The position numbers were made by a program, and so were the translations under genes. A DNA stretch of 64,000 nt from Modicisalibacter luteus DSM 23508 (GTDB lineage Bacteria > Pseudomonadota > Gammaproteobacteria > Pseudomonadales > Halomonadaceae). The notes under the pieces are model-generated. The model searched no databases, had not been told where the DNA came from, and saw only the letters and a list, made by a program, of their open reading frames with translations. Shown here piece after piece: positions 1 to 64,000 of this stretch; the stretch's first letter is position 1, and each line of letters starts with the position of its first letter. The DNA lies in assembly GCF_000378505.1 (NCBI RefSeq), contig NZ_KB899999.1, positions 62,001 through 126,000 of the forward strand, written 5' to 3'.

Positions 1-182
1 CAGTGCTCCTCTCCCACGACGACAACCGGAAGCTGTCGATAGCCCAGCGATTCGACGGTGCGCACCGCGTCTGTCTCCACGCTGATATCCACCACGCTAT
101 AGTCGAGTCCCTGCTTGTCGAGGGCGCGGTAGGTGGCATGGCACTGCATGCAATCCGGCTTGCTGTAAATGGTAATACTCAT
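1..182 (-). CDS. nrdH: NrdH-type glutaredoxin-like redoxin (partial)
   Basis: Small cytoplasmic redoxin that supplies electrons to class Ib ribonucleotide reductase NrdEF. The N-terminal 60 residues are present, beginning MSITIYSKPDCMQC; the rest lies beyond the left edge of the window. The CMQC active site corresponds to the CVQC of classical NrdH proteins, and the following ATYRALDKQG and the cis-Pro strand QLPVVVV are also family-typical. The ATG at 182 follows a purine-rich GGGAACG. In many bacteria nrdH leads an nrdHIEF operon, so nrdI, nrdE and nrdF are expected just outside the window (inference). The partner genes are not visible, but the family call is firm. Confidence 0.88.
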   Translation of the reverse strand, partial: MSITIYSKPDCMQCHATYRALDKQGLDYSVVDISVETDAVRTVESLGYRQLPVVVVGEEH

Positions 183-216
183 GATAATCGTTCCCGTAAA
201 TGACAGCGGTGCGCAA

Positions 217-250
217 GAAAAGTGCTCTCGCCTCCTCAGGCCGAGAGCAC
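217..250 (-). terminator. Rho-independent terminator of the ubiM-like gene
   Basis: On the minus strand a 9-bp stem (GTGCTCTCG with CGAGAGCAC, plus inner CCT/AGG pairs) is followed by TTTTCTT. It lies about 75 bases past the stop of the hydroxylase gene and before nrdH. Confidence 0.75.
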
Positions 251-325
251 CACATATGGTAGTCATTTACGCAAAAGAATCAACATCTGGTACCGAGTCG
301 AGATCAGCGTCTCGTCAATGCTGGA

Positions 326-1516
326 TCAACGGGCGTCTCGCAGCAGATAGCTCTCAAGCCCCCAGCGTAGCGGCCCGACCTGCCTGGCCAGGCCCAACGC
401 GGCCTGGCGCAGCATACGAGCAGGCGGGCGTGCATCGCCATACAGCGACACTACGGTCTGGGAAGCCAGCCACAAGGGCCGGATCGCGCGCTGATGGGCG
501 CGTTCGTAGGCGGACAGGACAGCGGACGACCCGATATCGCCACCTCGCCGATGCTCCATGGAAATTTCACGCGCCAGCCGGTGCACGCTGGCCAGCCCGA
601 CGTTGAAGCCATGCGCAGTGGCGGGATGCAAGCCGATCGCGGCATCGCCGATCAGCGCAAGGCGCTCCTCGACCAGACGCTGCGCATAGCCGACCCACAG
701 CGGGTAGCTATGCACCTCTCCGATACGCTGCATGTCGCCCAGGCAGTGACGATAGAAGTCGGTGACCGTTGCCGAGAATGCAGCAACATCCAGTGATGCC
801 AGCCGTTCGGCTTCCGTCGGCGTTAGCGTCATGACTACCGAGGAGGTTTGCTCGTTCAGCGGCAGGAGCGCCAGTGCCCGCTCGTAGCCGAACCAGGACC
901 ATGTCGTCTCGCCATGGGGGCGCTCATGAGCCATGCGGCAAACCAGCACCTTTCGACCAGTGTCCTCGAGATGGGCAGGCAGCCCCGCCATTCGACGCGT
1001 TACTGACATCCGACCGTCGGCCGCCACGACCAGTCGGGCGTCCAACCGGCTGCCATCCTCAAGACGCAAGGTGCGTGTGCGTGTAGCGGTCTCAAGCGCG
1101 CTGACGCCCTGGCCGGTAAGCAGCGTGATCCGCGAATCGTCCAGGGCGGCCTCGAAAGCGGCACGCCGGATAACGCGGTTGGGAACGAGTTGGCCAATGG
1201 TTCGTGATGCAGAGCGTTCGCCGCCGGCCAGCGTCATGGCTTGCGGCGCGTCGCCATTGTAGAGCTGCGCCTCGCGAATCGGTGCCACGCTCTGCATGTC
1301 GATACGCTGCCAGATACCGGCCCAGGCGAGCTGACGTCGTGACGTGTGGGTCAGGGCGATCTCGCGTCCGTCTTCTCCCGGTTCTGCCAAAGCGGAATAG
1401 GGGATGCGGTCGACCACGGCCACCTCCAGCCCCATGGCGGCCAGTTCGACAGCCAGGCAGAGCCCCGCCGGCCCAGCACCCACGATCGCCACGTCGGCCA
1501 TTGTGTTTTCCGGCAT
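326..1516 (-). CDS. ubiM: FAD-dependent UbiH/COQ6-family hydroxylase, UbiM-like
   Basis: Flavoprotein monooxygenase predicted to hydroxylate the aromatic ring during ubiquinone synthesis. The 396-residue protein has an N-terminal Rossmann FAD motif (DVAIVGAGPAGLCLA), the DGREIALTH segment of the UbiH/F/I/M group, and the second FAD motif LIGDAAIGLHPATAHGFNVG near residue 290. The combination of ALAEPxxDGREIALTH and ERALALLPL resembles UbiM, the broad-specificity hydroxylase described for some proteobacteria; that sub-assignment is from memory and less certain than the family. The start at 1516 is chosen because AAGGGGA lies just upstream; an ATG at 1537 in frame lacks a site. It stands alone, ending at a terminator. 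Confidence 0.7.
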   Translation of the reverse strand: MPENTMADVAIVGAGPAGLCLAVELAAMGLEVAVVDRIPYSALAEPGEDGREIALTHTSRRQLAWAGIWQRIDMQSVAPIREAQLYNGDAPQAMTLAGGERSASRTIGQLVPNRVIRRAAFEAALDDSRITLLTGQGVSALETATRTRTLRLEDGSRLDARLVVAADGRMSVTRRMAGLPAHLEDTGRKVLVCRMAHERPHGETTWSWFGYERALALLPLNEQTSSVVMTLTPTEAERLASLDVAAFSATVTDFYRHCLGDMQRIGEVHSYPLWVGYAQRLVEERLALIGDAAIGLHPATAHGFNVGLASVHRLAREISMEHRRGGDIGSSAVLSAYERAHQRAIRPLWLASQTVVSLYGDARPPARMLRQAALGLARQVGPLRWGLESYLLRDAR

Positions 1517-1630
1517 GTCACTTTCCCCTTGCGCCATTCGTCGTTAACGGCTGTCAGTATGGCTGCTCATGATACGCTGTGGTCCACATAGCGACCACGG
1601 GCAGTGGCGATCGGCCACGCCTCAACGACA

Positions 1631-1655
1631 AACGGCCCGGCAGAGCCGGGCCGTT
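1631..1655 (-). terminator. Terminator downstream of the aldolase gene
   Basis: Strong hairpin AACGGCCCGGC-TCT-GCCGGGCCGTT on the minus strand followed by TGTCGTT, about 30 bases after the aldolase stop codon. Confidence 0.75.
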
Positions 1656-1684
1656 GCGGTAATCCCCGAGTCGCCCAGTTAACT

Positions 1685-2737
1685 TCAGGCGATGGTGATA
1701 TCCTTCGAGAGGTAGACATCCTGAATGGCGTTGAGCAGTTCGACGCCCTCCTTCATCGGCTTCTGGAAGGCCTTGCGTCCCGAGATCAGGCCCATGCCGC
1801 CGGCACGCTTGTTGATGACTGCCGTGCGTACAGCCTCACCGAGGTCCGAATGGCCCTTGGAGCCACCCCCCGAGTTGATCAGCCCGGCACGTCCCATGAA
1901 GCAGTTGGCTACCTGATAGCGGGCCAGGTCGATGGGGTGATCCGAGGTCAGCTCATCGTAGACCTTGTCGTGGGTGTGGCCAAAGCCGATCGTGCGATAA
2001 CCATTGTTGGTCTCGGCCAGCTTCTGCTTGACGATGTCGGCCTTGATGGTCGCCGCCATGTGAATGGCCTGCCCGGTCAGGTCAGACGCCACGTGATAAT
2101 CCGTGCCGTCCTTCTTGAAATCGGCGTTGCGCAGATATGACCACAGTACGGTGACCATACCCAGTTCATGGGCGCGCTCGAAGGCTTCGCTGACTTCCTG
2201 GATCTGGCGGCGGCAGTCGGGCGATCCATAATAGATGGTGGCACCGACCGCGACACAGCCCATTTCATGCGCCTGCTCGACCTGGGCGAACATCGTCTGG
2301 TCGTAGATGGCCGGGTAGGTCAATGTCTCGTTATGGTTGAGCTTGAGCATCATCGGAATTTTATGCGCATAGCGCCGTGCCACGGATGACAGCACGCCTA
2401 GCGTCGAGGCCACGCAGTTACAACCACCTTCGATGGCCAGCTCGACGATGTTCTTCGGGTCGAAGTACATCGGGTTGGGAGCGAACGAGGCACCCGCCGA
2501 GTGCTCGATGCCCTGATCCACCGGCAGGATGCCGAGATAGCCGGTACCGGCCAGGCGACCATGATTGAACAGGGTCTGCATGTTACGCAGCACATGTGGG
2601 CTACGGTCGTTATCGATCAGTACCCGGTCGACATAATCGGGGCCGGGCAGGTACAAATCCTCTTTCTTGAAGCCGGTACAGGTGTGATTCAGCAGGCTGT
2701 CGGCCTCGTCCCCCAGAAGCTTGGCAAAATCGGTCAT
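1685..2737 (-). CDS. fbaB: Class I fructose-bisphosphate aldolase
   Basis: Schiff-base aldolase of the DhnA/FbaB type that cleaves fructose 1,6-bisphosphate to dihydroxyacetone phosphate and glyceraldehyde 3-phosphate in glycolysis/gluconeogenesis. At 350 residues it equals the usual FbaB length. Family landmarks are [33 protein letters not shown] (containing the probable Schiff-base lysine region), GATIYYGSP and the phosphate-binding end [10 protein letters not shown] and [10 protein letters not shown]. The start at 2737 follows GGGAGGAG; upstream in-frame Met codons add residues not found in the family. A single gene between two terminator-like regions. Family assignment is firm; whether it works mainly in gluconeogenesis is not visible. 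Confidence 0.93.
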
Positions 2738-2980
2738 CGTCCTGGTCTCCTCCCTTTGAATGAACATTGCTTCCCGCAACGACCGGCATTAGATGCCGTC
2801 CTTCATCTTGAAGGTAAACGGCGCCGCACTCAACTTTACGCTCCATGACACTTCCCTTCCGCAGCAGTGCTGCACGGGGCAGTCAGGCATAAATTATCCG
2901 TAGCAAGGCGCCTATTGAGCGTAGCGGATAAACCCTCCCAGGTGCAGGCCGACAACACTAAACCCGAAATTTTCGCGAGA

Positions 2981-4390
2981 TCAATCCTCCGCCAAGGCTG
3001 GCAACAACACCTTGACCTTGCGTGTCAGCGTGTTGCGTCCCCAGCCCAGCAGTTCAGCAGCTTCGCCTTTGCGCCCCCCGGTATGCTTGAGTGCCGTCTC
3101 GATGAGGATGCGCTCGAAGTCGGGCACGGCCTCTTCCAGCAGGTGGGTATGCCCGGCGGCCAGTGCCCTGTCGGCCCACTCGCGGAAAGCGCTGCGCCAA
3201 TCGCCGCTGGCCGCCTCGGTACCTTCAACGTCGCGCAGTTCGGGGGGCAGGTCGTCGACAAGCACCTCACGCCCCGAGGCCATTACCGTCAACCAGCGGC
3301 AGGTGTTCTCCAGCTGGCGAACGTTGCCCGGCCACGGCAGGCGAGTCAGGTGCTCCTCGGCGTCCTTGGTCAGTACCTTGGTCTCGGTGGACAGTTCACG
3401 GGCGGCTTCGGCCAGAAAGTGCTGGGCCAGTCGCGGAATGTCCTCGCGGCGCTCAGCCAGCCGTGGCAAATGCACACGAATGACATTGAGACGGTGGAAC
3501 AGATCCTCGCGAAAACGGCCATCTTCAACCAATCGCTCGAGGTTCTGGTGGGTCGCGGCAATGATACGCACGTCGACCCTGACCGGTGTGTGTCCGCCAA
3601 CGCGATAGAACTCGCCGTCGGCCAGCACGCGCAGCAGGCGGGTCTGGGTATCGGGCGGCATGTCGCCGATCTCGTCAAGGAACAGTGTGCCGCCATCGGA
3701 TTGCTCGAAGCGGCCGCGACGTTGCGCGGTGGCCCCGGTAAAGGCGCCCTTCTCGTGACCGAACAGCTCGGACTCCATCAGGTCCTTGGGGATGGCCGCC
3801 ATGTTCAGGGCGATGAACGGGTTCGCGCGGCGCGGACTGTGCTGATGCAATGCCTGAGCCACACGCTCCTTGCCAGTCCCCGATTCGCCATTGATGAGCA
3901 CAGTAATATGCGACTGGGACAAGCGGCCGATGGCGCGAAAGACCTCCTGCATGGCCGGCGCCTCACCGATGATCTCGGCAGACAACCCCTCCGGTACCGC
4001 GGCTGGTGCCCGACGCTCGCGGGCATGCGCTACCGCACGGCGCACCAATGCCAAGGCATCGTCGACATCGAAGGGTTTGGGTAGATACTCGAAGGCACCG
4101 CCCTGGTAGGAAGCCACCGCGCTGTCGAGATCGGAATGCGCGGTCATCACGATTACCGGCATGTCAGGATTGCTCTCGCGAATCCTGGCCAACAGTTCAA
4201 GCCCGTCGAGCCCCGGCATGCGAATGTCGGTGAGCAGCACGTCGGGAGGATGACGCGTGATGTCATCGAGTGCCGTATCGGCACGGTCGAAACTAGTCAC
4301 CTCGAGATCCGGTTGCGCCAGGGCACGCTCGAGCACCCAGCGAATGGCACGGTCGTCGTCGACGATAACGATGCGGGCGGTATCGGTCAT
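2981..4390 (-). CDS. glnG: Nitrogen regulation response regulator NtrC
   Basis: Sigma-54 activator of the nitrogen-limitation response, phosphorylated by NtrB. The 469-residue protein has a receiver domain (acidic DDD near residues 11-13, phospho-acceptor Asp55 in TDIRMPG, Lys in KPFD), an AAA+ domain with Walker A GESGTGKE at about 168-175 and the sigma-54 contact loop GAFTGA at about 215-220, and a C-terminal Fis-type helix-turn-helix ([21 protein letters not shown]). The start has GGAGG five bases upstream. It follows ntrB by 64 bases and is presumably co-transcribed. Its predicted binding palindromes occur upstream of ntrB (5604) and glnA (8165). Confidence 0.96.
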
Positions 4391-4454
4391 AGGGCCTCCA
4401 GCGGGCGAACGGAACGCAAAGCGAAAAAGCGCGAAGCAACGATGGTCGTTCTCA

Positions 4455-5510
4455 TCAGTGCGTCTCTATCGGGATCATCAAACGGAATTCGGTACAGCCA
4501 GGGTGCGAGTCGCACTCGATCAGCCCCTGATGCTGGTGCAGGATCGATTGCGCGATGGACAATCCCAGACCACTGCCTTCGGCACGCCCCGACACCATGG
4601 GAAAAAACAGGGTTTCGCGCAGGCTGGCATGAATCCCGGGGCCGTTGTCGATCACCGCCACCTCACAGACCAGCCGGTGGCGCTCGGCTCCCAGGGTGAA
4701 CTGACGTCGCGCTCGGGTACGCAGGATCAGCTGCGGATGCTCGGTACCGCTCTCCTCCATGGCCTGCACGGCATTGCGCGCCACGTTGAGCACCGCCTGG
4801 ATCAATTGGGCATCGTCGCCGCGCAGTTCGGGCAGGCTGGGGTCGTAATCGCGGACATAGTCCACCCGGTGGTGCTCTACCTCCAGCAAGGCACGGACGC
4901 GCTCGATGACCTGATGAACATTCAGTGCCTCGTGATGCACAAGGTTGTTGGGCCCAAGCATGCGGTCGACCAGGTCACGCAGCCGGTCGGCCTCTTCGAC
5001 AATAATGCGGGTGAATTCCGCTAGCTGCGGATTGGGCAGGTCACGTTCGAGCAGCTGAGCCGCCCCACGGATCCCCCCCAACGGATTCTTGATTTCGTGA
5101 GCCAGGCCCCGGGACAGCACCTTGATGGTTTCCTGACGAGCAATCAGAGCCTCTTCGCGGGAAATACGCATCAGCCGATCACGCGGCTCGATCTCCAGCA
5201 GCAGCTCGCTCTCGTTCAACGGCGTCACGGTGAAATCCACCGTGGTTGCCTCGCCGCCGGGCAGAACCAGAACCGCCTCGCGCTGGGTAAAGGGGTGCTG
5301 TTCGCCCAGCGCCTTGTTCAATAACTCGGCAACAGCGCCGTTCTCCCCCTCCAGGCTGTCGAGCCGGGTTCCCTGCACCCGGCTCAGGCTCACCGCCAGT
5401 AGTGCTTCGGCGGCCGGGTTCAACCAGCGCACGCGTAACGCCCCGTCCAGAGTCACCACGGCGGTGGTCAGATGTTCCAGCAAGCGTTGATACATGGCCT
5501 TGTTCCGCAT
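4455..5510 (-). CDS. glnL: Nitrogen regulation sensor kinase NtrB
   Basis: Cytoplasmic histidine kinase/phosphatase that responds to PII and controls NtrC phosphorylation. The 351 residues comprise an N-terminal PAS domain (about 5-110), the H-box GLAHEIKNPLGG with His138, an N-box NVARNAVQAM, and the ATP-binding G boxes DNGPGIH and GSGLGLSIAQSILHQHQG. No membrane segment is present, as expected for NtrB. The start at 5510 has GAAGGGAA upstream. A 17-bp NtrC palindrome about 95 bases upstream suggests autoregulation of ntrBC. Confidence 0.96.
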   Translation of the reverse strand: MRNKAMYQRLLEHLTTAVVTLDGALRVRWLNPAAEALLAVSLSRVQGTRLDSLEGENGAVAELLNKALGEQHPFTQREAVLVLPGGEATTVDFTVTPLNESELLLEIEPRDRLMRISREEALIARQETIKVLSRGLAHEIKNPLGGIRGAAQLLERDLPNPQLAEFTRIIVEEADRLRDLVDRMLGPNNLVHHEALNVHQVIERVRALLEVEHHRVDYVRDYDPSLPELRGDDAQLIQAVLNVARNAVQAMEESGTEHPQLILRTRARRQFTLGAERHRLVCEVAVIDNGPGIHASLRETLFFPMVSGRAEGSGLGLSIAQSILHQHQGLIECDSHPGCTEFRLMIPIETH

Positions 5511-5603
5511 AATGGCTTCCCTTCGCGTTAGTCATTGCAAGAAGCGCGCCATCTACAGGTAGAGCGTATTCCGCGGGGTTAGCGAGAGTATGGCCAGCTG
5601 GCA

Positions 5604-5620
5604 TGCACCATGATAGTGCA
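5604..5620 (-). promoter_or_regulatory. Predicted NtrC-binding palindrome upstream of ntrB
   Basis: TGCACC-ATGAT-AGTGCA matches the enteric NtrC consensus TGCACY-N5-RGTGCA. It is centred about 100 bases before the ntrB start codon. In enterics a comparable site lets NtrC repress its own glnL promoter; the same role here is inference. Confidence 0.65.
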
Positions 5621-5697
5621 TTGCAAAACCCGCATTGCCCCATCGCGTACAGCCAGCCGATGATGCATGTGACAAAAACGGGCAGCCAGGGAGGATA

Positions 5698-6330
5698 TCA
5701 GTTGCCGGAATCGTTCCGGGGTAGGCCGCTCAAGTTGCTGGGGTTGGCCGGCGAATTGGCGCTGGCGCGATGAACGTATAACGTCACCGGCGCACTGCGA
5801 TGACGCACCTGGCCGGAGGCATCCAGCAGTTCAGCCTGCAGACTGTGCTCGCCACGGTCCAAGTTGGTGAGCATGAATGCCCTGGTATGCATCGCCGACT
5901 GACTGATTTCTCCATCGACCAGTAGCCGCACGCGGTGGTCCGGCCGCAGGTCGGGATCGACATCCAGTTCAACCTGAACGTTACCGCCGTAACCGGTCTG
6001 AAGCGTCGCTTCATCCTGTGGCGAGGCGATCTGGAAGGTGGAATAGGGCATGAAAGGCTCGCCAGGGCGACTTTCGCTCGTCCTCGGGCGTGACGAACGC
6101 TCGGCCTGGCCGGTGTCGTTGCTTGACGGTGCGGAGCTGGCTGCGGGGGCTGTGGCTTCCAGGGATGGCACGACCGTCAGAGGCTCGAGTTTGATCTTCT
6201 CGCTGTTGCCGCGCGGCTGGTCGGTAAAGACCACGTTTCCCTGCTCATCCGTGTAGCGGTAGACCGTGGCTGCATCGAGACTGGCCCAGGGCAACAGGGT
6301 ACCCAGCAATAGGCAGGACAATCGCCGCAT
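5698..6330 (-). CDS. DUF4124 domain secreted protein
   Basis: Exported protein of unknown function, 210 residues. An N-terminal signal peptide (MRRLSCLLLGTLLPWASLDA) is followed directly by the DUF4124 motif ATVYRYTDEQGNVVFTDQPRG at about 21-41, a Ser/Pro/Ala-rich low-complexity linker (about 55-90), and a C-terminal beta-rich region that resembles an Ig-like fold (VQVELDVDPDLRPDHRVRLLVDG). DUF4124 genes are often found between glnA and ntrB in gammaproteobacteria, as here; the reason is unknown. It is likely periplasmic. No catalytic motif is visible. Confidence 0.82.
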   Translation of the reverse strand: MRRLSCLLLGTLLPWASLDAATVYRYTDEQGNVVFTDQPRGNSEKIKLEPLTVVPSLEATAPAASSAPSSNDTGQAERSSRPRTSESRPGEPFMPYSTFQIASPQDEATLQTGYGGNVQVELDVDPDLRPDHRVRLLVDGEISQSAMHTRAFMLTNLDRGEHSLQAELLDASGQVRHRSAPVTLYVHRASANSPANPSNLSGLPRNDSGN

Positions 6331-6395
6331 GACCTTCTCCTCGATAACTGCAAGCCGATGATCGGCACCTGACGAACGTAGCCGTAGTGTAACGT

Positions 6396-6425
6396 AAAAA
6401 GGGCCCCGCCATGCGGAGCCCTTTA
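6396..6425 (-). terminator. Terminator downstream of glnA
   Basis: Minus-strand stem AAAGGGCTCCGC-ATG-GCGGGGCCCTTT followed by TTACG, about 40 bases past the glnA stop and before the DUF4124 gene. It should separate glnA transcription from DUF4124-ntrBC. Confidence 0.8.
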
Positions 6426-6462
6426 ATCACGCCATCCCAACGGGATGCAGCGTTATCGCTGC

Positions 6463-7872
6463 TTAGCAGCTGTAATACAGGTCGAACTCGATCGGGTGCG
6501 TGGTCATGCGCAGGCGCTCGACATCCTCGCCCTTGAGTTCGATATAGGCGTCGATCATGTCGTCAGTGAAGACACCACCTTCGGTCAGGAACGCACGATC
6601 CTTGTCGAGGGCTTCCAGCGCCTGATCGAGGCTATTGGCTACGGTCGGCACCTTCTTGCCTTCTTCCGGCGGCAGGTCGTACAGGTTCTTGTCCATGGCA
6701 TCGCCAGGGTGAATCTTGTTCTTGATGCCGTCGATACCCGCCATCAGCATCGCCGCGAAGGCCAGGTACGGGTTGGCGGTCGGATCGGGGAAACGGCACT
6801 CGACGCGCTTGCCCTTAGGGCTGGCAGTGTACGGGATACGGATTGAGGCAGAACGGTTGCGTGCCGAGTAGGCCAGCATGACCGGCGCTTCGAATCCTGG
6901 CACCAAGCGCTTGTAGGAGTTCGTCGAGGCGTTGGTAAAGGCATTCAGGGCACGAGCGTGCTTGATGATGCCGCCAATGTAGTACAACGCCATCTCGGAG
7001 AGGCCAGCATACTGATCGCCAGCGAACTGGTTCTGGCCTTCCTTCCAGAAGGACTGGTGAACGTGCATGCCAGACCCGTTGTCGCCGACCAGGGGCTTGG
7101 GCATGAAGGTCGCGGTCTTGCCGTAGGCGTGGGCCACGTTGTGAACCACGTACTTGAGTTCCTGAACCTCGTCGGCCTTCTTGACCAGGGTGTTGAACTT
7201 GACGCCGATTTCGTTCTGACCGGCGTTCGCCACCTCGTGGTGATGCACTTCAACCGACTGGCCGATGGCTTCGAGGGTGTTGCACATCGCGCTACGGATA
7301 TCGTGGAAGCTGTCCACCGGCGGAACCGGGAAGTAGCCGCCCTTGACGCGCGGACGGTGACCCAGGTTTCCACCTTCAAGCTTGGTCGCGTCGGTCGACC
7401 AGGCACCCTCTTCGGAGGTGATCTTGTACATGGAGCCCTGAATATCGGACTTCCAATGCACCTCGTCGAAAATGAAGAATTCCGGCTCCGGGCCGAAGAA
7501 GGCCACGTCACCCAGGCCAGTGGTGTTCAGGTAGGCCTCAGCGCGCTTGGCAATGGAGCGCGGGTCACGGTCATAGCCCTGCATGGTAGCAGGCTCGATG
7601 ATGTCGCAACGCAGCACCAGCGTCGAATCCTCGGTGAACGGATCGAGGAAGCCGGTGCCGTCTTCAGGGCGCAGAATCATGTCGGATTCATTGATGCCCT
7701 TCCAGCCTTCGATGGAGGAACCGTCGAACATCTGACCGTTCTCGAAGAACTCCTCGTCGACGGCGTTTGCCGGAATCGTAACGTGCTGCTCTTTACCCTT
7801 GGTATCGGTGAAGCGCAGGTCAACCCACTTGACGTCGTGTTCCTCAATCAGGGCGAGTGTCTTCTCAGACAT
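6463..7872 (-). CDS. glnA: Glutamine synthetase type I
   Basis: Dodecameric cytoplasmic enzyme joining ammonia to glutamate with ATP; first step of ammonia assimilation under nitrogen limitation. The 469-residue length equals E. coli GlnA. Visible signatures are [17 protein letters not shown], the metal-binding [10 protein letters not shown], the ATP-binding stretch [16 protein letters not shown], the NRSASIRIP site and the adenylylation loop NLYDLPPEE with Tyr398, so GlnE-mediated adenylylation is expected. The start at 7872 ([12 protein letters not shown]) follows AGGACATC; an upstream in-frame codon only adds four residues. Expression is predicted to depend on the sigma-54 promoter at 7986-8001 and NtrC sites beyond it. 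Confidence 0.98.
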
Positions 7873-7985
7873 GATGTCCTCCACTAATGAGCCCAGGGCT
7901 CGAATCGATGGCTTGCGTGTCCAGCGTCACTTTGTAGCATGCCGAGCCAATATTGCCCATGGCACGCCCAATCTGGCGAATGAAA

Positions 7986-8001
7986 TGCAGAAGGCGTGCC
8001 A
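7986..8001 (-). promoter_or_regulatory. Sigma-54 promoter of glnA
   Basis: On the minus strand TGGCAC-GCCTT-CTGCA matches the -24/-12 consensus TGGCAC-N5-TTGCA at 10 of 11 defined positions, with the invariant GG and GC ten bases apart. The start of transcription would be near 7974, giving a leader of about 100 bases before the glnA ATG. The rest of the 7873-8400 gap holds the NtrC sites and otherwise AT-rich DNA. Confidence 0.75.
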
Positions 8002-8164
8002 AAATGGCGCAACATGCCAGAACGATTCTAGTAATTCCTTGTTTTTTAATTGAAATAATCAAGACATCCCTTTCCTGGAAGCGGCACCGAAAATACCTCC
8101 TCCCGCCTCATGCAGGTGCACGCCCTACATAAGCGCACCAACTTGAAACATTAAACCCACCAAA

Positions 8165-8181
8165 TGCACTATTTAGGTGCA
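8165..8181 (-). promoter_or_regulatory. Predicted NtrC enhancer site upstream of glnA
   Basis: TGCACT-ATTTA-GGTGCA is a full match to the 17-bp NtrC palindrome, about 165-180 bases upstream of the sigma-54 promoter. A weaker site lies at 8134-8150 (GCACC then AACTT, degenerate right arm), and 8111-8120 holds TGCAGGTGCA. Two neighbouring sites of unequal strength resemble the paired enhancers of enteric glnA. Confidence 0.7.
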
Positions 8182-8400
8182 GACTATTTGACACGCATTT
8201 TTTGTGGGCAAAAATACCCACATACGCCTCGAATCGGCGATAATTATGGGACTCACCTAGTGACACACAAAAAAACCATTCTTGGGATTTCCAAAAATCA
8301 GTCGCCTGAACATTGAAACCCTTTGAAACCCACGACTACGCTTCAATTACATAACCTCGGGCAGGAATCCCAACGAGGTTCATGACGTAAGGAAACGTCT

Positions 8401-9036
8401 ATGACTATCGTGACCCACAGGCGGCCTGTGCCCACGTCACGGCAGCCGGCCCTGTACCGGACTTCAGGTCGCCAAGCAATGAAACACTTTTGCGTCATCA
8501 TCGATACGCGTCGCGGCTACGCGCGTCTCGGCCGATGCCTGCGAGCCATCGCTACAGCCGTTACCAATGATCAAGGTTCCGTCGACATCATCCTGGTTGC
8601 CGACAGGGTACGCTCGCGTCTTGTCACCCTGGCCGATCAGCACGGCGCAAGTATCATCAAACTACCCGCCGGGCCGCGTGGACAACGCTACAACACTATT
8701 GCCAATTCCGTGCAGACCGAGGCCCTGGTATTCATCGATGCCACGGCTGAAGTCCCGCCAGCGTGGTTCATGCAAATCGAGGATGCCCTGCATGACTATT
8801 GGAATGCCGTCATCCTGACGACACAGAGCCGTTTCCCGCCCTGGCTGGCACGTTTCTATCACCCAGCGGGACGCACTCTGGCTCTGGCGATCAAGCGAAC
8901 CTGGTTCGAGCGCGTCGGAGGTTTCGACCCCGACCTGGACAACGAAGCCGAGCGCGATTTGGTCGGCAGGCTCATGGCTTGTCATGCTCGAGTACTGCAA
9001 CTCACCCCCAATGGCGATACACAGCATCCCAGCTAG
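8401..9036 (+). CDS. Glycosyltransferase-like protein (GT2-like fold)
   Basis: Putative transferase of 211 residues, function unknown. After a short N-terminal extension, the region from MKHFCVIIDTR reads like a small GT-A domain: DIILVADRVRSRLVTLADQHGA (beta-alpha nucleotide-binding unit), GPRGQRYNTIANSVQTEALVFIDATAEVPPAWF (resembling the segment preceding the DxD site of GT2 proteins, here with a single FIDAT) and FERVGGFDPDLDNEAERDLVGRL (the acceptor-site GGFD...E..D motif). AAGGAAACG precedes the first ATG; Met26 is an alternative start. The next gene is a NodB-like protein on the same strand, which suggests a shared carbohydrate role. Substrate cannot be predicted. Confidence 0.5.
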   Translation: MTIVTHRRPVPTSRQPALYRTSGRQAMKHFCVIIDTRRGYARLGRCLRAIATAVTNDQGSVDIILVADRVRSRLVTLADQHGASIIKLPAGPRGQRYNTIANSVQTEALVFIDATAEVPPAWFMQIEDALHDYWNAVILTTQSRFPPWLARFYHPAGRTLALAIKRTWFERVGGFDPDLDNEAERDLVGRLMACHARVLQLTPNGDTQHPS

Positions 9037-9140
9037 GCAGGCTGCAGAGAGCGTCATAAACTGAACGCAGGAAGCGCGTTGGCGCGTGTCCGGGAGATCG
9101 TCCAGATGAGGGACACGCTCCCGGCTCAAGGAGAGAGCCT

Positions 9141-10130
9141 ATGAACGGCTTGGACCTGGCCCAGGATTTGGCCCAGCGGTTGAGAGGCCACTGGCGCCGT
9201 AGCTTGGCAGAGCCCCTGTGGGGGCGCAGCGCCATCATCGTGTTGCATCGGGTGCTGCCCAGCGAGCAGGAGGCCCGCCTGCCCCACCGCGCTCCCTGGT
9301 GCCTTGGCCCAGAGAGTTTCGAACGCCTGCTCGTCGCTCTCTGTGACGTGGCCCGGCTGGTTAGCCTGCCAACGGCCATGCAACTCCACCATGACCCCAA
9401 AGCGCGTATTGCCCTGACCTTCGATGCAGGCTGGCGCGACAATGCCGACGTCGCCGTCCCTTTACTCGAGCATTACGCCATTCCGGCCAGCATTTTCGTC
9501 AATACCGCCTGGCTGGGGCATCCCGGTGGCCATTGGCGCGAAGTGATCGGTGAAGGCCTCTGGCAGGTAGTTGCTGCCCACCGTATCCGCGAGGCCATGG
9601 GCGATGCCTGCCTGCCCCTGCCCCCCATGCCTCCAGCTCACCCCAACGATGCCTATAGCCGCGCTCTACTGGCCTACTTCATGCAGCTCGGCCAGGTGAA
9701 CCCACAACGCCTGTCCTCCGTCACCCAACAACTTTGCCAGGAATTCGGCCAGCCGAACCACGGGCTCGACCCATTCAGCATACGGCGCCTGGAATCGGGT
9801 GGGCTTATTCGCTTCGGTGCGCGTGGCGTCGACTTCACCGCGTTCGAGTTGCAGAGCGAGGAGCGTATCCGCTGGCAGGTTCAGCGCTCCCGACGCACCC
9901 TGGCACGCCTGTGCCGCGAACCGCTGCCGATCCTGGCCTATCCCGACGAACGACCCAGCCCCCGGGTACAGCAGGTCGTCCAGCGCTGTGGCGTTCAGGC
10001 CGCTCTGGCCGCTGACGGTGGCTGGTTGACTCATCGCAGCAATCGTCTGGCGTTACCGCGTATCGCTATCGCCCAGCCGATCGCCCACAGCCCAGGTAGA
10101 CTATTCGACTACCTGCTAGGCAAGTTGTAA
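9141..10130 (+). CDS. NodB-fold polysaccharide deacetylase-like protein, metal site degenerate
   Basis: A 329-residue protein of the carbohydrate esterase 4/NodB type. The beginning GRSAIIVLHRVLP and the strand IALTFDAGWRDN (about 93-104) match the family, where TFDDG supplies the catalytic base and the first metal ligand; here the second Asp is Ala. The family's H(S/T)xxH pair appears replaced at GLIRFGARGVDFTAF, where both His positions are non-His. The late strand LPILAYPDERPSP matches motif 3 (FxYPxG). The fold is likely retained but catalysis through the usual metal is doubtful. RBS GGAGAG lies upstream. It sits about 100 bases after the glycosyltransferase-like gene. Confidence 0.62.
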   Translation: MNGLDLAQDLAQRLRGHWRRSLAEPLWGRSAIIVLHRVLPSEQEARLPHRAPWCLGPESFERLLVALCDVARLVSLPTAMQLHHDPKARIALTFDAGWRDNADVAVPLLEHYAIPASIFVNTAWLGHPGGHWREVIGEGLWQVVAAHRIREAMGDACLPLPPMPPAHPNDAYSRALLAYFMQLGQVNPQRLSSVTQQLCQEFGQPNHGLDPFSIRRLESGGLIRFGARGVDFTAFELQSEERIRWQVQRSRRTLARLCREPLPILAYPDERPSPRVQQVVQRCGVQAALAADGGWLTHRSNRLALPRIAIAQPIAHSPGRLFDYLLGKL

Positions 10131-10357
10131 TACGCTTGTCGTACATCCCGGGCAGGGTATGTTGCGATATTCGGCGGGAACCTTATCCGGTTTCACCTGT
10201 CATAGGCACCACTTACTCATCGCCTAACTGTCGCACGACCTGCGTCGGTACGAAAACCAGCATGCAAAGTCGTATTCTGACTGCGTTTTTGCCACCATTA
10301 GGCGACTTTTCCCGCAACAACTTGTCATTGGAGTGGCAGCAGCCATAGCTCAGCCAC

Positions 10358-10363
10358 TATAAT
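10358..10363 (+). promoter_or_regulatory. Likely -10 box of the typA promoter
   Basis: TATAAT lies 31 bases before the typA start codon in an otherwise unassigned 263-base gap (10131-10393). The -35 region is weak (TGGCAG with an 18-base spacer). The rest of the gap shows no convincing gene. Confidence 0.45.
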
Positions 10364-10393
10364 GCGCCCCCTATTTCCCAGCAGGATCGCGTC

Positions 10394-12220
10394 GTGATCG
10401 AGAATCTTCGCAACATAGCCATTATCGCCCACGTCGACCACGGCAAGACCACCCTGGTCGACAAGCTCCTCCAGCAGTCCGGAACCCTGGACCGCAAGAC
10501 CGAGGGCCAGGAGCGCATCATGGACTCCAATGACCAGGAAAAGGAACGCGGTATCACCATCCTGGCCAAGAACACCGCGATCCGCTGGCAAGCCCCCGAC
10601 GAGAGCGCTTACCACATCAACATCGTCGACACCCCTGGGCACGCCGACTTTGGTGGTGAAGTCGAGCGCGTCATGTCCATGGTCGACTCAGTACTACTGT
10701 TGGTCGATGCGGTAGATGGCCCCATGCCGCAGACCCGCTTCGTTACTCAGAAGGCCTTCAGCCAAGGTCTCAAGCCGATCGTCGTGGTCAACAAGATCGA
10801 CCGCCCCGGCGCCCGTCCCGACTGGGTCATCGACCAGATCTTCGACCTGTTCGACAATCTCGGCGCCACTGACGAGCAGCTCGACTTCCCGATCATCTAC
10901 TGCTCGGCGCTCAACGGCATTGCCGGTCCCGAGCCGGACCAGCTCGCCGACGACATGACCCCCATGTTCCAGGCCATCGTCGATATCGTCGAGCCGCCCA
11001 ATGTCGAACTCGATGCACCGTTCCAGATGCAGATCTCGGCGCTGGACTACAACAGCTATGTCGGCGTCATCGGTCTTGGTCGTATCAAGCGCGGCAGCGT
11101 GCGCCCTGGCCAGCAGGTTTCGGTCATTTCCCGCGACGGCGCTACCCGCAAGGGCAAGATCGGTCAGGTCATGACCCACATGGGTCTCGAGCGCGTACAG
11201 ACCGAGCAGGCCACCGCCGGTGACATCATCTGCATTACCGGCATCGACGACCTGGCGATCTCCGATACGCTGTGCGATGTCGCCGCTCCCGAGGCATTGC
11301 CGCCGCTGTCGGTCGACGAGCCGACCGTGTCCATGACCTTCCAGGTCAACGACTCGCCGTTTGCCGGGCGTGACGGCAAATACGTCACCAGCCGCAATAT
11401 CAAGGATCGCCTGGACCAGGAGTTGATTCACAACGTGGCGCTTCGTGTCGAACAGGGGGATTCCCCCGAGAAGTTCAAGGTATCCGGCCGTGGCGAGCTG
11501 CACCTGTCGGTACTGATCGAGACCATGCGTCGTGAAGGCTTCGAGCTGGCCGTGGGCCGCCCCGAGGTCATCATCCGCGAAATCGACGGGGTCAAGCAGG
11601 AGCCCTACGAGGAAGTCATCATCGATGTCGAGGAGCAGCACCAAGGTGCGGTGATGGAGGAACTCGGCTATCGCAAGGGCGAAATGACCAACATGAACCC
11701 GGATGGCAAGGGACGTGTGCGCCTGGATTTCATTATCCCCGCGCGCGGACTGATCGGCTTCCGCGGCCAGTTCCTGACCCTGACCTCGGGCACCGGCATC
11801 CTGACCAGCCGCTTCGATCATTACGGCCCGCTCAAGCCCGACGCCTCCATTGAGCGTCGCAATGGCGTCCTGGTGTCAATGGTTTCCGGCAAGGCGCTGG
11901 CCTACGCCCTGTACGCCCTGCAGGATCGCGGCAAGCTGATCATCGATCACGGCACCGAGGTCTATGAAGGCATGCTGATAGGCATCAACAACCGCGCCAA
12001 TGACATGGTGGTCAACCCGACCAAGGGCAAGAAGCTCGACAACATGCGCGCCTCCGGCAATGACGAGAACATCGTACTGACTCCGCCGATCAAGTTCTCG
12101 CTGGAACAGGCCATCGAGTTCCTGGACGACGACGAACTGGTTGAAGTGACGCCCAACCACATTCGCCTGCGCAAGAAGCACCTCACAGAAAACGAGCGCA
12201 AGCGCGCCAGCAAAAAGTGA
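10394..12220 (+). CDS. typA: Translational GTPase TypA/BipA
   Basis: Ribosome-associated GTPase of the EF-G/LepA class, involved in 50S assembly and in growth under stress and cold. The 608-residue protein starts [26 protein letters not shown], with G1 AHVDHGKT, switch [14 protein letters not shown]3 [12 protein letters not shown] and G4 NKIDRPGA, followed by domain II, the EF-G-like domains III and V, and the C-terminal TypA domain ending in a Lys/Arg-rich tail. The start codon is GTG with AGGA eight bases upstream. It is monocistronic, ending at a strong terminator. Confidence 0.97.
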
Positions 12221-12242
12221 AGCCGGTAACGGCAAACACGCT

Positions 12243-12268
12243 AAAGGGGGCCCTCGGGGCCCCTTTTT
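12243..12268 (+). terminator. Terminator of typA
   Basis: AAAGGGGGCCC-TCG-GGGCCCCTTTTT: an 11-bp GC stem followed by a T run, 23 bases past the typA stop. Confidence 0.9.
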
Positions 12269-12343
12269 CGTTGCAGAAGACCTCAAGACACTATCTGGAA
12301 CGCCGATATACTCACTAAACGTCTCACCTACCGGTACCTCCCA

Positions 12344-13687
12344 ATGGAGTCCTCGCGGACCGCCTGCCCAGCCTTGCAGGCCGATCAACTACGCCACCTG
12401 GTCGACGCGATCCAGGAGTTTATCGTCCTAAAGGATGGCCAGGGACGCTGGCTGGTTGCCAATCAGGCCGTCATTGATGTGCATGAACTGCATGACATCG
12501 CTTATCTCGGCATGACTGACCTTGAGCTAGGCGAGCTAAGACCACAGTTTCGCGCCATCTTCGAATACAATGCCCGGACCGACGAAGACGCCTGGCGGCA
12601 TGGCGCCTCGCTGATCATTCGCAAGTCCTTTTTGGGGCTGGATGGGCGGATCAATACTTGGGAAGTGGTCAAGACGCCTCACTTCGACGCACAGGGGCAG
12701 CGCCACCAGCTGGTCATCGTCAGTCGTAACATCACCGACCAGCAGTTGGCCGAAGATGCTCTGAGAGCCAGCGAAGCCAAGTACCGCCTGATCGCCGAGA
12801 ACATGTCCGATATCATTGGCCTGCTCACTGCCGATGGCAAAGTCGACTATGTTTCTCCTTCCATAGAGCATCAGCTAGGGTATCGCAGCGAAATGCTGCT
12901 TGGCCGCGCACTGGTTGATTACGTTCATCCTCTCGATAGCGACCCGTGGGCCGAGGCATTGCAGGCGCTGGCCCAGGAGGGCCACAGCCGTCACATTCTC
13001 GAGTGCCGACTGCTAACGCACAGGGGCTGGTATCGCTGGTACGAACTCACCCTGACGCCCACCGCCAGCGCCATCGCCATCGCCATCGCCATCGCCAACA
13101 ACAATAGCTGGGACCAACTACTGCTCTCCTGTCGCGATATTACCGAGCGCAAGCGCTACGACGAGCAGCTCCAGGCATTGGCCTATCGGGACCCACTAAC
13201 CAACGTGGCCAACCGGCGTTTGCTGTTAGAACGCATGGGCGAGGTGCTGCAGCACGCAACCCGGTCTACAAAGGCGTTTGCGGTACTCTATCTAGACTTG
13301 GACAAGTTCAAGCCCATCAACGACACCCATGGTCACGATATTGGTGACCGGCTCCTGATCGCGTTGGCCAAGCGCATCGATACACTCCTTCGCCCCATCG
13401 ATCTATTGGCGCGCATAGGCGGGGATGAGTTCGTGGTGGTACTGCGTGATGTCTCAGCCAGCCAGGCCGAGGACGCCGCCAGGCGACTCTGCGATGCATT
13501 GCAACAGCCTTGGATGCTTGATGACCTTTCGCTGCGCACCACTTCGTCCATCGGTATCGCTCTTTATCCCGACCATGGCGATAGCGTGCATGCCCTGTTA
13601 TTACATGCCGACCAGGCCTTGTATTCAGCTAAGCGCAGCGGCCGTGCACGCATTGCCTTTCATGGCAGCGAATCGGGCTTTCCCTAG
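12344..13687 (+). CDS. Diguanylate cyclase with two PAS domains
   Basis: Predicted soluble cyclic-di-GMP synthase of 447 residues. An N-terminal PAS domain (about 10-130, containing IVLKDGQGRWLVANQA and ending IVSRNITDQQLAEDAL), a second PAS domain (about 140-270, YRLIAENMSDIIGLLTADG ... SCRDITERKRYDEQL) and a C-terminal GGDEF domain (about 280-440). The active-site motif GGDEF is intact, preceded by an inhibitory-site RPID five residues upstream, so product inhibition is expected. No EAL domain or membrane segment. The second PAS carries an AIAIAIAIA run encoded by a hexanucleotide repeat. The signal sensed is unknown. Confidence 0.9.
   Translation: MESSRTACPALQADQLRHLVDAIQEFIVLKDGQGRWLVANQAVIDVHELHDIAYLGMTDLELGELRPQFRAIFEYNARTDEDAWRHGASLIIRKSFLGLDGRINTWEVVKTPHFDAQGQRHQLVIVSRNITDQQLAEDALRASEAKYRLIAENMSDIIGLLTADGKVDYVSPSIEHQLGYRSEMLLGRALVDYVHPLDSDPWAEALQALAQEGHSRHILECRLLTHRGWYRWYELTLTPTASAIAIAIAIANNNSWDQLLLSCRDITERKRYDEQLQALAYRDPLTNVANRRLLLERMGEVLQHATRSTKAFAVLYLDLDKFKPINDTHGHDIGDRLLIALAKRIDTLLRPIDLLARIGGDEFVVVLRDVSASQAEDAARRLCDALQQPWMLDDLSLRTTSSIGIALYPDHGDSVHALLLHADQALYSAKRSGRARIAFHGSESGFP
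13070..13097 (+). repeat. In-frame GCCATC hexanucleotide repeat
   Basis: Four perfect GCCATC copies and a partial fifth lie within the second PAS domain of the cyclase, encoding alternating Ala-Ile. Gain or loss of a unit would change length by two residues without breaking the frame. Confidence 0.85.
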
Positions 13688-13741
13688 CGGGCAACGCCCG
13701 GCTAAGCTGAGGGGGCAAGCGTTCAATACCAAGGAGGGAGC

Positions 13742-14056
13742 ATGCACAAGCACGTCGAATGGGACACGCCTGGTACGCAAAGTGTCCAGTCCCACTATGC
13801 CAAGGATCCTAATGATTACGGCGAGCCTCACCCTGGCAGCATTGTCAGCGGACGTTACCGGGGCGCGAATGTGCGCGTGCGTGTCGAGGCCTACCGTGAT
13901 GCCACCAGCATCGGAGAGGTCGTCGCCCTAATCGACGGCAACAGCGGTGAGCGCCTGAAGCAACTGGGCGACCTGTCTCTGGGCGATGTCGTACGCCTGC
14001 CCGACGACAGGCGAGCCTTTGAATCCGGTATTGTCGATGACAGTGACAACGACTAA
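13742..14056 (+). CDS. Small conserved-looking protein of unknown function
   Basis: A 104-residue acidic soluble protein (MHKHVEWDTPGTQSVQSHYAK...). Residues about 30-95 form a likely all-beta domain (GSIVSGRYRGANVRVRVEAYRDATSIGEVVALIDG ... LGDLSLGDVVRLPDDRRAF), resembling a small barrel. No signal peptide, cysteines or catalytic motif. A strong RBS (AAGGAGGGAGC) directly precedes the ATG, which is the main evidence that it is real, with codon usage like the neighbours. Next to other small proteins on the same strand; family not recognised. Confidence 0.7.
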   Translation: MHKHVEWDTPGTQSVQSHYAKDPNDYGEPHPGSIVSGRYRGANVRVRVEAYRDATSIGEVVALIDGNSGERLKQLGDLSLGDVVRLPDDRRAFESGIVDDSDND

Positions 14057-14150
14057 ATCAGGACCGTTTTAGAAACTCACCCAACCTAACCTTTTCCAAT
14101 TCGAGATCAGGCTTCTACGCTAAGACCATGCCACGACAGGAGGACGTGCT

Positions 14151-14354
14151 ATGGCAGATATGGGAACCTGCGCCTGCGTTGGTTGCGAATACACCGTTAC
14201 CAGTGAGCAAGCCTCGATTTCCGAAGGTGAAGTCTATTGTTGTACCGCTTGCGCGGCCGGCCATCCGGAAGGCATGGACTGTGTTCACGATGGCTGTGCC
14301 TGTACCGAACTCAATAGGCCAGCGTCGGGAGACTTACCCGAAGAGCAGTTTTGA
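14151..14354 (+). CDS. Bacterial metallothionein
   Basis: Small cytosolic metal-sequestering protein of 67 residues, binding zinc, cadmium or copper through thiolate clusters. Nine cysteines (7, 9, 12, 30, 31, 34, 44, 49, 51) plus His38 and His46 follow the cyanobacterial SmtA/pseudomonad pattern CxCxxC ... YCCxxCAxGHxxGxxC ... CxC. The C-terminal 16 residues form an acidic tail without cysteines. RBS AGGAGG is present. The cluster of small stress-type genes here (13742-14565) is consistent with a general stress role; no metal-responsive repressor such as SmtB is adjacent. Confidence 0.88.
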   Translation: MADMGTCACVGCEYTVTSEQASISEGEVYCCTACAAGHPEGMDCVHDGCACTELNRPASGDLPEEQF

Positions 14355-14388
14355 ACGTTTCGACACTTAGCGACAGCAAGGAGGCATC

Positions 14389-14565
14389 ATGTCCAGACAA
14401 GCCCGTATCGAACCCGTTTTCGCCGCCAAGGACCTCAACGACAAGATCACCGGTTGGGTCGTCATCGACGAGTCACAGCCGGAAAATGAGACTGTCGTGT
14501 CCGAACACGAATCCCAGGCAGAAGCGATTCGCGCCGCCGAGGAATTCGAGCAGCGCGAGGATTGA
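14389..14565 (+). CDS. Small protein of unknown function (58 aa)
   Basis: A 58-residue soluble, acidic protein: MSRQARIEPVFAAKDLNDKI, then a TGWVVIDES strand, then an acidic amphipathic C-terminal helix (ESQAEAIRAAEEFEQRED). The CAAGGAGGC site six bases before the ATG is very strong. It lies 34 bases after the metallothionein gene and ends before a terminator, so the two are probably one transcript. The 'VxxxDxxTxGWxVxxxE...A...A' arrangement looks like a short DUF2188-type fold, but I cannot assign a family. Confidence 0.68.
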   Translation: MSRQARIEPVFAAKDLNDKITGWVVIDESQPENETVVSEHESQAEAIRAAEEFEQRED

Positions 14566-14611
14566 GTCCAGCCCAGCCTATCAATCGCTGATCCGGTAAC
14601 ATGCCAAACAA

Positions 14612-14638
14612 AAAGGCGCGGCTTTCTGCCGCGCCTTT
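14612..14638. terminator. Bidirectional terminator
   Basis: AAAGGCGCGGC-TTTCT-GCCGCGCCTTT stands between the plus-strand small genes and the minus-strand PRC-barrel gene, with A/T tracts on both sides. Confidence 0.82.
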
Positions 14639-14672
14639 GAGGTTATGCCATTCTATCGGTTGCTGGCCGTGC

Positions 14673-15272
14673 TCATGAATCACCGCCCATTGAGCCGCCG
14701 CTGCCCCCGGACATGCCTCCACCACTGGCCGCATCGGACAATGTCGTCTCGCCCTCTACGGTCTGGTAGTCCTCCTCATTGTACTCCTCGGCCGATTGCT
14801 GCAGTTCGTCTTCGCTACGGCTGGTCTGGAGTACCAACTGATCCTCCTGCAGTTTCATCTCCTGGAGAGGCAGCGCGACGCTTTCATCGCCGATCCCCAG
14901 GAAGCCACCGACGGACACCACGACAAAGACCTGATTGCCCTGGGTGCTGACAGCGACACGCTCGACCTCACCCAACTCCTGGCCCTCCTGGTTGACGACC
15001 TGCATGCCCTCGATTTCGCTCGCCGGCATGGACATCAAGTTCTGCCGCCCTTCCTGTTGGCTACCGCTCTCGCCCTGCTGGGTCTGCTGCCCCTCAGCCT
15101 GGCCCATCTGGCCCTGTTGCCCTTGTTGGCCCATCTGGCCCTGTTGCCCTTGTTGGCCCATCTGGCCCTGCTGTTGTCCCTGCTCTGTCTGACCGCTCTC
15201 CTGAGCCAAAGTCGCAACCGACAAGCCGCCACACAGTGCACCGATGGCAATGGCCAATGCTGTCCTTTTCAT
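14673..15272 (-). CDS. Secreted PRC-barrel protein with Gln/Gly repeats
   Basis: A 199-residue exported protein. A signal peptide (MKRTALAIAIGALCGGLSVATLA) precedes a low-complexity Q/G/M region (about 25-75) with a nine-residue unit GQMGQQGQQ repeated, then a PRC-barrel domain (about 80-170: LMSMPASEIEGMQVVNQEGQELGEVERVAVST ... VVVSVGGFLGIGDESVALPLQEM), an acidic linker and a Gly/Ser tail. The start at 15272 has AGGAGG; the longer frame to 15335 lacks one. It is a paralogue of the gene at 15802, sharing signal peptide and barrel. Probably periplasmic or surface; function unknown. Confidence 0.82.
   Translation of the reverse strand: MKRTALAIAIGALCGGLSVATLAQESGQTEQGQQQGQMGQQGQQGQMGQQGQQGQMGQAEGQQTQQGESGSQQEGRQNLMSMPASEIEGMQVVNQEGQELGEVERVAVSTQGNQVFVVVSVGGFLGIGDESVALPLQEMKLQEDQLVLQTSRSEDELQQSAEEYNEEDYQTVEGETTLSDAASGGGMSGGSGGSMGGDS
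15101..15170 (-). repeat. 27-bp tandem repeat in the PRC-barrel gene
   Basis: Two identical 27-bp copies (15101-15127 and 15128-15154) and a 16-base partial third encode the GQMGQQGQQ unit. Perfect identity at DNA level suggests recent slippage. Confidence 0.85.
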
Positions 15273-15514
15273 GACGTCCTCCTGTATGCGTAAACGCAAG
15301 ACATCCTGCTTGTACAAGGCTAGACCACCCCTCATGGAGTGCCCAGTCAGGAATCAACACAACCAGTCAGATCATCGAACAACATTGTCCAAGGGGCTTT
15401 TCCCTTCATAGCCTAACGGGTTGGCAAAAACGCCGCCGGTAGCTACTAGCTAGCTTCCCCTGCTTAGCTCTACACTGCGCAAAGGGCACCTCCTTCACGC
15501 CAGAGTTCACCGCC

Positions 15515-15703
15515 ATGCTCAAGGGCATCGTGTTCTGCTTTCTTTTCCTTGCCGCACAACTTCTTCTGCTCGCCCACATCGATCAACGGATCAACCGTTC
15601 GCGAAGCGAGATCACCTACCAAGGCCATAATTTGCCGATACAGAATCGGCAGCGCCTGGGCCATGAGCCGCACGATAGCCCCAAGCGTAACGAGATGAGC
15701 TAG
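15515..15703 (+). CDS. Possible small membrane-anchored protein
   Basis: A 62-residue reading frame beginning MLKGIVFCFLFLAAQLLLLA, which would form one N-terminal membrane helix or signal anchor, followed by a polar Arg-rich tail (HIDQRINRSRSEITYQG...). No convincing ribosome-binding site precedes it, and a minus-strand frame overlaps it, so it may be spurious. It is the only candidate in the 15273-15801 gap, which otherwise holds the PRC-barrel gene promoter region and a terminator. Confidence 0.28.
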   Translation: MLKGIVFCFLFLAAQLLLLAHIDQRINRSRSEITYQGHNLPIQNRQRLGHEPHDSPKRNEMS

Positions 15704-15740
15704 CCTCGCCTGCGCCACTCATCGTTAAGCGCCAAGTGAA

Positions 15741-15771
15741 CGAAAAAAGGCGCAGCCACCGGCTACGCCTT
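15741..15771 (-). terminator. Terminator of the EF-hand/PRC-barrel gene
   Basis: Minus-strand stem AAGGCGTAGCC with GGCTGCGCCTT (one mismatch) followed by TTTTCG, about 30 bases past the gene's stop. Confidence 0.75.
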
Positions 15772-15801
15772 CTTACTACTATAGGTAATGAATACTAGCG
15801 A

Positions 15802-16761
15802 TCAGGAGCCACTGCCAGCAGCTTGAGACAGCGTCACGTTGCCTTCGACCGGCTGGTAATCCTGCTCGTTGTACTCGTTGGCTGAATCCTTGAGCTGGTC
15901 CTTGCTACGCTGGGTCTGCATCACCAGCTGATCCTGCTCCAGGTTCATCTCCTGCAGTGGCAGAGCGATTTCCTTTTCACCCAAGCCAAGGAAGCCACCT
16001 ACTGAGACAATGGCATAAAGGCTATTGTCCTGAGTGCTCTTGGAAATCTCCCCGACCTCACCGAGTTCCTCACCCTGTTGGGTGACGACCTGCTTACCTT
16101 GGAGGTCACTTGCAGTCATCTGCATCAGAGAGTTCTGCTGCTGGCTCTGTTGCTGCTGGTTTTGGTTTTGCTGTTGCTGGTTCTGCTGTTGCTGTTGCTG
16201 TTGCTCGTTCTGCTCGTTGACGTTGACCTGAGCCTGCCCTGACTGCTCGACATTGACCTCCGGCTGGCCTTGCTGCTCGACCGTCACATCAGGCTTCGCC
16301 TGATCAATGCTCACATCCGGCTTGGGCTGATCGATCTTGACGTTGGGATCCGGCTGTTCGATCGTCACTTCAGGAGGCTGCTGCTTGACAGTAACCTTGG
16401 GCGGCTCCTGATTGACCTTCACGTCGGCAGGTTTCTGCTGGACGTCTACGTCCATCTTTTCCTGGGACTGTCCACTCTGGCTTTGCTGCTGCCCCGACTG
16501 GGACTGCTGGGCGTTCTTGTCGCCTGCTACCGCCAGATATTCTTCCAGAGACAACTCATTATTCTGATTGGCATCCGCCTGACGGAATGCGTCCTTATCC
16601 AGACCCTGGAGATTGCTGATCTCCTCCTGAGTCAGGTGGCCATCCCCATTGCTGTCCGCATTGACGAACTTCTTTTCCGGTTCACTCTGTTGAGCGACTA
16701 CCCCACCAGACAGACCGGTACACAGGGCACCAACGGCAATAGCAATAGCTGTCCTTTTCAT
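15802..16761 (-). CDS. Secreted EF-hand/PRC-barrel multidomain protein
   Basis: A 319-residue exported protein of unusual architecture. Signal peptide (1-24); two EF-hand loops, DSNGDGHLTQEE (canonical) and DANQNNELSLEE (about 36-75); a segment of short repeats of the form PxVxIxQP or PxVxVxQ (about 105-175); a Gln/Asn-rich stretch (about 180-210); and a C-terminal PRC-barrel (about 215-290, SDLQGKQVVTQQGEELGEVGEIS ... VGGFLGLGEKEIALPLQEM). The EF-hands suggest calcium binding outside the cytoplasm. The RBS AGGAG precedes the ATG. Paralogous with 14673-15272 in signal peptide and barrel. Function unknown; an envelope or stress role is only a guess. Confidence 0.82.
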   Translation of the reverse strand: MKRTAIAIAVGALCTGLSGGVVAQQSEPEKKFVNADSNGDGHLTQEEISNLQGLDKDAFRQADANQNNELSLEEYLAVAGDKNAQQSQSGQQQSQSGQSQEKMDVDVQQKPADVKVNQEPPKVTVKQQPPEVTIEQPDPNVKIDQPKPDVSIDQAKPDVTVEQQGQPEVNVEQSGQAQVNVNEQNEQQQQQQQNQQQQNQNQQQQSQQQNSLMQMTASDLQGKQVVTQQGEELGEVGEISKSTQDNSLYAIVSVGGFLGLGEKEIALPLQEMNLEQDQLVMQTQRSKDQLKDSANEYNEQDYQPVEGNVTLSQAAGSGS

Positions 16762-16977
16762 GTTACGGCACTCCTAATCCATGGTTTGCACCTACCAAGT
16801 TAGACAAACTCTGGACAGATGCAAGGCCGGTTACGTGTTTACCCAAGGCTGAAAAAAAATTAAAAAATCAATAACGTAGCCAAACGCACCGCTGCGTGCA
16901 GGTCGAAAGTGTCGCAGCTGCAACGAAACGGCGCCGCCCACTGCTGGTGAACGGCGCGGTACTGATCAGTGTCCCGT

Positions 16978-19038
16978 TCAGGCGGGCGGCTGCATGGTAC
17001 TGTCGGGCATGTTGACGTTGCCTGGCGCCTCGCGGTTGAGGTGCAGGTAATGCATGTGACGCTCGTACTGATCGAGAATGTCCTCGATCACCTGATCACG
17101 GGTATAGCCCATCAGGTCGTAACCCTGGCTACCCTCCATCAGGTACACCTCGATCCGGTAGTAACGGCTCGAGGCATGCGGGGTATGCATGGCAAAGCCC
17201 GGCGTGGTGAAGCCCTGACTCCAGACTTGATAAGTAAAGTTCTGCTCCTCGCCAAAGTCGACATTGAGTGAGAGATAGTCATCGTTGTTCTGGCTGCCCT
17301 GATGAATCACCACATCGACATGCTCATCGCGTAGCGAATCACGGACCGCCTCCATGGCCGGCCTGCAGACATTATCCATGAAGCGCTGGGCCTCCTTGCG
17401 ATCAGGAAAGCTCATGGCCCGTTTCAGGCGCTGCTGCCAGCTCTGCGCCGCTCCACGCTCGCCGCTGGTGCGTCCGGACAGTTGACCCGCCAGGCTCGTC
17501 TGCCGACTGTCTTCCTTGAAGGCCTCTGTCTTGAGCGCCTGATAGAGCCCCGCCATCATGAAAAACAGTACCACCGAGAACGGCAGGCCAGTGATCACCA
17601 CCGCACTCTGCAAGGTAGTCAGCCCGCCGGCGATCAGGAGCGCCAGCGTCAGGATGCCGATCACTGCCGACCACAGGATGCGCATCCAGATCGGGGCGTC
17701 GTGATTGACGTCTGTAAGGATCGAAGTGAAGTTTGAAAGCACCAGCGCGCCAGAATCGCCAGAGGTCACGAAGAACACAATGGCCAGGACACTCACCGCA
17801 ATGGTCGTGAAGATCGGCCAGGGATATTGCTCCAGGAACAGGTAGATACCGGAAGGCGGATTATCCATGACTTGCTGGCCGAACTCGGTAGCGCCGTTCA
17901 TGGCCATGTCGATGGCGCTATTCCCCAGCAGCGACATCCACAACATCATGAAAATGATGGGCAGCGTCAGGGTGCCCAGCACGAAGGTACGGATGGTGCG
18001 TCCGCGCGAAATACGCGCCAGGAACAACCCCACAAACGGCCCCCAGGCAATCCACCAGGCCCAGAAGAACAACGTCCAGCCGTTGAGCCAGGCAGTAGGC
18101 GGATCGAAGGCATAGGTATTGAACGACAGGCTGATGAAGTCGGACAGGTAATCGCCGATGTTCATCACCAGCGCGTTAAGCAGGAAAATGGTCTTGCCGG
18201 CAAACAGCACGAACAGCAACAGCGCCACCGCCAGCAGAATATTGAATTCCGACAGCCGTCGAATGCCGCGCTCCACTCCGGTCACCGCAGAAATAGTCGC
18301 GAACAGCACGATGCACAACACCAGCACGGCCTGGGTCCAAACGCTTTCAGGGATGCCGAACATGTAGTCGAGCCCGAAGTTGAGCTGGATGATGCCGATG
18401 CCCAGACTGGCGGCAATCCCGAATACCGTGCCGATCACCGCGGCGGTATCGACGACGTGGCCGATGGTGCCATAGATGCGATCGCCGAAGATCGGATAGA
18501 GCGAACTGCGGATGGTCAGCGGCAGGTTATGCCGATAGCTGAAGAACGCCAGCGACATGCCCACCAGAGTATAGATCCCCCAACCCGACAGCCCCCAGTG
18601 CAGGAAGGTGATCTTCATGGCATGGCGCGCCGCAGCAATCTCGTCCTCGGGCGCGTTAGGGGCGTTGTAGAACTGCGTCAACGGCTCGGCCAGGGCGAAG
18701 AAGATCACCCCGATGCCGATCCCTGCCGAGAACAGCATCGCCGACCACGAGAAGAGGTTGAAATCCGGCCGGGAGTGCTCCGGACCCAGACGTATCTTGC
18801 CGTAGCGCGACAGCGCCAGCCCGATCACGAAGACCAGATAGATCACCACGGTCAGAAAGTAGTACCAGCCGAAAGTGTTGGCGATCCAGCCGAGGATGGC
18901 ATTGATGACGCTGTTGGCCTGCTCGGTGGCGAGCATGGTCCATAGAGAGAAGGCCACGATGCCTACCACCGAACTGTAGAAGACTACCGGGTTCAGACGG
19001 TCCCGCGATAGCGACTCGCTATTTTCTTGGGGTCTCAT
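16978..19038 (-). CDS. betT: BCCT-family transporter, BetT-like
   Basis: Inner-membrane sodium- or proton-coupled uptake carrier for choline, glycine betaine or related osmolytes. The 686 residues contain about 12 membrane helices, the glycine stretch SAGIGIGVIFFALAEP in the substrate path, and the family signature FFWAWWIAWGPFVGLFLARISRGRTIR. A long cytoplasmic C-terminal domain (about 520-686) resembles that of E. coli-type BetT, where it tunes osmotic response. No betIBA genes are adjacent, so choline rather than betaine specificity is only inferred from overall resemblance. The RBS (AGAGA) is weak. Confidence 0.88.
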   Translation of the reverse strand: MRPQENSESLSRDRLNPVVFYSSVVGIVAFSLWTMLATEQANSVINAILGWIANTFGWYYFLTVVIYLVFVIGLALSRYGKIRLGPEHSRPDFNLFSWSAMLFSAGIGIGVIFFALAEPLTQFYNAPNAPEDEIAAARHAMKITFLHWGLSGWGIYTLVGMSLAFFSYRHNLPLTIRSSLYPIFGDRIYGTIGHVVDTAAVIGTVFGIAASLGIGIIQLNFGLDYMFGIPESVWTQAVLVLCIVLFATISAVTGVERGIRRLSEFNILLAVALLLFVLFAGKTIFLLNALVMNIGDYLSDFISLSFNTYAFDPPTAWLNGWTLFFWAWWIAWGPFVGLFLARISRGRTIRTFVLGTLTLPIIFMMLWMSLLGNSAIDMAMNGATEFGQQVMDNPPSGIYLFLEQYPWPIFTTIAVSVLAIVFFVTSGDSGALVLSNFTSILTDVNHDAPIWMRILWSAVIGILTLALLIAGGLTTLQSAVVITGLPFSVVLFFMMAGLYQALKTEAFKEDSRQTSLAGQLSGRTSGERGAAQSWQQRLKRAMSFPDRKEAQRFMDNVCRPAMEAVRDSLRDEHVDVVIHQGSQNNDDYLSLNVDFGEEQNFTYQVWSQGFTTPGFAMHTPHASSRYYRIEVYLMEGSQGYDLMGYTRDQVIEDILDQYERHMHYLHLNREAPGNVNMPDSTMQPPA

Positions 19039-19227
19039 GATGGTATCTCTGATTGATCGAGAGGAAGTGATGGGTAGTCAATGTCATGACACGCCGGAGC
19101 TGCGTCTTATAGCGTAGAGCATGAAACAGCGTTGGCACCGACGGGCGGGCAGCTACCGGACGACACGGAATCCTCTACACTTGTCTGCGACCCTTCTGCC
19201 TATCCGCTTGAAGCTCAGGAGCTGCCC

Positions 19228-19902
19228 ATGCCCACCTTGCGTCCTTCGCTGGCCGTAGTACTTCTTACCCTGTTCACCACAGTCGCGCAGGGCCAGTCCG
19301 GTAATACGATGAAAGAAGAATGGCAGGCCTACAGCGAGTCCCTGAACCGCGGCGCGACTCAAGGCGAGATCTGGCGTTATGGGTGGAGCGGCGTATATGC
19401 CGTCAGTCTGGGCATCAATGCCTACGAGGCCAGCGAAGCGGAGGACAACGACGATCGCTTCGATGCCCGGGTGGGCACGGTGAAATCGGCGCTAGCATTG
19501 GGTGGCACCCTTCTCGACGTTCAGCCGCACGTACCGGCACGCCGTGAGCTGGCCGAGTTCCGCGAGACCGGCGATCTCACCGAGGCTCGACAGCTCATGC
19601 AGCGGGTGGCCGCCGAAGAGCGAGAGCGCCGTGCATGGCAGGCCAGGTTGGACTCATTGATCGTCAATACTCTGGGAGGATTGGCGATCGGTCTGGGTGA
19701 TGATCGTCCTGGCGATGGCGCGCTCAGTTTCGCCACCGGCATGCTGGTCAGCGAATTGCAAATTCGCACCCAGCCGACCCAGGCGGGCAGCGCACTCAAC
19801 CGTTTCCAGCCGGCGCGCCTGACATTGGGCGGTGTAAGTCTCGATTACCACTATGCCTGGACCATGACCCCTAACCGGGTGGGTATCGATATCCGTTACT
19901 GA
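19228..19902 (+). CDS. Secreted protein of unknown function
   Basis: A 224-residue protein with a signal peptide (MPTLRPSLAVVLLTLFTTVAQG). The mature part contains WQAYSESLNRGATQGEIWRYGWSG, an Ala/Leu-rich helix region including KSALALGGTLLDVQPHVP, a charged helix (about 115-145), a hydrophobic Gly-rich stretch NTLGGLAIGLGD and a C-terminal beta-rich end LGGVSLDYHYAWTMTPNRVGIDIRY that resembles an outer-membrane strand. ATG 19228 is chosen for its AGGAG site; the frame is open further upstream. It may be envelope-associated. Family not recognised. Confidence 0.72.
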   Translation: MPTLRPSLAVVLLTLFTTVAQGQSGNTMKEEWQAYSESLNRGATQGEIWRYGWSGVYAVSLGINAYEASEAEDNDDRFDARVGTVKSALALGGTLLDVQPHVPARRELAEFRETGDLTEARQLMQRVAAEERERRAWQARLDSLIVNTLGGLAIGLGDDRPGDGALSFATGMLVSELQIRTQPTQAGSALNRFQPARLTLGGVSLDYHYAWTMTPNRVGIDIRY

Positions 19903-19910
19903 ACGTTGCT

Positions 19911-19957
19911 AAAAAGCCAGGATTGGATGATTGGTGTCTCTAGGCGAGGCTTTTTTG
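19911..19957 (+). terminator. Possible terminator before the zinc operon
   Basis: AAAAAGCC and GGCTTTTTTG arms enclose about 30 bases ending in a T run. The long loop makes it weaker than the other terminators here. Confidence 0.4.
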
Positions 19958-19970
19958 TTATGTTATAACC
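19956..19970 (+). promoter_or_regulatory. Zur-like operator of the zinc uptake operon
   Basis: TGTTATGTTATAACC matches the core of the gammaproteobacterial Zur box (TGTTATA-N-TATAACA) at all but two defined positions. It lies 28 bases before the first ATG of the ABC operon, positioned to block transcription when zinc is plentiful. Confidence 0.7.
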
Positions 19971-19998
19971 TCCGCCTCATTACCGAAGAGTTCCGTTC

Positions 19999-20145
19999 AT
20001 GGCGCATCGTCACCATCACCGGCCCGATGGGCCCTGTCACTTCTCGTTGATGTCGCTGTCGGCACGCCGCCGCTTGATGATGGCCGCGGCACCGTTGGCC
20101 CTGCTGTGGATGGCCGTGGCTTGGGCCATGGGAGTCTGGGGATAA
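19999..20145 (+). CDS. His-rich single-pass membrane microprotein leading the zinc operon
   Basis: A 48-residue reading frame. The N-terminus is rich in His (MAHRHHHRPDGPCHF, one Cys), then basic residues (SARRR), then one strongly hydrophobic helix (LMMAAAPLALLWMAVAWAMGVW). Its stop overlaps the ABC ATPase start as TAATG, so the two are probably translationally coupled. GAAGAG precedes the ATG. The position between the Zur-like box and the transporter genes, together with the possible metal-binding His cluster, argues for a real accessory of zinc uptake; that role is inference. I do not recognise a family. Confidence 0.6.
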   Translation: MAHRHHHRPDGPCHFSLMSLSARRRLMMAAAPLALLWMAVAWAMGVWG

Positions 20146-20882
20146 TGTCACACCTGCGTCTCGACAACTTGTCCCTGGCCCAGGGGGCACGTACGGTCCT
20201 CGAAGGGCTGTCGGGCAGCTTTCCCGATGGCGCGATCACTGCACTGATCGGTGCCAATGGCGCCGGCAAGAGCACTCTGATTCAAGGCATCATGGATATT
20301 CTGCCCCCACTGGCTGGGCGTATCGATTGTGACGTACCCAAGGAGCGCCGAGCCTGGCTGCCCCAGCAACTGGCCCTCGACTTGAGCTTTCCGATGAGCG
20401 TCGAAGAGCTGGTAATGACCGGTAGCTGGCCGACCCGGGGGGCACTCAAGGGCTATCGCCCCTCACAGTACCGTCAGGCACGCGACGTGATGCAGCGCTT
20501 GGGAATCACCCAGCTGTCCCACCGGCCTCTCGGCGAGCTGTCCGGTGGCCAGCGTCAGCGCGCCCTGCTCGGCCGCACGTTGATGCAGGAAGCCGAGTTG
20601 CTGCTGCTCGACGAACCCTTCGCCAATGTTGATAGCGATACCGTCAACATACTCATCCAGGTATTGCGCGACATGGCCGACCAAGGCTCCACCATTGTCG
20701 TGGTGCTGCACGACCTGGAGCATCTGGCGCGCTTGGCCGATTGCGTACTGCTGCTCGCTGGTGGCCATGGCCAGTGGACCACCCCCCAAGAGGTGCTCGA
20801 GCGCCATGGCGTCACGGGCCTGACAAGCCAGGCTCCCTTCGTCCCCCTGAACCTTTCGGATTCCTCGCCATGCTCGACCTGA
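20145..20882 (+). CDS. Zinc ABC transporter ATP-binding protein
   Basis: ATPase subunit of a metal (Zn/Mn-type) ABC importer, 245 residues, similar to ZnuC/AztA. Walker A GANGAGKST at about 36-44, Q-loop WLPQQ, signature LSGGQRQR and Walker B LLLLDEP followed by the H-loop VVLHD are all present. Its ATG overlaps the upstream microprotein stop and its end overlaps the permease start by 13 bases. The Zur-like box upstream and the His-rich binding protein downstream point to zinc rather than manganese. Confidence 0.9.
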   Translation: MSHLRLDNLSLAQGARTVLEGLSGSFPDGAITALIGANGAGKSTLIQGIMDILPPLAGRIDCDVPKERRAWLPQQLALDLSFPMSVEELVMTGSWPTRGALKGYRPSQYRQARDVMQRLGITQLSHRPLGELSGGQRQRALLGRTLMQEAELLLLDEPFANVDSDTVNILIQVLRDMADQGSTIVVVLHDLEHLARLADCVLLLAGGHGQWTTPQEVLERHGVTGLTSQAPFVPLNLSDSSPCST

Positions 20883-21760
20883 TCGCTCCCCTGGCCGATT
20901 ACGGCTTCATGCGCCGGGCTCTGATCGCCGGGTTGGCCCTGTCGCTTGCCGCCCCTCCGCTGGGTGTGTTCCTGATGCTGCGCGGCATGAGCCTGATCGG
21001 CGATGCCATGGCACATGCCATCCTGCCCGGCGTAGCGCTGGGCTTCCTGATGGCGGGCTTCTCGCTGCCGGCAATGAGCTTGGGCGGCATACTCTCGGGG
21101 CTGGTGGTCGCCGGTCTGGCCGGCGGGGTCTCGCAGATGACCGGTCATCGCGAGGACTCGGCTATGGCTAGCTTCTATCTGATCTCGCTGGCCGCCGGGG
21201 TCATGCTCGTCTCGCTGGGCGGCAGCAGCGTGGATCTGACCCATGTGCTGTTCGGCTCGATCCTTGCCGTGGATACCACCGCCCTGCTGCTGATCGCGGC
21301 AGTGAGCACAGCGACCTTACTGCTGCTTGCAGTGATGTTCCGCGCCCTGGTCATGGAGTGTCTGGACCCGCTGTTCCTGCGCGGACAAGGCGTGCGCCCC
21401 GGCCTGATCCAGGGGGTGTTCCTGGGCTTGGTGGTAATCAACCTGACGGCCGGCTTCCAGACACTGGGCACGCTGATGGCCGTAGGCCTGATGATGCTGC
21501 CGGCCACCGCTGCACGCTTCTGGTCCAAGCGTCTGGAAGGCCTGATGGGCCTGGCCATCGTTATTGCCATGCTCTCCAGTACCGGCGGGCTGCTGCTGTC
21601 GTATCACCTCGACCTGCCGTCAGGGCCGAGCATCATCCTGCTGGCCGGCATCGCCTACCTGCTGTCGGCGCTGTTTGGCCGTTACAACAGCCTTCTCGTC
21701 CGCCTGCGTCGGCGCGCTGCCCCGCTGGACACGTCACGCAACGGCGCAGCTTCGGCATAA
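20870..21760 (+). CDS. Zinc ABC transporter permease
   Basis: ABC-3 family inner-membrane subunit of 296 residues, similar to ZnuB/AztB. About eight or nine hydrophobic helices; family features are FLMLRGMSLIGDAMAHAILPGVALGF near residues 34-60 and the C-terminal GTLMAVGLMMLPATAARFW. It starts inside the ATPase gene (13-base overlap), showing translational coupling. Confidence 0.9.
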   Translation: MLDLIAPLADYGFMRRALIAGLALSLAAPPLGVFLMLRGMSLIGDAMAHAILPGVALGFLMAGFSLPAMSLGGILSGLVVAGLAGGVSQMTGHREDSAMASFYLISLAAGVMLVSLGGSSVDLTHVLFGSILAVDTTALLLIAAVSTATLLLLAVMFRALVMECLDPLFLRGQGVRPGLIQGVFLGLVVINLTAGFQTLGTLMAVGLMMLPATAARFWSKRLEGLMGLAIVIAMLSSTGGLLLSYHLDLPSGPSIILLAGIAYLLSALFGRYNSLLVRLRRRAAPLDTSRNGAASA

Positions 21761-21791
21761 CCTGTCACTCCCTCACGAAAGGAAACGTTCC

Positions 21792-22787
21792 ATGCGTAGA
21801 CTGCTTGCCCTCGGCCTGATCGCTGGCACCACCGGCCTCGCCCTGCCCGCCTGGGCGGATCCGCTGCGCGTCGTCACCAGCTTCAGCGTGCTCGCCGATA
21901 TGGTCGAGCAGGTGGGTGGCGAGCAGGTCAACGTTACGCCACTGGTCGGGCGCGACAGCGACACCCACGCCTTCACACCCAGCCCCGGCGATGCCCGTCG
22001 CATTGCCGAAGCCGATCTGGTGGTCTTCAATGGCCTGCAACTGGAAGGTTGGATGGAGCGGTTGATCGAGGCAAGTAGCTACCAGGGCCCTCTGGTCATT
22101 GCCAGCGAGGGGATCGAGCCCTTGAATGGCGAAGCCCATGAACACAGCGATCACAAAGGCCATGCTCATGATCATGAGCACGAAGAACATGCGCATGAAG
22201 ATCATGACCATGCGGACCGTGCTCACGACGCCCATGAAGGGCACGATCATGGTGACACGGACCCGCATGCCTGGCTTGACGTGTCACGTGCCCAGCAATA
22301 CGTGACCAATATCCGCGATGGCCTGATCGAGGCCGACCCGGACCACGCCGAGGCGTATCGCCAGAATGCCAGGGCCTATCACGACGAACTCGGCGCGCTG
22401 GATGAAGAGATACGTCGCCTGATTGCGGATATTCCTTCGGAAAATCGCCTGGTCGTCACCGGGCATGATGCATTCAACTACTTTGCCGATGCCTACGACG
22501 TGCGCTTCCTCTCCCCGGTAGGCCTGAGCACGGCCAGCGAACCTTCCGCGGCGCTGATGGGCCGCCTCATCGACACGCTCTCAGCGAACCAGGTCAAAGC
22601 GCTGTTCCATGAGAACATCACCAACCCGGCGCTGATCGAGCAACTCGCCGAAGAGGCCGATCTGCCGATTGCCGGCACGCTCTACTCCGGTGCCCTGGCC
22701 GCTAGCGGCGAGGCCAGCACATACGCCGGCATGATGCGCCACAACGCCACGCTGATTCACGACGCGCTGGCCGGAAACACCGAATAA
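21792..22787 (+). CDS. Zinc ABC transporter substrate-binding protein
   Basis: Periplasmic cluster A-I metal-binding protein, 331 residues. Signal peptide MRRLLALGLIAGTTGLALPAWA, then VTSFSVLADMVEQVGG, metal-ligand region RDSDTHAFTPSPGDARRIAEADLVVFNG, a very His/Asp/Glu-rich loop (about 117-155, more than a dozen His), DPHAWLDVSRA, VVTGHDAFNYFA and LFHENITNP. The acidic His loop is typical of zinc-specific members and less so of manganese ones. RBS AAAGGAAA. Last gene of the zinc operon, followed by a terminator at 22885. Confidence 0.92.
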   Translation: MRRLLALGLIAGTTGLALPAWADPLRVVTSFSVLADMVEQVGGEQVNVTPLVGRDSDTHAFTPSPGDARRIAEADLVVFNGLQLEGWMERLIEASSYQGPLVIASEGIEPLNGEAHEHSDHKGHAHDHEHEEHAHEDHDHADRAHDAHEGHDHGDTDPHAWLDVSRAQQYVTNIRDGLIEADPDHAEAYRQNARAYHDELGALDEEIRRLIADIPSENRLVVTGHDAFNYFADAYDVRFLSPVGLSTASEPSAALMGRLIDTLSANQVKALFHENITNPALIEQLAEEADLPIAGTLYSGALAASGEASTYAGMMRHNATLIHDALAGNTE

Positions 22788-22884
22788 TCAAGCAATCGAG
22801 CACCACCGGACGATCGCTGCAGGAACAGGCCAGTGCCCTGTTGAAGGAAGTGTCGTTCTTCCGTGGCGCTGCAATGAAGTTTCA

Positions 22885-22906
22885 GAACCGCCCACCCGGG
22901 CGGTTC
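22885..22906 (+). terminator. Terminator of the zinc ABC operon
   Basis: GAACCGCCC-ACCC-GGGCGGTTC stem followed by TTTCGTTTTG, about 100 bases past the binding-protein gene. Confidence 0.85.
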
Positions 22907-23004
22907 TTTCGTTTTGTCCCGCTCCTTTCGTTTCGTCTCCGACCGCGGAACCCTGCCCAGGTTTGCTACTATGCGCAGGGACACGCTCGCGTTCAGGCCG
23001 CCTT

Positions 23005-23670
23005 ATGCTGCAATTGACCAACCTCACCAAGACCTACCCCACCCCACAGGGGCCGTTGCACGTACTGGACGGTGTCGACCTTCAACTGGCGCCCGGCGAA
23101 AGCCTGGCACTGATGGGGGAGTCGGGAAGCGGCAAATCGACCCTGCTGCATCTGGCCGCCGGTCTGGATACGCCGGATCGCGGCGACGTGATCTTCGAGG
23201 GGCAGTCGATCGCCAGCTTGAGTGAGCCGCGCCGTGCCGAGCTGCGCCGCCAGCGCCTGGGCCTGGTCTTTCAGCAGTTCCATCTGGTACCCAGCCTGTC
23301 GGTAGCCGACAACCTGACCCTGCAGGCCCGTCTGGCCGGGCGCGAGGATACGGACTGGGCACAATATTTACTGGCCCGGCTGGGTCTGGCCGGGCTCAAC
23401 GATCGCTACCCGGAACAATTATCCGGCGGCCAGCAGCAGCGCCTGGCGATCGGCCGGGCATTGGCCGCCAAGCCTCGCCTGCTGCTCGCCGACGAGCCCA
23501 CCGGCAACCTCGATGAGGCCGCCGCCGATCAGGTACTCGACCTGCTGCGGGAGCTGATCGAGGAAAGTCGCTGTGCCCTGCTGATGGTCACCCATAGTGC
23601 GCGTGTCGCCACCCCACTCGACCGCTGCCTGCACCTGCAACGTGGACGCCTGGCCGAGGCCGATCCATGA
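23005..23670 (+). CDS. LolD-type ABC transporter ATP-binding protein
   Basis: ATPase of a MacB/LolD-type exporter or lipoprotein-handling ABC system, 221 residues. Walker [10 protein letters not shown] (about 36-44), Q-loop [18 protein letters not shown], signature LSGGQQQR and Walker [13 protein letters not shown] are typical. It overlaps the FtsX-type permease by four bases and forms an operon with it and an AttH protein. Comparable ATPase/permease/AttH sets occur in other proteobacteria; the transported substrate is not known. Confidence 0.88.
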
Positions 23671-26150
23671 GGCCCGGAACGGCTAGCCCCGGAGTACTAC
23701 GCACGACCTGGCTGACCCTTTTTAGCCATTACCGGCGTCACCCCGGCCAGCTTGCCATGCTGCTGCTCGGGCTGTGGGTCGCCAGTGCACTGTGGAGCGG
23801 GGTGCAGGCGATCAACGCCTCGGCTCGCGACAGCTATGCGCGTGCCGAGACCCTGTTCAGTGCCAGCCTCGACAGCGTCACTCGCCGCGACAACCAGCCT
23901 CTGTCCCTCGTTACCTACCTGTCCTTGCGGCGTGCCGGCGAACCGGTGTCGCCACTGGTCGAGGGCGACCTGACCCTGAGCGACGGTACGTCCCTGCGCG
24001 TGATCGGTATCGATCCGCTGACCTTGCCCGGCGAGTCGGGCCTGGCGCGGCAACAAAGCGATGCGGCATCGCTACGCGACTGGATCCTTCCCCCACATCG
24101 CGCCCGCATCGCTCCGGAGAACGCCGACGCTGCCCGCGCCGATTCGCGCCTGCCGCCGCTGGAAGCCGACCCCAGCCTGCCGCCGGGTACGCTGGTCACC
24201 GATATCGGCGTGGCCCAGCGCTTGCTGGGCGTGGAGACGCTGAGCCGGCTGGTCGTCGCACCCGAGCAGTCCCTTGCCCTGCCGCCGACCCTGGTTCGCC
24301 AATCCGCCGCTGCACTGGCCTCGCCCGGACAGCTCACGGATAGTTTCCACCTCAATCTGACCGCCATGGGATTGCTGGCGCTGATCGTCGGGCTGTTCAT
24401 CGTGCATGCCGCCCTCGGCCTGGCCCTGGAGCAGCGCCTGGGCATGCTGCGCACGCTACGCGCCCTGGGTGTGCCGGGCCACACACTGATCATCGCGATG
24501 GCCCTGGAGCTGTTGCTGATCGGCCTGCTCGGCGCCGTACTGGGTATCGTGAGCGGAGTCGTGCTGGCGCGTTTACTGCTGCCCGACGTGGCCGCCAGCC
24601 TGGATGCACTCTACGATACCGACGTCGCCAGCCACTTGTCCCTGCCTTGGTATTATTGGCTGGGCGGCCTGGCGGTGACGCTTGGCGGGCTGTTCTCGGC
24701 CGGTTTCGGCATGTTGTGGCGAGCTGCACGTCTCGACATCCTCGCCCTCGGCAAGGCCCAGGCCTGGCGCGCCCGACTGCATCGCCAACTGCGTCTGCAG
24801 GCCGGGGCCGGTACCGTCCTGCTGGGCGTGGCCCTGTGGCTCGGCTGGCGACTGGACCACCAACCCAACCCTCAGGAGCTGGCGCTGGGCTTCGCCATGG
24901 TCGCCGCACTGCTGCTGGGCGCATCGCTATGGCTGCCGCCACTGCTGGCCGGTAGCCTGGGGCTGCTCTCCCGACGCCTGCGCTCGCATCCGCGTCTGCA
25001 ATGGGCTTTGGCCGACTTGCAGCTGCAGCTTCCCCGCCTGCAGTTGCCGATGATGGCCCTGTTGCTGGCGCTTTCCGCCAACCTCGGCGTGGGCAGCATG
25101 GTCGGCGGTTTCCGTCTGACCTTCCTCGACTGGCTCGATCAGCGCCTGCTGGCGGACATGTATGTGCGCCCCCCGGAAGCCCAGTACACCGATGTGGCCG
25201 CGTGGCTCGAAGGCCAGGACGAGGTCCAGGCATTGCTGGAGGCACGCCATGCCGAGGCGCCGAGACTTGATGCCGAGGGACAGACTACCGGGCGCACACT
25301 GGCGTTGTTCGGCATCACGCCGGCCCCGATAATGCGCCAGTCCTGGCCGCTGCTGGACACCGCCACGGGCCATGAAGCAGCGTGGCAGGCACTGGACGCA
25401 GGCGATGGCGCATTCATCAACGAGCAGCTTGCCCACCGTGACGGCTTGGCGCCCGGCGACCCGCTACACTTGCGCAGCCCGCAGGGCCCCGTGATGCTGA
25501 CGGTCGCCGCGATCTATCCCGATTACGGTAACCCGCGTGGCGAGGCCGTACTGTCGGCCTCCCATCTGACCGAGAAGTTCGCCGCAACTCCGGGCTCGCT
25601 GGGCGTCGTACTACGTCCAGGGTCACGCGACGTTGCCGGACTACAGGCAGCGTTACGCGAACGTTTTGGCCTGGGCGGCGACGCCGTGGTCGACCAGGGC
25701 GCCGTGAAACGTACCGCTACCGAGATCTTCGAGCGGACCTTCGCCATTACTCAAGCGCTCAATGCGCTGACCCTGGCCGTGGCCGGACTGGCATTGCTGA
25801 CTACCCTGTTGGCCCAAGCCGGGGCGCGGCGTGCCCAGTTGGCGCCGCTATGGGCGCTGGGGGTCTCTCGCCGGCAACTGATCGGGCTGCAACTCGGTCA
25901 GCTGGTGTCAGCCGCGACGGGCACCGCCGTGCTGGCCATCCCGTTGGGCATAGGTCTGGCCTGGGCGCTGGTGGCGGTCATCAACGTTGCCGCTTTTGGC
26001 TGGCGGCTGCCGCTGCATATCTTCCCGAGCCAGATCGCCATGACGATTGTGCTGGCCATATTCGTTGCCGCCCTGGCCACGCTGCTCCCCGCCTGGCGGC
26101 TATGGCGCGTGCCGCCACGCCAGTTGCTACAGGAGTTTGCCGCTATATGA
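23667..26150 (+). CDS. FtsX-like ABC transporter permease
   Basis: Large inner-membrane permease of 827 residues with two FtsX units: an N-terminal helix (LAMLLLGLWVASALWSGV), a long periplasmic domain, a three-helix FtsX domain around 235-365, further helices at about 380-450, a second periplasmic domain and a terminal three-helix FtsX domain (about 695-820, LTLAVAGLALLTTLLAQAGARRAQLAPLWALGVSR). Eight-to-ten helix members pair with one LolD-like ATPase. Start and stop overlap both neighbours by ATGA-type junctions. Mechanotransmission rather than classical transport is likely (inference from family). Confidence 0.88.
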   Translation: MRPGTASPGVLRTTWLTLFSHYRRHPGQLAMLLLGLWVASALWSGVQAINASARDSYARAETLFSASLDSVTRRDNQPLSLVTYLSLRRAGEPVSPLVEGDLTLSDGTSLRVIGIDPLTLPGESGLARQQSDAASLRDWILPPHRARIAPENADAARADSRLPPLEADPSLPPGTLVTDIGVAQRLLGVETLSRLVVAPEQSLALPPTLVRQSAAALASPGQLTDSFHLNLTAMGLLALIVGLFIVHAALGLALEQRLGMLRTLRALGVPGHTLIIAMALELLLIGLLGAVLGIVSGVVLARLLLPDVAASLDALYDTDVASHLSLPWYYWLGGLAVTLGGLFSAGFGMLWRAARLDILALGKAQAWRARLHRQLRLQAGAGTVLLGVALWLGWRLDHQPNPQELALGFAMVAALLLGASLWLPPLLAGSLGLLSRRLRSHPRLQWALADLQLQLPRLQLPMMALLLALSANLGVGSMVGGFRLTFLDWLDQRLLADMYVRPPEAQYTDVAAWLEGQDEVQALLEARHAEAPRLDAEGQTTGRTLALFGITPAPIMRQSWPLLDTATGHEAAWQALDAGDGAFINEQLAHRDGLAPGDPLHLRSPQGPVMLTVAAIYPDYGNPRGEAVLSASHLTEKFAATPGSLGVVLRPGSRDVAGLQAALRERFGLGGDAVVDQGAVKRTATEIFERTFAITQALNALTLAVAGLALLTTLLAQAGARRAQLAPLWALGVSRRQLIGLQLGQLVSAATGTAVLAIPLGIGLAWALVAVINVAAFGWRLPLHIFPSQIAMTIVLAIFVAALATLLPAWRLWRVPPRQLLQEFAAI

Positions 26151-27274
26151 AACGTTCCACCCTGCTGCTGTTGCTGGCAACGGTGATCCTTGCCGGCCTG
26201 GGCAAGGCATTCTGGCCGCAAGACACGTCCCCGCAGGCCGGCTATGCCGGCCTGGGCGAGCAGGCGAGCGGCTTCGCCCAAGCCGGGCCGGGGCACGCGC
26301 TGGCCTTTCCCGAGGATCATGGCCCGCATCCCGGCTTTCGCATCGAATGGTGGTATCTGACGGCCAATCTGGAAAGTGCCGATGGCCGTCCATTCGGTGT
26401 GCAGTGGACCCTGTTCCGCCAGGCACTGGCGCCCGAGACCGGCAACAACGACGAGGCAAGCGATTCCCCGTGGCAGGACAGGCAGTTGTGGATGGCCCAC
26501 GCCGCCCTCTCGACGCCGCAGGGGCACCGTTTCGCCGAAAAGTTCGCGCGCGGCATGGCCCTGCCCGCCGGCCAGGGCCAGGCAGGCGTGATGGCAGCCC
26601 CGTTTTCCGCCTGGATCGATGACTGGTCGCTGGCTGCCGTTTCGGCCGACGCCGGGCTCGATCAACTAACGGTACGCGCCGAGGCCGACGACTTCGCCTA
26701 TCGTCTCGCCCTGACTGCACAGGGCCCCCTGGTCCGCCATGGTGAGGACGGTTTCAGTCAAAAGTCTGCCGATGGCCAGGGCTCGATGTACTACAGCCAG
26801 CCGTTCTACCAGGTCGAAGGCACGCTGCGCCTCGGCGACGAGCCGATCGTCGTGTCCGGACGGGCCTGGCTGGACCGGGAATGGAGCAGCCAGTTGCTGG
26901 GCGCGACTCAGCGCGGTTGGGACTGGTTCTCGCTGCACCTCGCTGGCGGTGCCAAGCTGATGGCCTTTCGTCTGCGCGGCGGCGGCAGTGAAGAGGGGGA
27001 CTACCTTTCCGGTAGCTGGATCACGCCTCAGGGCCAGGTGACTGCTCTGGGCGAGGGCTCCCTGCGCCTGACACCGGTTAAAACAGATGACGTGGCCAGT
27101 AGGGAATTGCCCACGACCTGGCGAGTCGAGGCACCCGACCACGGGCTCGATGTTACCGTAAGCGCGGTCCACCCCGAGCAATGGATGGGCACGTCATTTC
27201 CCTACTGGGAGGGCATGGTCACCTTGCAAGGCAGTCATGTCGGCGAGGGCTACCTGGAAATGACCGGCTATTGA
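26147..27274 (+). CDS. AttH-like (lipocalin-type) secreted protein
   Basis: A 375-residue protein of the AttH/carotenoid 1,2-hydratase-like family, a double-lipocalin beta-barrel fold. An N-terminal signal or anchor (MKRSTLLLLLATVILAGLGKAF) precedes the family landmarks FPEDHGPHPGFRIEWWYLTANLES, GVQWTLFR, WMAHAALSTPQGHRF, MYYSQPFYQVEGTL, WLDREWSSQLL and GWDWFSLHLAGGAKLMAFRLR. Coupled by ATGA overlap to the FtsX permease. The protein probably acts at the periplasmic side with the ABC complex on a lipophilic ligand (inference). Confidence 0.88.
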   Translation: MKRSTLLLLLATVILAGLGKAFWPQDTSPQAGYAGLGEQASGFAQAGPGHALAFPEDHGPHPGFRIEWWYLTANLESADGRPFGVQWTLFRQALAPETGNNDEASDSPWQDRQLWMAHAALSTPQGHRFAEKFARGMALPAGQGQAGVMAAPFSAWIDDWSLAAVSADAGLDQLTVRAEADDFAYRLALTAQGPLVRHGEDGFSQKSADGQGSMYYSQPFYQVEGTLRLGDEPIVVSGRAWLDREWSSQLLGATQRGWDWFSLHLAGGAKLMAFRLRGGGSEEGDYLSGSWITPQGQVTALGEGSLRLTPVKTDDVASRELPTTWRVEAPDHGLDVTVSAVHPEQWMGTSFPYWEGMVTLQGSHVGEGYLEMTGY

Positions 27275-27281
27275 ACAGGCA

Positions 27282-27297
27282 GTGAAAAGAATTTCAC
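27282..27297. promoter_or_regulatory. Inverted repeat upstream of the predicted small RNA
   Basis: GTGAAA-AGAA-TTTCAC has perfect 6-bp arms. It sits just after the AttH stop and before an AT-rich stretch (TTAATTAAT) that could be a -10 region, so it may be an operator for the downstream RNA; a short attH terminator is an alternative. Confidence 0.4.
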
Positions 27298-27324
27298 AAA
27301 ACTTTAACCAAGTTAATTAATGTG

Positions 27325-27488
27325 GCCCACAGGCCTGAGACCATATGCGCCATCGGGCAGGGAGAGGCTCGAACAGGGAAGACCGAGCACAGGGAAGGCT
27401 CACGTACCAAGGAAGCACGGGCAGGACGCCTGTGATGATGCAAGGAAAGCAGCGCTAGAACGCCCGGCCTATTGGCCGGGCTTTTTAT
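27325..27488 (+). ncRNA. Predicted CsrB/RsmZ-like CsrA-sequestering small RNA
   Basis: No gene fits this 217-base gap, but it has the hallmarks of a Csr/Rsm RNA: six GGA motifs in about 85 bases (27361, 27377, 27393, 27411, 27424, 27444), most within AGGGA or AAGGA. At least three sit in hairpin loops: GCTCG/CGAGC (27367-27371 with 27384-27388) with AGGGA in the loop; CACGGGC/GCCTGTG (27416-27422 with 27428-27434) with loop AGGAC; and TGC/GCA with loop AAGGAAA. It ends in a strong terminator at 27462-27487. The 5' end is approximate; GGCC-CACA-GGCC at 27324-27335 may be the first hairpin. Such RNAs bind CsrA/RsmA dimers. Confidence 0.68.
27462..27487 (+). terminator. Terminator of the CsrB-like RNA
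   Basis: GCCCGGCC-TATT-GGCCGGGC, an 8-bp perfect stem, followed by TTTTTATT. It lies a few bases past the stop of the convergent Crp/Fnr gene. Confidence 0.9.
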
Positions 27489-27491
27489 TGC

Positions 27492-28307
27492 TTATTGCTT
27501 CAAGGCTTCTTCGGTGAGGTGCATATAGCCCGGATCGAAGTCCCCGAATGCCTTCAACGCTTCCCAGTCATGGATGGTCAGTTGTTTATTGTCGTAGGCG
27601 ATTAGCCCGTCGCCACGCAGCTTCTGCATCACTCGATTGGTATGCACCACGGTGATCCCCATGGCATCGGCCAGGTCTTGCTGGGTCAAAGGAAAGTCGA
27701 TGCAGTTTTCTTGGGTCAGGCCGGCGGCTCGATGACGCAGTTGCATTTCGCAAAGCAGATGCGCCAGGCGTTTGTCGGCTGGCCGGCCGGTATTGTTGAC
27801 GAACCATTCCCGCTGTACGGACTCCTCGACCAACGAAGCCCAGAAGAAGGCATAAGCCAGCGAGGTGTAGTTCTCGAAGATATGGTTGACCGTCTCGCGG
27901 GGTATCAGGGCGAACGTGACCGATGTCAGGGTGCTGACTGAATGATCCATGTGGTCGAGTAACGCGATATGCACATCGCACACATCGCCGGGAATCAGGT
28001 AGGCCAGGATGGCCCGCCGGCCATCGGCCAGATGCTTGTAACGACAGGCCCAGCCATCGACGACGATATGCACATGGTCGGGACGTTCGTTCTCGCTAAT
28101 GAGGTTCTTGCCCTTCTCCACGGTGATCGAGCGGACGATTGATTCACGAAGTCGTTGCTTGTCCGGTTCGGACAGCTCCATGAAGTTGCCCAACCGATAG
28201 ATCAGTGCGTCGATCGAAGCCGAGCTCTCCCTGTCGGTATTTCCACTACGCCCCGCCCCCGACCCGGACGACATGAGCCTGTGTCGCCTATGCATGCGAC
28301 GCGTCAT
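27492..28307 (-). CDS. Crp/Fnr family transcriptional regulator
   Basis: A 271-residue regulator with a cyclic-nucleotide-binding-type sensor domain (about 40-160: ITVEKGKNLISENERPDHVHIVVDGWACRYKHLADGRRAILAYLIPGDVCDVH) and a C-terminal winged helix (about 175-250: FPLTQQDLADAMGITVVHTNRVMQKLRGDGLI). There are no clustered cysteines for an Fnr-type iron-sulfur cluster and the Crp cAMP-contact Arg-Ser pair is not evident, so the ligand is unknown. GGAGGA six bases before 28307 fixes the start, which lies inside the end of the OBAP gene by 20 bases; the two are coupled. Confidence 0.85.
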   Translation of the reverse strand: MTRRMHRRHRLMSSGSGAGRSGNTDRESSASIDALIYRLGNFMELSEPDKQRLRESIVRSITVEKGKNLISENERPDHVHIVVDGWACRYKHLADGRRAILAYLIPGDVCDVHIALLDHMDHSVSTLTSVTFALIPRETVNHIFENYTSLAYAFFWASLVEESVQREWFVNNTGRPADKRLAHLLCEMQLRHRAAGLTQENCIDFPLTQQDLADAMGITVVHTNRVMQKLRGDGLIAYDNKQLTIHDWEALKAFGDFDPGYMHLTEEALKQ

Positions 28308-29022
28308 CGATATCCTCCACTCCCGGTACCGGTTGGGTATGGCTGAACGCACCGGCCAGGGCATTCACCCCGCGCTGTGGATGAGCCAGTTCCAGGTAAG
28401 TCTGGCGGTCGCGGGCCTTGCTGTCGACGTCGACCTGCATGGCCTGATCGCGATTGCGCTTGAGCGTCTCGTCGCACTCCCCCAGGCGGTTGAAAGACCA
28501 CATCAATTTCGCCTCGCCCATGGGCAGGGCGTCACCCGGGTCGCCATCGTGATGGCCGGTATGCCACGTATGCCACGTCTTGCCGTAGCTGTTCACCAGA
28601 CGCTTCATGAACGCCGTTTCGGCGGCTTCGGGAATCCCGGGAGCGATCAGTTCGCCGGAGAACACTTCATAATTATGGGGATGCCAATAGCTCTGCTCAT
28701 TGGCCGGCAAGCTCTCGAACAGCGCCTCCGAAACGATGTACTCAATACCGATCAGATTGGCATTCGACGTATTTCCGTCGAAAATCAGACACTGCAGAAA
28801 GTCGTCGTTAACCACCTTGCAGTAATGGTGGGCTTCCATCTGCATGTGCGGATCGCACTTGGCGCAATGAAAGCCGACGACATAGACATCGAAGCCCTTC
28901 ATTGGCGACTTGTCCTGCAGCAGGTTGGCTCCCTGCTCGAGCACGGCCAGCCACGCCCCCTTGTCTGCCCCTGGAGGCTGGACCGGGCTGTGGCGTCGAT
29001 TGACGGTTGGTCTGCGTTTCAT
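28288..29022 (-). CDS. OBAP/DUF1264 family protein
   Basis: A 244-residue protein of the DUF1264 family, named after plant oil body-associated proteins. The core MKGFDVYVVGFHCAKCDPHMQMEAHHYCKVV, FLQCLIFDGNTSNANLIGIEYIVSEALFESLP, QSYWHPHNYEVFSGELIAPGIP and KTWHTWHTGH carries conserved His and Cys residues that could bind metal. There is no signal peptide. RBS AGGGAGG. It overlaps the start of the Crp/Fnr gene. Biochemical function in bacteria is not established; the link to a nucleotide-sensor regulator is the only contextual clue. Confidence 0.82.
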   Translation of the reverse strand: MKRRPTVNRRHSPVQPPGADKGAWLAVLEQGANLLQDKSPMKGFDVYVVGFHCAKCDPHMQMEAHHYCKVVNDDFLQCLIFDGNTSNANLIGIEYIVSEALFESLPANEQSYWHPHNYEVFSGELIAPGIPEAAETAFMKRLVNSYGKTWHTWHTGHHDGDPGDALPMGEAKLMWSFNRLGECDETLKRNRDQAMQVDVDSKARDRQTYLELAHPQRGVNALAGAFSHTQPVPGVEDIDDASHA

Positions 29023-29161
29023 GGTGCCTCCCTGGCATTCAGGCTCCGTGTCTGTCTAACACTAGCCAAGAGCCCGTATCGAGCCAAGCCAGCGAAGGGG
29101 ATGAGATGCTGCCCCGGGGTGCGCTAAGCTTTCGCATCACACTGCAGATGGAGAGGCGACC

Positions 29162-29698
29162 ATGACACTATTCACCGAAAAGCACCCGGGCGTCGAGGCG
29201 CACGTTCCCCAGGAAACGTCCGGTTTCACGCTCAATCACACCATGTTGCGCATCAAGGATCCGCAGCGCTCGTTAGCCTTCTACAGTCACGTGTTCGGAA
29301 TGCGCCTGCTGCGCAAGCTGGATTTTCCCGAGATGCAGTTCACCCTTTATTTCCTGGCACGGCTCGAGGAAGAGGACCAGGTGCCTGAGGATCCCGGCGA
29401 GCGCACCATGTGGACCTTCAGTCAGCGCAGCATACTTGAGCTGACCCACAACTGGGGTAGCGAGGACAAGGCCGACTTCGCCTACCACGACGGCAATGCC
29501 GAGCCGCAGGGCTTCGGCCATATCTGTTTCTCGGTCCCTGACCTGACCACGGCAGTGCACTGGCTGGATCGCAACGAGGTGGAATTCGTCAAGCGTCCCG
29601 ATCAGGGCAAGATGCAGGGTGTGGCTTTTGTGAAAGACCCTGACGGCTACTGGATCGAGATCATCGAGCCGGCCCTGATGACCCAGGCAGGTCGCTAA
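29162..29698 (+). CDS. gloA: Lactoylglutathione lyase (glyoxalase I), copy 1
   Basis: Cytosolic metalloenzyme isomerising the methylglyoxal-glutathione hemithioacetal to S-lactoylglutathione. The 178-residue length and inserted segment after LYFLARLEEEDQ match the longer, eukaryote-like/GloA3 class, often zinc-dependent. Metal ligands are visible: His in LNHTMLRIKD, Glu in ILELTHNWG, His in GFGHICFSV and Glu in YWIEIIEP. It faces a closely similar paralogue at 29786 on the opposite strand. Monocistronic. Confidence 0.92.
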   Translation: MTLFTEKHPGVEAHVPQETSGFTLNHTMLRIKDPQRSLAFYSHVFGMRLLRKLDFPEMQFTLYFLARLEEEDQVPEDPGERTMWTFSQRSILELTHNWGSEDKADFAYHDGNAEPQGFGHICFSVPDLTTAVHWLDRNEVEFVKRPDQGKMQGVAFVKDPDGYWIEIIEPALMTQAGR

Positions 29699-29785
29699 CC
29701 TACGTACGCCCGAGCCACGGCCCGGGCGTGCTGCCCTCCTTTCAGCTAGTGCAGGGGTAGCAACCCCACCACCCTTGCAGGGCAA

Positions 29786-30319
29786 TCAACGCCCGAGATC
29801 GGCCAGGCGTGCTGCTTCAACGATTTCCAGCCAATACCCATCCGGGTCCTTGATGAAGGCGACATCCTTCAGCTTGCCCTGTTCCGGGCGCTTCACGTAG
29901 GTCACGTCATTAGCATCGAACCAGGCAATGGCGGCATCCAGATCGGGGACCGAAAAGCAGAGGTGGCCGAAGCCCTGCGGTTCGGTATTGCCGTCGTGGT
30001 AGGAAAAGTCACTTTGTTCTTCTGTCCCCCAGTTATGAGTGAGTTCAAGCAGACCACGTTGCTGGAATGTCCAAACGGTACGCTCCCCGGCATCCTCGGG
30101 AATCCTTTCGTCATCCTCCAGGCAGCCCAGGAAGTAGAGCGAGAATCCCATTTCCTCGAAGTCCAGCTTGCGTAATACACGCATCGCGAAGACCCGGGTA
30201 TAGAACGCCAGCGAGCGCTGCGGATCCTTGATGCGCAGCATGGTGTGGTTGAGGCGAAAGCCGTTGGCCTCGCTGGGCGGAGACTCGACGCCGGGATGCT
30301 GTTCGCCACTGAAGCTCAT
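29786..30319 (-). CDS. gloA: Lactoylglutathione lyase (glyoxalase I), copy 2
   Basis: A 177-residue paralogue of the convergent copy at 29162, sharing the blocks LNHTMLRIKDPQRSLAFY, LELTHNWG, EPQGFGH and KDPDGYW with all four metal ligands kept. AAGGAG precedes the start. Divergence is scattered along the whole length, so the duplication is not recent. It lies downstream of the GMC oxidoreductase gene on the same strand (93-base gap), which may indicate read-through. Confidence 0.92.
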   Translation of the reverse strand: MSFSGEQHPGVESPPSEANGFRLNHTMLRIKDPQRSLAFYTRVFAMRVLRKLDFEEMGFSLYFLGCLEDDERIPEDAGERTVWTFQQRGLLELTHNWGTEEQSDFSYHDGNTEPQGFGHLCFSVPDLDAAIAWFDANDVTYVKRPEQGKLKDVAFIKDPDGYWLEIVEAARLADLGR

Positions 30320-30412
30320 GTCGTACTCCTTGATCAGGTATGAAAGGCAAGAATGGGCGGCCCGGCGCCTGCCGGCGCCGCCCAGATGGAAATCAGGATG
30401 AAGCGGGCAGGC

Positions 30413-31996
30413 TTACACCACGCGTTCCTTCATCATCCGGCCAATGTGCTCGGCCTGGCGGATCGCCAGCGAGACGATGGTCAGCGTGGGATTCTCCGCT
30501 GCCGAGGTGGTGAACTGGCTGCCATCGGAGATAAACAGGTTGGGGATGTCGTGTGTCTGGCCGTATGCGTTGCACACCCCGTCCTGCGCCTTCGCGCTCA
30601 TGCGGCAGGTGCCCAGGTTATGCGTCGACGGGTATGGCGGCACGCGGTAGATGTCGCGGGCGCCCACCGCCGCATAGAGCTCACTGCCTTTCTGGTAGGC
30701 GTGCTCGCGCATCGCCTCATCGTTGGGATGGTCATCGTAATGAACGTTGGGAATCGGCAGGCCGTGTTGATCCTTGAGTTCATGGTTGAGCGTGACGCGG
30801 TTCGTCTCGCGGGGCATGTCCTCTCCGACCAGCCACATGCCGGCCATATGCGCATACTGATCCATGGCGCCGGTAAACTTCTCACCCCAGGCGCCGGGAT
30901 CGAGAAACGCCGCCATGAACGGCAGGCCCAGCGATAGGGTTTCCATCTCGTAGCCGCCGGCAAAGCCACGTGAATCGTCATGCCCAGCCTCAGCAGAGAT
31001 GATCCCGGCCATGGTGGTACCGCGGTACATATGCACAGGCTCGTCGAAAGTGGCATAGACCGAGCCGGTCATATGACGCATATAGTTTCGCCCTACCTGT
31101 CCCGAGCTGTTGGCCAAGCCGTCAGGGAACATGGCACTCGCCGAATTGAGCAGCAGCCGCGGCGTCTCGATGGAGTTGCCGGCCACCGCCACCAGGCGTG
31201 CCTTCTGGCGGTGCAGCTTGCCGTCCTTGTCGAAGTAGGTGACCCCGGTCGCTCGCCCCTTGGCATCGTGTTCGATCTGCGCCACATGGGCATTGGTACG
31301 CAGCTCAGCATGCCCGGTGACCAGGGCTGCGGGTAATTCGGTATATAGCGTCGACCACTTGGCACCGAAACGACAGCCCTGAAAGCAGAAGCCGCGTTGT
31401 TGGCAGCCCGGCCGACCGTCACGTGCCTGGCTATTGATCGCCATATGCCCGGTATTGCATTCGTAGCCCAGCTTCTGCGCCCCGGCATGCATCACCTTGA
31501 AGTTGTTGTTGCCCGGCAGCCCAGCAATGTCGTTGGTGCGAGTCACGCCCATCTTGTCCTCAGCACGGGCGTAGTATGGCGCCAGCTCGTCATAACCTAT
31601 CGGCCAGTCGAGCAGGTTGGCGCCCTCCAGCGCGCCATAGTGGGTGCGCACCGCAAACTCATGCGGCTGGATGCGCAGGCTGGCCCCGGCCCAGTGCGTC
31701 GTGGTGCCCCCCACCGTCTTGCAGATCCAGGTCGGCAGGTTGGGAAAGTCCTTGGCGATTCGCCAACTGCCCGAGGTGGTGCGGTTGTCGAGCCAGGAGA
31801 GCTGGCTGAAGGCCGGCCACTCATCGGCAAGGAAATCCGGGCGGTCATGCAGGGCACCGGCTTCCAGTACCACTACGTCGATGCCCTGCTGGGCCAGTTC
31901 ATTGGCCAGGGTACCGCCACCCGCTCCGGAGCCGATGATCACCACGACACTATCGTCGTCATGGGTGAAGGACTTGCGATTCTCGAACTGCGCCAT
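30413..31996 (-). CDS. GMC-family dehydrogenase, large flavoprotein subunit
   Basis: FAD-containing subunit of a membrane-linked sugar or gluconate-type dehydrogenase, 527 residues. N-terminal dinucleotide motif VVIIGSGAGGGTLANELAQQGIDVVVLEAG, the GGTTTHWAGASLRIQPHEF substrate/FAD segment, a Cys-rich stretch PGCQQRGFCFQGC seen in gluconate 2-dehydrogenase subunits, and the C-terminal NLGTCRMS ... LFISDGSQFTTSAAENPTLTIVSLAIRQAEHI with the catalytic His/Asn region. Coupled with the Tat-exported small subunit 50 bases upstream. Substrate is not predictable from sequence alone. Confidence 0.88.
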   Translation of the reverse strand: MAQFENRKSFTHDDDSVVVIIGSGAGGGTLANELAQQGIDVVVLEAGALHDRPDFLADEWPAFSQLSWLDNRTTSGSWRIAKDFPNLPTWICKTVGGTTTHWAGASLRIQPHEFAVRTHYGALEGANLLDWPIGYDELAPYYARAEDKMGVTRTNDIAGLPGNNNFKVMHAGAQKLGYECNTGHMAINSQARDGRPGCQQRGFCFQGCRFGAKWSTLYTELPAALVTGHAELRTNAHVAQIEHDAKGRATGVTYFDKDGKLHRQKARLVAVAGNSIETPRLLLNSASAMFPDGLANSSGQVGRNYMRHMTGSVYATFDEPVHMYRGTTMAGIISAEAGHDDSRGFAGGYEMETLSLGLPFMAAFLDPGAWGEKFTGAMDQYAHMAGMWLVGEDMPRETNRVTLNHELKDQHGLPIPNVHYDDHPNDEAMREHAYQKGSELYAAVGARDIYRVPPYPSTHNLGTCRMSAKAQDGVCNAYGQTHDIPNLFISDGSQFTTSAAENPTLTIVSLAIRQAEHIGRMMKERVV

Positions 31997-32045
31997 GGCG
32001 TGTTCTCCTCAAGAAAGCATCGTCTTGTCGTTATGGTTGTATGTT

Positions 32046-32606
32046 TCAGACGCCGGGTATCGGCCCGCTATCCGGGACGCCCGGGTCGGGCAGCCAGGTG
32101 AGGTCATCGAAGCCCTTGAAGAGATAGCCCATGTCGCCCTCCTCGCCCTGATAGCCGAAATGGGCGAAGGCCAGCGGATTGCTGTACAACGACACCACGG
32201 CGGACGAGCGGATTTTCTCGAAGAATGCCGAGCCAGCGGCCTCGGCCACGCTGGCCTGGCGCTGCGCTGCATCGAGAGCCAGCCAGTCGCCACCAGCCTG
32301 GCGATCCAGTGCTGTCACGCCGTCGCGCAGCAACGTCAGGGTCTCGGGATCGGTGTCGGCCTGGCGGTCGAGGTCCTTGACTACCAGCGCGTAGACGGCA
32401 TCTTCCAGGTCACGGTGGGGAAAGACATGGCGGGTGAACTGCAACAGCACCTCACCCTCGTGGGTCGTGAGCAGCTCCGTAGTCACTGCCCAGCTGCGGC
32501 TTGGTGCCAGCAGGGCGATGGAGCCCGTAGCAAAGGCCAGCGTCCCGACGAGCGCACCACCGCTCGACTTGAGGAACACACGGCGCGATAAGGGGCGTGA
32601 GAACAT
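32046..32606 (-). CDS. Gluconate 2-dehydrogenase subunit 3 family protein (Tat-exported)
   Basis: Small subunit of 186 residues that carries the flavoprotein partner through the Tat pathway. The N-terminus PLSRRVFLKSSGGALVGTLAFATGSIALLAP is a twin-arginine signal. The rest has the family pattern VTTELLTTHEGEVLLQFTRHVFPH and the C-terminal YSNPLAFAHFGYQGEEGDMGYLFKGFDDLTWLPDPG. The start at 32606 is fixed by GGGGAGA and by the Tat motif. Together with 30413-31996 it forms a two-gene unit; the cytochrome c subunit common in such complexes is not adjacent. Confidence 0.87.
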   Translation of the reverse strand: MFSRPLSRRVFLKSSGGALVGTLAFATGSIALLAPSRSWAVTTELLTTHEGEVLLQFTRHVFPHRDLEDAVYALVVKDLDRQADTDPETLTLLRDGVTALDRQAGGDWLALDAAQRQASVAEAAGSAFFEKIRSSAVVSLYSNPLAFAHFGYQGEEGDMGYLFKGFDDLTWLPDPGVPDSGPIPGV

Positions 32607-32859
32607 GGCGAAATCTCCCCATTCGGACTGGCCACGTTGAAACGTTGAGTCGCTGGCCGCCCGTTTGTCGTTGTAGGTTGCGATGCCGGGTGGCATCTTC
32701 TTCGAGAATAGGCGTCAATCGGGACAGGCGGGTATTAGCGGGTTACTACATAGCCTAAGGTCTAAGCAGGCCGGGGCCTTGCCAGACACAAGTCGGATGG
32801 CCCCTCTCCGCCAGGGAGGCTAGGTTGGTAATGAACAACATCATTAACGGAACCATGCC

Positions 32860-33174
32860 ATGTGCCATGTCTATGCCTCGACCGATCCGCAGCGCTACGA
32901 GAGCACCACACGCTCGGTACGCCTGCAGGGCAGCGTGACCAGCGTCCGGCTGGAGAATGAGTTCTGGGAAATTCTCGACTGCCTGGCCGCTGAGCAGGGC
33001 ATGTCCGCTGGTCGCTTCATCAGCAAGCTCTATAGCGAGGTCATTGCCGACAAGGGCGAGGTGCCCAACCTGGCATCAATGCTGCGCGTGGCATGCGCCG
33101 TACATCTACATTTGCGTGCCGCGCCGGCACCTGTACAGGATGCCTCTACGGGAGCGTCACGTCGTCGGGCCTGA
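32860..33174 (+). CDS. Ribbon-helix-helix domain protein
   Basis: A 104-residue probable DNA-binding protein. Residues about 20-75 read SVRLQGSVTSVRLENEFWEILDCLAAEQGMSAGRFISKLYSEVIADKGEVPNLASMLRVAC, the pattern of the RHH_4 family: a short beta strand followed by two helices. The C-terminal 25 residues are low-complexity. The RBS is weak. It probably acts as a dimer, but targets are unknown; the neighbouring genes give no direct hint. Confidence 0.8.
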   Translation: MCHVYASTDPQRYESTTRSVRLQGSVTSVRLENEFWEILDCLAAEQGMSAGRFISKLYSEVIADKGEVPNLASMLRVACAVHLHLRAAPAPVQDASTGASRRRA

Positions 33175-33223
33175 GCTGCCCCGACCGCACCGTAAGGCTG
33201 TTTACCATGAGAACCGTGGCAGA

Positions 33224-33718
33224 ATGCTGAACGTCCCCAACCGACGCTATACCCTGATCCCGCTGGTCCTGATGATGTTTCTGGCCGGTTGTGCCGGTGG
33301 CCCCCGTATGGAGCAGGCCATTTCGCCGACAATGCCCCCTGGCCAGGCACTTTCCATCGAGCGCGCCATGATTCTCGCCAATGCCCGTCAGGCCCTGGGA
33401 ACGCCTTACCGTTACGGAGGCGCCGATAGCAACGGTGTGGACTGCTCGGGTCTCGTGCAGATGGCCTATGGCGCGGCCGGTATTGCTGTACCCCGAACGG
33501 CAGACCAGCAGTTCTCTCGCTTGCCGAGCCGGGAACTGGCGCGACCCGGCGATCTGCTGTTCTTTGGCTCGGGCAGCACCGCCACACATGTCGGTATCTA
33601 TCTCGGCCAACAACAGATGATTCATGCTCCCGGTGAAGGGCGCGAAGTGACCATGACATCGCTGGATATCGACTACTGGCGGAATCGTTTCCTGGGGGCT
33701 GCCGGACCCGCACCATGA
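33224..33718 (+). CDS. NlpC/P60 family lipoprotein (cell-wall peptidase)
   Basis: Predicted outer-membrane lipoprotein and C40 cysteine peptidase of peptidoglycan stem peptides, 164 residues. A lipobox (MMFLAGC, Cys23) follows a short signal. The catalytic domain (about 45-155) has ALGTPYRYGGADSNGVDCSGLVQMAYGAAG with the nucleophile Cys, RPGDLLFFGSGSTATHVGIYLG with the catalytic His, and QMIHAPGEG with the third polar residue. Length and order match Spr/NlpC-type lipoproteins. The upstream RBS is poor, so the exact start is uncertain. Housekeeping envelope growth or remodelling is the likely role. Confidence 0.88.
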   Translation: MLNVPNRRYTLIPLVLMMFLAGCAGGPRMEQAISPTMPPGQALSIERAMILANARQALGTPYRYGGADSNGVDCSGLVQMAYGAAGIAVPRTADQQFSRLPSRELARPGDLLFFGSGSTATHVGIYLGQQQMIHAPGEGREVTMTSLDIDYWRNRFLGAAGPAP

Positions 33719-33938
33719 GTGTCGTCCACACCAATGCAACAGACATGTTCTACCCTGACATGCCATGGGCCACCCCTAGAGGGCCCTATGAGTGTCACCC
33801 TCTGAGTCTGTCGGTGAAATAGCGCGCAAGCATTTTCTTAGCCATAGGCGTTATTTCCCTTTCCCATCGTTGGGGTGCATGATCAAGAGGTTATGAAAAC
33901 GCTGCTCATCAGCGTCCATACGTTATAAGGAGTGAACC

Positions 33939-34577
33939 ATGTCTCTGCGACTCGGCGATATCGCCCCGGACTTCACCCAGGAAAGCACCGAAGGCCCGAT
34001 CAACTTTCATGAATGGGCCGGGGATAGCTGGGTGATCCTGTTCTCGCATCCCAAGGACTTTACCCCCGTTTGCACCACCGAACTGGGCGAGGTCTCACGC
34101 CTCAAGCCGGAATTCGACAAGCGCAACGTCAAGGCGATTGGCCTGTCGGTCGATCCAGTCGATGAGCATGTCGCCTGGGCCGGTGATATTCAGGAGACCC
34201 AGGGACACGGACTCAATTTTCCATTGCTGGCGGATTCCGATCGCAAGGTCAGCGATCTTTACGACATGATCCATCCCAATGCCAGCGACTCGCTGACAGT
34301 GCGTTCGGTATTCATTATCGATCCCAACAAGAAAATTCGCCTGACCATCACCTACCCGGCCAGCACCGGGCGCAACTTCCCCGAGATTTTGCGTGTCATC
34401 GACAGCCTGCAACTGACCGATGACTACAAGGTAGCCACACCGGTCAACTGGACGGATGGTGGGGATTGCATCATCGTCCCGTCCGTCAGCAACGAGCAGG
34501 CCGCCGAAATGTTCCCGCAGGGATGGGAAGAGAAGAAGCCTTATCTGCGCATGGTCAAGCAGCCGAACAAGACCTGA
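33939..34577 (+). CDS. 1-Cys peroxiredoxin (Prx6 type)
   Basis: Thiol peroxidase of 212 residues reducing hydrogen peroxide and alkyl hydroperoxides in the cytoplasm. The Prx6 motif HPKDFTPVCTTELG contains the peroxidatic Cys45, followed by the Arg-containing VRSVFIIDPNKKIRL and the long C-terminal extension (NFPEILRVIDSLQLTDDYKVATPVNWTDGGDCIIVPSV) of this class, in which a resolving cysteine is normally lacking. RBS AAGGAG. Terminated at 34630. The next gene is a manganese catalase, so both belong to peroxide defence. Confidence 0.93.
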   Translation: MSLRLGDIAPDFTQESTEGPINFHEWAGDSWVILFSHPKDFTPVCTTELGEVSRLKPEFDKRNVKAIGLSVDPVDEHVAWAGDIQETQGHGLNFPLLADSDRKVSDLYDMIHPNASDSLTVRSVFIIDPNKKIRLTITYPASTGRNFPEILRVIDSLQLTDDYKVATPVNWTDGGDCIIVPSVSNEQAAEMFPQGWEEKKPYLRMVKQPNKT

Positions 34578-34629
34578 CCCTCGGTACATCGTCTCGGCCA
34601 GGCCGGCCAAGACAATGATCACCAAGTAT

Positions 34630-34651
34630 CGCCTCGCCTTTGTGCGAGGCG
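34630..34651 (+). terminator. Terminator of the peroxiredoxin gene
   Basis: CGCCTCGC-CTTTGT-GCGAGGCG stem followed by ATTTATTG. The following 34660-35050 stretch is strikingly AT-rich compared with its surroundings and holds no convincing gene. Confidence 0.8.
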
Positions 34652-34999
34652 ATTTATTGATCATTAGTAACCACGCTGACCTTATCTGGCCCTTTTATAG
34701 TGCGTCCTGTTTACCCTGCACGCCCCTTCTTGCGCTTATCGAGCATCCCCATAACCGATAAGCAGCGCGACCACGAACATGCTTCGTCGATGGTGCAATA
34801 AAGTTACTTAAATTAACTCTTCAAAACCTAACAAAACATCCAGAAATAAACCCGCCGCCAAATAGTACTTACGTGCAGAAAATAAAAATTGAAAAAGTTA
34901 ATCCTGTGCTGTTTGGAAACTTTCTCAAATAGCTTCTATTGTGAATCCCATAATAATGACTCGCAGACTTCCGTGTTGGCGAGGTAGGAGTGGATATCC

Positions 35000-35026
35000 T
35001 TACTGAAAACATACTGTTATCAGTAA
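35000..35026. promoter_or_regulatory. Inverted repeat just upstream of the catalase gene
   Basis: TTACTGA and TCAGTAA, perfect 7-bp arms 13 bases apart, lie 25 bases before the catalase ATG within AT-rich DNA. It could be an operator or a leader hairpin; no known regulator box is recognised. Confidence 0.4.
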
Positions 35027-35050
35027 AATTCAACCGTAAAGGATTACGTT

Positions 35051-35875
35051 ATGTTCCACCATTCCGCAAAACTGCAATATCGCGTCAAAGTCGACAAGCC
35101 GGATCCCCAGTTCGCCATGCTGCTGCAGCAAGCTATCGGCGGTGTTGAAGGTGAGATTCGTGTCGCCATGCAGTACTTCTTCCAGGCCATGGGGGCACGC
35201 GGAGATGATCGCATCCGCGACATGCTGCTCTCGACCGCAACCGAGGAGTTGTCGCACATCGAGATCTTGGCGCATGCCGTTGCGCTTAACCTGGAAGGTG
35301 CGCCTCTGTCAGTGCAGGAAGAGTCGGCCAAGGATCCGATCGTTAACGCCATCCTGGGCGGCGCCAACCCCCGCCACCTGCTGTCTTCTGGCCTGTCAGC
35401 CATGCCGGTCAACGCCAATGGTGTCCCGTTCGACATGAGCCATATCTATGCCACAGGCAACGTCGGTGCGGATATGCTCGCCAACGTGACGGCTGAAGCC
35501 AGCGGCCGTACCTTGGCGTCACGTCTCTACAACTGGACGGATGACAAGGGCATGAAGGATATGCTGTCCTTCCTCATCGCTCGCGATACCTATCACCAGG
35601 AGCAGTGGCTGGCCGTGATCGAGGAGATGGGTGGCATGAAGGCGGCACTGCCGGTCCCCAACTCCACACCGGAGGACCACGAGGCCATGGAACACTCCTA
35701 CTATTACCTCAACACGCTGATGGACAAGGAAGCTCCCGAAGGCCGTTGGTCCAGCGGACCGTCGCTGGATGGCCGTGGCGAGTATTCGGTCAAGCAGCAG
35801 CCCGAGCCGCTCGGCGAAGAGCCCAAGCTGGGCCGGGCGCGCAAGAAGTCCGGTGCTCAGAAGGAGCAGATGTAA
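35051..35875 (+). CDS. Manganese (non-haem) catalase
   Basis: Dinuclear manganese enzyme of the ferritin-like fold that disproportionates hydrogen peroxide, 274 residues. Metal ligands fall where expected: Glu35 (GGVEGEIRVAMQY), Glu66 and His69 (TEELSHIEILA), and the second Glu/His pair in NVTAEASGRTLASRLY and ARDTYHQEQW. The C-terminal 45 residues are Lys/Pro/Glu-rich and probably wrap around the hexamer. AAAGGA precedes the ATG. Monocistronic with its own terminator at 35901. Confidence 0.92.
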   Translation: MFHHSAKLQYRVKVDKPDPQFAMLLQQAIGGVEGEIRVAMQYFFQAMGARGDDRIRDMLLSTATEELSHIEILAHAVALNLEGAPLSVQEESAKDPIVNAILGGANPRHLLSSGLSAMPVNANGVPFDMSHIYATGNVGADMLANVTAEASGRTLASRLYNWTDDKGMKDMLSFLIARDTYHQEQWLAVIEEMGGMKAALPVPNSTPEDHEAMEHSYYYLNTLMDKEAPEGRWSSGPSLDGRGEYSVKQQPEPLGEEPKLGRARKKSGAQKEQM

Positions 35876-35900
35876 GTCTGCCGCGAGTCGCACTAACGAT

Positions 35901-35926
35901 AAGCCCCGGTTTCAAACCGGGGCTTT
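35901..35926 (+). terminator. Terminator of the manganese catalase gene
   Basis: AAGCCCCGGTTT-CA-AACCGGGGCTT followed by TTTCG, just past the catalase stop and facing the convergent exporter gene. Confidence 0.9.
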
Positions 35927-35953
35927 TTCGTGTCGTCACCGTGCTTCGGTTTA

Positions 35954-36835
35954 TCATGCTGAGGTAGTCGGTCGCGCCTTGATCGCCACCTGACGCTCAT
36001 GGATGGCGATGGCCACCCCGCTGGCGATAATCACGCCGCTACCGACATAGACCCACAGGTCGGGCATTTCGCCCCAGAACCACCAGCCCAGAATGACGGC
36101 CCAGATCATGGCCGTATAATCGAAAGGTGCCGCCAGCGAGGCTGGTGCATGGCGAAAGGCCAAGGTAATACAGGTCATCGCCCCTACCCCCAGAATGCCT
36201 GCTCCCACAAAGCCAAACCAGTGCACCGGTTGCGGAGACAGCCAGAAGAACGGCAGCAGGGCGGTACTGACCAACCACGGTACCAGCGTGACATAGAAGA
36301 CCATTGCCCAGAGATTTTCACGAGCCCCGTAACGCCGCGCCGTAATCATCAGCAACGCGTAGCACACGGCAGCGCCCACCACTATCAGCCCGCCGAGTTG
36401 AAAGCCCTCTGCCCCAGGCCTTACCACAACCAGCACCCCGGCGAAGCCGATCAGCGAGGCTATGAAAGGCAGACGTTCAACGCGCTCGTTGAGCATCGGC
36501 GCCGACAGCAGCGTCACGAACAACGGCGCGGCGAAAGCGATCGCCGTTGCCGTCGCCAGAGGCAACAGCGTCAACCCAATCACGAAACAGTACATGGTGC
36601 CGGTCGCGATCAAACCGCGCAGCAGGTGCACCTTGGGCCGGTGTGTCGCCAAGGTGCGCAGGCCGCCATTGAGGCTCGCGATCAACGCGATCAGCGGCAG
36701 TGAGACCAACGTACGAAAGAAGATGATCTGTACCGGCGCAAAGCTCTGCCCCAGCCATTTGGCCACGGCATCGCCCAGTGCCAGGCACAGGACACCGAGA
36801 CACATGTAGGCAATGCCGACCAATGACGATGACAT
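35954..36835 (-). CDS. EamA/DMT family transporter
   Basis: Inner-membrane carrier of 293 residues with ten predicted helices arranged as two EamA repeats (about 8-140 and 150-285). Landmarks are the first helix SSLVGIAYMCLGVLCLALGDAVAKWLGQSFAPVQIIFFRTL and the second repeat end PFDYTAMIWAVILGWWFWGEMPDLWVYVGSGVIIASGVAI. Such proteins usually export amino acids or metabolites, but substrate cannot be told. GGAGGA precedes the start. Stands between the catalase and lhgO on the opposite strand to catalase. Confidence 0.88.
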   Translation of the reverse strand: MSSSLVGIAYMCLGVLCLALGDAVAKWLGQSFAPVQIIFFRTLVSLPLIALIASLNGGLRTLATHRPKVHLLRGLIATGTMYCFVIGLTLLPLATATAIAFAAPLFVTLLSAPMLNERVERLPFIASLIGFAGVLVVVRPGAEGFQLGGLIVVGAAVCYALLMITARRYGARENLWAMVFYVTLVPWLVSTALLPFFWLSPQPVHWFGFVGAGILGVGAMTCITLAFRHAPASLAAPFDYTAMIWAVILGWWFWGEMPDLWVYVGSGVIIASGVAIAIHERQVAIKARPTTSA

Positions 36836-36942
36836 GGACTCCTCCGTGAGCGGGTGTGGCAGTGGCTAGGTTTCATAACAAAGCTGCCTGCGCCAGCATA
36901 ACCGATTTGCACCGCTCTGGTGCGTAAGTCGCCGTGCTCGGA

Positions 36943-38139
36943 TCAGTTCTCGACCTGTGCCTTTACCTGCTCGACGATATGCGCACCGATGGGAATCGCC
37001 GAGGTCGCCGCCGGTGACGGCGCATTGCACACGTTGACCGTGCGCCGGGTATTCACGAACAGGAAGTCGTCGACCAGTTTGCCGTCGTTGGACACCGCCT
37101 GGGCGCGTACCCCGGCCGGGTAGGGCTCGAGATCGTCCAGCGTCAGGCTCGGGCAGTACTTGCGCACCTCCTCCAGATAACCCTTCTTGTACAGCGAGTT
37201 CTTCAGCTCGATCAGCCCGGGGCGCAAGTTGGCCTTGAGCACCTTGCGAATGCCCGAGTGACGGAGCATAGCCAGACTGTCAGAGAAGGAAATGTCGGTC
37301 TTCTGGTAACCCTCGCGCTTCCAGGCCAGCACCGCGTTGGGGCCGACCGTGACGCTGCCATCGATCATGCGTGTCAGGTGCACGCCGAGAAACGGCATCG
37401 ACGGGTCGGGAATCGGATAGATCAGGTGGTTGACGATGCGGTTATGCTCGGGTGGTAGCCGGTAGTACTCGCCACGGAACGGGCAGATGGTAAAGTCGGG
37501 CTCGATACCCAGCATGCGCACCACGCGATCGGCCATCAGCCCCGAACAGGACACCAGATGACGGGTAGTGAACTCGCCCCGGCCGGTCGATACCACGACT
37601 TCGCCGCTGCGTTCCTCCAGCCCGGTTACCGAGGTGGCATAGCGGATCTCGCCGCCGGCGGCCTCGAACTCGCGGCCCATGGCGGCAGCGACCTCAGCGT
37701 AGCTGACGATGCCGCTGGATGGCACGAAGATACCGCCCACGCCGACGATATTGGGCTCGCGCTCGTGCAATTCGTTGCGGCTAAGCCAGAAGCGCTCCAG
37801 GCCGTTGGCCTCAGTGCGCTCCCATAACGCCTGCATGCGCTGCAGTTCGAGATCGTTGGTGGCTACCAGCAGTTTTCCACATTCATCGTAGGCAATGCCG
37901 TGCTCGTCGCAGAACGCCTTGGTGGCGCGATTGCCTTCCAGGCAGAAGCGCGCCTTGAGGCTGCCCGGCGTATAGTAGACCCCGGCGTGTATTACACCGC
38001 TGTTGTGGCCAGTCTGGTGACGGGCCGGGCCGTCTTCCTTCTCGACCAGCAGCATCTTTTTGTCTGGATAGGCCCGGATGAGCTGCATGGCGGTAGACAT
38101 GCCGAGGATGCCGCCACCGATAATGATGAAGTCGTACAC
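36943..38139 (-). CDS. lhgO: L-2-hydroxyglutarate dehydrogenase/oxidase
   Basis: FAD enzyme oxidising L-2-hydroxyglutarate to 2-oxoglutarate and passing electrons to the quinone pool; 398 residues. N-terminal FAD motif YDFIIIGGGILGMSTAMQLI, the signature HQTGHNSGVIHAGVYYTPGSLKARFC, FRGEYYRL and the C-terminal GPNAVLAW, PYPAGVRAQAV and NAPSPAATSAIPIGAHIV are all as in E. coli LhgO. CsiD and GabDT, its partners in E. coli glutarate catabolism, are not next to it, so here it may serve metabolite repair. Divergent from the molybdoenzyme gene. Confidence 0.93.
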   Translation of the reverse strand: MYDFIIIGGGILGMSTAMQLIRAYPDKKMLLVEKEDGPARHQTGHNSGVIHAGVYYTPGSLKARFCLEGNRATKAFCDEHGIAYDECGKLLVATNDLELQRMQALWERTEANGLERFWLSRNELHEREPNIVGVGGIFVPSSGIVSYAEVAAAMGREFEAAGGEIRYATSVTGLEERSGEVVVSTGRGEFTTRHLVSCSGLMADRVVRMLGIEPDFTICPFRGEYYRLPPEHNRIVNHLIYPIPDPSMPFLGVHLTRMIDGSVTVGPNAVLAWKREGYQKTDISFSDSLAMLRHSGIRKVLKANLRPGLIELKNSLYKKGYLEEVRKYCPSLTLDDLEPYPAGVRAQAVSNDGKLVDDFLFVNTRRTVNVCNAPSPAATSAIPIGAHIVEQVKAQVEN

Positions 38140-38306
38140 GTGCGCGCCTCGATGGATTATTGTGTCAAAATTGCGCCGGCCATACCTGGGCGCGACGCCT
38201 CTCGGTCCCCCAGCTTACCCTAATGCAAGACATTCGGCTTTTTGGCCATTTGTCGATAATGGGTATTGTGGCGCCTCAATCGTTTTTCACCGTCCTGGAG
38301 TTCGCC

Positions 38307-40700
38307 ATGTCTTTGCGGGATTCCGCTGCCAATGCGACCGATGCTTCTGGCGTCGATGTGCCTATCGCCGATCCCGATCGTACCCGTGCTCCAAGCGTGG
38401 CCTCCTATCCCGGCCCGGCCGGAGGCTGGGGGGCGCTGAATAGCGTCAGACGGCACGTCGCGCACAACCGCGCACCGCTCAAGGGCATGCGCTCGCTGCT
38501 CGCCACTAACCAGCCGCACGGTTTCGACTGCCCGGGCTGCGCGTGGGGCGACGCCAATGCCGAGTCATCATTCGCGTTCTGCGAGAACGGCGCCAAGGCG
38601 GTAGCCTGGGAGACCACCGCCAAGCGGGTGACACGCGATTTCTTCGCCCGTCACACCGTCAGCGAGCTACTTGCCTGGGATGATTACCGCCTTGAAGATC
38701 AGGGCCGGCTCACTGAACCGATGCGCTACGATGCCGCTCAGGACCGCTATGTGCCGATCGGCTGGGACGAAGCATACACGATGATCGGCGAACGTCTGGC
38801 GGCGCTGGATGATCCCAACCGCGCCCTGTTCTACACCTCCGGGCGGGCCAGCAACGAGGCGGCATACCTCTACCAGCTGTTTGTACGCCTCTACGGCACC
38901 AACAATTTCCCGGACTGTTCGAACATGTGCCATGAGGCCAGCGGCGTAGGCATGCAGGCCAGCCTGGGGGTCGGCAAGGGCACGGTGCGCCTGGAGGACT
39001 TCGAGCAGGCCGATGCGATCTTCGTGTTCGGCCAGAATCCCGGCACCAATCACCCACGCATGCTTGGCGACCTGGCCCGGGCCGCCAAGCGTGGCGCAGC
39101 GATCGTCACCTTCAATCCGCTGAAGGAGCGTGGCCTGGAGCGCTTCGCCGATCCTCAGGACAAGCGCGAGATGCTCACCGGCGGAAGCCAGACGATCTCC
39201 TCGCGTTACTTCCAGCCCAAGATGGGCGGCGACATGGCGGCGGTACGCGGCATCGCCAAGGCGCTGTTTGCCATGGAAGCCTCGGGCCGCTTCACTCCAG
39301 ACCGGGAGTTCATCGAGTCCTATACCCAAGGCCTCGATGCCTGGCGTGCCAACGTCGAAGCCACATCCTGGGCGGCCCTAGAGGCTCAGTCGGGCCTGTC
39401 ACGCGTCGAGATGGAAGCCGCCGCTGAGATATACGCCGGCGCCGAGCGCATCATCGCTACCTGGGCGATGGGCATCACCCAGCATCTGCACGCCGTGGAC
39501 AGTGTGCGCGAGATCGTCAACCTGCTGCTGCTCGGCGGCCACATGGGCCGGCCCGGCGCCGGAGCCTGTCCGGTGCGAGGCCACTCCAACGTGCAGGGCG
39601 ATCGCACCATGGGCATCGACGAAAAGGCCCCGGCCTGGTTGATCGACGCGCTGGAAGCGCGCTACGGCGTGCCCATGCCGCGCCGGCCCGGCCATAACAC
39701 GGTGAATGCCCTGCATGCCCTGGAGGCCGACCAGGCCGAAGTATTCATCGCCCTGGGCGGCAACTTCACCCGCGCCACGCCGGACAGCATGCGCACCGAG
39801 TCGGCCATGCGCCGTGCCCGTCTCAACGTGCAGATCAGCACCAAGCTCAACCGCAGTCACCTGGTGGTCGGCGAAGAAGCGTTGATCCTGCCCTGCCTGG
39901 GCCGAAGCGAGATCGACCGACAGGGGCCGCAGAAGCTACCTCAAGTGATCAGCGTCGAGGATTCGATGTCGATGGTGCATGGCAGTGCGGGTCGCGTGGA
40001 GCCGGCCTCCAAGCACCTGCGCTCCGAACCGGCAATCGTCGCGGAGATCGCCGAGGCTACCCTGGCCCGGGTGCTGCCCAATCGTGGTATCGACCCCAAG
40101 GTGGTCGACTGGCAGGCATTAGTCGCCGACTACGATCGCATCCGCGACGAGATCGAGGCGGTGATTCCCGGCTTCGCCAACTTCAATGCGCGCCTGCATC
40201 GCCCACGCGGCTTCTGGTTGACCAATGCCGCCAGCGAGCGGCGCTTCGTCACGCCGACCGGCAAGGCCGAGTTCTCCGCCGCGCCGCTACCCGAGGCGGT
40301 ACTCCACCAGCAACTGGACGTGCGTCGCAACGATGGCTGGCTGACCCTGCAAAGCCTGCGCAGCCACGACCAGTACAACACGACCATCTATGGTTACAAC
40401 GACCGTTACCGCGGCGTGAAGGGCCAGCGTCGGGTGCTGTTCGTCAACCCACTGGACCTCGCACGCCTGGGCTTCGCCGACGGCGACTGGGTCGATCTTG
40501 TCGGTCTGGATTACCAGGGTGAGCCGCGACGCGCCCCGGCCTTTCGCCTGGTCGCCTACGACACTCCGCAGGGCTGCTGTGCCGCCTACTATCCGGAGAC
40601 CAACGCCCTGGTACCGCTGGAAAGCGCCGGAGCCAACACCGGCACCCCGGCAAGCAAGGCCGTCGCCGTGCGCCTTCAGCGATCCGCTCGAATCGTCTAG
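38307..40700 (+). CDS. YdeP/FdhF-family molybdopterin oxidoreductase
   Basis: A 797-residue protein of the FdhF/YdeP formate-dehydrogenase-alpha-like family. N-terminal motif PHGFDCPGCAWGDANAESSFAFCENGAKAVAWE suggests an iron-sulfur site; the molybdopterin-binding region runs through SGRASNEAAYLYQLFVRLYGTNNFPDCSNMCHEASG, FGQNPGTNHPRML, GGHMGRPGAGACPVRGHSNVQGDRTMG and the C-terminal HDQYNTTIYGYNDRYRGVKG. In E. coli YdeP affects acid resistance, but its reaction is unknown. The start at 38307 is supported by TGGAG; an upstream in-frame extension is less likely. Monocistronic. Confidence 0.9.
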   Translation: MSLRDSAANATDASGVDVPIADPDRTRAPSVASYPGPAGGWGALNSVRRHVAHNRAPLKGMRSLLATNQPHGFDCPGCAWGDANAESSFAFCENGAKAVAWETTAKRVTRDFFARHTVSELLAWDDYRLEDQGRLTEPMRYDAAQDRYVPIGWDEAYTMIGERLAALDDPNRALFYTSGRASNEAAYLYQLFVRLYGTNNFPDCSNMCHEASGVGMQASLGVGKGTVRLEDFEQADAIFVFGQNPGTNHPRMLGDLARAAKRGAAIVTFNPLKERGLERFADPQDKREMLTGGSQTISSRYFQPKMGGDMAAVRGIAKALFAMEASGRFTPDREFIESYTQGLDAWRANVEATSWAALEAQSGLSRVEMEAAAEIYAGAERIIATWAMGITQHLHAVDSVREIVNLLLLGGHMGRPGAGACPVRGHSNVQGDRTMGIDEKAPAWLIDALEARYGVPMPRRPGHNTVNALHALEADQAEVFIALGGNFTRATPDSMRTESAMRRARLNVQISTKLNRSHLVVGEEALILPCLGRSEIDRQGPQKLPQVISVEDSMSMVHGSAGRVEPASKHLRSEPAIVAEIAEATLARVLPNRGIDPKVVDWQALVADYDRIRDEIEAVIPGFANFNARLHRPRGFWLTNAASERRFVTPTGKAEFSAAPLPEAVLHQQLDVRRNDGWLTLQSLRSHDQYNTTIYGYNDRYRGVKGQRRVLFVNPLDLARLGFADGDWVDLVGLDYQGEPRRAPAFRLVAYDTPQGCCAAYYPETNALVPLESAGANTGTPASKAVAVRLQRSARIV

Positions 40701-40737
40701 CCCCAAGTCGCGCGCCTGCAGGGCGCGCCTTGATCGC

Positions 40738-41205
40738 TTACGCGGGCTTGGCCACCATCAGGTAGAAGATCACGATAAACGCTGCAAACGCCGGCCAGCC
40801 CAGCACGAACCAGATACGCATGTAGCGCTCCACCAGCGGCGGTATCGGCTTGCCTTCACGCAGCGCCTCGGCGCACAGATCACGCACCTGGATCTGCAGC
40901 CAGACGACCGGTAGCCAACAGGCCCCCGCAAGGACATACAACCCCAGGCTCCACATCAGCCACGTCTGAGTCAGCGGCCAGCCAACCATGTGTGCCATGG
41001 CCAGACCGCTGAGAGGCTGAATGACGGCCGTGGTGGCAATGAACAGCCAGTCGGCAGTCACCAGATAGCGAAAGGTCGCAGCCATTACTTCGAGGTTGCC
41101 CCCTCGCCACGCGCGCAGGGAATAGTAGGCCGAGCCCAGTCCGGTCCCGAACAGCAAGGTCGAGGAAAGAATGTGCAGGGTCTTCAGCAGGACATAGATA
41201 CTCAT
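40738..41205 (-). CDS. DUF2269 family integral membrane protein
   Basis: A 155-residue protein with four predicted helices (MSIYVLLKTLHILSSTLLFGTGLGSAYYSL; TADWLFIATTAVIQPLSGLAMA; LGLYVLAGACWLPVVWLQIQ; WFVLGWPAFAAFIVIFYLMV). Such proteins resemble the small CopD-like membrane family with conserved His (LKTLHILS). Its ATG overlaps the end of the SDR-DoxX gene (ATGA), so the two form a coupled pair. Function unknown. Confidence 0.82.
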   Translation of the reverse strand: MSIYVLLKTLHILSSTLLFGTGLGSAYYSLRAWRGGNLEVMAATFRYLVTADWLFIATTAVIQPLSGLAMAHMVGWPLTQTWLMWSLGLYVLAGACWLPVVWLQIQVRDLCAEALREGKPIPPLVERYMRIWFVLGWPAFAAFIVIFYLMVAKPA

Positions 41206-42476
41206 TTGGGCGGCGCCTCCTTGCGCCCAGGTTCGGTCCACAGCAACCACAAGGTGGCGACGATCAAAACGGCGTTCTTGCCCACGGCGGCAAACGGATC
41301 GGACCAGTACAGCGGCACCAGCATGGTAATGATGACCATGTAGGCGAGCATCAGCCCGATCTGCGCTCGCAGTGCAAGGCGACGCCAGCGTCGCCACAAC
41401 AGGCCGAGCCCCAGAACGGCATCAAGGATCGCCCCGCCCACCACTGCGGCGGCTGCCAACCAGCCCTCGGCACCCGCTTGCGCCATGATACGCAGCCCCC
41501 AGTCATAACCGGGCCCGAGACACACCAGCGCAGTCCCCAGCCAGATAGCGACGAGCACGGCCAGCATCACGGGGCGCAACGTCGCCGTGACGCTCTCGCC
41601 CCGTGTCGGCCAGTCATGCAAGCGCGCCTGCAAGGGGGCCGCGCGAAAACCGCTGGCTTCGGCCAAGGGCTCCGGCGAGGCGAGGTTGTCATGCCCCGCC
41701 AGACGTAAGGTTTGGGTGTTCAGAGCGCGCCAGTCCAGGCGATCGCCCAGCCTCGCCCCGGTGGCGGCCAGGCGTCGAGGTACCTGTACGTAACGCGCCG
41801 GTGTCCAGCCCTGTACCGCGCGCAACGTATCGATGATCTGCGGGAGTGTCATTGGCTGGGGGCCAACCAGCGGAAGCACAGTCGGGCGAGACGGCCATTG
41901 GCGCAGCAGGGCCAGCACGGCGGCCACCAGATCGTCGATATGCAGTGGCTGCACCCGAGCCCGGGTATCGAGCAGCGGAATCAAGGGCAAGGGGGAAAGC
42001 TGGGTCAGCCAGCCGCTACTGCCCCCGCCACGGCCAATCACCATCGACGGACGAAGCACTACACAGGACGCGTTCAGACCGAGCAGATAATCATCGGCCG
42101 CCGCCTTGCTGGCCAGGAACGGCACCTCAGAATGCTCACCCGCTCCCAGCGCCGAGAACTGCAGTATCTGTGCGTCATGGCTGGCGGCCAGATCGAACAG
42201 AGCCCTACTACCGCGGTCCTGTACCGCCCCGAGTTCCCCCGCATCGCTGGTCAGCAGACCGGCGGCATTGATGACCAATGCGGTGCCTGCCGGCCAGTCG
42301 AAGGCGTGTCCATCGCGCCCCAGCCGCCCCAGATCCAGTGACTGCCAAGTCACGCCGGGCAGCTCGGGGCCTTGCCCTCTGCGCGAGGTAGCCACGATCC
42401 GGTGTCCCTCGGCCAGCAGCGCCGTCATCAGATGCCGGCCGATGAAGCCGTTGCCGCCGACAAGCAGGATACGCAT
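41202..42476 (-). CDS. NAD(P)-dependent epimerase/SDR fused to a DoxX-like membrane domain
   Basis: A 424-residue fusion. Residues 1-280 form an extended SDR (NmrA/epimerase type) with the Gly-rich motif LLVGGNGFIGRHLMTALLAEGHRIVATSRRG and VLRPSMVIGRGGG; the classical YxxxK is not obvious (SALGAGEHSEVPFLASKAAAD has the Lys but no Tyr four residues before it). Residues about 300-420 hold four membrane helices of a DoxX-like domain. Start RBS is weak. Overlaps the DUF2269 gene. It could modify a membrane-bound quinone or lipid (inference only). Confidence 0.8.
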   Translation of the reverse strand: MRILLVGGNGFIGRHLMTALLAEGHRIVATSRRGQGPELPGVTWQSLDLGRLGRDGHAFDWPAGTALVINAAGLLTSDAGELGAVQDRGSRALFDLAASHDAQILQFSALGAGEHSEVPFLASKAAADDYLLGLNASCVVLRPSMVIGRGGGSSGWLTQLSPLPLIPLLDTRARVQPLHIDDLVAAVLALLRQWPSRPTVLPLVGPQPMTLPQIIDTLRAVQGWTPARYVQVPRRLAATGARLGDRLDWRALNTQTLRLAGHDNLASPEPLAEASGFRAAPLQARLHDWPTRGESVTATLRPVMLAVLVAIWLGTALVCLGPGYDWGLRIMAQAGAEGWLAAAAVVGGAILDAVLGLGLLWRRWRRLALRAQIGLMLAYMVIITMLVPLYWSDPFAAVGKNAVLIVATLWLLWTEPGRKEAPPK

Positions 42477-42491
42477 TAACGAAATGTGCCG

Positions 42492-43418
42492 TCAGCGACT
42501 GACGCGAACCACGATCTTGCCGCGCACGTGGCCGCTCTGGTTCCGCTGGAAAGCATCGGCTGCCCGCTCCAGCGGGAAGGATTCGGCCACATTGACAGTC
42601 ACCCGCCCCTGGTCGACTGCATCAGCGAGCGCCTGCAAGTCAGCAGCATCGGGATACACCCAGGCCCACAGACCACCTGCGTCGGTCACGGCCGGGTCGA
42701 CGATGGAGCCATGACGCCCGCCCTCTCGCAGCACGGCCCGGGTCACATCGAGTACGCCACCGACGAAATCCACCACCAGATCGACTCCGTCGGGAGCCAG
42801 TTCGCGGACACGCTCGGTCAGGCCATCACCGTAGGTCACCGGCTCGGCGCCCAGGCTGCGCAGGTAGTCGTGGTTGCTCTCTGAGGCCGTACCAATGACC
42901 CGTGCCCCCTGGCTGCGGGCGATCTGCACCGCAAAGCTACCCACACCGCCCGCGGCGGCATGTACCAGCACGGTGTCGTCCGGCGACGCCTCAAGGCGTG
43001 TCAGCAGCTGGTAGGCAGTGAGTCCGGCTAACGGCAGCCCCGCGGCCTGGTCCCAATCGAGCGTGGTCGGCTTGCGCGCCACGGCGCGGGCCGGTACGGA
43101 CGTGAACTCGGCGAACGTGCCGCCTTGCACGAAATCCTTGCGTGCATAGGCGATGACTTCGTCACCTGGCTGAAACTGTGGCGTATCAAAGCCCACCGAC
43201 TCGACGACACCAGCCACGTCCCAGCCGGGAATCACGGGAAAGAAGGTCGGCATGACCCCGTCGAGGTGCCCGCCCATAATCTTCCAGTCGACCGGATTGA
43301 CCGCCACGCTGCGCACGCGAATGCACACTTCGCCCGGCGGTACCTTGGGCATGGGCTGCTCGGTCAGCTCGAGAATGTCACCGGGCTCACCGTAGCGGTT
43401 ATAGGTGATTGCCTTCAT
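42492..43418 (-). CDS. NADP-dependent quinone reductase-like MDR protein
   Basis: A 308-residue zinc-free medium-chain dehydrogenase/reductase. The N-terminal GroES-like domain (MKAITYNRYGEPGDILELTEQPMPKVPPGEVCIRV, PVDWKIMGG, PGWDVAGVVES) is followed by a Rossmann domain with VLVHAAAGGVGSFAVQIARSQGARVIGTAS, the NADPH pocket motif AAxGGVG. No structural zinc cysteines. Probably reduces quinones or enones as a detoxifying enzyme; exact substrate unknown. GGAGA lies upstream of the ATG. It precedes the SDR-DoxX/DUF2269 pair (15-base gap), so the three may be one operon. Confidence 0.87.
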   Translation of the reverse strand: MKAITYNRYGEPGDILELTEQPMPKVPPGEVCIRVRSVAVNPVDWKIMGGHLDGVMPTFFPVIPGWDVAGVVESVGFDTPQFQPGDEVIAYARKDFVQGGTFAEFTSVPARAVARKPTTLDWDQAAGLPLAGLTAYQLLTRLEASPDDTVLVHAAAGGVGSFAVQIARSQGARVIGTASESNHDYLRSLGAEPVTYGDGLTERVRELAPDGVDLVVDFVGGVLDVTRAVLREGGRHGSIVDPAVTDAGGLWAWVYPDAADLQALADAVDQGRVTVNVAESFPLERAADAFQRNQSGHVRGKIVVRVSR

Positions 43419-43554
43419 GACGTCTCCTTCATGGACACGGCGCTACCGGGCGGAATGCCCGGTGCGTGACACCAGTGTAGTTGGCTAACGAGACATGGCC
43501 CGGCGCTTCCCATGCCGAAGCCTTGGGTAGGCCGAGGCCCCGTATCAGGGAGGC

Positions 43555-43746
43555 TTAGGCGAGAGCCGTTGTCTGGGACGGCCGGCGTTGAAGGCGATTG
43601 CGCAGCAGGACTTCATCGCTGGCTTCAAGAAAGGAGGCATACGCACCCGCCGCTTTACCGGTGCGCTGATTGTAGACTTCGTAATACTGGCCTTCAGGTG
43701 CCCCCGGATGGCGAACCGCCCGGACGCGATAGATAGACTTGGGCAT
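43555..43746 (-). CDS. Small protein of unknown function (63 aa)
   Basis: Basic 63-residue soluble protein, MPKSIYRVRAVRHPGAPEGQ, YYEVYNQRTGKAAGAYASF, LEASDEVLLRNRLQRR and so on. It looks like a compact beta-beta-alpha unit (YRVRAVR, YYEVYNQRTG, then helix) without cysteines or membrane segment. ACGGGAG seven bases upstream supports translation. No family recognised. It precedes no other gene on its strand except the small frame layout at 43804, from which it is separated by about 60 bases. Confidence 0.62.
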   Translation of the reverse strand: MPKSIYRVRAVRHPGAPEGQYYEVYNQRTGKAAGAYASFLEASDEVLLRNRLQRRPSQTTALA

Positions 43747-43803
43747 ACATGAACTCCCGTGGCGTCTTGACTCAAGTATCGGCGCCGTGCCGCGATCCTT
43801 GAA

Positions 43804-43986
43804 TCAGCCCTCTTCCGTGTTGAGTTTTTCGGCTTCCGCTTCGGCCTCTTCGGGAAAACTGTGCCGTGTCACTATCCACTCATCCTTGGGATCGTCATCG
43901 TAACGGCTATCCACTACCAGCCACTCGGGCAATGGCGAGTCAGCATCATGGTTCGCTTCGGAGTGGCGTACGACATAGAGAGGCAT
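43804..43986 (-). CDS. Small acidic protein of unknown function (60 aa)
   Basis: 60 residues: MPLYVVRHSEANHDADSPLP, then EWLVVDSRYDDDPKDEWIVT and a Glu-rich helix. CAAGGAT upstream gives a fair RBS. Likely cytosolic; upstream of and co-directional with 43555, perhaps co-transcribed. No family recognised. Confidence 0.6.
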   Translation of the reverse strand: MPLYVVRHSEANHDADSPLPEWLVVDSRYDDDPKDEWIVTRHSFPEEAEAEAEKLNTEEG

Positions 43987-44129
43987 GAGTCATCCTTGAG
44001 ACGTAACGTGTCGCCTTCCTGGCGTTGACTGTTGAGCGCTAAGCAACGCAATCGATATCTGCAGGCAAAAGCCTCACGAAGGGTAGCGCGTTTACGAAAC
44101 GCATGTGTCGCTTTTTTGTGACAAAAACG

Positions 44130-45110
44130 TCACAAAACGCTTGCGACGGCTTCTTCACCCCTGCTTGGGTAATGGTCCTTTCGCGCCTCTTCACGAAGAT
44201 AGCCAATGAGTTCCTGAGCCGCTGATGGAAGCACCTCGCCGCGTCGGCTGACGATACCGTAGTAGTCCAATGGCTTGCCGATGACGCGATTCAGGATGAC
44301 ATATTGCCCACCCTCCAACGGGCGTCGTAGTACCGAACGAGGCAGAACCGCCAGCGAATCCGAAGTCTGGAGCAGTTGCAGGGTCGCCTGGATGGACGTC
44401 GTCTCGATGATATTGGCTGGCGTAGGGACACCTTCCTCGGCCAGGGCCGCCTCGAAAACGCCCCGCATGGGACTGCTCAAGGGGTGCAACACCCAGGGCC
44501 AGCGGCTGAGTTCGGCCAGCCCCGGCACCTTGCCCTGCACAACCAAGGGATGGTCCCGGCGAACCACGACCCGTAACGGCTCGTCCAGTAGCGGCTCGAA
44601 ATCGAATAGGTTGTGCTGGCTGACATGGGTCAGCCGCCCGATGACCAGGTCGAGACGCTTGTGCTCCAGGTCCAGCAACAGCCGATCGCTGGTCTGTTCC
44701 TGCAGGCTGACCGATAGCCGGGGCCGGCGCCGTTTCAGACAGGCGATAGCGGCCGGCAGGATCTCCGGCGCAGCCGCCGCGATCGCACCAACCAGCAGAT
44801 GACCGTACCCACCTTCTCTTAGGTCATTGATGTCGTCGACCAGGCGTTCGGCGTCGTTGAGCAGGATTCGAGCGTGCCGAATGACCTGTTCGCCCAGTTC
44901 GGTCGGATGCATGGCGCGAGGTAGCCGCTCGAACAAAGCGAAGCCGAAATAATCCTCAAGATCCTTGAGCATCTTGCTGGCCGCTGGCTGGCTAAGGTAC
45001 ATGGCGCGAGCCGCAACATGCATGTTGCGGCTTTCGGCCAGGTAGGTAAGCAGCATCAAGTGCTTGAACCGCAGCCAGCCGCATAGGTGTAACGTGGAAA
45101 GCTTATCCAT
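44130..45110 (-). CDS. LysR-family transcriptional regulator
   Basis: A 326-residue LTTR. N-terminal winged helix (about 12-75: LRFKHLMLLTYLAESRNMHVAARAMYLSQPAASKMLKDLEDYFGFALFERLPRAMHPT) and a co-inducer domain (about 100-300). It resembles the GbpR/CbbR-like group with the LSQPAASKMLKDLE recognition helix. The start at 45110 follows GGAAC; the frame extends further upstream but the family's N-terminus lies here. It is divergent from the iron alcohol dehydrogenase gene across an AT-rich 180-base gap and probably regulates it. Inducer unknown. Confidence 0.9.
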   Translation of the reverse strand: MDKLSTLHLCGWLRFKHLMLLTYLAESRNMHVAARAMYLSQPAASKMLKDLEDYFGFALFERLPRAMHPTELGEQVIRHARILLNDAERLVDDINDLREGGYGHLLVGAIAAAAPEILPAAIACLKRRRPRLSVSLQEQTSDRLLLDLEHKRLDLVIGRLTHVSQHNLFDFEPLLDEPLRVVVRRDHPLVVQGKVPGLAELSRWPWVLHPLSSPMRGVFEAALAEEGVPTPANIIETTSIQATLQLLQTSDSLAVLPRSVLRRPLEGGQYVILNRVIGKPLDYYGIVSRRGEVLPSAAQELIGYLREEARKDHYPSRGEEAVASVL

Positions 45111-45289
45111 GATGGGTTCCGGAGGCGGGACAGGGCATCGATAACTCAAGGGAATCACAATGACACAAACTTCGATTGGATTGTAATTGCATTGTCGCCA
45201 TAGCCTTGAGCTGGACAGGCTCCTCCAGGTCCGTTGGGGAGCCCGAAGAACAAAGAACAATGCCCGCAGATCGGGTGACGGAGCGATAC

Positions 45290-46432
45290 ATGCCAGCCGT
45301 AATCAATTACCTGACCAAGATCGTGTTCGGTGAAGGGGCCCTAGATAGCCTTGCCGAGGAGCTCGCCCAACTGGGCGTTACCGCCCCACTGCTCGTCACC
45401 GACAAGGGCCTCGTGCAAAGCGGGCTCATCGAGCGGGTCGAACGAGCCATTCCCGGCTCCGGCCAACGGCCTGTCTATGACGAGACTCCGCCCAATCCGA
45501 CCGAAGTTGCAGTGGAAGCGGCCTTGGCACTGTATGAGCAGCATGGCTGCGATGGCATCGTGGCGGTAGGCGGTGGGTCGAGCATCGACCTGGCGAAAGG
45601 GGTGTCGCTGCTGGCCACCCATTCCGCCCCATTACGTCAGTACGCCTTGATCGAGGGCGGCGCGTCACGCATCACTGCCGCCACGTTGCCACTCATTGCC
45701 ATTCCCACCACAGCGGGCACAGGGAGCGAGGTAGGCCGTGGAGCGCTGATTTCCATGCGTGACCAGCGCAAGCTGGGGTTCATTTCACCACACCTGATTC
45801 CTTCGGTCGCCATCTGCGACCCGCTCATGACCCTGTCACTTCCCGCCTGGCTGACTGCCGCCACCGGTATGGACGCGATCGCGCACTGCGTGGAGACCTA
45901 CCTCAGCCCACGCATCAACCCGCCTGCCGAGGCCATCGCTCTGGATGGACTGCGTCGCGCCATGGGCAATCTTCGCACAGCTTATCGCCATGGCGACGAC
46001 CTTCAGGCACGCAGCGAGATGATGATGGCAGCCGTGGAAGGCGCACTCGCCTTTCAGAAGGGTTTGGGGGCCGTGCATTCCCTATCGCATGCCCTTGGCG
46101 GTTTCCACGCGCTCAAACTGCACCACGGTACGCTCAACTCCCTGCTGCTTCCTGCCGTACTACGCTACAACGCGCCTGCCTGCGAAGAGAAATACGCTCA
46201 GCTACGCGTTGCCATGGGACTTGCCCCGGACGCGGACGTGGCCGCGGCCTTCGAGGCGCTGCACCAGGAACTGGGCTTGCCCAATAGCCTGGCCGAGCTG
46301 GGCGTGACGCATGAGCAACTCGACCAGGCCGCCCAGTGGGCCGTGGAGGATCACTCCACTGCAACCAACCCGAGGCCCGCCACCCGGGAAGATTTCCTGA
46401 ACATGTTGATGGAAGTTTACGAAGCCCGATAG
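45290..46432 (+). CDS. Iron-containing alcohol dehydrogenase
   Basis: NAD(P)-dependent group III dehydrogenase of 380 residues. The nucleotide motif GGGSSIDLAKG, the substrate-site IPTTAGTGSEVGRGA, and the iron ligands Asp and His in TGMDAIAHCVETY with the further His residues in HSLSHALGGFHALKLHHGTLNSLLLP are present. The start at 45290 follows GGAG and matches the family N-terminus (INYLTKIVFGEGALDSL). It is divergent from the LysR gene and 231 bases before tctC; it may act on a semialdehyde or alcohol in the island's pathway. Confidence 0.9.
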   Translation: MPAVINYLTKIVFGEGALDSLAEELAQLGVTAPLLVTDKGLVQSGLIERVERAIPGSGQRPVYDETPPNPTEVAVEAALALYEQHGCDGIVAVGGGSSIDLAKGVSLLATHSAPLRQYALIEGGASRITAATLPLIAIPTTAGTGSEVGRGALISMRDQRKLGFISPHLIPSVAICDPLMTLSLPAWLTAATGMDAIAHCVETYLSPRINPPAEAIALDGLRRAMGNLRTAYRHGDDLQARSEMMMAAVEGALAFQKGLGAVHSLSHALGGFHALKLHHGTLNSLLLPAVLRYNAPACEEKYAQLRVAMGLAPDADVAAAFEALHQELGLPNSLAELGVTHEQLDQAAQWAVEDHSTATNPRPATREDFLNMLMEVYEAR

Positions 46433-46578
46433 CGCGTTGTCCCACCGCGCTCCCCAGATGCAAGACGGCCCCAACAGGACGTTGCGGGCCGAACAAATGC
46501 AGCAAGGATGCTGCACCCTGCGTACCCGGTCTGATAGAAGCGTGCCCGGCCAGGCGCAGGTATAGACCAATGTCTACC

Positions 46579-46584
46579 TATAAT
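46579..46584 (+). promoter_or_regulatory. -10 box of the tct operon
   Basis: TATAAT ends exactly at the first base of the 22-bp operator. No good -35 is seen (GCAGGT at a 17-base spacing), suggesting an activator or extended contact. The leader before tctC would be about 70 bases. Confidence 0.5.
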
Positions 46585-46605
46585 GAATATTGCGCACAAT
46601 GTTCA
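46584..46605. promoter_or_regulatory. Predicted operator of the tct operon (22-bp inverted repeat)
   Basis: Arms TGAATATTG and CAATGTTCA surround CGCA: 8 of 9 arm positions pair. It overlaps the expected transcription start. Almost the same site recurs at 54236-54257. The TTG-N4-CAA core fits GntR/FCD-type operators. Confidence 0.65.
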
Positions 46606-46663
46606 TTTAAAACTAAGGTGAATACGCGCACCGCTTAATTTCAACAATAACGAGGACGCCTCC

Positions 46664-47644
46664 ATGACAGCCAGCAACAAGAAGACCGCACTCAAGGGCA
46701 CGGCCGCAGCCCTCCTTCTGGCACTATCCGGCACGGCCTTCGCCGAATATCCCGAAAAGCCAATCACCATCATCGTTCCCTGGGCCGCCGGCGGGGGAAC
46801 GGATGCCACGGCACGTACCATTGCCAGTGCACTGGAAGAAGAACTCGGACAGACGATCAACGTCGTCAACCGCACCGGCGGCAGCGGTGTCGTCGGCCAT
46901 ACCGCCATGGCTACGGCCAAGCCCGACGGCTATACCCTCGGTCTGGTCACCGGCGAAATAAATATGATGCACTGGCTGGGGCTGACCGACCTCACCTACG
47001 AGGACTACACCCCGGTCGGTCAGATCAACTTTGACTACGCCGGTGTCCAGGTTGCAGAAGATGCCCCCTTCGACTCGCTGGATCAGTTGCTCAGCTCCAT
47101 CAAGGAACAGCCGGCCGGCACCTATAACGCTTCCGGTACCGGCCTTGGCGGTGTCTGGCACCTGGCCTTCGCCGGCTTCTTGCTGGATCAAGGCATCGAG
47201 CCCAACAAGGTGCCATGGATTCCCAGCCAAGGGGCCGCCCCGGCCATGACCGAGCTCGTATCAGGCGGTATCGACATCGTGCCCAGTTCGGTGCCCGAAG
47301 CTCGCTCCATGATCGAAGCCGGCAAGGTACAGAGCCTGGGCATCATGGCACCTGAGCGTCTGGACAGTTTCCCCGATGTACCCACCGTTCAGGAAGCCAT
47401 CGGCAGCGACTACACGATCGGCGAATGGCGCGGCATTGCCGGCCCCAAGGGCATGGATCAGGAGATCGTCGACAAACTCGAAAAAGCACTGGAGGCGGCC
47501 TACAACAGCGAGACCTATCAGGGCTTCATGGCCAAGCAGGGCTTCGGTACAGAATGGCGTAATGCTGAAGACTTCGCGCAGATGATGGCTGAAATGGACC
47601 AGGAATACGGCAGCATCATCGAAAGTATCGGTCTGAAAAAATAA
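46664..47644 (+). CDS. tctC: Tripartite tricarboxylate transporter substrate-binding protein
   Basis: Periplasmic Bug-type receptor of 326 residues. A signal peptide (TALKGTAAALLLALSGTAFA) precedes YPEKPITIIVPWAAGGGTDATARTIASALEEELGQTINVVNRTGGSGVVGHTAMATAKPDGYTLG, the two-loop ligand-binding region of Bug proteins. Terminal region GIAGPKGMDQEIVDKLEKALEAAYNSETYQGFMAKQGF is also typical. First gene of tctCBA followed by two dehydrogenases, so it probably captures an organic acid that the operon degrades. Expression is likely controlled through the operator at 46584. Confidence 0.93.
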   Translation: MTASNKKTALKGTAAALLLALSGTAFAEYPEKPITIIVPWAAGGGTDATARTIASALEEELGQTINVVNRTGGSGVVGHTAMATAKPDGYTLGLVTGEINMMHWLGLTDLTYEDYTPVGQINFDYAGVQVAEDAPFDSLDQLLSSIKEQPAGTYNASGTGLGGVWHLAFAGFLLDQGIEPNKVPWIPSQGAAPAMTELVSGGIDIVPSSVPEARSMIEAGKVQSLGIMAPERLDSFPDVPTVQEAIGSDYTIGEWRGIAGPKGMDQEIVDKLEKALEAAYNSETYQGFMAKQGFGTEWRNAEDFAQMMAEMDQEYGSIIESIGLKK

Positions 47645-47656
47645 TAAGGGCTTCCC

Positions 47657-48121
47657 ATGAAAGACGTTTTGTTAGGGCTGTGTTTCATGGTGGCAGGCAT
47701 CGTCACGATCTACGTCGCCCGGCAATATCCCACGATGCCCAGCCTGCAGTACGGCCCGTCTCTGTTTCCCTCCCTCATCGGGGGAGGGTTTTTTCTGGGA
47801 GGCCTGGTTCTCGCGGTCAGCCAGGTCCCGACACTGCGCCAGCACGCCAGTGAGGATCGTATCGCCTGGAGCATCGATTACCAGGCCATCCTCGTCGCTC
47901 TGCTCCCCTGCGTCCTGATCGTGTTCTACATCCTGGCCAGTGACTACCTGGGGACAGCTATCAGCCTGGCCACGATGATGTTCGTACTGATGCTGGTCCG
48001 CAGAACACCAGTGGTTCTGGCATTGGGTGTCTCAGTGGTCGCCTCCCTGATCATCTATTTCATTTTCTCACGCTATCTGCTGATACCCCTTCCCGAAGGG
48101 CTGTTGAGCGTTGGGGGTTAA
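47657..48121 (+). CDS. tctB: Tripartite tricarboxylate transporter small membrane subunit
   Basis: TctB-type subunit of 154 residues with four helices (KDVLLGLCFMVAGIVTIYVA; SLFPSLIGGGFFLGGLVLAV; YQAILVALLPCVLIVFYILA; SLATMMFVLMLVRRTPVVLALGVSVVASLIIYFIF). It works with TctA to make the sodium-coupled channel. Twelve bases after tctC and three before tctA. Confidence 0.92.
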   Translation: MKDVLLGLCFMVAGIVTIYVARQYPTMPSLQYGPSLFPSLIGGGFFLGGLVLAVSQVPTLRQHASEDRIAWSIDYQAILVALLPCVLIVFYILASDYLGTAISLATMMFVLMLVRRTPVVLALGVSVVASLIIYFIFSRYLLIPLPEGLLSVGG

Positions 48122-48124
48122 CTC

Positions 48125-49639
48125 ATGGATGCACTGCTCCAAGGGCTTCAGCTCGTTTTCAACGGCCAAACGCTGCTGGTGATTCTCGCCGCGGCGGCGT
48201 TCGGCATCTTCGTCGGTGCCGTTCCCGGGTTGACGGCGACCATGGCCGTGGCGCTGCTGGTCCCGATCACGTTCTACATGGACCCCACGCCGGCTATCGC
48301 GGCGATTGTCACTACCTCGGCCATGGCCATCTTCGCCGGTGACATTCCCGGCACCTACCTGAATATTCCGGGCACGCCTGCATCCGCCGCCTACGTTGGC
48401 GAGTCCTCGCTGCTGGCCAAGAAGGGGCGTGCCCGGGAGACCTTGGGGACCAATCTTGTCTGCTCTGTATTCGGTGGTCTGTTCGGCACCGTTATCCTGG
48501 TCTTCGTCTCACCTTCGCTGGCGGAGGTCGCACTGAAGTTCAGTTCTTACGAATACTTCTGGCTGGCCCTGTTGGGGCTGAGCAGTTCGATCTTCATTTC
48601 GATCGGCTCCAAGACCAAGGCCTTCCTCTCGCTGATGATCGGCCTGCTCCTGTCCACCGTGGGCCTGGACATGATGAGTGGGGCGCCGCGCTTCACCTTC
48701 GGCATTCCTGACCTGATGGCGGGGATCAACTTCATCCCGGTGATGATCGGCATGTTCGCGCTCAACGAGATCATGAGCTTCTACGGTTCGCGTAACGAAG
48801 TCCGCAACCCGCCATCACTCAGCAAGGACAAGGTGTTCGGGCAGGTGCCCGTTCATGTGAAGAAGTACTGGCGCAACATGCTGCGTGGCAGCTCCCTGGG
48901 CACGCTGATCGGTGCCCTTCCCGGCGCTGGCGCGGACATTGCGGCCTGGATCGCCTACGCCGTCGGCAAGAGCCGTTCGAAGGACAGGGCGGCCTACGGC
49001 ACGGGACATATCGAAGGCATCGTCGATGCCAGCTCCGCCAACAACTCGGGCATCAGCGGGGCCTGGGTACCTGCGCTGGTGTTCGGCATTCCCGGCGATT
49101 CGATCACCGCCATCGTGATCGGCGTGCTGTACATGAAAGGGATGAATCCCGGGCCGACGATCTTCATGGAGGGCAGCGGTCTGGTGTACTCGCTGTTCGT
49201 GGTGTTCTTCGTCGCCAACCTGATCATGCTCCCGATCGGCTACCTGGCCATCAAGTCCTCCAAGGTCTTCATCCTGACACCTCGCAAGATTCTGATGCCG
49301 ATCATCCTGTGCTTCTGCATCGTCGGCGCCTTCTCGATCAACAACTCGATTACCGATGTATGGATCATGCTGCTTGTCGGTATCGTTGCCTACATCCTGG
49401 CGCGCTGCGACTTTCCCATGGCTCCCGCCATTCTCGGCCTGGTGTTGGGTACCACGCTGGAAAACAGCTTCATGAGTTCAATGCTCAAGTCCAATGGCGA
49501 CCTGCTGAGCTTCTTCTCACGCCCGATCAGCGCTTCGTTGGGCGCTCTGGTCATCCTGGTCTGGCTCTCTCCGCTGCTGGTGCGCCTCTATCAGCGCTAC
49601 AAGGCGCCCCATACCAATCACACGCCGAGGTCATCATGA
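48125..49639 (+). CDS. tctA: Tripartite tricarboxylate transporter large permease
   Basis: TctA-type permease of 504 residues with about twelve helices. Signatures are AAFGIFVGAVPGLTATMAVALLVPITFYMDPTPAIA, GDIPGTYLNIPGTPASAAY and RGSSLGTLIGALPGAGADIAAWIAYAVGK, the repeated Gly/Pro-rich motifs of the family. Its end overlaps the next dehydrogenase start by four bases (ATGA). Confidence 0.95.
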   Translation: MDALLQGLQLVFNGQTLLVILAAAAFGIFVGAVPGLTATMAVALLVPITFYMDPTPAIAAIVTTSAMAIFAGDIPGTYLNIPGTPASAAYVGESSLLAKKGRARETLGTNLVCSVFGGLFGTVILVFVSPSLAEVALKFSSYEYFWLALLGLSSSIFISIGSKTKAFLSLMIGLLLSTVGLDMMSGAPRFTFGIPDLMAGINFIPVMIGMFALNEIMSFYGSRNEVRNPPSLSKDKVFGQVPVHVKKYWRNMLRGSSLGTLIGALPGAGADIAAWIAYAVGKSRSKDRAAYGTGHIEGIVDASSANNSGISGAWVPALVFGIPGDSITAIVIGVLYMKGMNPGPTIFMEGSGLVYSLFVVFFVANLIMLPIGYLAIKSSKVFILTPRKILMPIILCFCIVGAFSINNSITDVWIMLLVGIVAYILARCDFPMAPAILGLVLGTTLENSFMSSMLKSNGDLLSFFSRPISASLGALVILVWLSPLLVRLYQRYKAPHTNHTPRSS

Positions 49640-50691
49640 CACGCTACCCTGCCGACCAACTCAACCGCTGGCTGGTCACGCTTTTCGAAGAGAACGGCGC
49701 AGCCCGGGACGTCGCCGAAACGACGGCACGCCTCCTGGTCGAAGGTGATCTGCTCGGCCATCACACGCATGGCGTGAAGCTGGCCAACGGCTACCTGAAC
49801 GATCTCAAGGCCGGCCACGCCTGTGGCGATCCACAGCGTCTGGTCATCGACCAGGGTAGCCCGGTTGCGGCGTTGTTCGATGGCAACTACCTGCTTGGCC
49901 CCTATCTGGTCCAGCGCGCGCTGGACCACTGCCGCGAGGCCGCCAAGGTCTACGGTATCGGAATCGTCAGTCTCAAACGCTCGCATCATATCGCCTGTCT
50001 GGCGTCCTACCTGGCGCCATTGGTCGAGGAAAACCTGGTCCCGATCATCATGACCTCGGACCCGGCAGTCGCTTCGGTGGCGCCCTTCGGGGGGACCGAG
50101 CGGGTCTACACCCCCAACCCGCTGGCCATCGGCATTCCCGGCCGCGAGCAGCCAATCCTGATCGATGTCAGCATGTCGACCATTACCAACGGCAGCGTCA
50201 ACAAGGCGCGCGCCGCAGGAGAGAAACTCGACCACCACGCCATTCTTACCGCGCAGGGTACGGTGAGTGACGACCCCGAGGATTTCTTCGCGCCACCGGG
50301 CGGCAGTATTCTGCCGCTGGGAGGCATGGAATTCGGGCACAAGGGCTTCGCGCTTGGTCTGATGGTCGAGGCGCTTACCTCGGCACTCAGCGGCTTCGGC
50401 CGCAAGGATGGCCCCACCGGCTGGGGCGCTTCGGTGATGGTCATGGTCATCGATCCCGCACGTTTCGGTGGCACCGAGGCCTTCCTCGACGAAACCGATC
50501 ACCTCGTGCGAAGCTGCCTGGTTGCCGGCCAGATCGATCCACAGCAGCCGGTTCGCCTTCCTGGCCAGTCCGGCCTGCGTCGCCGCGCCGACTACCTCCG
50601 CGATGGCATTCCGTTGCCAGGGGATGTGGTCGCGGAATTGCAGAAAGCCATCAACGACTCGTCCCTGCAGGGCAGCGTCGAGCTGGGTTAA
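49636..50691 (+). CDS. Malate/L-lactate dehydrogenase-family oxidoreductase
   Basis: NAD(P)-dependent enzyme of the non-Rossmann Ldh2/YlbC/DpkA family, 351 residues. Landmarks are DLLGHHTHGVKLANGYLNDLKAG, SLKRSHHIACLASYLAPLVEENLV with the active-site His, and VAPFGGTERVYTPNPLAIGIPG and HKGFALGLMVEALTSALSGFG. Members oxidise 2-hydroxy acids such as malate, lactate, sulfolactate or ureidoglycolate. Its start overlaps tctA, so it very likely acts on the imported acid. The longer in-frame extension upstream is discarded because it lies in tctA. Confidence 0.9.
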   Translation: MTRYPADQLNRWLVTLFEENGAARDVAETTARLLVEGDLLGHHTHGVKLANGYLNDLKAGHACGDPQRLVIDQGSPVAALFDGNYLLGPYLVQRALDHCREAAKVYGIGIVSLKRSHHIACLASYLAPLVEENLVPIIMTSDPAVASVAPFGGTERVYTPNPLAIGIPGREQPILIDVSMSTITNGSVNKARAAGEKLDHHAILTAQGTVSDDPEDFFAPPGGSILPLGGMEFGHKGFALGLMVEALTSALSGFGRKDGPTGWGASVMVMVIDPARFGGTEAFLDETDHLVRSCLVAGQIDPQQPVRLPGQSGLRRRADYLRDGIPLPGDVVAELQKAINDSSLQGSVELG

Positions 50692-50715
50692 CAACGGTGT
50701 CTAGAGGAGAATTCC

Positions 50716-51603
50716 ATGACTTCCAGTGCCACTCTCGGCCTGCTCGGGACAGGCATCATGGGCGCCCCCATGGCGGTACGGCTGGCACGTGCCGGCTATA
50801 CCGTGAAGGCCTGGAACCGTAGCCGCGACAAGGCGGCTGCGCTCGAGGCCGATGGTGTTTCGGTGTGCGACGAGCCCGCCCAGGCAGGGCGGGATGCAGA
50901 CGTGGTCATCATCATGCTGAGCTCCGGCCAGGTATGCGATGACATCCTCTTCGGCGACGCGGCCCTGCTCGATGCCATGCGAGCGGGAAGCACCCTGATT
51001 GTGATGAGCTCGATTCCGGTGGAAACCGCCAGACGTCAGGCCGCAGAGGCACAGATGCGGGGCGTCCGCTATCTGGACGCACCGGTTTCCGGTGGAGAGA
51101 AAGGCGCCATCGACGGCACGCTGGCGATCATGGCCGGTGGCGACAAGGCAACCTTCGATGATGTCTGCGCCGTGCTGGCCCACCTGGGCAATCCGGTGCA
51201 CGTGGGCCCGGCGGGCAGCGGCGAACTGGCCAAGCTGGCCAACCAGATGATCGTGGGAAACACCATCGCCACGGTGGCGGAGGCCCTGCTGCTAGCCGAG
51301 CGCGGCGGGGCCGACCCCGCCAAGGTTCGCGAGGCGCTGCTCGGCGGCTTCGCCGACTCCACCATCCTGCGCGCGCATGGCCAGCGTATGCTCGATGGCG
51401 ATTTCCAGCCCGGCGGTCCCGCCAAGTGGCAGTACAAGGACACGTCCACGGCCGTGGCACTGATGGCGTCGATGGATCTCGACCTGCCGGTTACCCGCCT
51501 GGTCGATGCGCTGTTCCAGGCCATGGTCGAGCATGGCGATGGCGATCTCGATCACAGTGGCCTGATTCGCGAGTTGCGTCGGCACAACGCGCTACCGGTG
51601 TAG
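50716..51603 (+). CDS. NAD(P)-dependent beta-hydroxyacid dehydrogenase
   Basis: 3-hydroxyisobutyrate/tartronate-semialdehyde reductase-type protein of 295 residues. N-terminal Rossmann motif LGLLGTGIMGAPMAVRLARAGYTVKAWNRS, substrate loop DAPVSGGEKGAIDGTLAIMAGG, and the catalytic Lys region GSGELAKLANQMIVGNTIATVAEALLLAERGG are typical. RBS AGAGGAGA. Last gene of the tct operon, and consistent with reduction of a semialdehyde in sugar-acid breakdown; exact substrate unknown. Confidence 0.9.
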   Translation: MTSSATLGLLGTGIMGAPMAVRLARAGYTVKAWNRSRDKAAALEADGVSVCDEPAQAGRDADVVIIMLSSGQVCDDILFGDAALLDAMRAGSTLIVMSSIPVETARRQAAEAQMRGVRYLDAPVSGGEKGAIDGTLAIMAGGDKATFDDVCAVLAHLGNPVHVGPAGSGELAKLANQMIVGNTIATVAEALLLAERGGADPAKVREALLGGFADSTILRAHGQRMLDGDFQPGGPAKWQYKDTSTAVALMASMDLDLPVTRLVDALFQAMVEHGDGDLDHSGLIRELRRHNALPV

Positions 51604-51627
51604 ACTCATCGTGGCTGGACGAGACGC

Positions 51628-52608
51628 TCAGTCCCTTTCATCCCAGCGCAGATAGGCAGGCAGATCGACCTGCGCAGTCTCGCGAAACGCCGCCAGCCGT
51701 GCCTGCACCTTGCCTTCCGAGCGCGCCAAGTGTGAATGCAAGGCCCGCCCGGCCTGGTCCGGCCGACGGGCAAGCATCTTCTCGAAGACGGCCCGGTGCT
51801 CGTCGAAGAAGGGGTCTTCGGCAGGCATGTCGAACAGGGCACCCAGCAGGTGCTTGCTGACCAGCAGAATGGGACGTGTCCGGCGCAGCATCCCCAGGAT
51901 TTCCGGGTTACCCCCACGGGCAACCGCCTCGTGGTGCAGGTCGTTCTCGAGCGCATCGAGGGTGGAGCCCGGGACGTTGGGGTACTGTCGCGCCGCATCC
52001 TCGAGACGATCGAGAAACTGCGTGATCTCCGACTCGGGCATGACCTGACAGGCCTGCCCGATCATGAACGGTTCAAGCTGCAGACGCGCTTCATAAAGAT
52101 GGTGAAGACGTGACTCATCGAGGGGAACCACGCTCCAGCTGGTGTACTTGGCCTTCTCAACGACCCCCAGTGACTGCAGGTGCAGCAGGATGCGGTGCGT
52201 CACGGTCCGGCTGACCTTGAGCGTCTTGGCCAATTGCAGCTCATTGAGTTCGAGCCGCCCCTTCATCGAGCACAGCACGACATCCCGTTCCACCGTTTCC
52301 GCCATTGAGCGCCAGGCATCCTTGCGCTCAATGGCGGCCCGTCCGCCCACCACGCGAAAGTCCCCTGCCGTCAGGGTGCGACGAATGATATCGCCGGGGT
52401 GACGTCCTACCAGGTAGCCCCGCCCCTCGAAGCGACTGATCGCCCCCTCCTCGTGCAACCGCCCCAGCGTCTGGCGCACCGGCGAGCGGCTCATGCCGAA
52501 CACCTTGGCAATGTTGCCCTCGAGCAATACCAGGCCGGGCTCCAGATGCCCCCGTTCGATGCTGTTGGCCAACGCCTGGTAAAGCTGTTCCTGCAAGGTC
52601 TTGGTCAT
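51628..52608 (-). CDS. GntR/FCD family regulator with two winged helices
   Basis: A 326-residue repressor-type protein. The first winged helix (about 5-65: EQLYQALANSIERGHLEPGLVLLEGNIAKVFGMSRSPVRQTLGRLHEEGAISRFEGRGYLV) is the normal GntR domain. A second HTH-like domain follows (about 110-160: LELNELQLAKTLKVSRTVTHRILLHLQSLGVVEKAKYTSWSVVPL), then an FCD-type helical sensor (about 165-315). RBS GGGAGAG. It lies 56 bases after garD on the same strand, so may be co-transcribed, and is the best candidate for reading the operators at 46584 and 54236. Confidence 0.88.
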   Translation of the reverse strand: MTKTLQEQLYQALANSIERGHLEPGLVLLEGNIAKVFGMSRSPVRQTLGRLHEEGAISRFEGRGYLVGRHPGDIIRRTLTAGDFRVVGGRAAIERKDAWRSMAETVERDVVLCSMKGRLELNELQLAKTLKVSRTVTHRILLHLQSLGVVEKAKYTSWSVVPLDESRLHHLYEARLQLEPFMIGQACQVMPESEITQFLDRLEDAARQYPNVPGSTLDALENDLHHEAVARGGNPEILGMLRRTRPILLVSKHLLGALFDMPAEDPFFDEHRAVFEKMLARRPDQAGRALHSHLARSEGKVQARLAAFRETAQVDLPAYLRWDERD

Positions 52609-52664
52609 GCCTCTCCCGTTAGGATGCGGTTCAATCTATCGTGTGCCCTGGACTCGGCAGGCGG

Positions 52665-54194
52665 TCAGGTCACAGCGCCCACCATCCACGGCACGAACTC
52701 GTTGCTGCCGTAGCCCAGCGATTCGCTGGCGCTCAGTTCACCGGATGCCACGGCAATGATCCGCTCGAAGATCTCGACACCGACCTCCTCGACACTGGCA
52801 TGTCCCTCGACGATGACGCCGCAGTTGATGTCCATGTCTTCCTGCATCAGCTCGTACATGTGCGTATTGGTGGCAAGCTTGAGACAGGGTGAGGGCTTGA
52901 AGCCGGATACCGAGCCACGCCCGGTAGTGAAGCAGACCACATTGGCGCCCGACGCGATCTGCCCGGTCACCGACACCGGATCATAGCCCGGGCTGTCCAT
53001 GAAGTTGAAGCCGGCGACTCGACGTGGCTCGGCATACTCCAGCACGTCGTTGAGGCTGCTGGCGCCGCCCTTGGCCACTGCCCCCAGGGACTTCTCGAGG
53101 ATGGTGGTCAGCCCGCCAGCCTTGTTGCCGGGCGAGGGATTGTTGTTCAACTCGGCGCCGTTGATCTCGGTGTAATGTTTCCACCAGGCGATACGCTCCA
53201 GCAACTTGGTGGCCACTCGCTCGTCAATGGCCCGATCCAGCAGCAGGTGCTCGGCACCGTAGATCTCGGGCGTCTCGCTGAGAATGGCGCTGCCGCCATG
53301 CCCGACGATCAGGTCGGCCGCGTGGCCCAGTGCGGGGTTGGCCGTGATGCCCGAGTAACCGTCAGACCCACCACATTGCAGGGCCACGCTCAGGTGACTC
53401 AGCGGTGCCGGCTTCCGCTCGGCAGCGCCAAAGCTGCGCGCCATCTCTAATATCTTGTCACGGGCCAAGCCAATGCTGGCTCGGGTGCCGCCGACCTGCT
53501 GAATATTGAAATAGAAAATGCGTGAGCTGTCCGATAGCCCTGATTTTTCGACCAGTTGCTTGACCTGATTGGTCTCGCAGCCGAGCCCGATGATCAGCAC
53601 GAAGGCAAAGTTGGGATGGCGGGCATAACCGGCAATGACCCGTTCCAGAAAGGCAAACCCCTCCGACTCGGTATTCATGGCGCATCCCGAACCGTGCGTC
53701 ACCGGAACGACCCCGTCGTAGCCTAGCTGGCGAATCTCTTCAGACGTATTGAGCGCCTCGGCCGCCATCTTCGCCACGGTGGCGGAGCAGTTCACGGTGG
53801 AGAGAATGCCGATATAGTTGCGCGTGCCGACCTGACCATCTGCGCGATGGTAACCATTGAAGGTCCTGTCGCTCACGGTCACGGGCGTCGGCGACGCCGG
53901 ACGAAAACCCTCCAGCGAAGTCTCACGCTCCAGCATGACCACGTTGTGCGTGTGAACATGCTCGCCAAGGGCAATGTCGCGGCTGGCACGGCCGATGACC
54001 TGACCATACTTGACGATATTCTCGCCGCTGGCGATGTCGGTCAGCGCGACCTTATGGCCTGCATCGACGTTCTGTCGGGCCAGATGTCCTCCATCGTCAA
54101 TGGGAGTGGATTCTGCCAGGGCGCGGGCAGCTACACCGACATTGTCATTGGCATGCAAGCGAATGACAGCTGGCGAGTGATGAATGAGTTCCAT
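52665..54194 (-). CDS. Altronate/galactarate dehydratase-family protein
   Basis: UxaA/GarD-type dehydratase of 509 residues that removes water from an aldonate or aldarate. It combines an N-terminal SAF domain (about 8-85: IRLHANDNVGVAARALAESTPI ... YGQVIGRASRDIALGEHVHTHN) with the large C-terminal domain (about 105-509: GTRNYIGILSTVNCSATVAKMAA, GYDGVVPVTHGSGCAM, LGCETNQ, QCGGSDGYSGITANPALGHAADLIV, NPSPGNKAGGLTTILEKSLGAVAKGG, NVVCFTTGRGSVSG). E. coli GarD is similar in length. The start at 54194 follows GAGG. Divergent from the fuconate-dehydratase gene; predicted operator at 54236. Confidence 0.88.
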   Translation of the reverse strand: MELIHHSPAVIRLHANDNVGVAARALAESTPIDDGGHLARQNVDAGHKVALTDIASGENIVKYGQVIGRASRDIALGEHVHTHNVVMLERETSLEGFRPASPTPVTVSDRTFNGYHRADGQVGTRNYIGILSTVNCSATVAKMAAEALNTSEEIRQLGYDGVVPVTHGSGCAMNTESEGFAFLERVIAGYARHPNFAFVLIIGLGCETNQVKQLVEKSGLSDSSRIFYFNIQQVGGTRASIGLARDKILEMARSFGAAERKPAPLSHLSVALQCGGSDGYSGITANPALGHAADLIVGHGGSAILSETPEIYGAEHLLLDRAIDERVATKLLERIAWWKHYTEINGAELNNNPSPGNKAGGLTTILEKSLGAVAKGGASSLNDVLEYAEPRRVAGFNFMDSPGYDPVSVTGQIASGANVVCFTTGRGSVSGFKPSPCLKLATNTHMYELMQEDMDINCGVIVEGHASVEEVGVEIFERIIAVASGELSASESLGYGSNEFVPWMVGAVT

Positions 54195-54230
54195 GGTTGC
54201 CTCGTCACGGTCAAGGGAAGCCTGACTCCA

Positions 54231-54236
54231 TATAAT
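54231..54236 (+). promoter_or_regulatory. -10 box of the fuconate-dehydratase promoter
   Basis: TATAAT again ends exactly at the first base of the operator, the same geometry as at 46579. A minus-strand -10 (TATGGT, about 54263-54268) could serve garD, so one operator would overlap both divergent starts. Confidence 0.45.
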
Positions 54237-54257
54237 GACTTTTGTACGCAAAGTTCA
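54236..54257. promoter_or_regulatory. Predicted operator shared with the tct operon (22-bp inverted repeat)
   Basis: Arms TGACTTTTG and CAAAGTTCA surround TACG. 15 of 18 arm positions are identical to the site at 46584-46605, with the same 4-base spacer. It lies in the divergent promoter region between garD (ATG 54194) and the fuconate-dehydratase gene (ATG 54414). Confidence 0.68.
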
Positions 54258-54319
54258 ACAATTACCATACAAAAACTCTTTCCCTACTCCGATAACCTAG
54301 CCTGATCGGACAAATAAAA

Positions 54320-54342
54320 TATCGATTGGTCGGTTATCGATA
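54320..54342. promoter_or_regulatory. Second inverted repeat in the dehydratase promoter region
   Basis: TATCGAT and ATCGATA are perfect 7-bp arms around a 9-base centre, 70 bases upstream of the fuconate-dehydratase ATG. It is unlike the 22-bp operator, so a different regulator may bind. Confidence 0.4.
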
Positions 54343-54413
54343 GTAGCACTAGCCTCTAGGGCTGTTCCCACTCATCACGCTTGAGCCACCCACACGACCC
54401 GGGAAGCACCGCC

Positions 54414-55712
54414 ATGCCCACCATTACCCATTTGGAAGCCCGCGATACGCGTTTTCCCACCTCGCGCCATCTGGACGGCTCGGACGCCATGAACGCCGCG
54501 CCGGATTACTCGGCAGCCTATGTCATCCTCTCCACCGATGCCGGCGACGGCCTCACCGGCCATGGCCTGACCTTCACCATCGGCCGAGGCAACGACGTCT
54601 GCGTCGCCGCCATCGAGGCGCTGGCGTCTCGCATCGTCGGTCAGGATCTGGATAGCATCACTGCGAACATGGGACGCTTCTGGCGCGACCTGACCAGCGG
54701 CGACAGCCAGTTGCGCTGGCTGGGTCCCGAGAAGGGAGTCATTCATCTGGCCGCTGCCGCCATCATCAATGCCGTATGGGATCTGTGGGCCAAGCGCGAA
54801 GGCAAGCCGGTCTGGAAATTGCTCGCCGACATGTCACCTGAAGAACTGGTCAACTGCCTCGACTTTCGCTTCGTCACGGATGTGCTCACCCCCCAGGAAG
54901 CCACTGCCCTGCTGCGACGGCATGTGGACACCCGTCGTGAACGCGAGCGGGAAATGCGTGAGCTGGGCTACCCCGGCTACACGACCTCGGCAGGCTGGCT
55001 GGGCTACAGCGAGGACAAGGTGCGCCAGTTGGCCCGTGACGCCCTGGCGGAAGGCTGGGAGCACTTCAAGCAGAAGGTCGGCGGGAACCTGGATGAAGAC
55101 CGTCGCCGGGCCCAGATCCTGCGCGAGGAGATCGGCTGGCAGCGCTCACTGATGATCGATGCCAACCAGGTCTGGGACGTCGACGAGGCCGTCGCCAATG
55201 TACGAAACCTGGCCGAATACGCCCCATTATGGATCGAGGAGCCAACAAGTCCCGATGATATCCTCGGCCATGCCGAGATCCGCCGCCGTGTGGCGCCGAT
55301 CGGCGTGGCGACCGGCGAGCACTGCCATAACCGGGTCATGTTCAAGCAGCTGTTCCAAGCCGGCGCCATTGACTACTGCCAGCTCGATGCAGCACGCCTG
55401 GGCGGGCTGAACGAGGTACTGCTGGTAGTGCTGATGGCGGCCAAGTTCGGCGTTCCGGTCTGCCCGCATGGTGGCGGGGTCGGCCTTTGCGAGTACACCC
55501 AGCATATCTCCCTGTTCGACTATATCTGTGTGTCAGCCTCGCTGGAGGGCCGTCTGCTCGAGTATGTCGATCACCTGCACGAACACTTTGTCGATCCGGT
55601 GCGCATCCATCGCGGGCGTTACCTGGTTCCCGAGGCGCCCGGCTACAGCATCACCATGCATGACGCCTCGCTGGAAGCCCACCAGTACCCTCACGGAGAG
55701 GCCTGGCGCTGA
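54414..55712 (+). CDS. L-fuconate dehydratase-like enolase superfamily enzyme
   Basis: A 432-residue mandelate-racemase-subgroup enolase protein. The acid-base KxK motif (EHFKQKVGGN), metal ligands Asp in MIDANQVW, Glu in WIEEPTSPDD and Glu in GVATGEHCHNR, and the His-containing CPHGGGVGLCEYTQHIS match L-fuconate dehydratase, as does RLLEYVDHLHEHFVDPV near the end. It would convert a 6-deoxy or hexonate acid to its 2-keto-3-deoxy form. ATG 54414 with GGGAAG upstream is preferred over a TTG at 54381. A nearby SDR and UxaA-family protein fit a fuconate-type pathway (inference). Confidence 0.87.
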   Translation: MPTITHLEARDTRFPTSRHLDGSDAMNAAPDYSAAYVILSTDAGDGLTGHGLTFTIGRGNDVCVAAIEALASRIVGQDLDSITANMGRFWRDLTSGDSQLRWLGPEKGVIHLAAAAIINAVWDLWAKREGKPVWKLLADMSPEELVNCLDFRFVTDVLTPQEATALLRRHVDTRREREREMRELGYPGYTTSAGWLGYSEDKVRQLARDALAEGWEHFKQKVGGNLDEDRRRAQILREEIGWQRSLMIDANQVWDVDEAVANVRNLAEYAPLWIEEPTSPDDILGHAEIRRRVAPIGVATGEHCHNRVMFKQLFQAGAIDYCQLDAARLGGLNEVLLVVLMAAKFGVPVCPHGGGVGLCEYTQHISLFDYICVSASLEGRLLEYVDHLHEHFVDPVRIHRGRYLVPEAPGYSITMHDASLEAHQYPHGEAWR

Positions 55713-55765
55713 ACCTTGCCGAATCGCGGCGCCGTGATAGCGCCGCGATTCACGACATGCCGCTG

Positions 55766-56554
55766 CTAGAACGTGCCGGGATAGCTGCCCCCGTCCAGCA
55801 GAATGTTCTGCCCGGTCATGTAGCCGGCATGCATACTGCACAGGAAGGCGCAGAATGCCCCGAATTCCTCGGCAGAGCCGAAGCGTTGCGCGGGGATCCC
55901 CTGGCGGCGCTGGTCACGAATCGCCTCGACATCCTCCCCCGATGCCTTGGAAGCGGCCTCGAGCGTCTTGTGCAATCGCTCGGTATCGAAGGGCCCTGGC
56001 AGCAGGTTGTTGATCGTCACATTGTTGCCAGCCAGCCGTGGCTGCCGAGCCAGCCCGGCGATAAAGCCCGTCAGCCCGCTACGCGCCCCATTGGACAGCC
56101 CCAAGGTGTCGATAGGCGCTTTCACCGCACCGGAGGTGATATTGATCACCCGCCCATAGCCGCGCGATGCCATGTCGTCCACGGTCGCCTTGATCAGCTC
56201 AATCGGCGTGATCATGTTGGCGTCCACTGCACTCACCCAGTCGTCACGCGTCCAGTCCCGGAAGTCACCCGGAGGTGGTCCGCCATTATTGTTGACCAGA
56301 ATATCCACCTGAGGGCAGGCAGCCAGAATATCGGCGCGCACCTCGGGCGTACCGATGTCTCCTGCCACAGTATGAATCTCGATGCCGGGGTTCTCTGCGC
56401 GTAACTCGTCAGCAGTGGCTTCCAGCGCCTCGACGCCCCGGGCGTTGAGTACCAGATTCACGCCCTCCTTCGCCAGAGCGTTCGCGCACCCCTTCCCCAG
56501 CCCACGACTTGCTGCCCCGATCACGGCCCAGCGGCCGGCGATACCTAGATCCAT
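55766..56554 (-). CDS. SDR-family oxidoreductase with altered active site
   Basis: A 262-residue short-chain dehydrogenase-like protein. The cofactor motif is GAASRGLGKG and NNNGGPPPGDFRDW replaces the usual NNAG. At the active site INITSGAVKAPIDTLGLSNGARSGLTGF keeps the Ser, but YxxxK reads LxxxR-like (LSNGARSG), as in a known SDR subgroup without the canonical Tyr. C-terminal QNILLDGGSYPGTF is typical. RBS AGGAG at 56554. It is convergent with the fuconate-dehydratase gene and may belong to the same pathway. Confidence 0.85.
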   Translation of the reverse strand: MDLGIAGRWAVIGAASRGLGKGCANALAKEGVNLVLNARGVEALEATADELRAENPGIEIHTVAGDIGTPEVRADILAACPQVDILVNNNGGPPPGDFRDWTRDDWVSAVDANMITPIELIKATVDDMASRGYGRVINITSGAVKAPIDTLGLSNGARSGLTGFIAGLARQPRLAGNNVTINNLLPGPFDTERLHKTLEAASKASGEDVEAIRDQRRQGIPAQRFGSAEEFGAFCAFLCSMHAGYMTGQNILLDGGSYPGTF

Positions 56555-56741
56555 GGAAAGCTCCTGACTGTTGTTGTAGAGAAGAAATACAGACCCTACC
56601 CCGAAACCTCGCACCGGTCATTGTCGGATGCATTGTCGGCCAATGCCTGCGCCTGCTCTCGAGGCGATAGCTTGCAGGTACCTGCCATTGCGCTACGTTG
56701 CTTCTATCTGAAAGGAATCATGAGTGACACGGAGGATGCCC

Positions 56742-57260
56742 GTGGATCCAGTACGCCTACGCTTCGAAGTCATGCGGGAGCTGTACCAATCCCAGCGCGA
56801 CCGTCGCGAGCAGATTCGCAGTAGTGTCGCAACGCCGGTCTCGGCGCTGGCCTTTACTGTCTTCAACCTGTCGACACTGGCCACCAACTATCACCTGGAA
56901 CACTGGAATTACCCGGTCAACCTGGCTATCGGAGTGCTGTTTTTCACCAGCGTCGTGCTGCTGCTCTCCGGCGCGGCGTTCATCATCAATTTAGAGAGAG
57001 GCTTTATCTATGTCGATCCTCCCGACTTGAAAGAGCTCGTCGAGGCAGAAAACAAACTCAAGGAACAGGGTGACAAGAGCGACGAAGCCATCGCCGCGCA
57101 GATGCAGGACATGATGTCGGGCAGTTACGACATCGTTTATCGCTGGTACTTCGCGGCCAACGAGCAGGCCGCCCATGACCGTACCCGCGGGCTGCACCTC
57201 ATCCTGCTGTCACTGGGTCTGATCGTCGTGACCTTTGCCCTTCTTCCGTTCCAGAAATAA
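56742..57260 (+). CDS. Membrane protein of unknown function
   Basis: A 172-residue protein. An N-terminal charged helix (VMRELYQSQRDRREQIRSSVATPVSALAFTVFNLSTLATNY) leads to two hydrophobic segments (about 33-50 and NLAIGVLFFTSVVLLLSGAAFIINL at about 62-86), a Glu/Lys/Asp-rich central region (about 90-125), and a terminal helix (LHLILLSLGLIVVTFALLPF). GTG at 56742 is preferred because GGAGG lies six bases upstream; ATG at 56736 overlaps that site. No family recognised. It is followed ten bases later by the 93-residue protein, a likely two-gene operon. Confidence 0.65.
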   Translation: MDPVRLRFEVMRELYQSQRDRREQIRSSVATPVSALAFTVFNLSTLATNYHLEHWNYPVNLAIGVLFFTSVVLLLSGAAFIINLERGFIYVDPPDLKELVEAENKLKEQGDKSDEAIAAQMQDMMSGSYDIVYRWYFAANEQAAHDRTRGLHLILLSLGLIVVTFALLPFQK

Positions 57261-57270
57261 GGGAGTCCGA

Positions 57271-57552
57271 ATGAAGCTGCTGGAGGGACTGTTCAGCCAT
57301 GTGCGCCTGCACCGCAAGCCACAGGATATGCCGCCTTGGGTACGCAAGCGCCTGTACGACAACCTGCTGCACCTGATGGAAGAGGAGCAGGAAATGCAGC
57401 GTCTTTTGCAGCTTCCCATCAAACCCCGCCTGTGCATCGTTGACGAGGAGCGCGTCGTGATGATCCGTCCCTATAACCGTAACCAGCTCAACCTCGACGA
57501 GCAGATGCGCAGGGCCAGGGAGGAAAAGCAGAGTCAGGGCCGAGAGAAATGA
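57271..57552 (+). CDS. Small soluble protein of unknown function (93 aa)
   Basis: A 93-residue charged protein beginning MKLLEGLFSHVRLHRKPQDM with Trp/Arg-rich PPWVRKRLYDNLLHLMEEEQEMQRLLQLP helices, a central IKPRLCIVDEERVVMIRPYNRNQLNLDE strand pair and a basic tail. GGGAG precedes the ATG. Co-directional with the membrane protein upstream. No family recognised. Confidence 0.65.
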   Translation: MKLLEGLFSHVRLHRKPQDMPPWVRKRLYDNLLHLMEEEQEMQRLLQLPIKPRLCIVDEERVVMIRPYNRNQLNLDEQMRRAREEKQSQGREK

Positions 57553-57562
57553 ATTCATTTTT

Positions 57563-57727
57563 ATGACTTTTGATCACTTCGACAGCTTCGCTTCTCCGTT
57601 GGCCCAGTCCCCGCTGACCGAGAGCGCGCCGAGCAGACCCAGCGAGGATGGAAGCTCGAGGGATCTTCATGCCGAAGAGGTGACAGGCCAGACCGCGCCC
57701 ACCGATTGCGCTCGTTGCGGCAGTTGA
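57563..57727 (+). CDS. Possible small CxxC protein (54 aa)
   Basis: An open frame of 54 codons lies between the 93-residue gene and the riboswitch. The product would be acidic/Ser/Pro-rich and end TDCARCGS with a CxxC pair. No ribosome-binding site is seen, so it may not be translated. It is noted because nothing else occupies 57553-57745. Confidence 0.22.
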   Translation: MTFDHFDSFASPLAQSPLTESAPSRPSEDGSSRDLHAEEVTGQTAPTDCARCGS

Positions 57728-57747
57728 CTTAGGATGGCCCATTCGAA

Positions 57748-57945
57748 GACAGGTGCCCCTGATGTGCTGCAAGGGGATAATCGGGAAGTATGGTGCGGCC
57801 TGCGGCCAATCCCATCGCTGCCCCCGCAACGGTAATGAAAGAGCTGCCTGCGAAGACCACTGGCATCTGCCGGGAAGGCACAGGCAACGGCGTGTTCTGC
57901 GGAATGCATCCTCTTCGAGCCCGGAGACCGGCCTGTCATAACGTA
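57748..57945 (+). promoter_or_regulatory. Cobalamin riboswitch
   Basis: Class elements appear in order: AGGTGCC at 57751, the GGGATAATCGGGAAGT...GGTG core with CCAATCCCATCGCTGCCCCCGCAACGGTAA (57774-57835), CCACTGG...GGAAGGC, and the B12 box AGCCCGGAGACCGGCCTG at about 57918-57936. It lies about 40 bases before cbtB, so adenosylcobalamin binding should repress the cobalt-uptake and chelatase operon. A long minus-strand frame across it is a shadow. Confidence 0.93.
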
Positions 57946-57985
57946 CCATCCCATAACGGTGCGGTGGGCACCGAAAGGATCCAAA

Positions 57986-58177
57986 ATGTCTGCGACTCCC
58001 GTATCTTCCTCCAGCCGGATTTCCCGTTCCGGCTCCCGTATCGCGTCTGCCTATCAGCAAGGAGCCGTAGTGCTCTTCGGAGCGCTCATCCTCTATGCCG
58101 TCGGCTTCCTGCCGATGAACGCAGCGCACAACGCGGCCCACGATACCCGGCATTCCCTCGTGTTTCCCTGCCACTGA
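57986..58177 (+). CDS. cbtB: CbtB family cobalt transporter subunit
   Basis: A 63-residue single-helix membrane protein. One TM segment (QGAVVLFGALILYAVGFLPM) is followed by the diagnostic HNAAHDTRHSLVFPCH, whose His and Cys residues likely bind cobalt. AAAGGAT precedes the ATG. First gene after the cobalamin riboswitch, 21 bases before cbtA. CbtAB are B12-regulated cobalt importers by comparative genomics. Confidence 0.93.
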   Translation: MSATPVSSSSRISRSGSRIASAYQQGAVVLFGALILYAVGFLPMNAAHNAAHDTRHSLVFPCH

Positions 58178-58198
58178 GGCATTTGAGGAGAAAAGCCA

Positions 58199-58963
58199 AT
58201 GTTCCGTGCGCTGGTATTGAGCGCCTGTCTTATAGGCATTGTCCTGGGACTGGCCATGACGGCCATGCAAGCCGTTGGTGTCACCCCGATCCTGCTCGCC
58301 GCCGAACAGTATGAAGTCAGCCACGGCCCTCAAGCGGTAGCCGGAGCCCATCACGATCATGGACATGCTGGCCAGGCAGGTCATCATCATGACGAGACGG
58401 CCTGGGCGCCAGCCGATGGTACCGAGCGTCTGTTCTACACGGCCGTGTCCAACATACTCGCCGGGATCGGCTTTGCCGCCATCCTTCTGGTGGTCATGAA
58501 CCAGCTACACGAGCGTGGTCGGCTGATGATGACGGCAGGGCGCGGCCTGATGATGGGAGGGCTGTGCTATCTCGTAGTGTTCGTGGCGCCGTCTCTTGGC
58601 CTGCCGCCCGAAATTCCCGGGGCTGCAGCTACGGCTCTCGAGTCACGGCAGCTGTGGTGGCTTGCCACCGTCATCCTGGCCGCGGCCGGTCTGGGGCTGT
58701 TGATCCTGGCACGTGGTTGGCAGCGCGGGCTCGGGGGGCTCCTGCTATTGGCGCCCTATGCGTGGGTGCCTGCCCATGAAGGGCCGCTGTTCTCGCATCC
58801 GGACCCCCAAGCCGTAGCGGCGCTGACCGAGCTGCACCATTCGTTTATCTGGGCATCCGGCCTCACCAACCTGGCATTCTGGCTACTGGCCGGGTTGCTG
58901 TCCGTCATCGCCCTGCAGCGCCTTACCGGTATAGCGCAAGGCCATGAGGAAGCCCGTGACTGA
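58199..58963 (+). CDS. cbtA: CbtA family cobalt transporter
   Basis: Inner-membrane protein of 254 residues with about five helices (FRALVLSACLIGIVLGLAMTAM at the start; NILAGIGFAAILLVVM; GLMMGGLCYLVVFVAPSLGLPPEIPG; WLATVILAAAGLGLLIL; FIWASGLTNLAFWLLAGLLSVIAL). A His-rich loop HHDHGHAGQAGHHHDE near 50-65 suits a cobalt-binding role; the segment FVAPSLGLPPEIPG is characteristic. RBS GAGGAG. Coupled with cbtB and overlapping the chelatase start. Confidence 0.93.
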   Translation: MFRALVLSACLIGIVLGLAMTAMQAVGVTPILLAAEQYEVSHGPQAVAGAHHDHGHAGQAGHHHDETAWAPADGTERLFYTAVSNILAGIGFAAILLVVMNQLHERGRLMMTAGRGLMMGGLCYLVVFVAPSLGLPPEIPGAAATALESRQLWWLATVILAAAGLGLLILARGWQRGLGGLLLLAPYAWVPAHEGPLFSHPDPQAVAALTELHHSFIWASGLTNLAFWLLAGLLSVIALQRLTGIAQGHEEARD

Positions 58964-60653
58964 GTTTCCCTTCGTCGCCGTCGTCGGCCAGGAAGCACTC
59001 AAGACCGCCTTGCTGCTCAACGTCATCAATCCTGGTGTCGGTGGCGTCTTGATCAGCGGCCCCAAGGGCAGCGCAAAGTCCACCTTGGCGCGGGCGTTGG
59101 CAGCGATTCTGCCCGATGACGCCGGTGGCCGGCGGCCGCCGTTCGTCACTCTACCGCTGGGTGCCAGCGAGGAGCGCCTGACCGGCAGCCTGGACCTGCA
59201 ACGAGTGCTTTCCGAGCGCGAGGCGAGGTTTCACGAGGGTCTGCTGGCCAAGGCCGACAACGGCGTGCTGTATGTCGACGAGGTCAATCTGCTGCCGGAC
59301 CCCCTGGTGGATCTGCTGCTCGATGTGGCGGCGAGCGGCGTCAATATTGTCGAGCGTGACGGCATCAGCCATTCGCATCCGGCTCGCTTTAGCCTGATCG
59401 GCACCATGAACCCGGACGAGGGAGAGTTGCGGCCTCAGCTGCTCGACCGCTTCGGGCTATGCCTCGAGCAGAAAGCTGTGGCGAATGTGCAGGAGCGGGT
59501 GGCCATCGTGCGGCAGCGAGAAGCCTTCGACCGTGACCCGCAGGCTTTTGTCGCCCGGCATCAGGCCGACCAGGCAGCGCTGACCCAGCGCATCCGTCAA
59601 GCACAGCGAATGTTGGCCGAAACTACCGCCGAGTCCTGGGTCTACGAGCATATCGCGGCGCGCTGCGAGGCTGCAGGCGTCGAAGGCCTGCGCGCGGATG
59701 TGACTTGGCATCGGGCGGCGCAGGCCCATGCCGCTTGGCGGGGTGTAACGGTGGTGGGCCAGCAGGATCTGGATACCGTTGAGCCTTGGGTCCTGGCCCA
59801 TCGCCGTACGACGCCCCCTTCTACGTCCGGCACGCCGCCTCCCCCGCCCTCTGGGCAAGGGGAGACCGGCGGCGATGAGATCGCGTCGCCCGGTCATGCC
59901 GAGACCTCGCAAGGGCAATGGGGTGCCATGCCGCCAATATCCCAGCAAAGCGTCAGTGTGCCGGCCCCGGACTTCCCCGAGATCACTCCGGGACCTAGCG
60001 CGGCATCCGCCTCATCGACGCCGCTCTCGGGAAAGCGCCGGGGATACCAGTCGGGCCAGCGCCGGGCCCATGGCGAAGGCAGACAGCCGGACTGGTTCGC
60101 CACCCTGATCGACAATCGCGGACAGTGGCCCTGGCGACGCCTGCGCTATCGCCGGGCCCGCACCGGGCAGCCGGTACTGCATCTCATCCTGCTGGATACG
60201 TCCGCCTCCACCCTGGGTCAACGCCTGCTGGGCCGGGCCAAGGGGCTGGTCGATCGGCTGGTGTGCCAGGCCTACGCCGCCCGGGAGCAGATCGCGGTTC
60301 TGGGTTTCGGCAATGATAGCGTCAACTTCATCCTGCCACGGCGACGCGCGCCCAAGGATGCGCTCGAGCAGCTCAACGCCACGCCAGGTGGCGGTGGGAC
60401 GCCGATCCGCGAAGCCATCCTGCGGGCGGCGCGCCTGCTCCGCCAGTGGCGACGACAGGACGCCGGCCTGCACATCCGCACCTACCTCATCACCGACGGC
60501 CGCACCCGGCAACCCCTGACCGGCCTACCGTCACTCGGCGATTGCGTCGTGGTCGATACCGAGCAGTCTGCCATCAAGCGAGGCCGAGGACGCCAACTCG
60601 CCGAGCAGCTGGGTGCATGCTATCGGCCACTGCCCCGCCTGGAGGCCCTATGA
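58956..60653 (+). CDS. ChlI/ChlD-type chelatase AAA+/VWA protein (cobalt chelatase helper)
   Basis: Fused ATPase motor for a metal chelatase, 565 residues. The N-terminal AAA+ domain (about 1-270) has Walker A GPKGSAKST, LPLGASEERLTGSLDL and the sensor region YVDEVNLLPDPLVDLLLDVAASGVNIVERDG; a Pro/Ser-rich linker (about 285-370) joins to a VWA domain (about 395-560) with an intact MIDAS DTSAS and a second loop GGGGTPIREA. This layout fuses ChlI and ChlD and would drive CobN. GTG 58956, preceded by GAGGAAG, is preferred; an ATG at 58944 is possible. Confidence 0.87.
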   Translation: MTEFPFVAVVGQEALKTALLLNVINPGVGGVLISGPKGSAKSTLARALAAILPDDAGGRRPPFVTLPLGASEERLTGSLDLQRVLSEREARFHEGLLAKADNGVLYVDEVNLLPDPLVDLLLDVAASGVNIVERDGISHSHPARFSLIGTMNPDEGELRPQLLDRFGLCLEQKAVANVQERVAIVRQREAFDRDPQAFVARHQADQAALTQRIRQAQRMLAETTAESWVYEHIAARCEAAGVEGLRADVTWHRAAQAHAAWRGVTVVGQQDLDTVEPWVLAHRRTTPPSTSGTPPPPPSGQGETGGDEIASPGHAETSQGQWGAMPPISQQSVSVPAPDFPEITPGPSAASASSTPLSGKRRGYQSGQRRAHGEGRQPDWFATLIDNRGQWPWRRLRYRRARTGQPVLHLILLDTSASTLGQRLLGRAKGLVDRLVCQAYAAREQIAVLGFGNDSVNFILPRRRAPKDALEQLNATPGGGGTPIREAILRAARLLRQWRRQDAGLHIRTYLITDGRTRQPLTGLPSLGDCVVVDTEQSAIKRGRGRQLAEQLGACYRPLPRLEAL

Positions 60654-62065
60654 CCGAGAGCGTCGAGATCCGAGGCAAAGGCCGTCTCGGCATAGCGCCA
60701 GCCCGCGAATCGCTGGCTGCGGCCTGCCCCGCAGTATTCATTGCCGCACCGGCATCGGGGCAAGGCAAGACCACGGTGACCGCGGCGCTAGCACGAATGC
60801 TGCGCAACCAAGGCAAGGTGGTGCGAGTCTTCAAGACCGGCCCGGATTACCTGGATCCGCTGGTACTGGCGCAAGCCTCGGGCCAGCCAGTCGATCAGCT
60901 CGATCTGTGGATGGCCGGCGAAGCCTACTGCCGCCAACGCCTGTACGAAGCCGCGCTCGAGGCGGATCTCATCCTGGTGGAAGGCGCCATGGGCCTGTTC
61001 GATGGCGAACCGTCCAGCGCCGACCTCGCCGCCCTGTTCGACTTGCCGATGGTCATCGTCATGGACGTGAAAGGGATGGCCCAGACCGCAGCGGCGCTGG
61101 TGGCCGGCCTGGCAGGCTTCCGTGATGATATCCGTATTGCCGGGCTGATCGCCAACGCCTGTGGCTCACAGCGTCACCGGGAGCTGATCGAAGCGGCGCT
61201 GCCAGCCTCCATCCCTCTGCTGGCGGCGGTAGCGCGCGATGCCAATCTGGCCCTGCCGGAACGCCACCTGGGGCTGGTTCAGGCCGAGGAGATACGCGAG
61301 GACCTGGAGACCCGTTTCGAAGCCGGCGCCCAGGCCCTGTTGGCCGAGGGGCTGGCGGAGGCCCTGCTGCAGCTGCCGCCGGTCACGTTTGCGCCGCCGC
61401 AGGCGGGAGCGACAGAGTCCCTGCCTTCGCTTCACGACCATATTATCGGCGTGGCGCGGGATGCCGCGTTCAGCTTCATCTACCAGGCCAACCTCGACCT
61501 GTTGGAGCGCATGGGAGCGACACTGCGCTTCTTCTCGCCGCTGAGCGATGAAGGCCTGCCACCTTGCGATGCTATCTGGCTTCCCGGCGGTTACCCCGAG
61601 CTTCATGCCGCACAATTGGCGAACAATACCGCCATGCGGGACGACATCCGCCGCTTCTTTGCTGCCGACAAGCCCATCCTCGCCGAGTGCGGCGGCATGC
61701 TCTATGCCCTGGATACCCTCACGGACTACGACGGCCGCACCCACACCATGCTGGGCCTGTTGCCCGGTCATGGCGCCATGCGGGGGCGACGAGGCTGTCA
61801 GGGGATGCAGACCGCCGCTCTGCCGGAGGGCGAGATTCGGGGCCATGCCCATCACCGCTCGGTGGCGGCGGACACCCCCACGCCCATCGCTAACGGGCGG
61901 CGCCAGCGCCATCCCGCGCCGGGCGAGGCCATCTATCGCGATCGACGCCTGACTGCGTCCTACCTGCACCTGTTCTTCCCTGACAACCCCGCCGCTGTGG
62001 CCCGCCTGTTCGGCCCGGCCACGGGGCAGACCATCGAGACTGAGGAATCCAACGGATGCAACTGA
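60650..62065 (+). CDS. cobB: Cobyrinate a,c-diamide synthase
   Basis: CobB/CbiA-type amidotransferase of 471 residues, adding two amides to (hydrogeno)byrinic acid with ATP and glutamine. N-terminal DTB-synthetase-like domain with P-loop APASGQGKTT, FKTGPDYLDP and VEGAMGLFDG; C-terminal class I glutaminase domain with LPGGYPELHAAQLANN, the nucleophile Cys in AECGGMLYAL and a terminal catalytic His in YLHLFF. GGAGGC and an ATGA overlap with the chelatase stop fix the start. Confidence 0.94.
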   Translation: MTESVEIRGKGRLGIAPARESLAAACPAVFIAAPASGQGKTTVTAALARMLRNQGKVVRVFKTGPDYLDPLVLAQASGQPVDQLDLWMAGEAYCRQRLYEAALEADLILVEGAMGLFDGEPSSADLAALFDLPMVIVMDVKGMAQTAAALVAGLAGFRDDIRIAGLIANACGSQRHRELIEAALPASIPLLAAVARDANLALPERHLGLVQAEEIREDLETRFEAGAQALLAEGLAEALLQLPPVTFAPPQAGATESLPSLHDHIIGVARDAAFSFIYQANLDLLERMGATLRFFSPLSDEGLPPCDAIWLPGGYPELHAAQLANNTAMRDDIRRFFAADKPILAECGGMLYALDTLTDYDGRTHTMLGLLPGHGAMRGRRGCQGMQTAALPEGEIRGHAHHRSVAADTPTPIANGRRQRHPAPGEAIYRDRRLTASYLHLFFPDNPAAVARLFGPATGQTIETEESNGCN

Positions 62066-63165
62066 ACAAGATCCCCGCCACGGTGGTGACCGGCTTTCTG
62101 GGCAGCGGCAAGACCACGCTGCTGGCCAGCATCCTGCGCCAGGTCACCGGCAAGCGCATCGCCGTCATCGTCAACGAATTCGGTGAGCAGGATATCGATT
62201 CCAGCCTGTTGCGCGGCTGCGCCCTGGGCTGTGAAGAAGGCGACGGGAACGAGCGCCCCCTGGAAGGCGAGGACAGCGGTATCTACGAGCTGGCGAATGG
62301 CTGCATCTGCTGCACGGTGGAAGAGGAATTCCTGCCGGTGATGAAAAAGCTGGTGGCCCGCCGCGACGACATCGACCACATCCTGATCGAGACCAGCGGT
62401 CTGGCCCTGCCCAAGCCACTGGTTCAGGCCTTCAACTGGCCGGAAGTACGCCAGCATTGCACCGTCGATGCCATTATCACCGTGGTCGACGGGCCGGCCG
62501 TCGCCGCTGGCCGTTACGCCAGCGATGTCGACCAGGTAGAGGCCCAGCGCCGGGCCGACGAAAGCCTGGACCACGATCCCAGCCTGCGCGAATTGCTGGA
62601 CGACCAGCTGAGCGCGGCCGATCTGGTGCTGGTCAGCAAGACCGACCTGCTCACGCCAGACGACAAGGCACGGGTCGAGGCCCTGATCCAGGCGCGCGTC
62701 CCCGAATCGGTCAAGACCCTGTTCATCGACCAGACTCTCGCCACGGATACGGCTCAGTTGGAAGCCCTGATGGGCATCGGGGCGGCAAGCGAGGAAAACA
62801 TCGACCGCATCGTGAACCATCACGATCGCCACCATGCCGAGGGGGCGCATCACGACCACGCGCACGATCATTTCGATTCCTGCGTGATCCGCCTGGGGGA
62901 AGTCGATGCCGACATCCTGGCAGAACGGCTCCAGCAGCTGCTGAAAACCCATGAGATCTATCGGGCCAAGGGCTTCGCGGCCATTCCCGGCAAGCCCATG
63001 CGCCGGGTAGTCCAGGCCGTGGGCGAGCGGCTGGACGGCTACTTCGATCGGCTATGGGGCCAGGACGAGCCGCGCCACACCCAGCTCGTCATCATCGGCA
63101 AGGCGCTGGATCGCGATGCGCTGCACCAGGCCTTGGCGAGCGCCGAGATAGCGACGACGCCCTGA
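62056..63165 (+). CDS. cobW: CobW GTPase metallochaperone
   Basis: G3E P-loop GTPase of 369 residues associated with cobalt delivery for B12 synthesis. P-loop GFLGSGKTTLL, the metal-binding CxCC motif in ELANGCICCTVEEEF, ETSGLALPKPL and SKTDLLTPDD are present, with a His-rich region NHHDRHHAEGAHHDHAHDHF at about 255-275. CobW-type proteins deliver Co to CobN. Its start overlaps cobB by 10 bases; its stop overlaps cobN as TGATG. Confidence 0.95.
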   Translation: MQLNKIPATVVTGFLGSGKTTLLASILRQVTGKRIAVIVNEFGEQDIDSSLLRGCALGCEEGDGNERPLEGEDSGIYELANGCICCTVEEEFLPVMKKLVARRDDIDHILIETSGLALPKPLVQAFNWPEVRQHCTVDAIITVVDGPAVAAGRYASDVDQVEAQRRADESLDHDPSLRELLDDQLSAADLVLVSKTDLLTPDDKARVEALIQARVPESVKTLFIDQTLATDTAQLEALMGIGAASEENIDRIVNHHDRHHAEGAHHDHAHDHFDSCVIRLGEVDADILAERLQQLLKTHEIYRAKGFAAIPGKPMRRVVQAVGERLDGYFDRLWGQDEPRHTQLVIIGKALDRDALHQALASAEIATTP

Positions 63166-64000
63166 TGCACCTTTTTGCCGCCAAGCCTGGGGGCTTCGTC
63201 GACGATGAAGGCATCGTCGATCTGCAGCAGAGCCCTGCCGAGATCGTCATCCTGTCGGCGGCCGACAGCAGCCTATCGGCGCTGGCGCAGGCAGTTGACC
63301 GGCTGGCCGCGTCGACCGGGAATGATTACCCGACGGTACGACTCGCGAACTGGATGAACCTGGCCAAGCCCGCCGCTTACGACCTCTACGAGGATCGTGT
63401 GCTGGAAGAGGCGCGCCTGGTGATTGTCTCGTTGATGGGCGGCAGCGCCTACTGGCGCTACGGTCACGAGCGTCTATTGTCCTGGGCCGTCGCCGGCCAG
63501 GGGCGCCAACTGATACTGGTACCGGGCAGTGACGAGCCGGACGACGCCTTGCTGGGCGAATCCAGCGTGCCTTTCGAGTCGGCCCAGCGGGTCTGGCGCT
63601 ACCTGAGAGAGGGCGGCGTCGACAATGCCGAGCAGTTGCTGCGCTTTGTCGCCGCCGAGTGTATAGGCGTGCCGCTGGGCTGGCAGGAACCCAGAGCGAT
63701 TCCCGCGGCGCTGCTCTACGCGCCGCAGACGACAGGCCGACAGGAAGCGACCCTGAGCGAATGGCGTGCGCGCCAGGTTCCCGGGCGCCCGGTATGTCTG
63801 CTGCTGTTCTACCGCAGTCATCTGCAAGGGGCCAATACCGCCGTATTGGATGGTTTGATCGAAGTGTTGAGGGCCCAAGGGCTTGAGCCGCTGGCGGTAG
63901 CCGTGACGTCGCTGAAGGAGGCGTCCTGCGTCGCCTTCGTCAATCATTTGATCGAGCAGACGGGTGCCATGCTGGTGGTCAACACCACCGGTTTTTCCGT
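63165..64000 (+). CDS. cobN: Cobaltochelatase subunit CobN (partial)
   Basis: First 278 residues of the large subunit that inserts cobalt into the corrin ring in the late aerobic pathway. The start MHLFAAKPGGFVDDEGIVDLQQSPAEIVILSAADS and the segments YDLYEDRVLEEARLVIVSLMGGSAYWRYGHERL and RPVCLLLFYRSHLQGANTAVLDGLIEVLRAQGLEPL are typical of CobN N-termini. Translationally coupled to cobW (TGATG). The catalytic remainder lies past the right edge. Confidence 0.93.
   Translation, partial: MHLFAAKPGGFVDDEGIVDLQQSPAEIVILSAADSSLSALAQAVDRLAASTGNDYPTVRLANWMNLAKPAAYDLYEDRVLEEARLVIVSLMGGSAYWRYGHERLLSWAVAGQGRQLILVPGSDEPDDALLGESSVPFESAQRVWRYLREGGVDNAEQLLRFVAAECIGVPLGWQEPRAIPAALLYAPQTTGRQEATLSEWRARQVPGRPVCLLLFYRSHLQGANTAVLDGLIEVLRAQGLEPLAVAVTSLKEASCVAFVNHLIEQTGAMLVVNTTGFS

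Follow-up and report, generated by a model that had tools for sequence, protein, structure and literature searches.

A many-copy family of predicted CsrA-sponge RNA genes in Modicisalibacter luteus and its relatives

The window analysed here, a stretch of 64,000 nucleotides from the genome of Modicisalibacter luteus DSM 23508 (contig NZ_KB899999.1, positions 62,001 to 126,000), carries a gene for an AttH/CrtC-type lipocalin protein and, convergent with it, a gene for a Crp/Fnr-type regulator (Table 1). The short space between the two holds a predicted small RNA gene. An earlier note on this DNA had placed a CsrB/RsmZ-like RNA at 27325-27488. The element is indeed present but slightly shorter: the best matches to paralogues in the same genome in a DNA search cover 27351-27486, and this span points to where the gene begins and ends, here taken as 27351-27487. 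Elsewhere in the window a cobalamin riboswitch was found at 57734-57950 on the plus strand (Rfam RF00174, 95.3 bits).

Table 1. Features of the predicted small RNA gene and its surroundings (window coordinates)
Feature	Position	Strand	Basis or remark
AttH/CrtC-type lipocalin protein gene, upstream	26147..27274	+	PF07143, PF17186 (Pfam)
Degenerate palindrome AGTGAAAAGAATTTCACA at -70	27281..27298	+	differs from TGTAAGN6CTTACA at 5 of 12 positions, as expected by chance
Second promoter element TAACCAAGTTAA, from -46	27305..27316	+	AAC-N1-3-RGTTA
Predicted small RNA gene	27351..27487	+	matches to paralogues in own genome; 5' end inferred, +/- a few bases
Hairpin 1	27353..27372	+	GGA 27361 in loop; predicted fold, pair changes
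Linker GGA (AGGGA)	27377..27379	+	GGA present here in 82/83 family matches
Hairpin 2	27385..27401	+	GGA 27393 in loop; predicted fold, pair changes
Linker GGA (AAGGA)	27411..27413	+	GGA present here in 83/83 family matches
Hairpin 3	27416..27434	+	7-bp stem, loop AGGAC, GGA 27424; double changes at 7/7 pairs
Linker GGA (AAGGA)	27444..27446	+	GGA present here in 83/83 family matches
Intrinsic terminator GCCCGGCC-TATT-GGCCGGGC-TTTTT	27462..27486	+	double changes at 7/9 pairs
Crp/Fnr-type regulator gene, downstream, convergent	27492..28364	-	PF13545, PF00027, PF00325 (Pfam)

The predicted RNA folds into three hairpins and an intrinsic terminator. Its six GGA motifs all lie inside 86 bases, the three hairpin loops and the three linkers having one apiece, much as the earlier note had described them: six in about 85 bases, at least three in hairpin loops, one of these loops (AGGAC) on a 7-bp stem. 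The strong terminator of that description corresponds to an 8-bp stem made up of G and C only (27462-27481), followed by TTTTTATT. The number of GGA motifs says little by itself. Dinucleotide shuffles of 27351-27461 contain six or more in 32% of cases. The bare count, being thus at chance level for this composition, is not significant and was discarded as evidence; on that count alone the stretch might be no more than a G/A-rich spacer ending in a terminator. The longer motif ANGGA is more telling. It occurs five times in the same interval, a number equalled in only 0.9% of the shuffles, and at least five ANGGA per 111 nt are found nowhere else in the window when both strands are scanned. The folding z-score is -3.2 for 27345-27489 and -2.2 for 27351-27487.

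Two home-made covariance models, whose E-values are rough, were used to follow the element: R1, built from an alignment of 23 copies, and R2, built from 83 matches. The window copy scores 134.7 bits in a covariance model search, being itself among the training sequences. The 83 matches come from 64 loci and give 81 distinct rows in an alignment (A2) that was fitted to the structure of the model and is thus biased in its favour. Among the distinct rows changes on both sides are seen at 23 of the 25 pairs (5/5, 4/4, 7/7 and 7/9 in the four helices), and 94.6% of the cells are paired, against 22-50% when the pairing is shifted by 1-3 columns. RNAalifold, run on an unfitted alignment (A1), missed hairpin 1; it did return hairpins 2 and 3 as well as the terminator, and 10 of its 21 pairs showed double changes. 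The loop GGA is kept in 78, 80 and 80 of the 83 matches (loops 1 to 3) and the linker GGA in nearly all of them (Table 1). Conservation of motifs and stems in relatives had been proposed beforehand as a check, and both are borne out by the covarying stems and by GGA sites present in 78-83 of 83 matches.

These changes also bear on the question of whether the stretch might encode a small protein, either in a 65-aa frame at 27320-27517, which is open, or in one of the shorter frames. The ATG of the 65-aa frame is missing from both syntenic orthologues, and this longest frame was rejected for that reason. Indels between copies are not multiples of three and sequence change tracks base pairs; we hold a coding function to be extremely improbable.

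In a DNA search of 58 genomes, including that of M. luteus itself, 12 genomes had matches; the own genome had nine matches, one of which comprised the terminator only. With R1 the own genome gave 19 matches at E < 1e-8. Two pairs of these overlap and represent single longer RNAs, which reduces the 19 matches to 17 loci. R2, applied to 14 regions of the own genome, likewise found 17 loci at E <= 2e-15, with another two at 1e-7 and 3e-7; 11 of its 30 matches, with E between 8.5e-6 and 0.006 and in several cases antisense to terminators, are not part of this count. GGA arrays are also present at the two weaker loci (contigs C5 and C1), whose flanks match regions of a related genome, G001, in which R2 matches were found at 4e-9 and 2e-8. 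Altogether the 19 loci contain 149 GGA and are 122 to 261 nt long, most of them 122-147 nt. The flanks of nine of the 14 regions match regions around copies in G001 or in a second relative, G009, with summed scores above 500 bits, indicating that part of the spread, at least, is old; of the remaining five, two match these genomes weakly and three do not match. As to mobility of the window copy, 27340-27490 has no DNA match in plasmid or phage collections, and a mobile-element reading was set aside.

Within the own genus (g1, 14 genomes) 13 genomes have an R1 match at E <= 1e-3. The numbers range from 20 in the own genome and 19 in G009 down to 0 in G013, overlapping matches and antisense terminator matches included. 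When antisense terminator matches and the two weakest candidates of G009 (L268, L269) are left aside, R2 gives 15 loci in G001 (E <= 2e-8) and 14 in G009 (E <= 2e-10). Two genomes of the genus, G005 and G013, have no R2 match at E <= 1e-4 although csrA is present in each; a further diverged sponge RNA may serve in these two. In a sample of 201 Halomonadaceae genomes, with up to 16 candidates scored per genome, 124 were matched at E <= 0.01, spanning 18 of 24 genera; 106 of these reached E < 1e-7 and the other 18 had a best E worse than 1e-5. Nine genomes of a second genus, g20, picked because the family survey had shown many matches in them, have 6 to 12 matches each, while the other g20 genomes of that survey have few or none. 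Two further arrangements were seen among the relatives: in G009 a tandem cluster in which about 3.1 kb hold four family RNA genes (L259, contig C30, about 5250-8340) and, in G011 (L010, contig C35, around 29239-29651), hairpin units with the loop GCAGGA repeated in an array, which suggests a much longer sponge RNA.

A sample of 194 genomes from the whole order served at the same time as a control of specificity. Eight genomes matched at E <= 1e-4, five belonging to the Halomonadaceae and three lying outside (E 4e-7 to 5e-6). A family of copies with covarying stems and fixed GGA sites, and with only three matching genomes outside the Halomonadaceae in this sample, makes a spacer with a chance accumulation of GGA extremely improbable. 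Conserved synteny of the window copy is limited, the RNA being present at two of the 16 AttH loci searched, out of 80 retrieved.

Rsm RNAs controlled by GacA are preceded by an 18-bp GacA box, which is given as TGTAAG-N6-CTTACA and lies about 75 bp upstream in the case of rsmY (PMC4950607). Four perfect boxes occur in the 4.53 Mb of the own genome, three of them at -92/-93 of family loci. The half site TCTTAC is found upstream of 12 of the 19 loci (at -61/-62 in ten, at -82 in two), compared with 1.4% of random windows of equal length. Boxes with 0-2 mismatches precede seven of the 19 loci, and 13 have such a box or the half site. At up to two mismatches the box is no commoner genome-wide than a reversed control (55 against 67 sites), so that meaning can be attached to strict or positioned sites only. 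In 11 other genomes 62 sites with at most one mismatch were found, against 25 control sites, and at least 5 of their 15 perfect boxes lie within 100 nt upstream of a family match among those listed.

The fourth perfect box of the own genome (L234, C1:196348-196365) is not associated with a family RNA. A reading frame, which we take to encode an NYN-type protein, follows about 200 bp downstream, and a promoter-like stretch here resembles the sponge promoters.

The window copy and five other loci of the own genome have neither a GacA box with 0-2 mismatches nor a half site. No recognisable box was found upstream of the window copy, the best site being a palindrome with five mismatches in 12 positions. 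This 18-bp palindrome, at -70, sits where many paralogues carry their box (-73) but is not kept in the orthologues of two species, both of which also lack a box; a canonical GacA box was looked for at the window copy and not found. A second promoter element is present. The motif AAC-N1-3-RGTTA was counted upstream of 76 of the 83 matches, two repeats and five others being left out: 21 have it, 20 of them at -47 to -44, compared with 0.8% of random 100-mers. A consensus sigma-70 promoter was looked for upstream of the window copy and not found. Having the -46 element and no box, the window copy may be independent of GacA.

Alternatively, the RNA may be freed from the AttH mRNA, given that a terminator search of the interval from the AttH stop (27274) to 27351 was negative. 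In its strongest form this would mean that cleavage of the 3' end off the AttH operon mRNA, and not a dedicated promoter, is the main source of the sponge RNA, in the manner of RsmW of Pseudomonas aeruginosa, which lies downstream of a protein gene and is suggested to be cut from the 3' end of a longer transcript (PMC4950607). The missing box is in keeping with such an origin. It is at odds with the second promoter element, whose distance agrees with that in other copies, and with the box or half site that 13 of the 18 other loci of the own genome possess. We consider a mainly 3'-end-derived RNA unlikely, though worth bearing in mind.

The absence of a box from the window copy and from its orthologues might also be taken as a sign that this copy is a silent paralogue in decay. 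However, 27351-27461 is identical to the syntenic copy of G001 at 107 of 111 positions (96.4%) and to that of G009 at 96 of 111, whereas the spacer upstream of the transcript is identical at 52 of 76 positions (68.4%) in G001 and 54 of 76 in G009; third codon positions of AttH are 69% and 68% identical, respectively. This contrast fits purifying selection on the RNA. All six GGA are retained and the stems are intact, which makes decay improbable.

A presumed partner for the predicted RNA is encoded in the same genome, which has three csrA genes above the Pfam cut-off; residues 1-58 of one of the proteins align to a solved chain of the CsrA family. A GacA is present too (NCBIfam UvrY/SirA/GacA equivalog, 291.8 bits, cut-off 280). 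It might not have been expected that a sponge copy lies divergent from accessory csrA genes, and this arrangement is found in three species. On contig C12 of the own genome (L046, G000:C12:20922-22014) a family gene at 20922-21067 on the minus strand is divergent from a csrA gene starting at 21226 on the plus strand, with a perfect GacA box at 21143-21160 between them. A second csrA starts at 21856 and is preceded by a box with one mismatch (21769-21786). G001 has the same order, a sponge gene and two csrA, and G009 has a sponge gene and one csrA. In both, a box with two mismatches precedes the accessory csrA corresponding to the second one of C12; G001 has no box with up to two mismatches in the space separating its sponge gene from the first csrA. 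These positions suggest that GacA would act on the accessory csrA genes.

The number of sponges has been proposed to follow the number of CsrA proteins, an idea of Moll et al. cited in PMC7911923, and a family with so many copies bears on it. In genus g1 the csrA count is 3, 2 and 3 in the three genomes richest in matches (20, 19 and 15, respectively) and one in each of the other 11. Outside g1, more than one csrA match was found in six genomes. Co-expansion as a general rule is unsupported, the nine chosen g20 genomes having 6-12 matches yet a single csrA each.

Taken as a whole, the sequence makes it probable, at roughly 0.9, that the window element belongs to the functional class of CsrA-sponge RNAs. 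It would be an intergenic, non-coding RNA gene with an intrinsic terminator and a longest frame that is not conserved; GGA or ANGGA occupies loops and linkers, all six sites are kept and ANGGA is above chance; and CsrA is encoded in the same genome. The GacA box typical of GacA-controlled Rsm RNAs is found at other loci of the own genome, not at the window copy. The sponge reading of the earlier note is supported by covarying stems, conserved GGA sites and the presence of CsrA and GacA. A different possibility is an RNA of the Hfq type whose GGA-rich loops pair with other RNAs rather than with CsrA. Such exposed loops could in principle pair with pyrimidine-rich stretches, but the alternation of six GGA between loops and linkers is the reported sponge pattern and many copies have GacA boxes or half sites upstream, so we hold this to be very improbable.

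The assignment to the sponge class does not extend to any Rfam family. On the window no Csr/Rsm model reached its gathering score, the best being RsmY (RF00195) with 18.9 bits against 57, as foreseen in the earlier note, according to which automatic annotation might miss the RNA. On the 19 loci the best scores were 33.2 against 71 for CsrB (RF00018) and 28.3 against 57 for RsmY. We are therefore dealing with a lineage-specific family within the known class of CsrA sponges.

Repeated GGA motifs enable such RNAs to sequester RsmA (PMC2375449), and the family resembles RsmY, RsmZ and RsmX of Pseudomonas in having GGA repeats in loops and linkers and, at the paralogues, a GacA box. RsmY is the best Csr-type match of the window copy and is covered over its full model, if below threshold. 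The differences are the lack of a box at the window copy and a far higher number of copies per genome. CsrB and CsrC of Escherichia coli share class and architecture; the CsrB score above belongs to the long paralogue on contig C7 (E 1.7e-5), but the CsrB model has 356 positions, compared with 122-147 nt for most copies here. Sponge RNAs without a nearby GacA box are known in P. aeruginosa, namely RsmW and RsmV (PMC4950607, PMC7366521). RsmW lies downstream of a protein gene, as does the window copy; many paralogues of the latter, in contrast, carry boxes.

According to a paper of 2020, one to seven functional Csr/Rsm RNAs had been detected in different species (PMC7366521). Azotobacter vinelandii has many paralogous sponge RNAs induced in stationary phase through GacA, eight by one count (PMC12923157, 2026) and nine according to a table listing RsmZ1-7 and RsmY1-2 (PMC7366521). 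It is a close parallel in having many sponges in one genome, yet the 17-19 loci found here in the M. luteus genome were unexpected, being about twice the published maximum that we found (seven to nine). The same table has the entry 'Unknown' for the Csr/Rsm RNA of Halomonas anticariensis (PMC7366521), and in the open-access literature on Halomonas, Halomonadaceae or Modicisalibacter with Csr/Rsm RNAs we found no description of this RNA family.

The way in which the RNA would act can be outlined as follows. An RNA of about 137 nt would offer GGA from three loops and three linkers to CsrA dimers and draw CsrA off mRNA leaders, whereby translation of those mRNAs would be released. That the window RNA is transcribed, binds and sequesters CsrA and so frees its target mRNAs is what we infer from features computed directly, i.e. 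the conserved structure and GGA sites, the boxes at paralogues and the genes for CsrA and GacA. The 13 other loci with a box of at most two mismatches or a half site are probably activated by GacA. The window copy, in which the RNA and the downstream promoter element would have been retained and the box lost, is probably GacA-independent, subject to a weak GacA input, or derived in part from the AttH operon as its 3' end.

A wider reading can be offered tentatively, and we would give it somewhat less than an even chance as a whole: in this lineage Csr may be run by an array of many sponge genes, in part GacA-driven and in part free of GacA, paired with csrA and set by dosage. The array would comprise 17-19 genes of one RNA family, scattered over the genome and with about 149 GGA between them, some driven by GacA and some, the window copy for instance, freed from it. 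In the richest genomes the extra CsrA proteins would match the sponge array, and where, as in three species, a sponge is divergent from an accessory csrA with a GacA-like box, GacA would raise CsrA together with its antagonist.

Whatever the fate of this reading, a conserved family that no Rfam model reaches at threshold is ready to be tested in the bacterial family that contains Halomonas, a genus of which one species, Halomonas bluephagenesis, has been engineered for bioplastic production (PMC13414033). The copy number makes it testable why cells keep so many apparently redundant sponges. If the array reading is true, the set-point of the Csr system in these bacteria would depend on gene dosage and on a mixture of promoters, and not on one or two strong RNAs.
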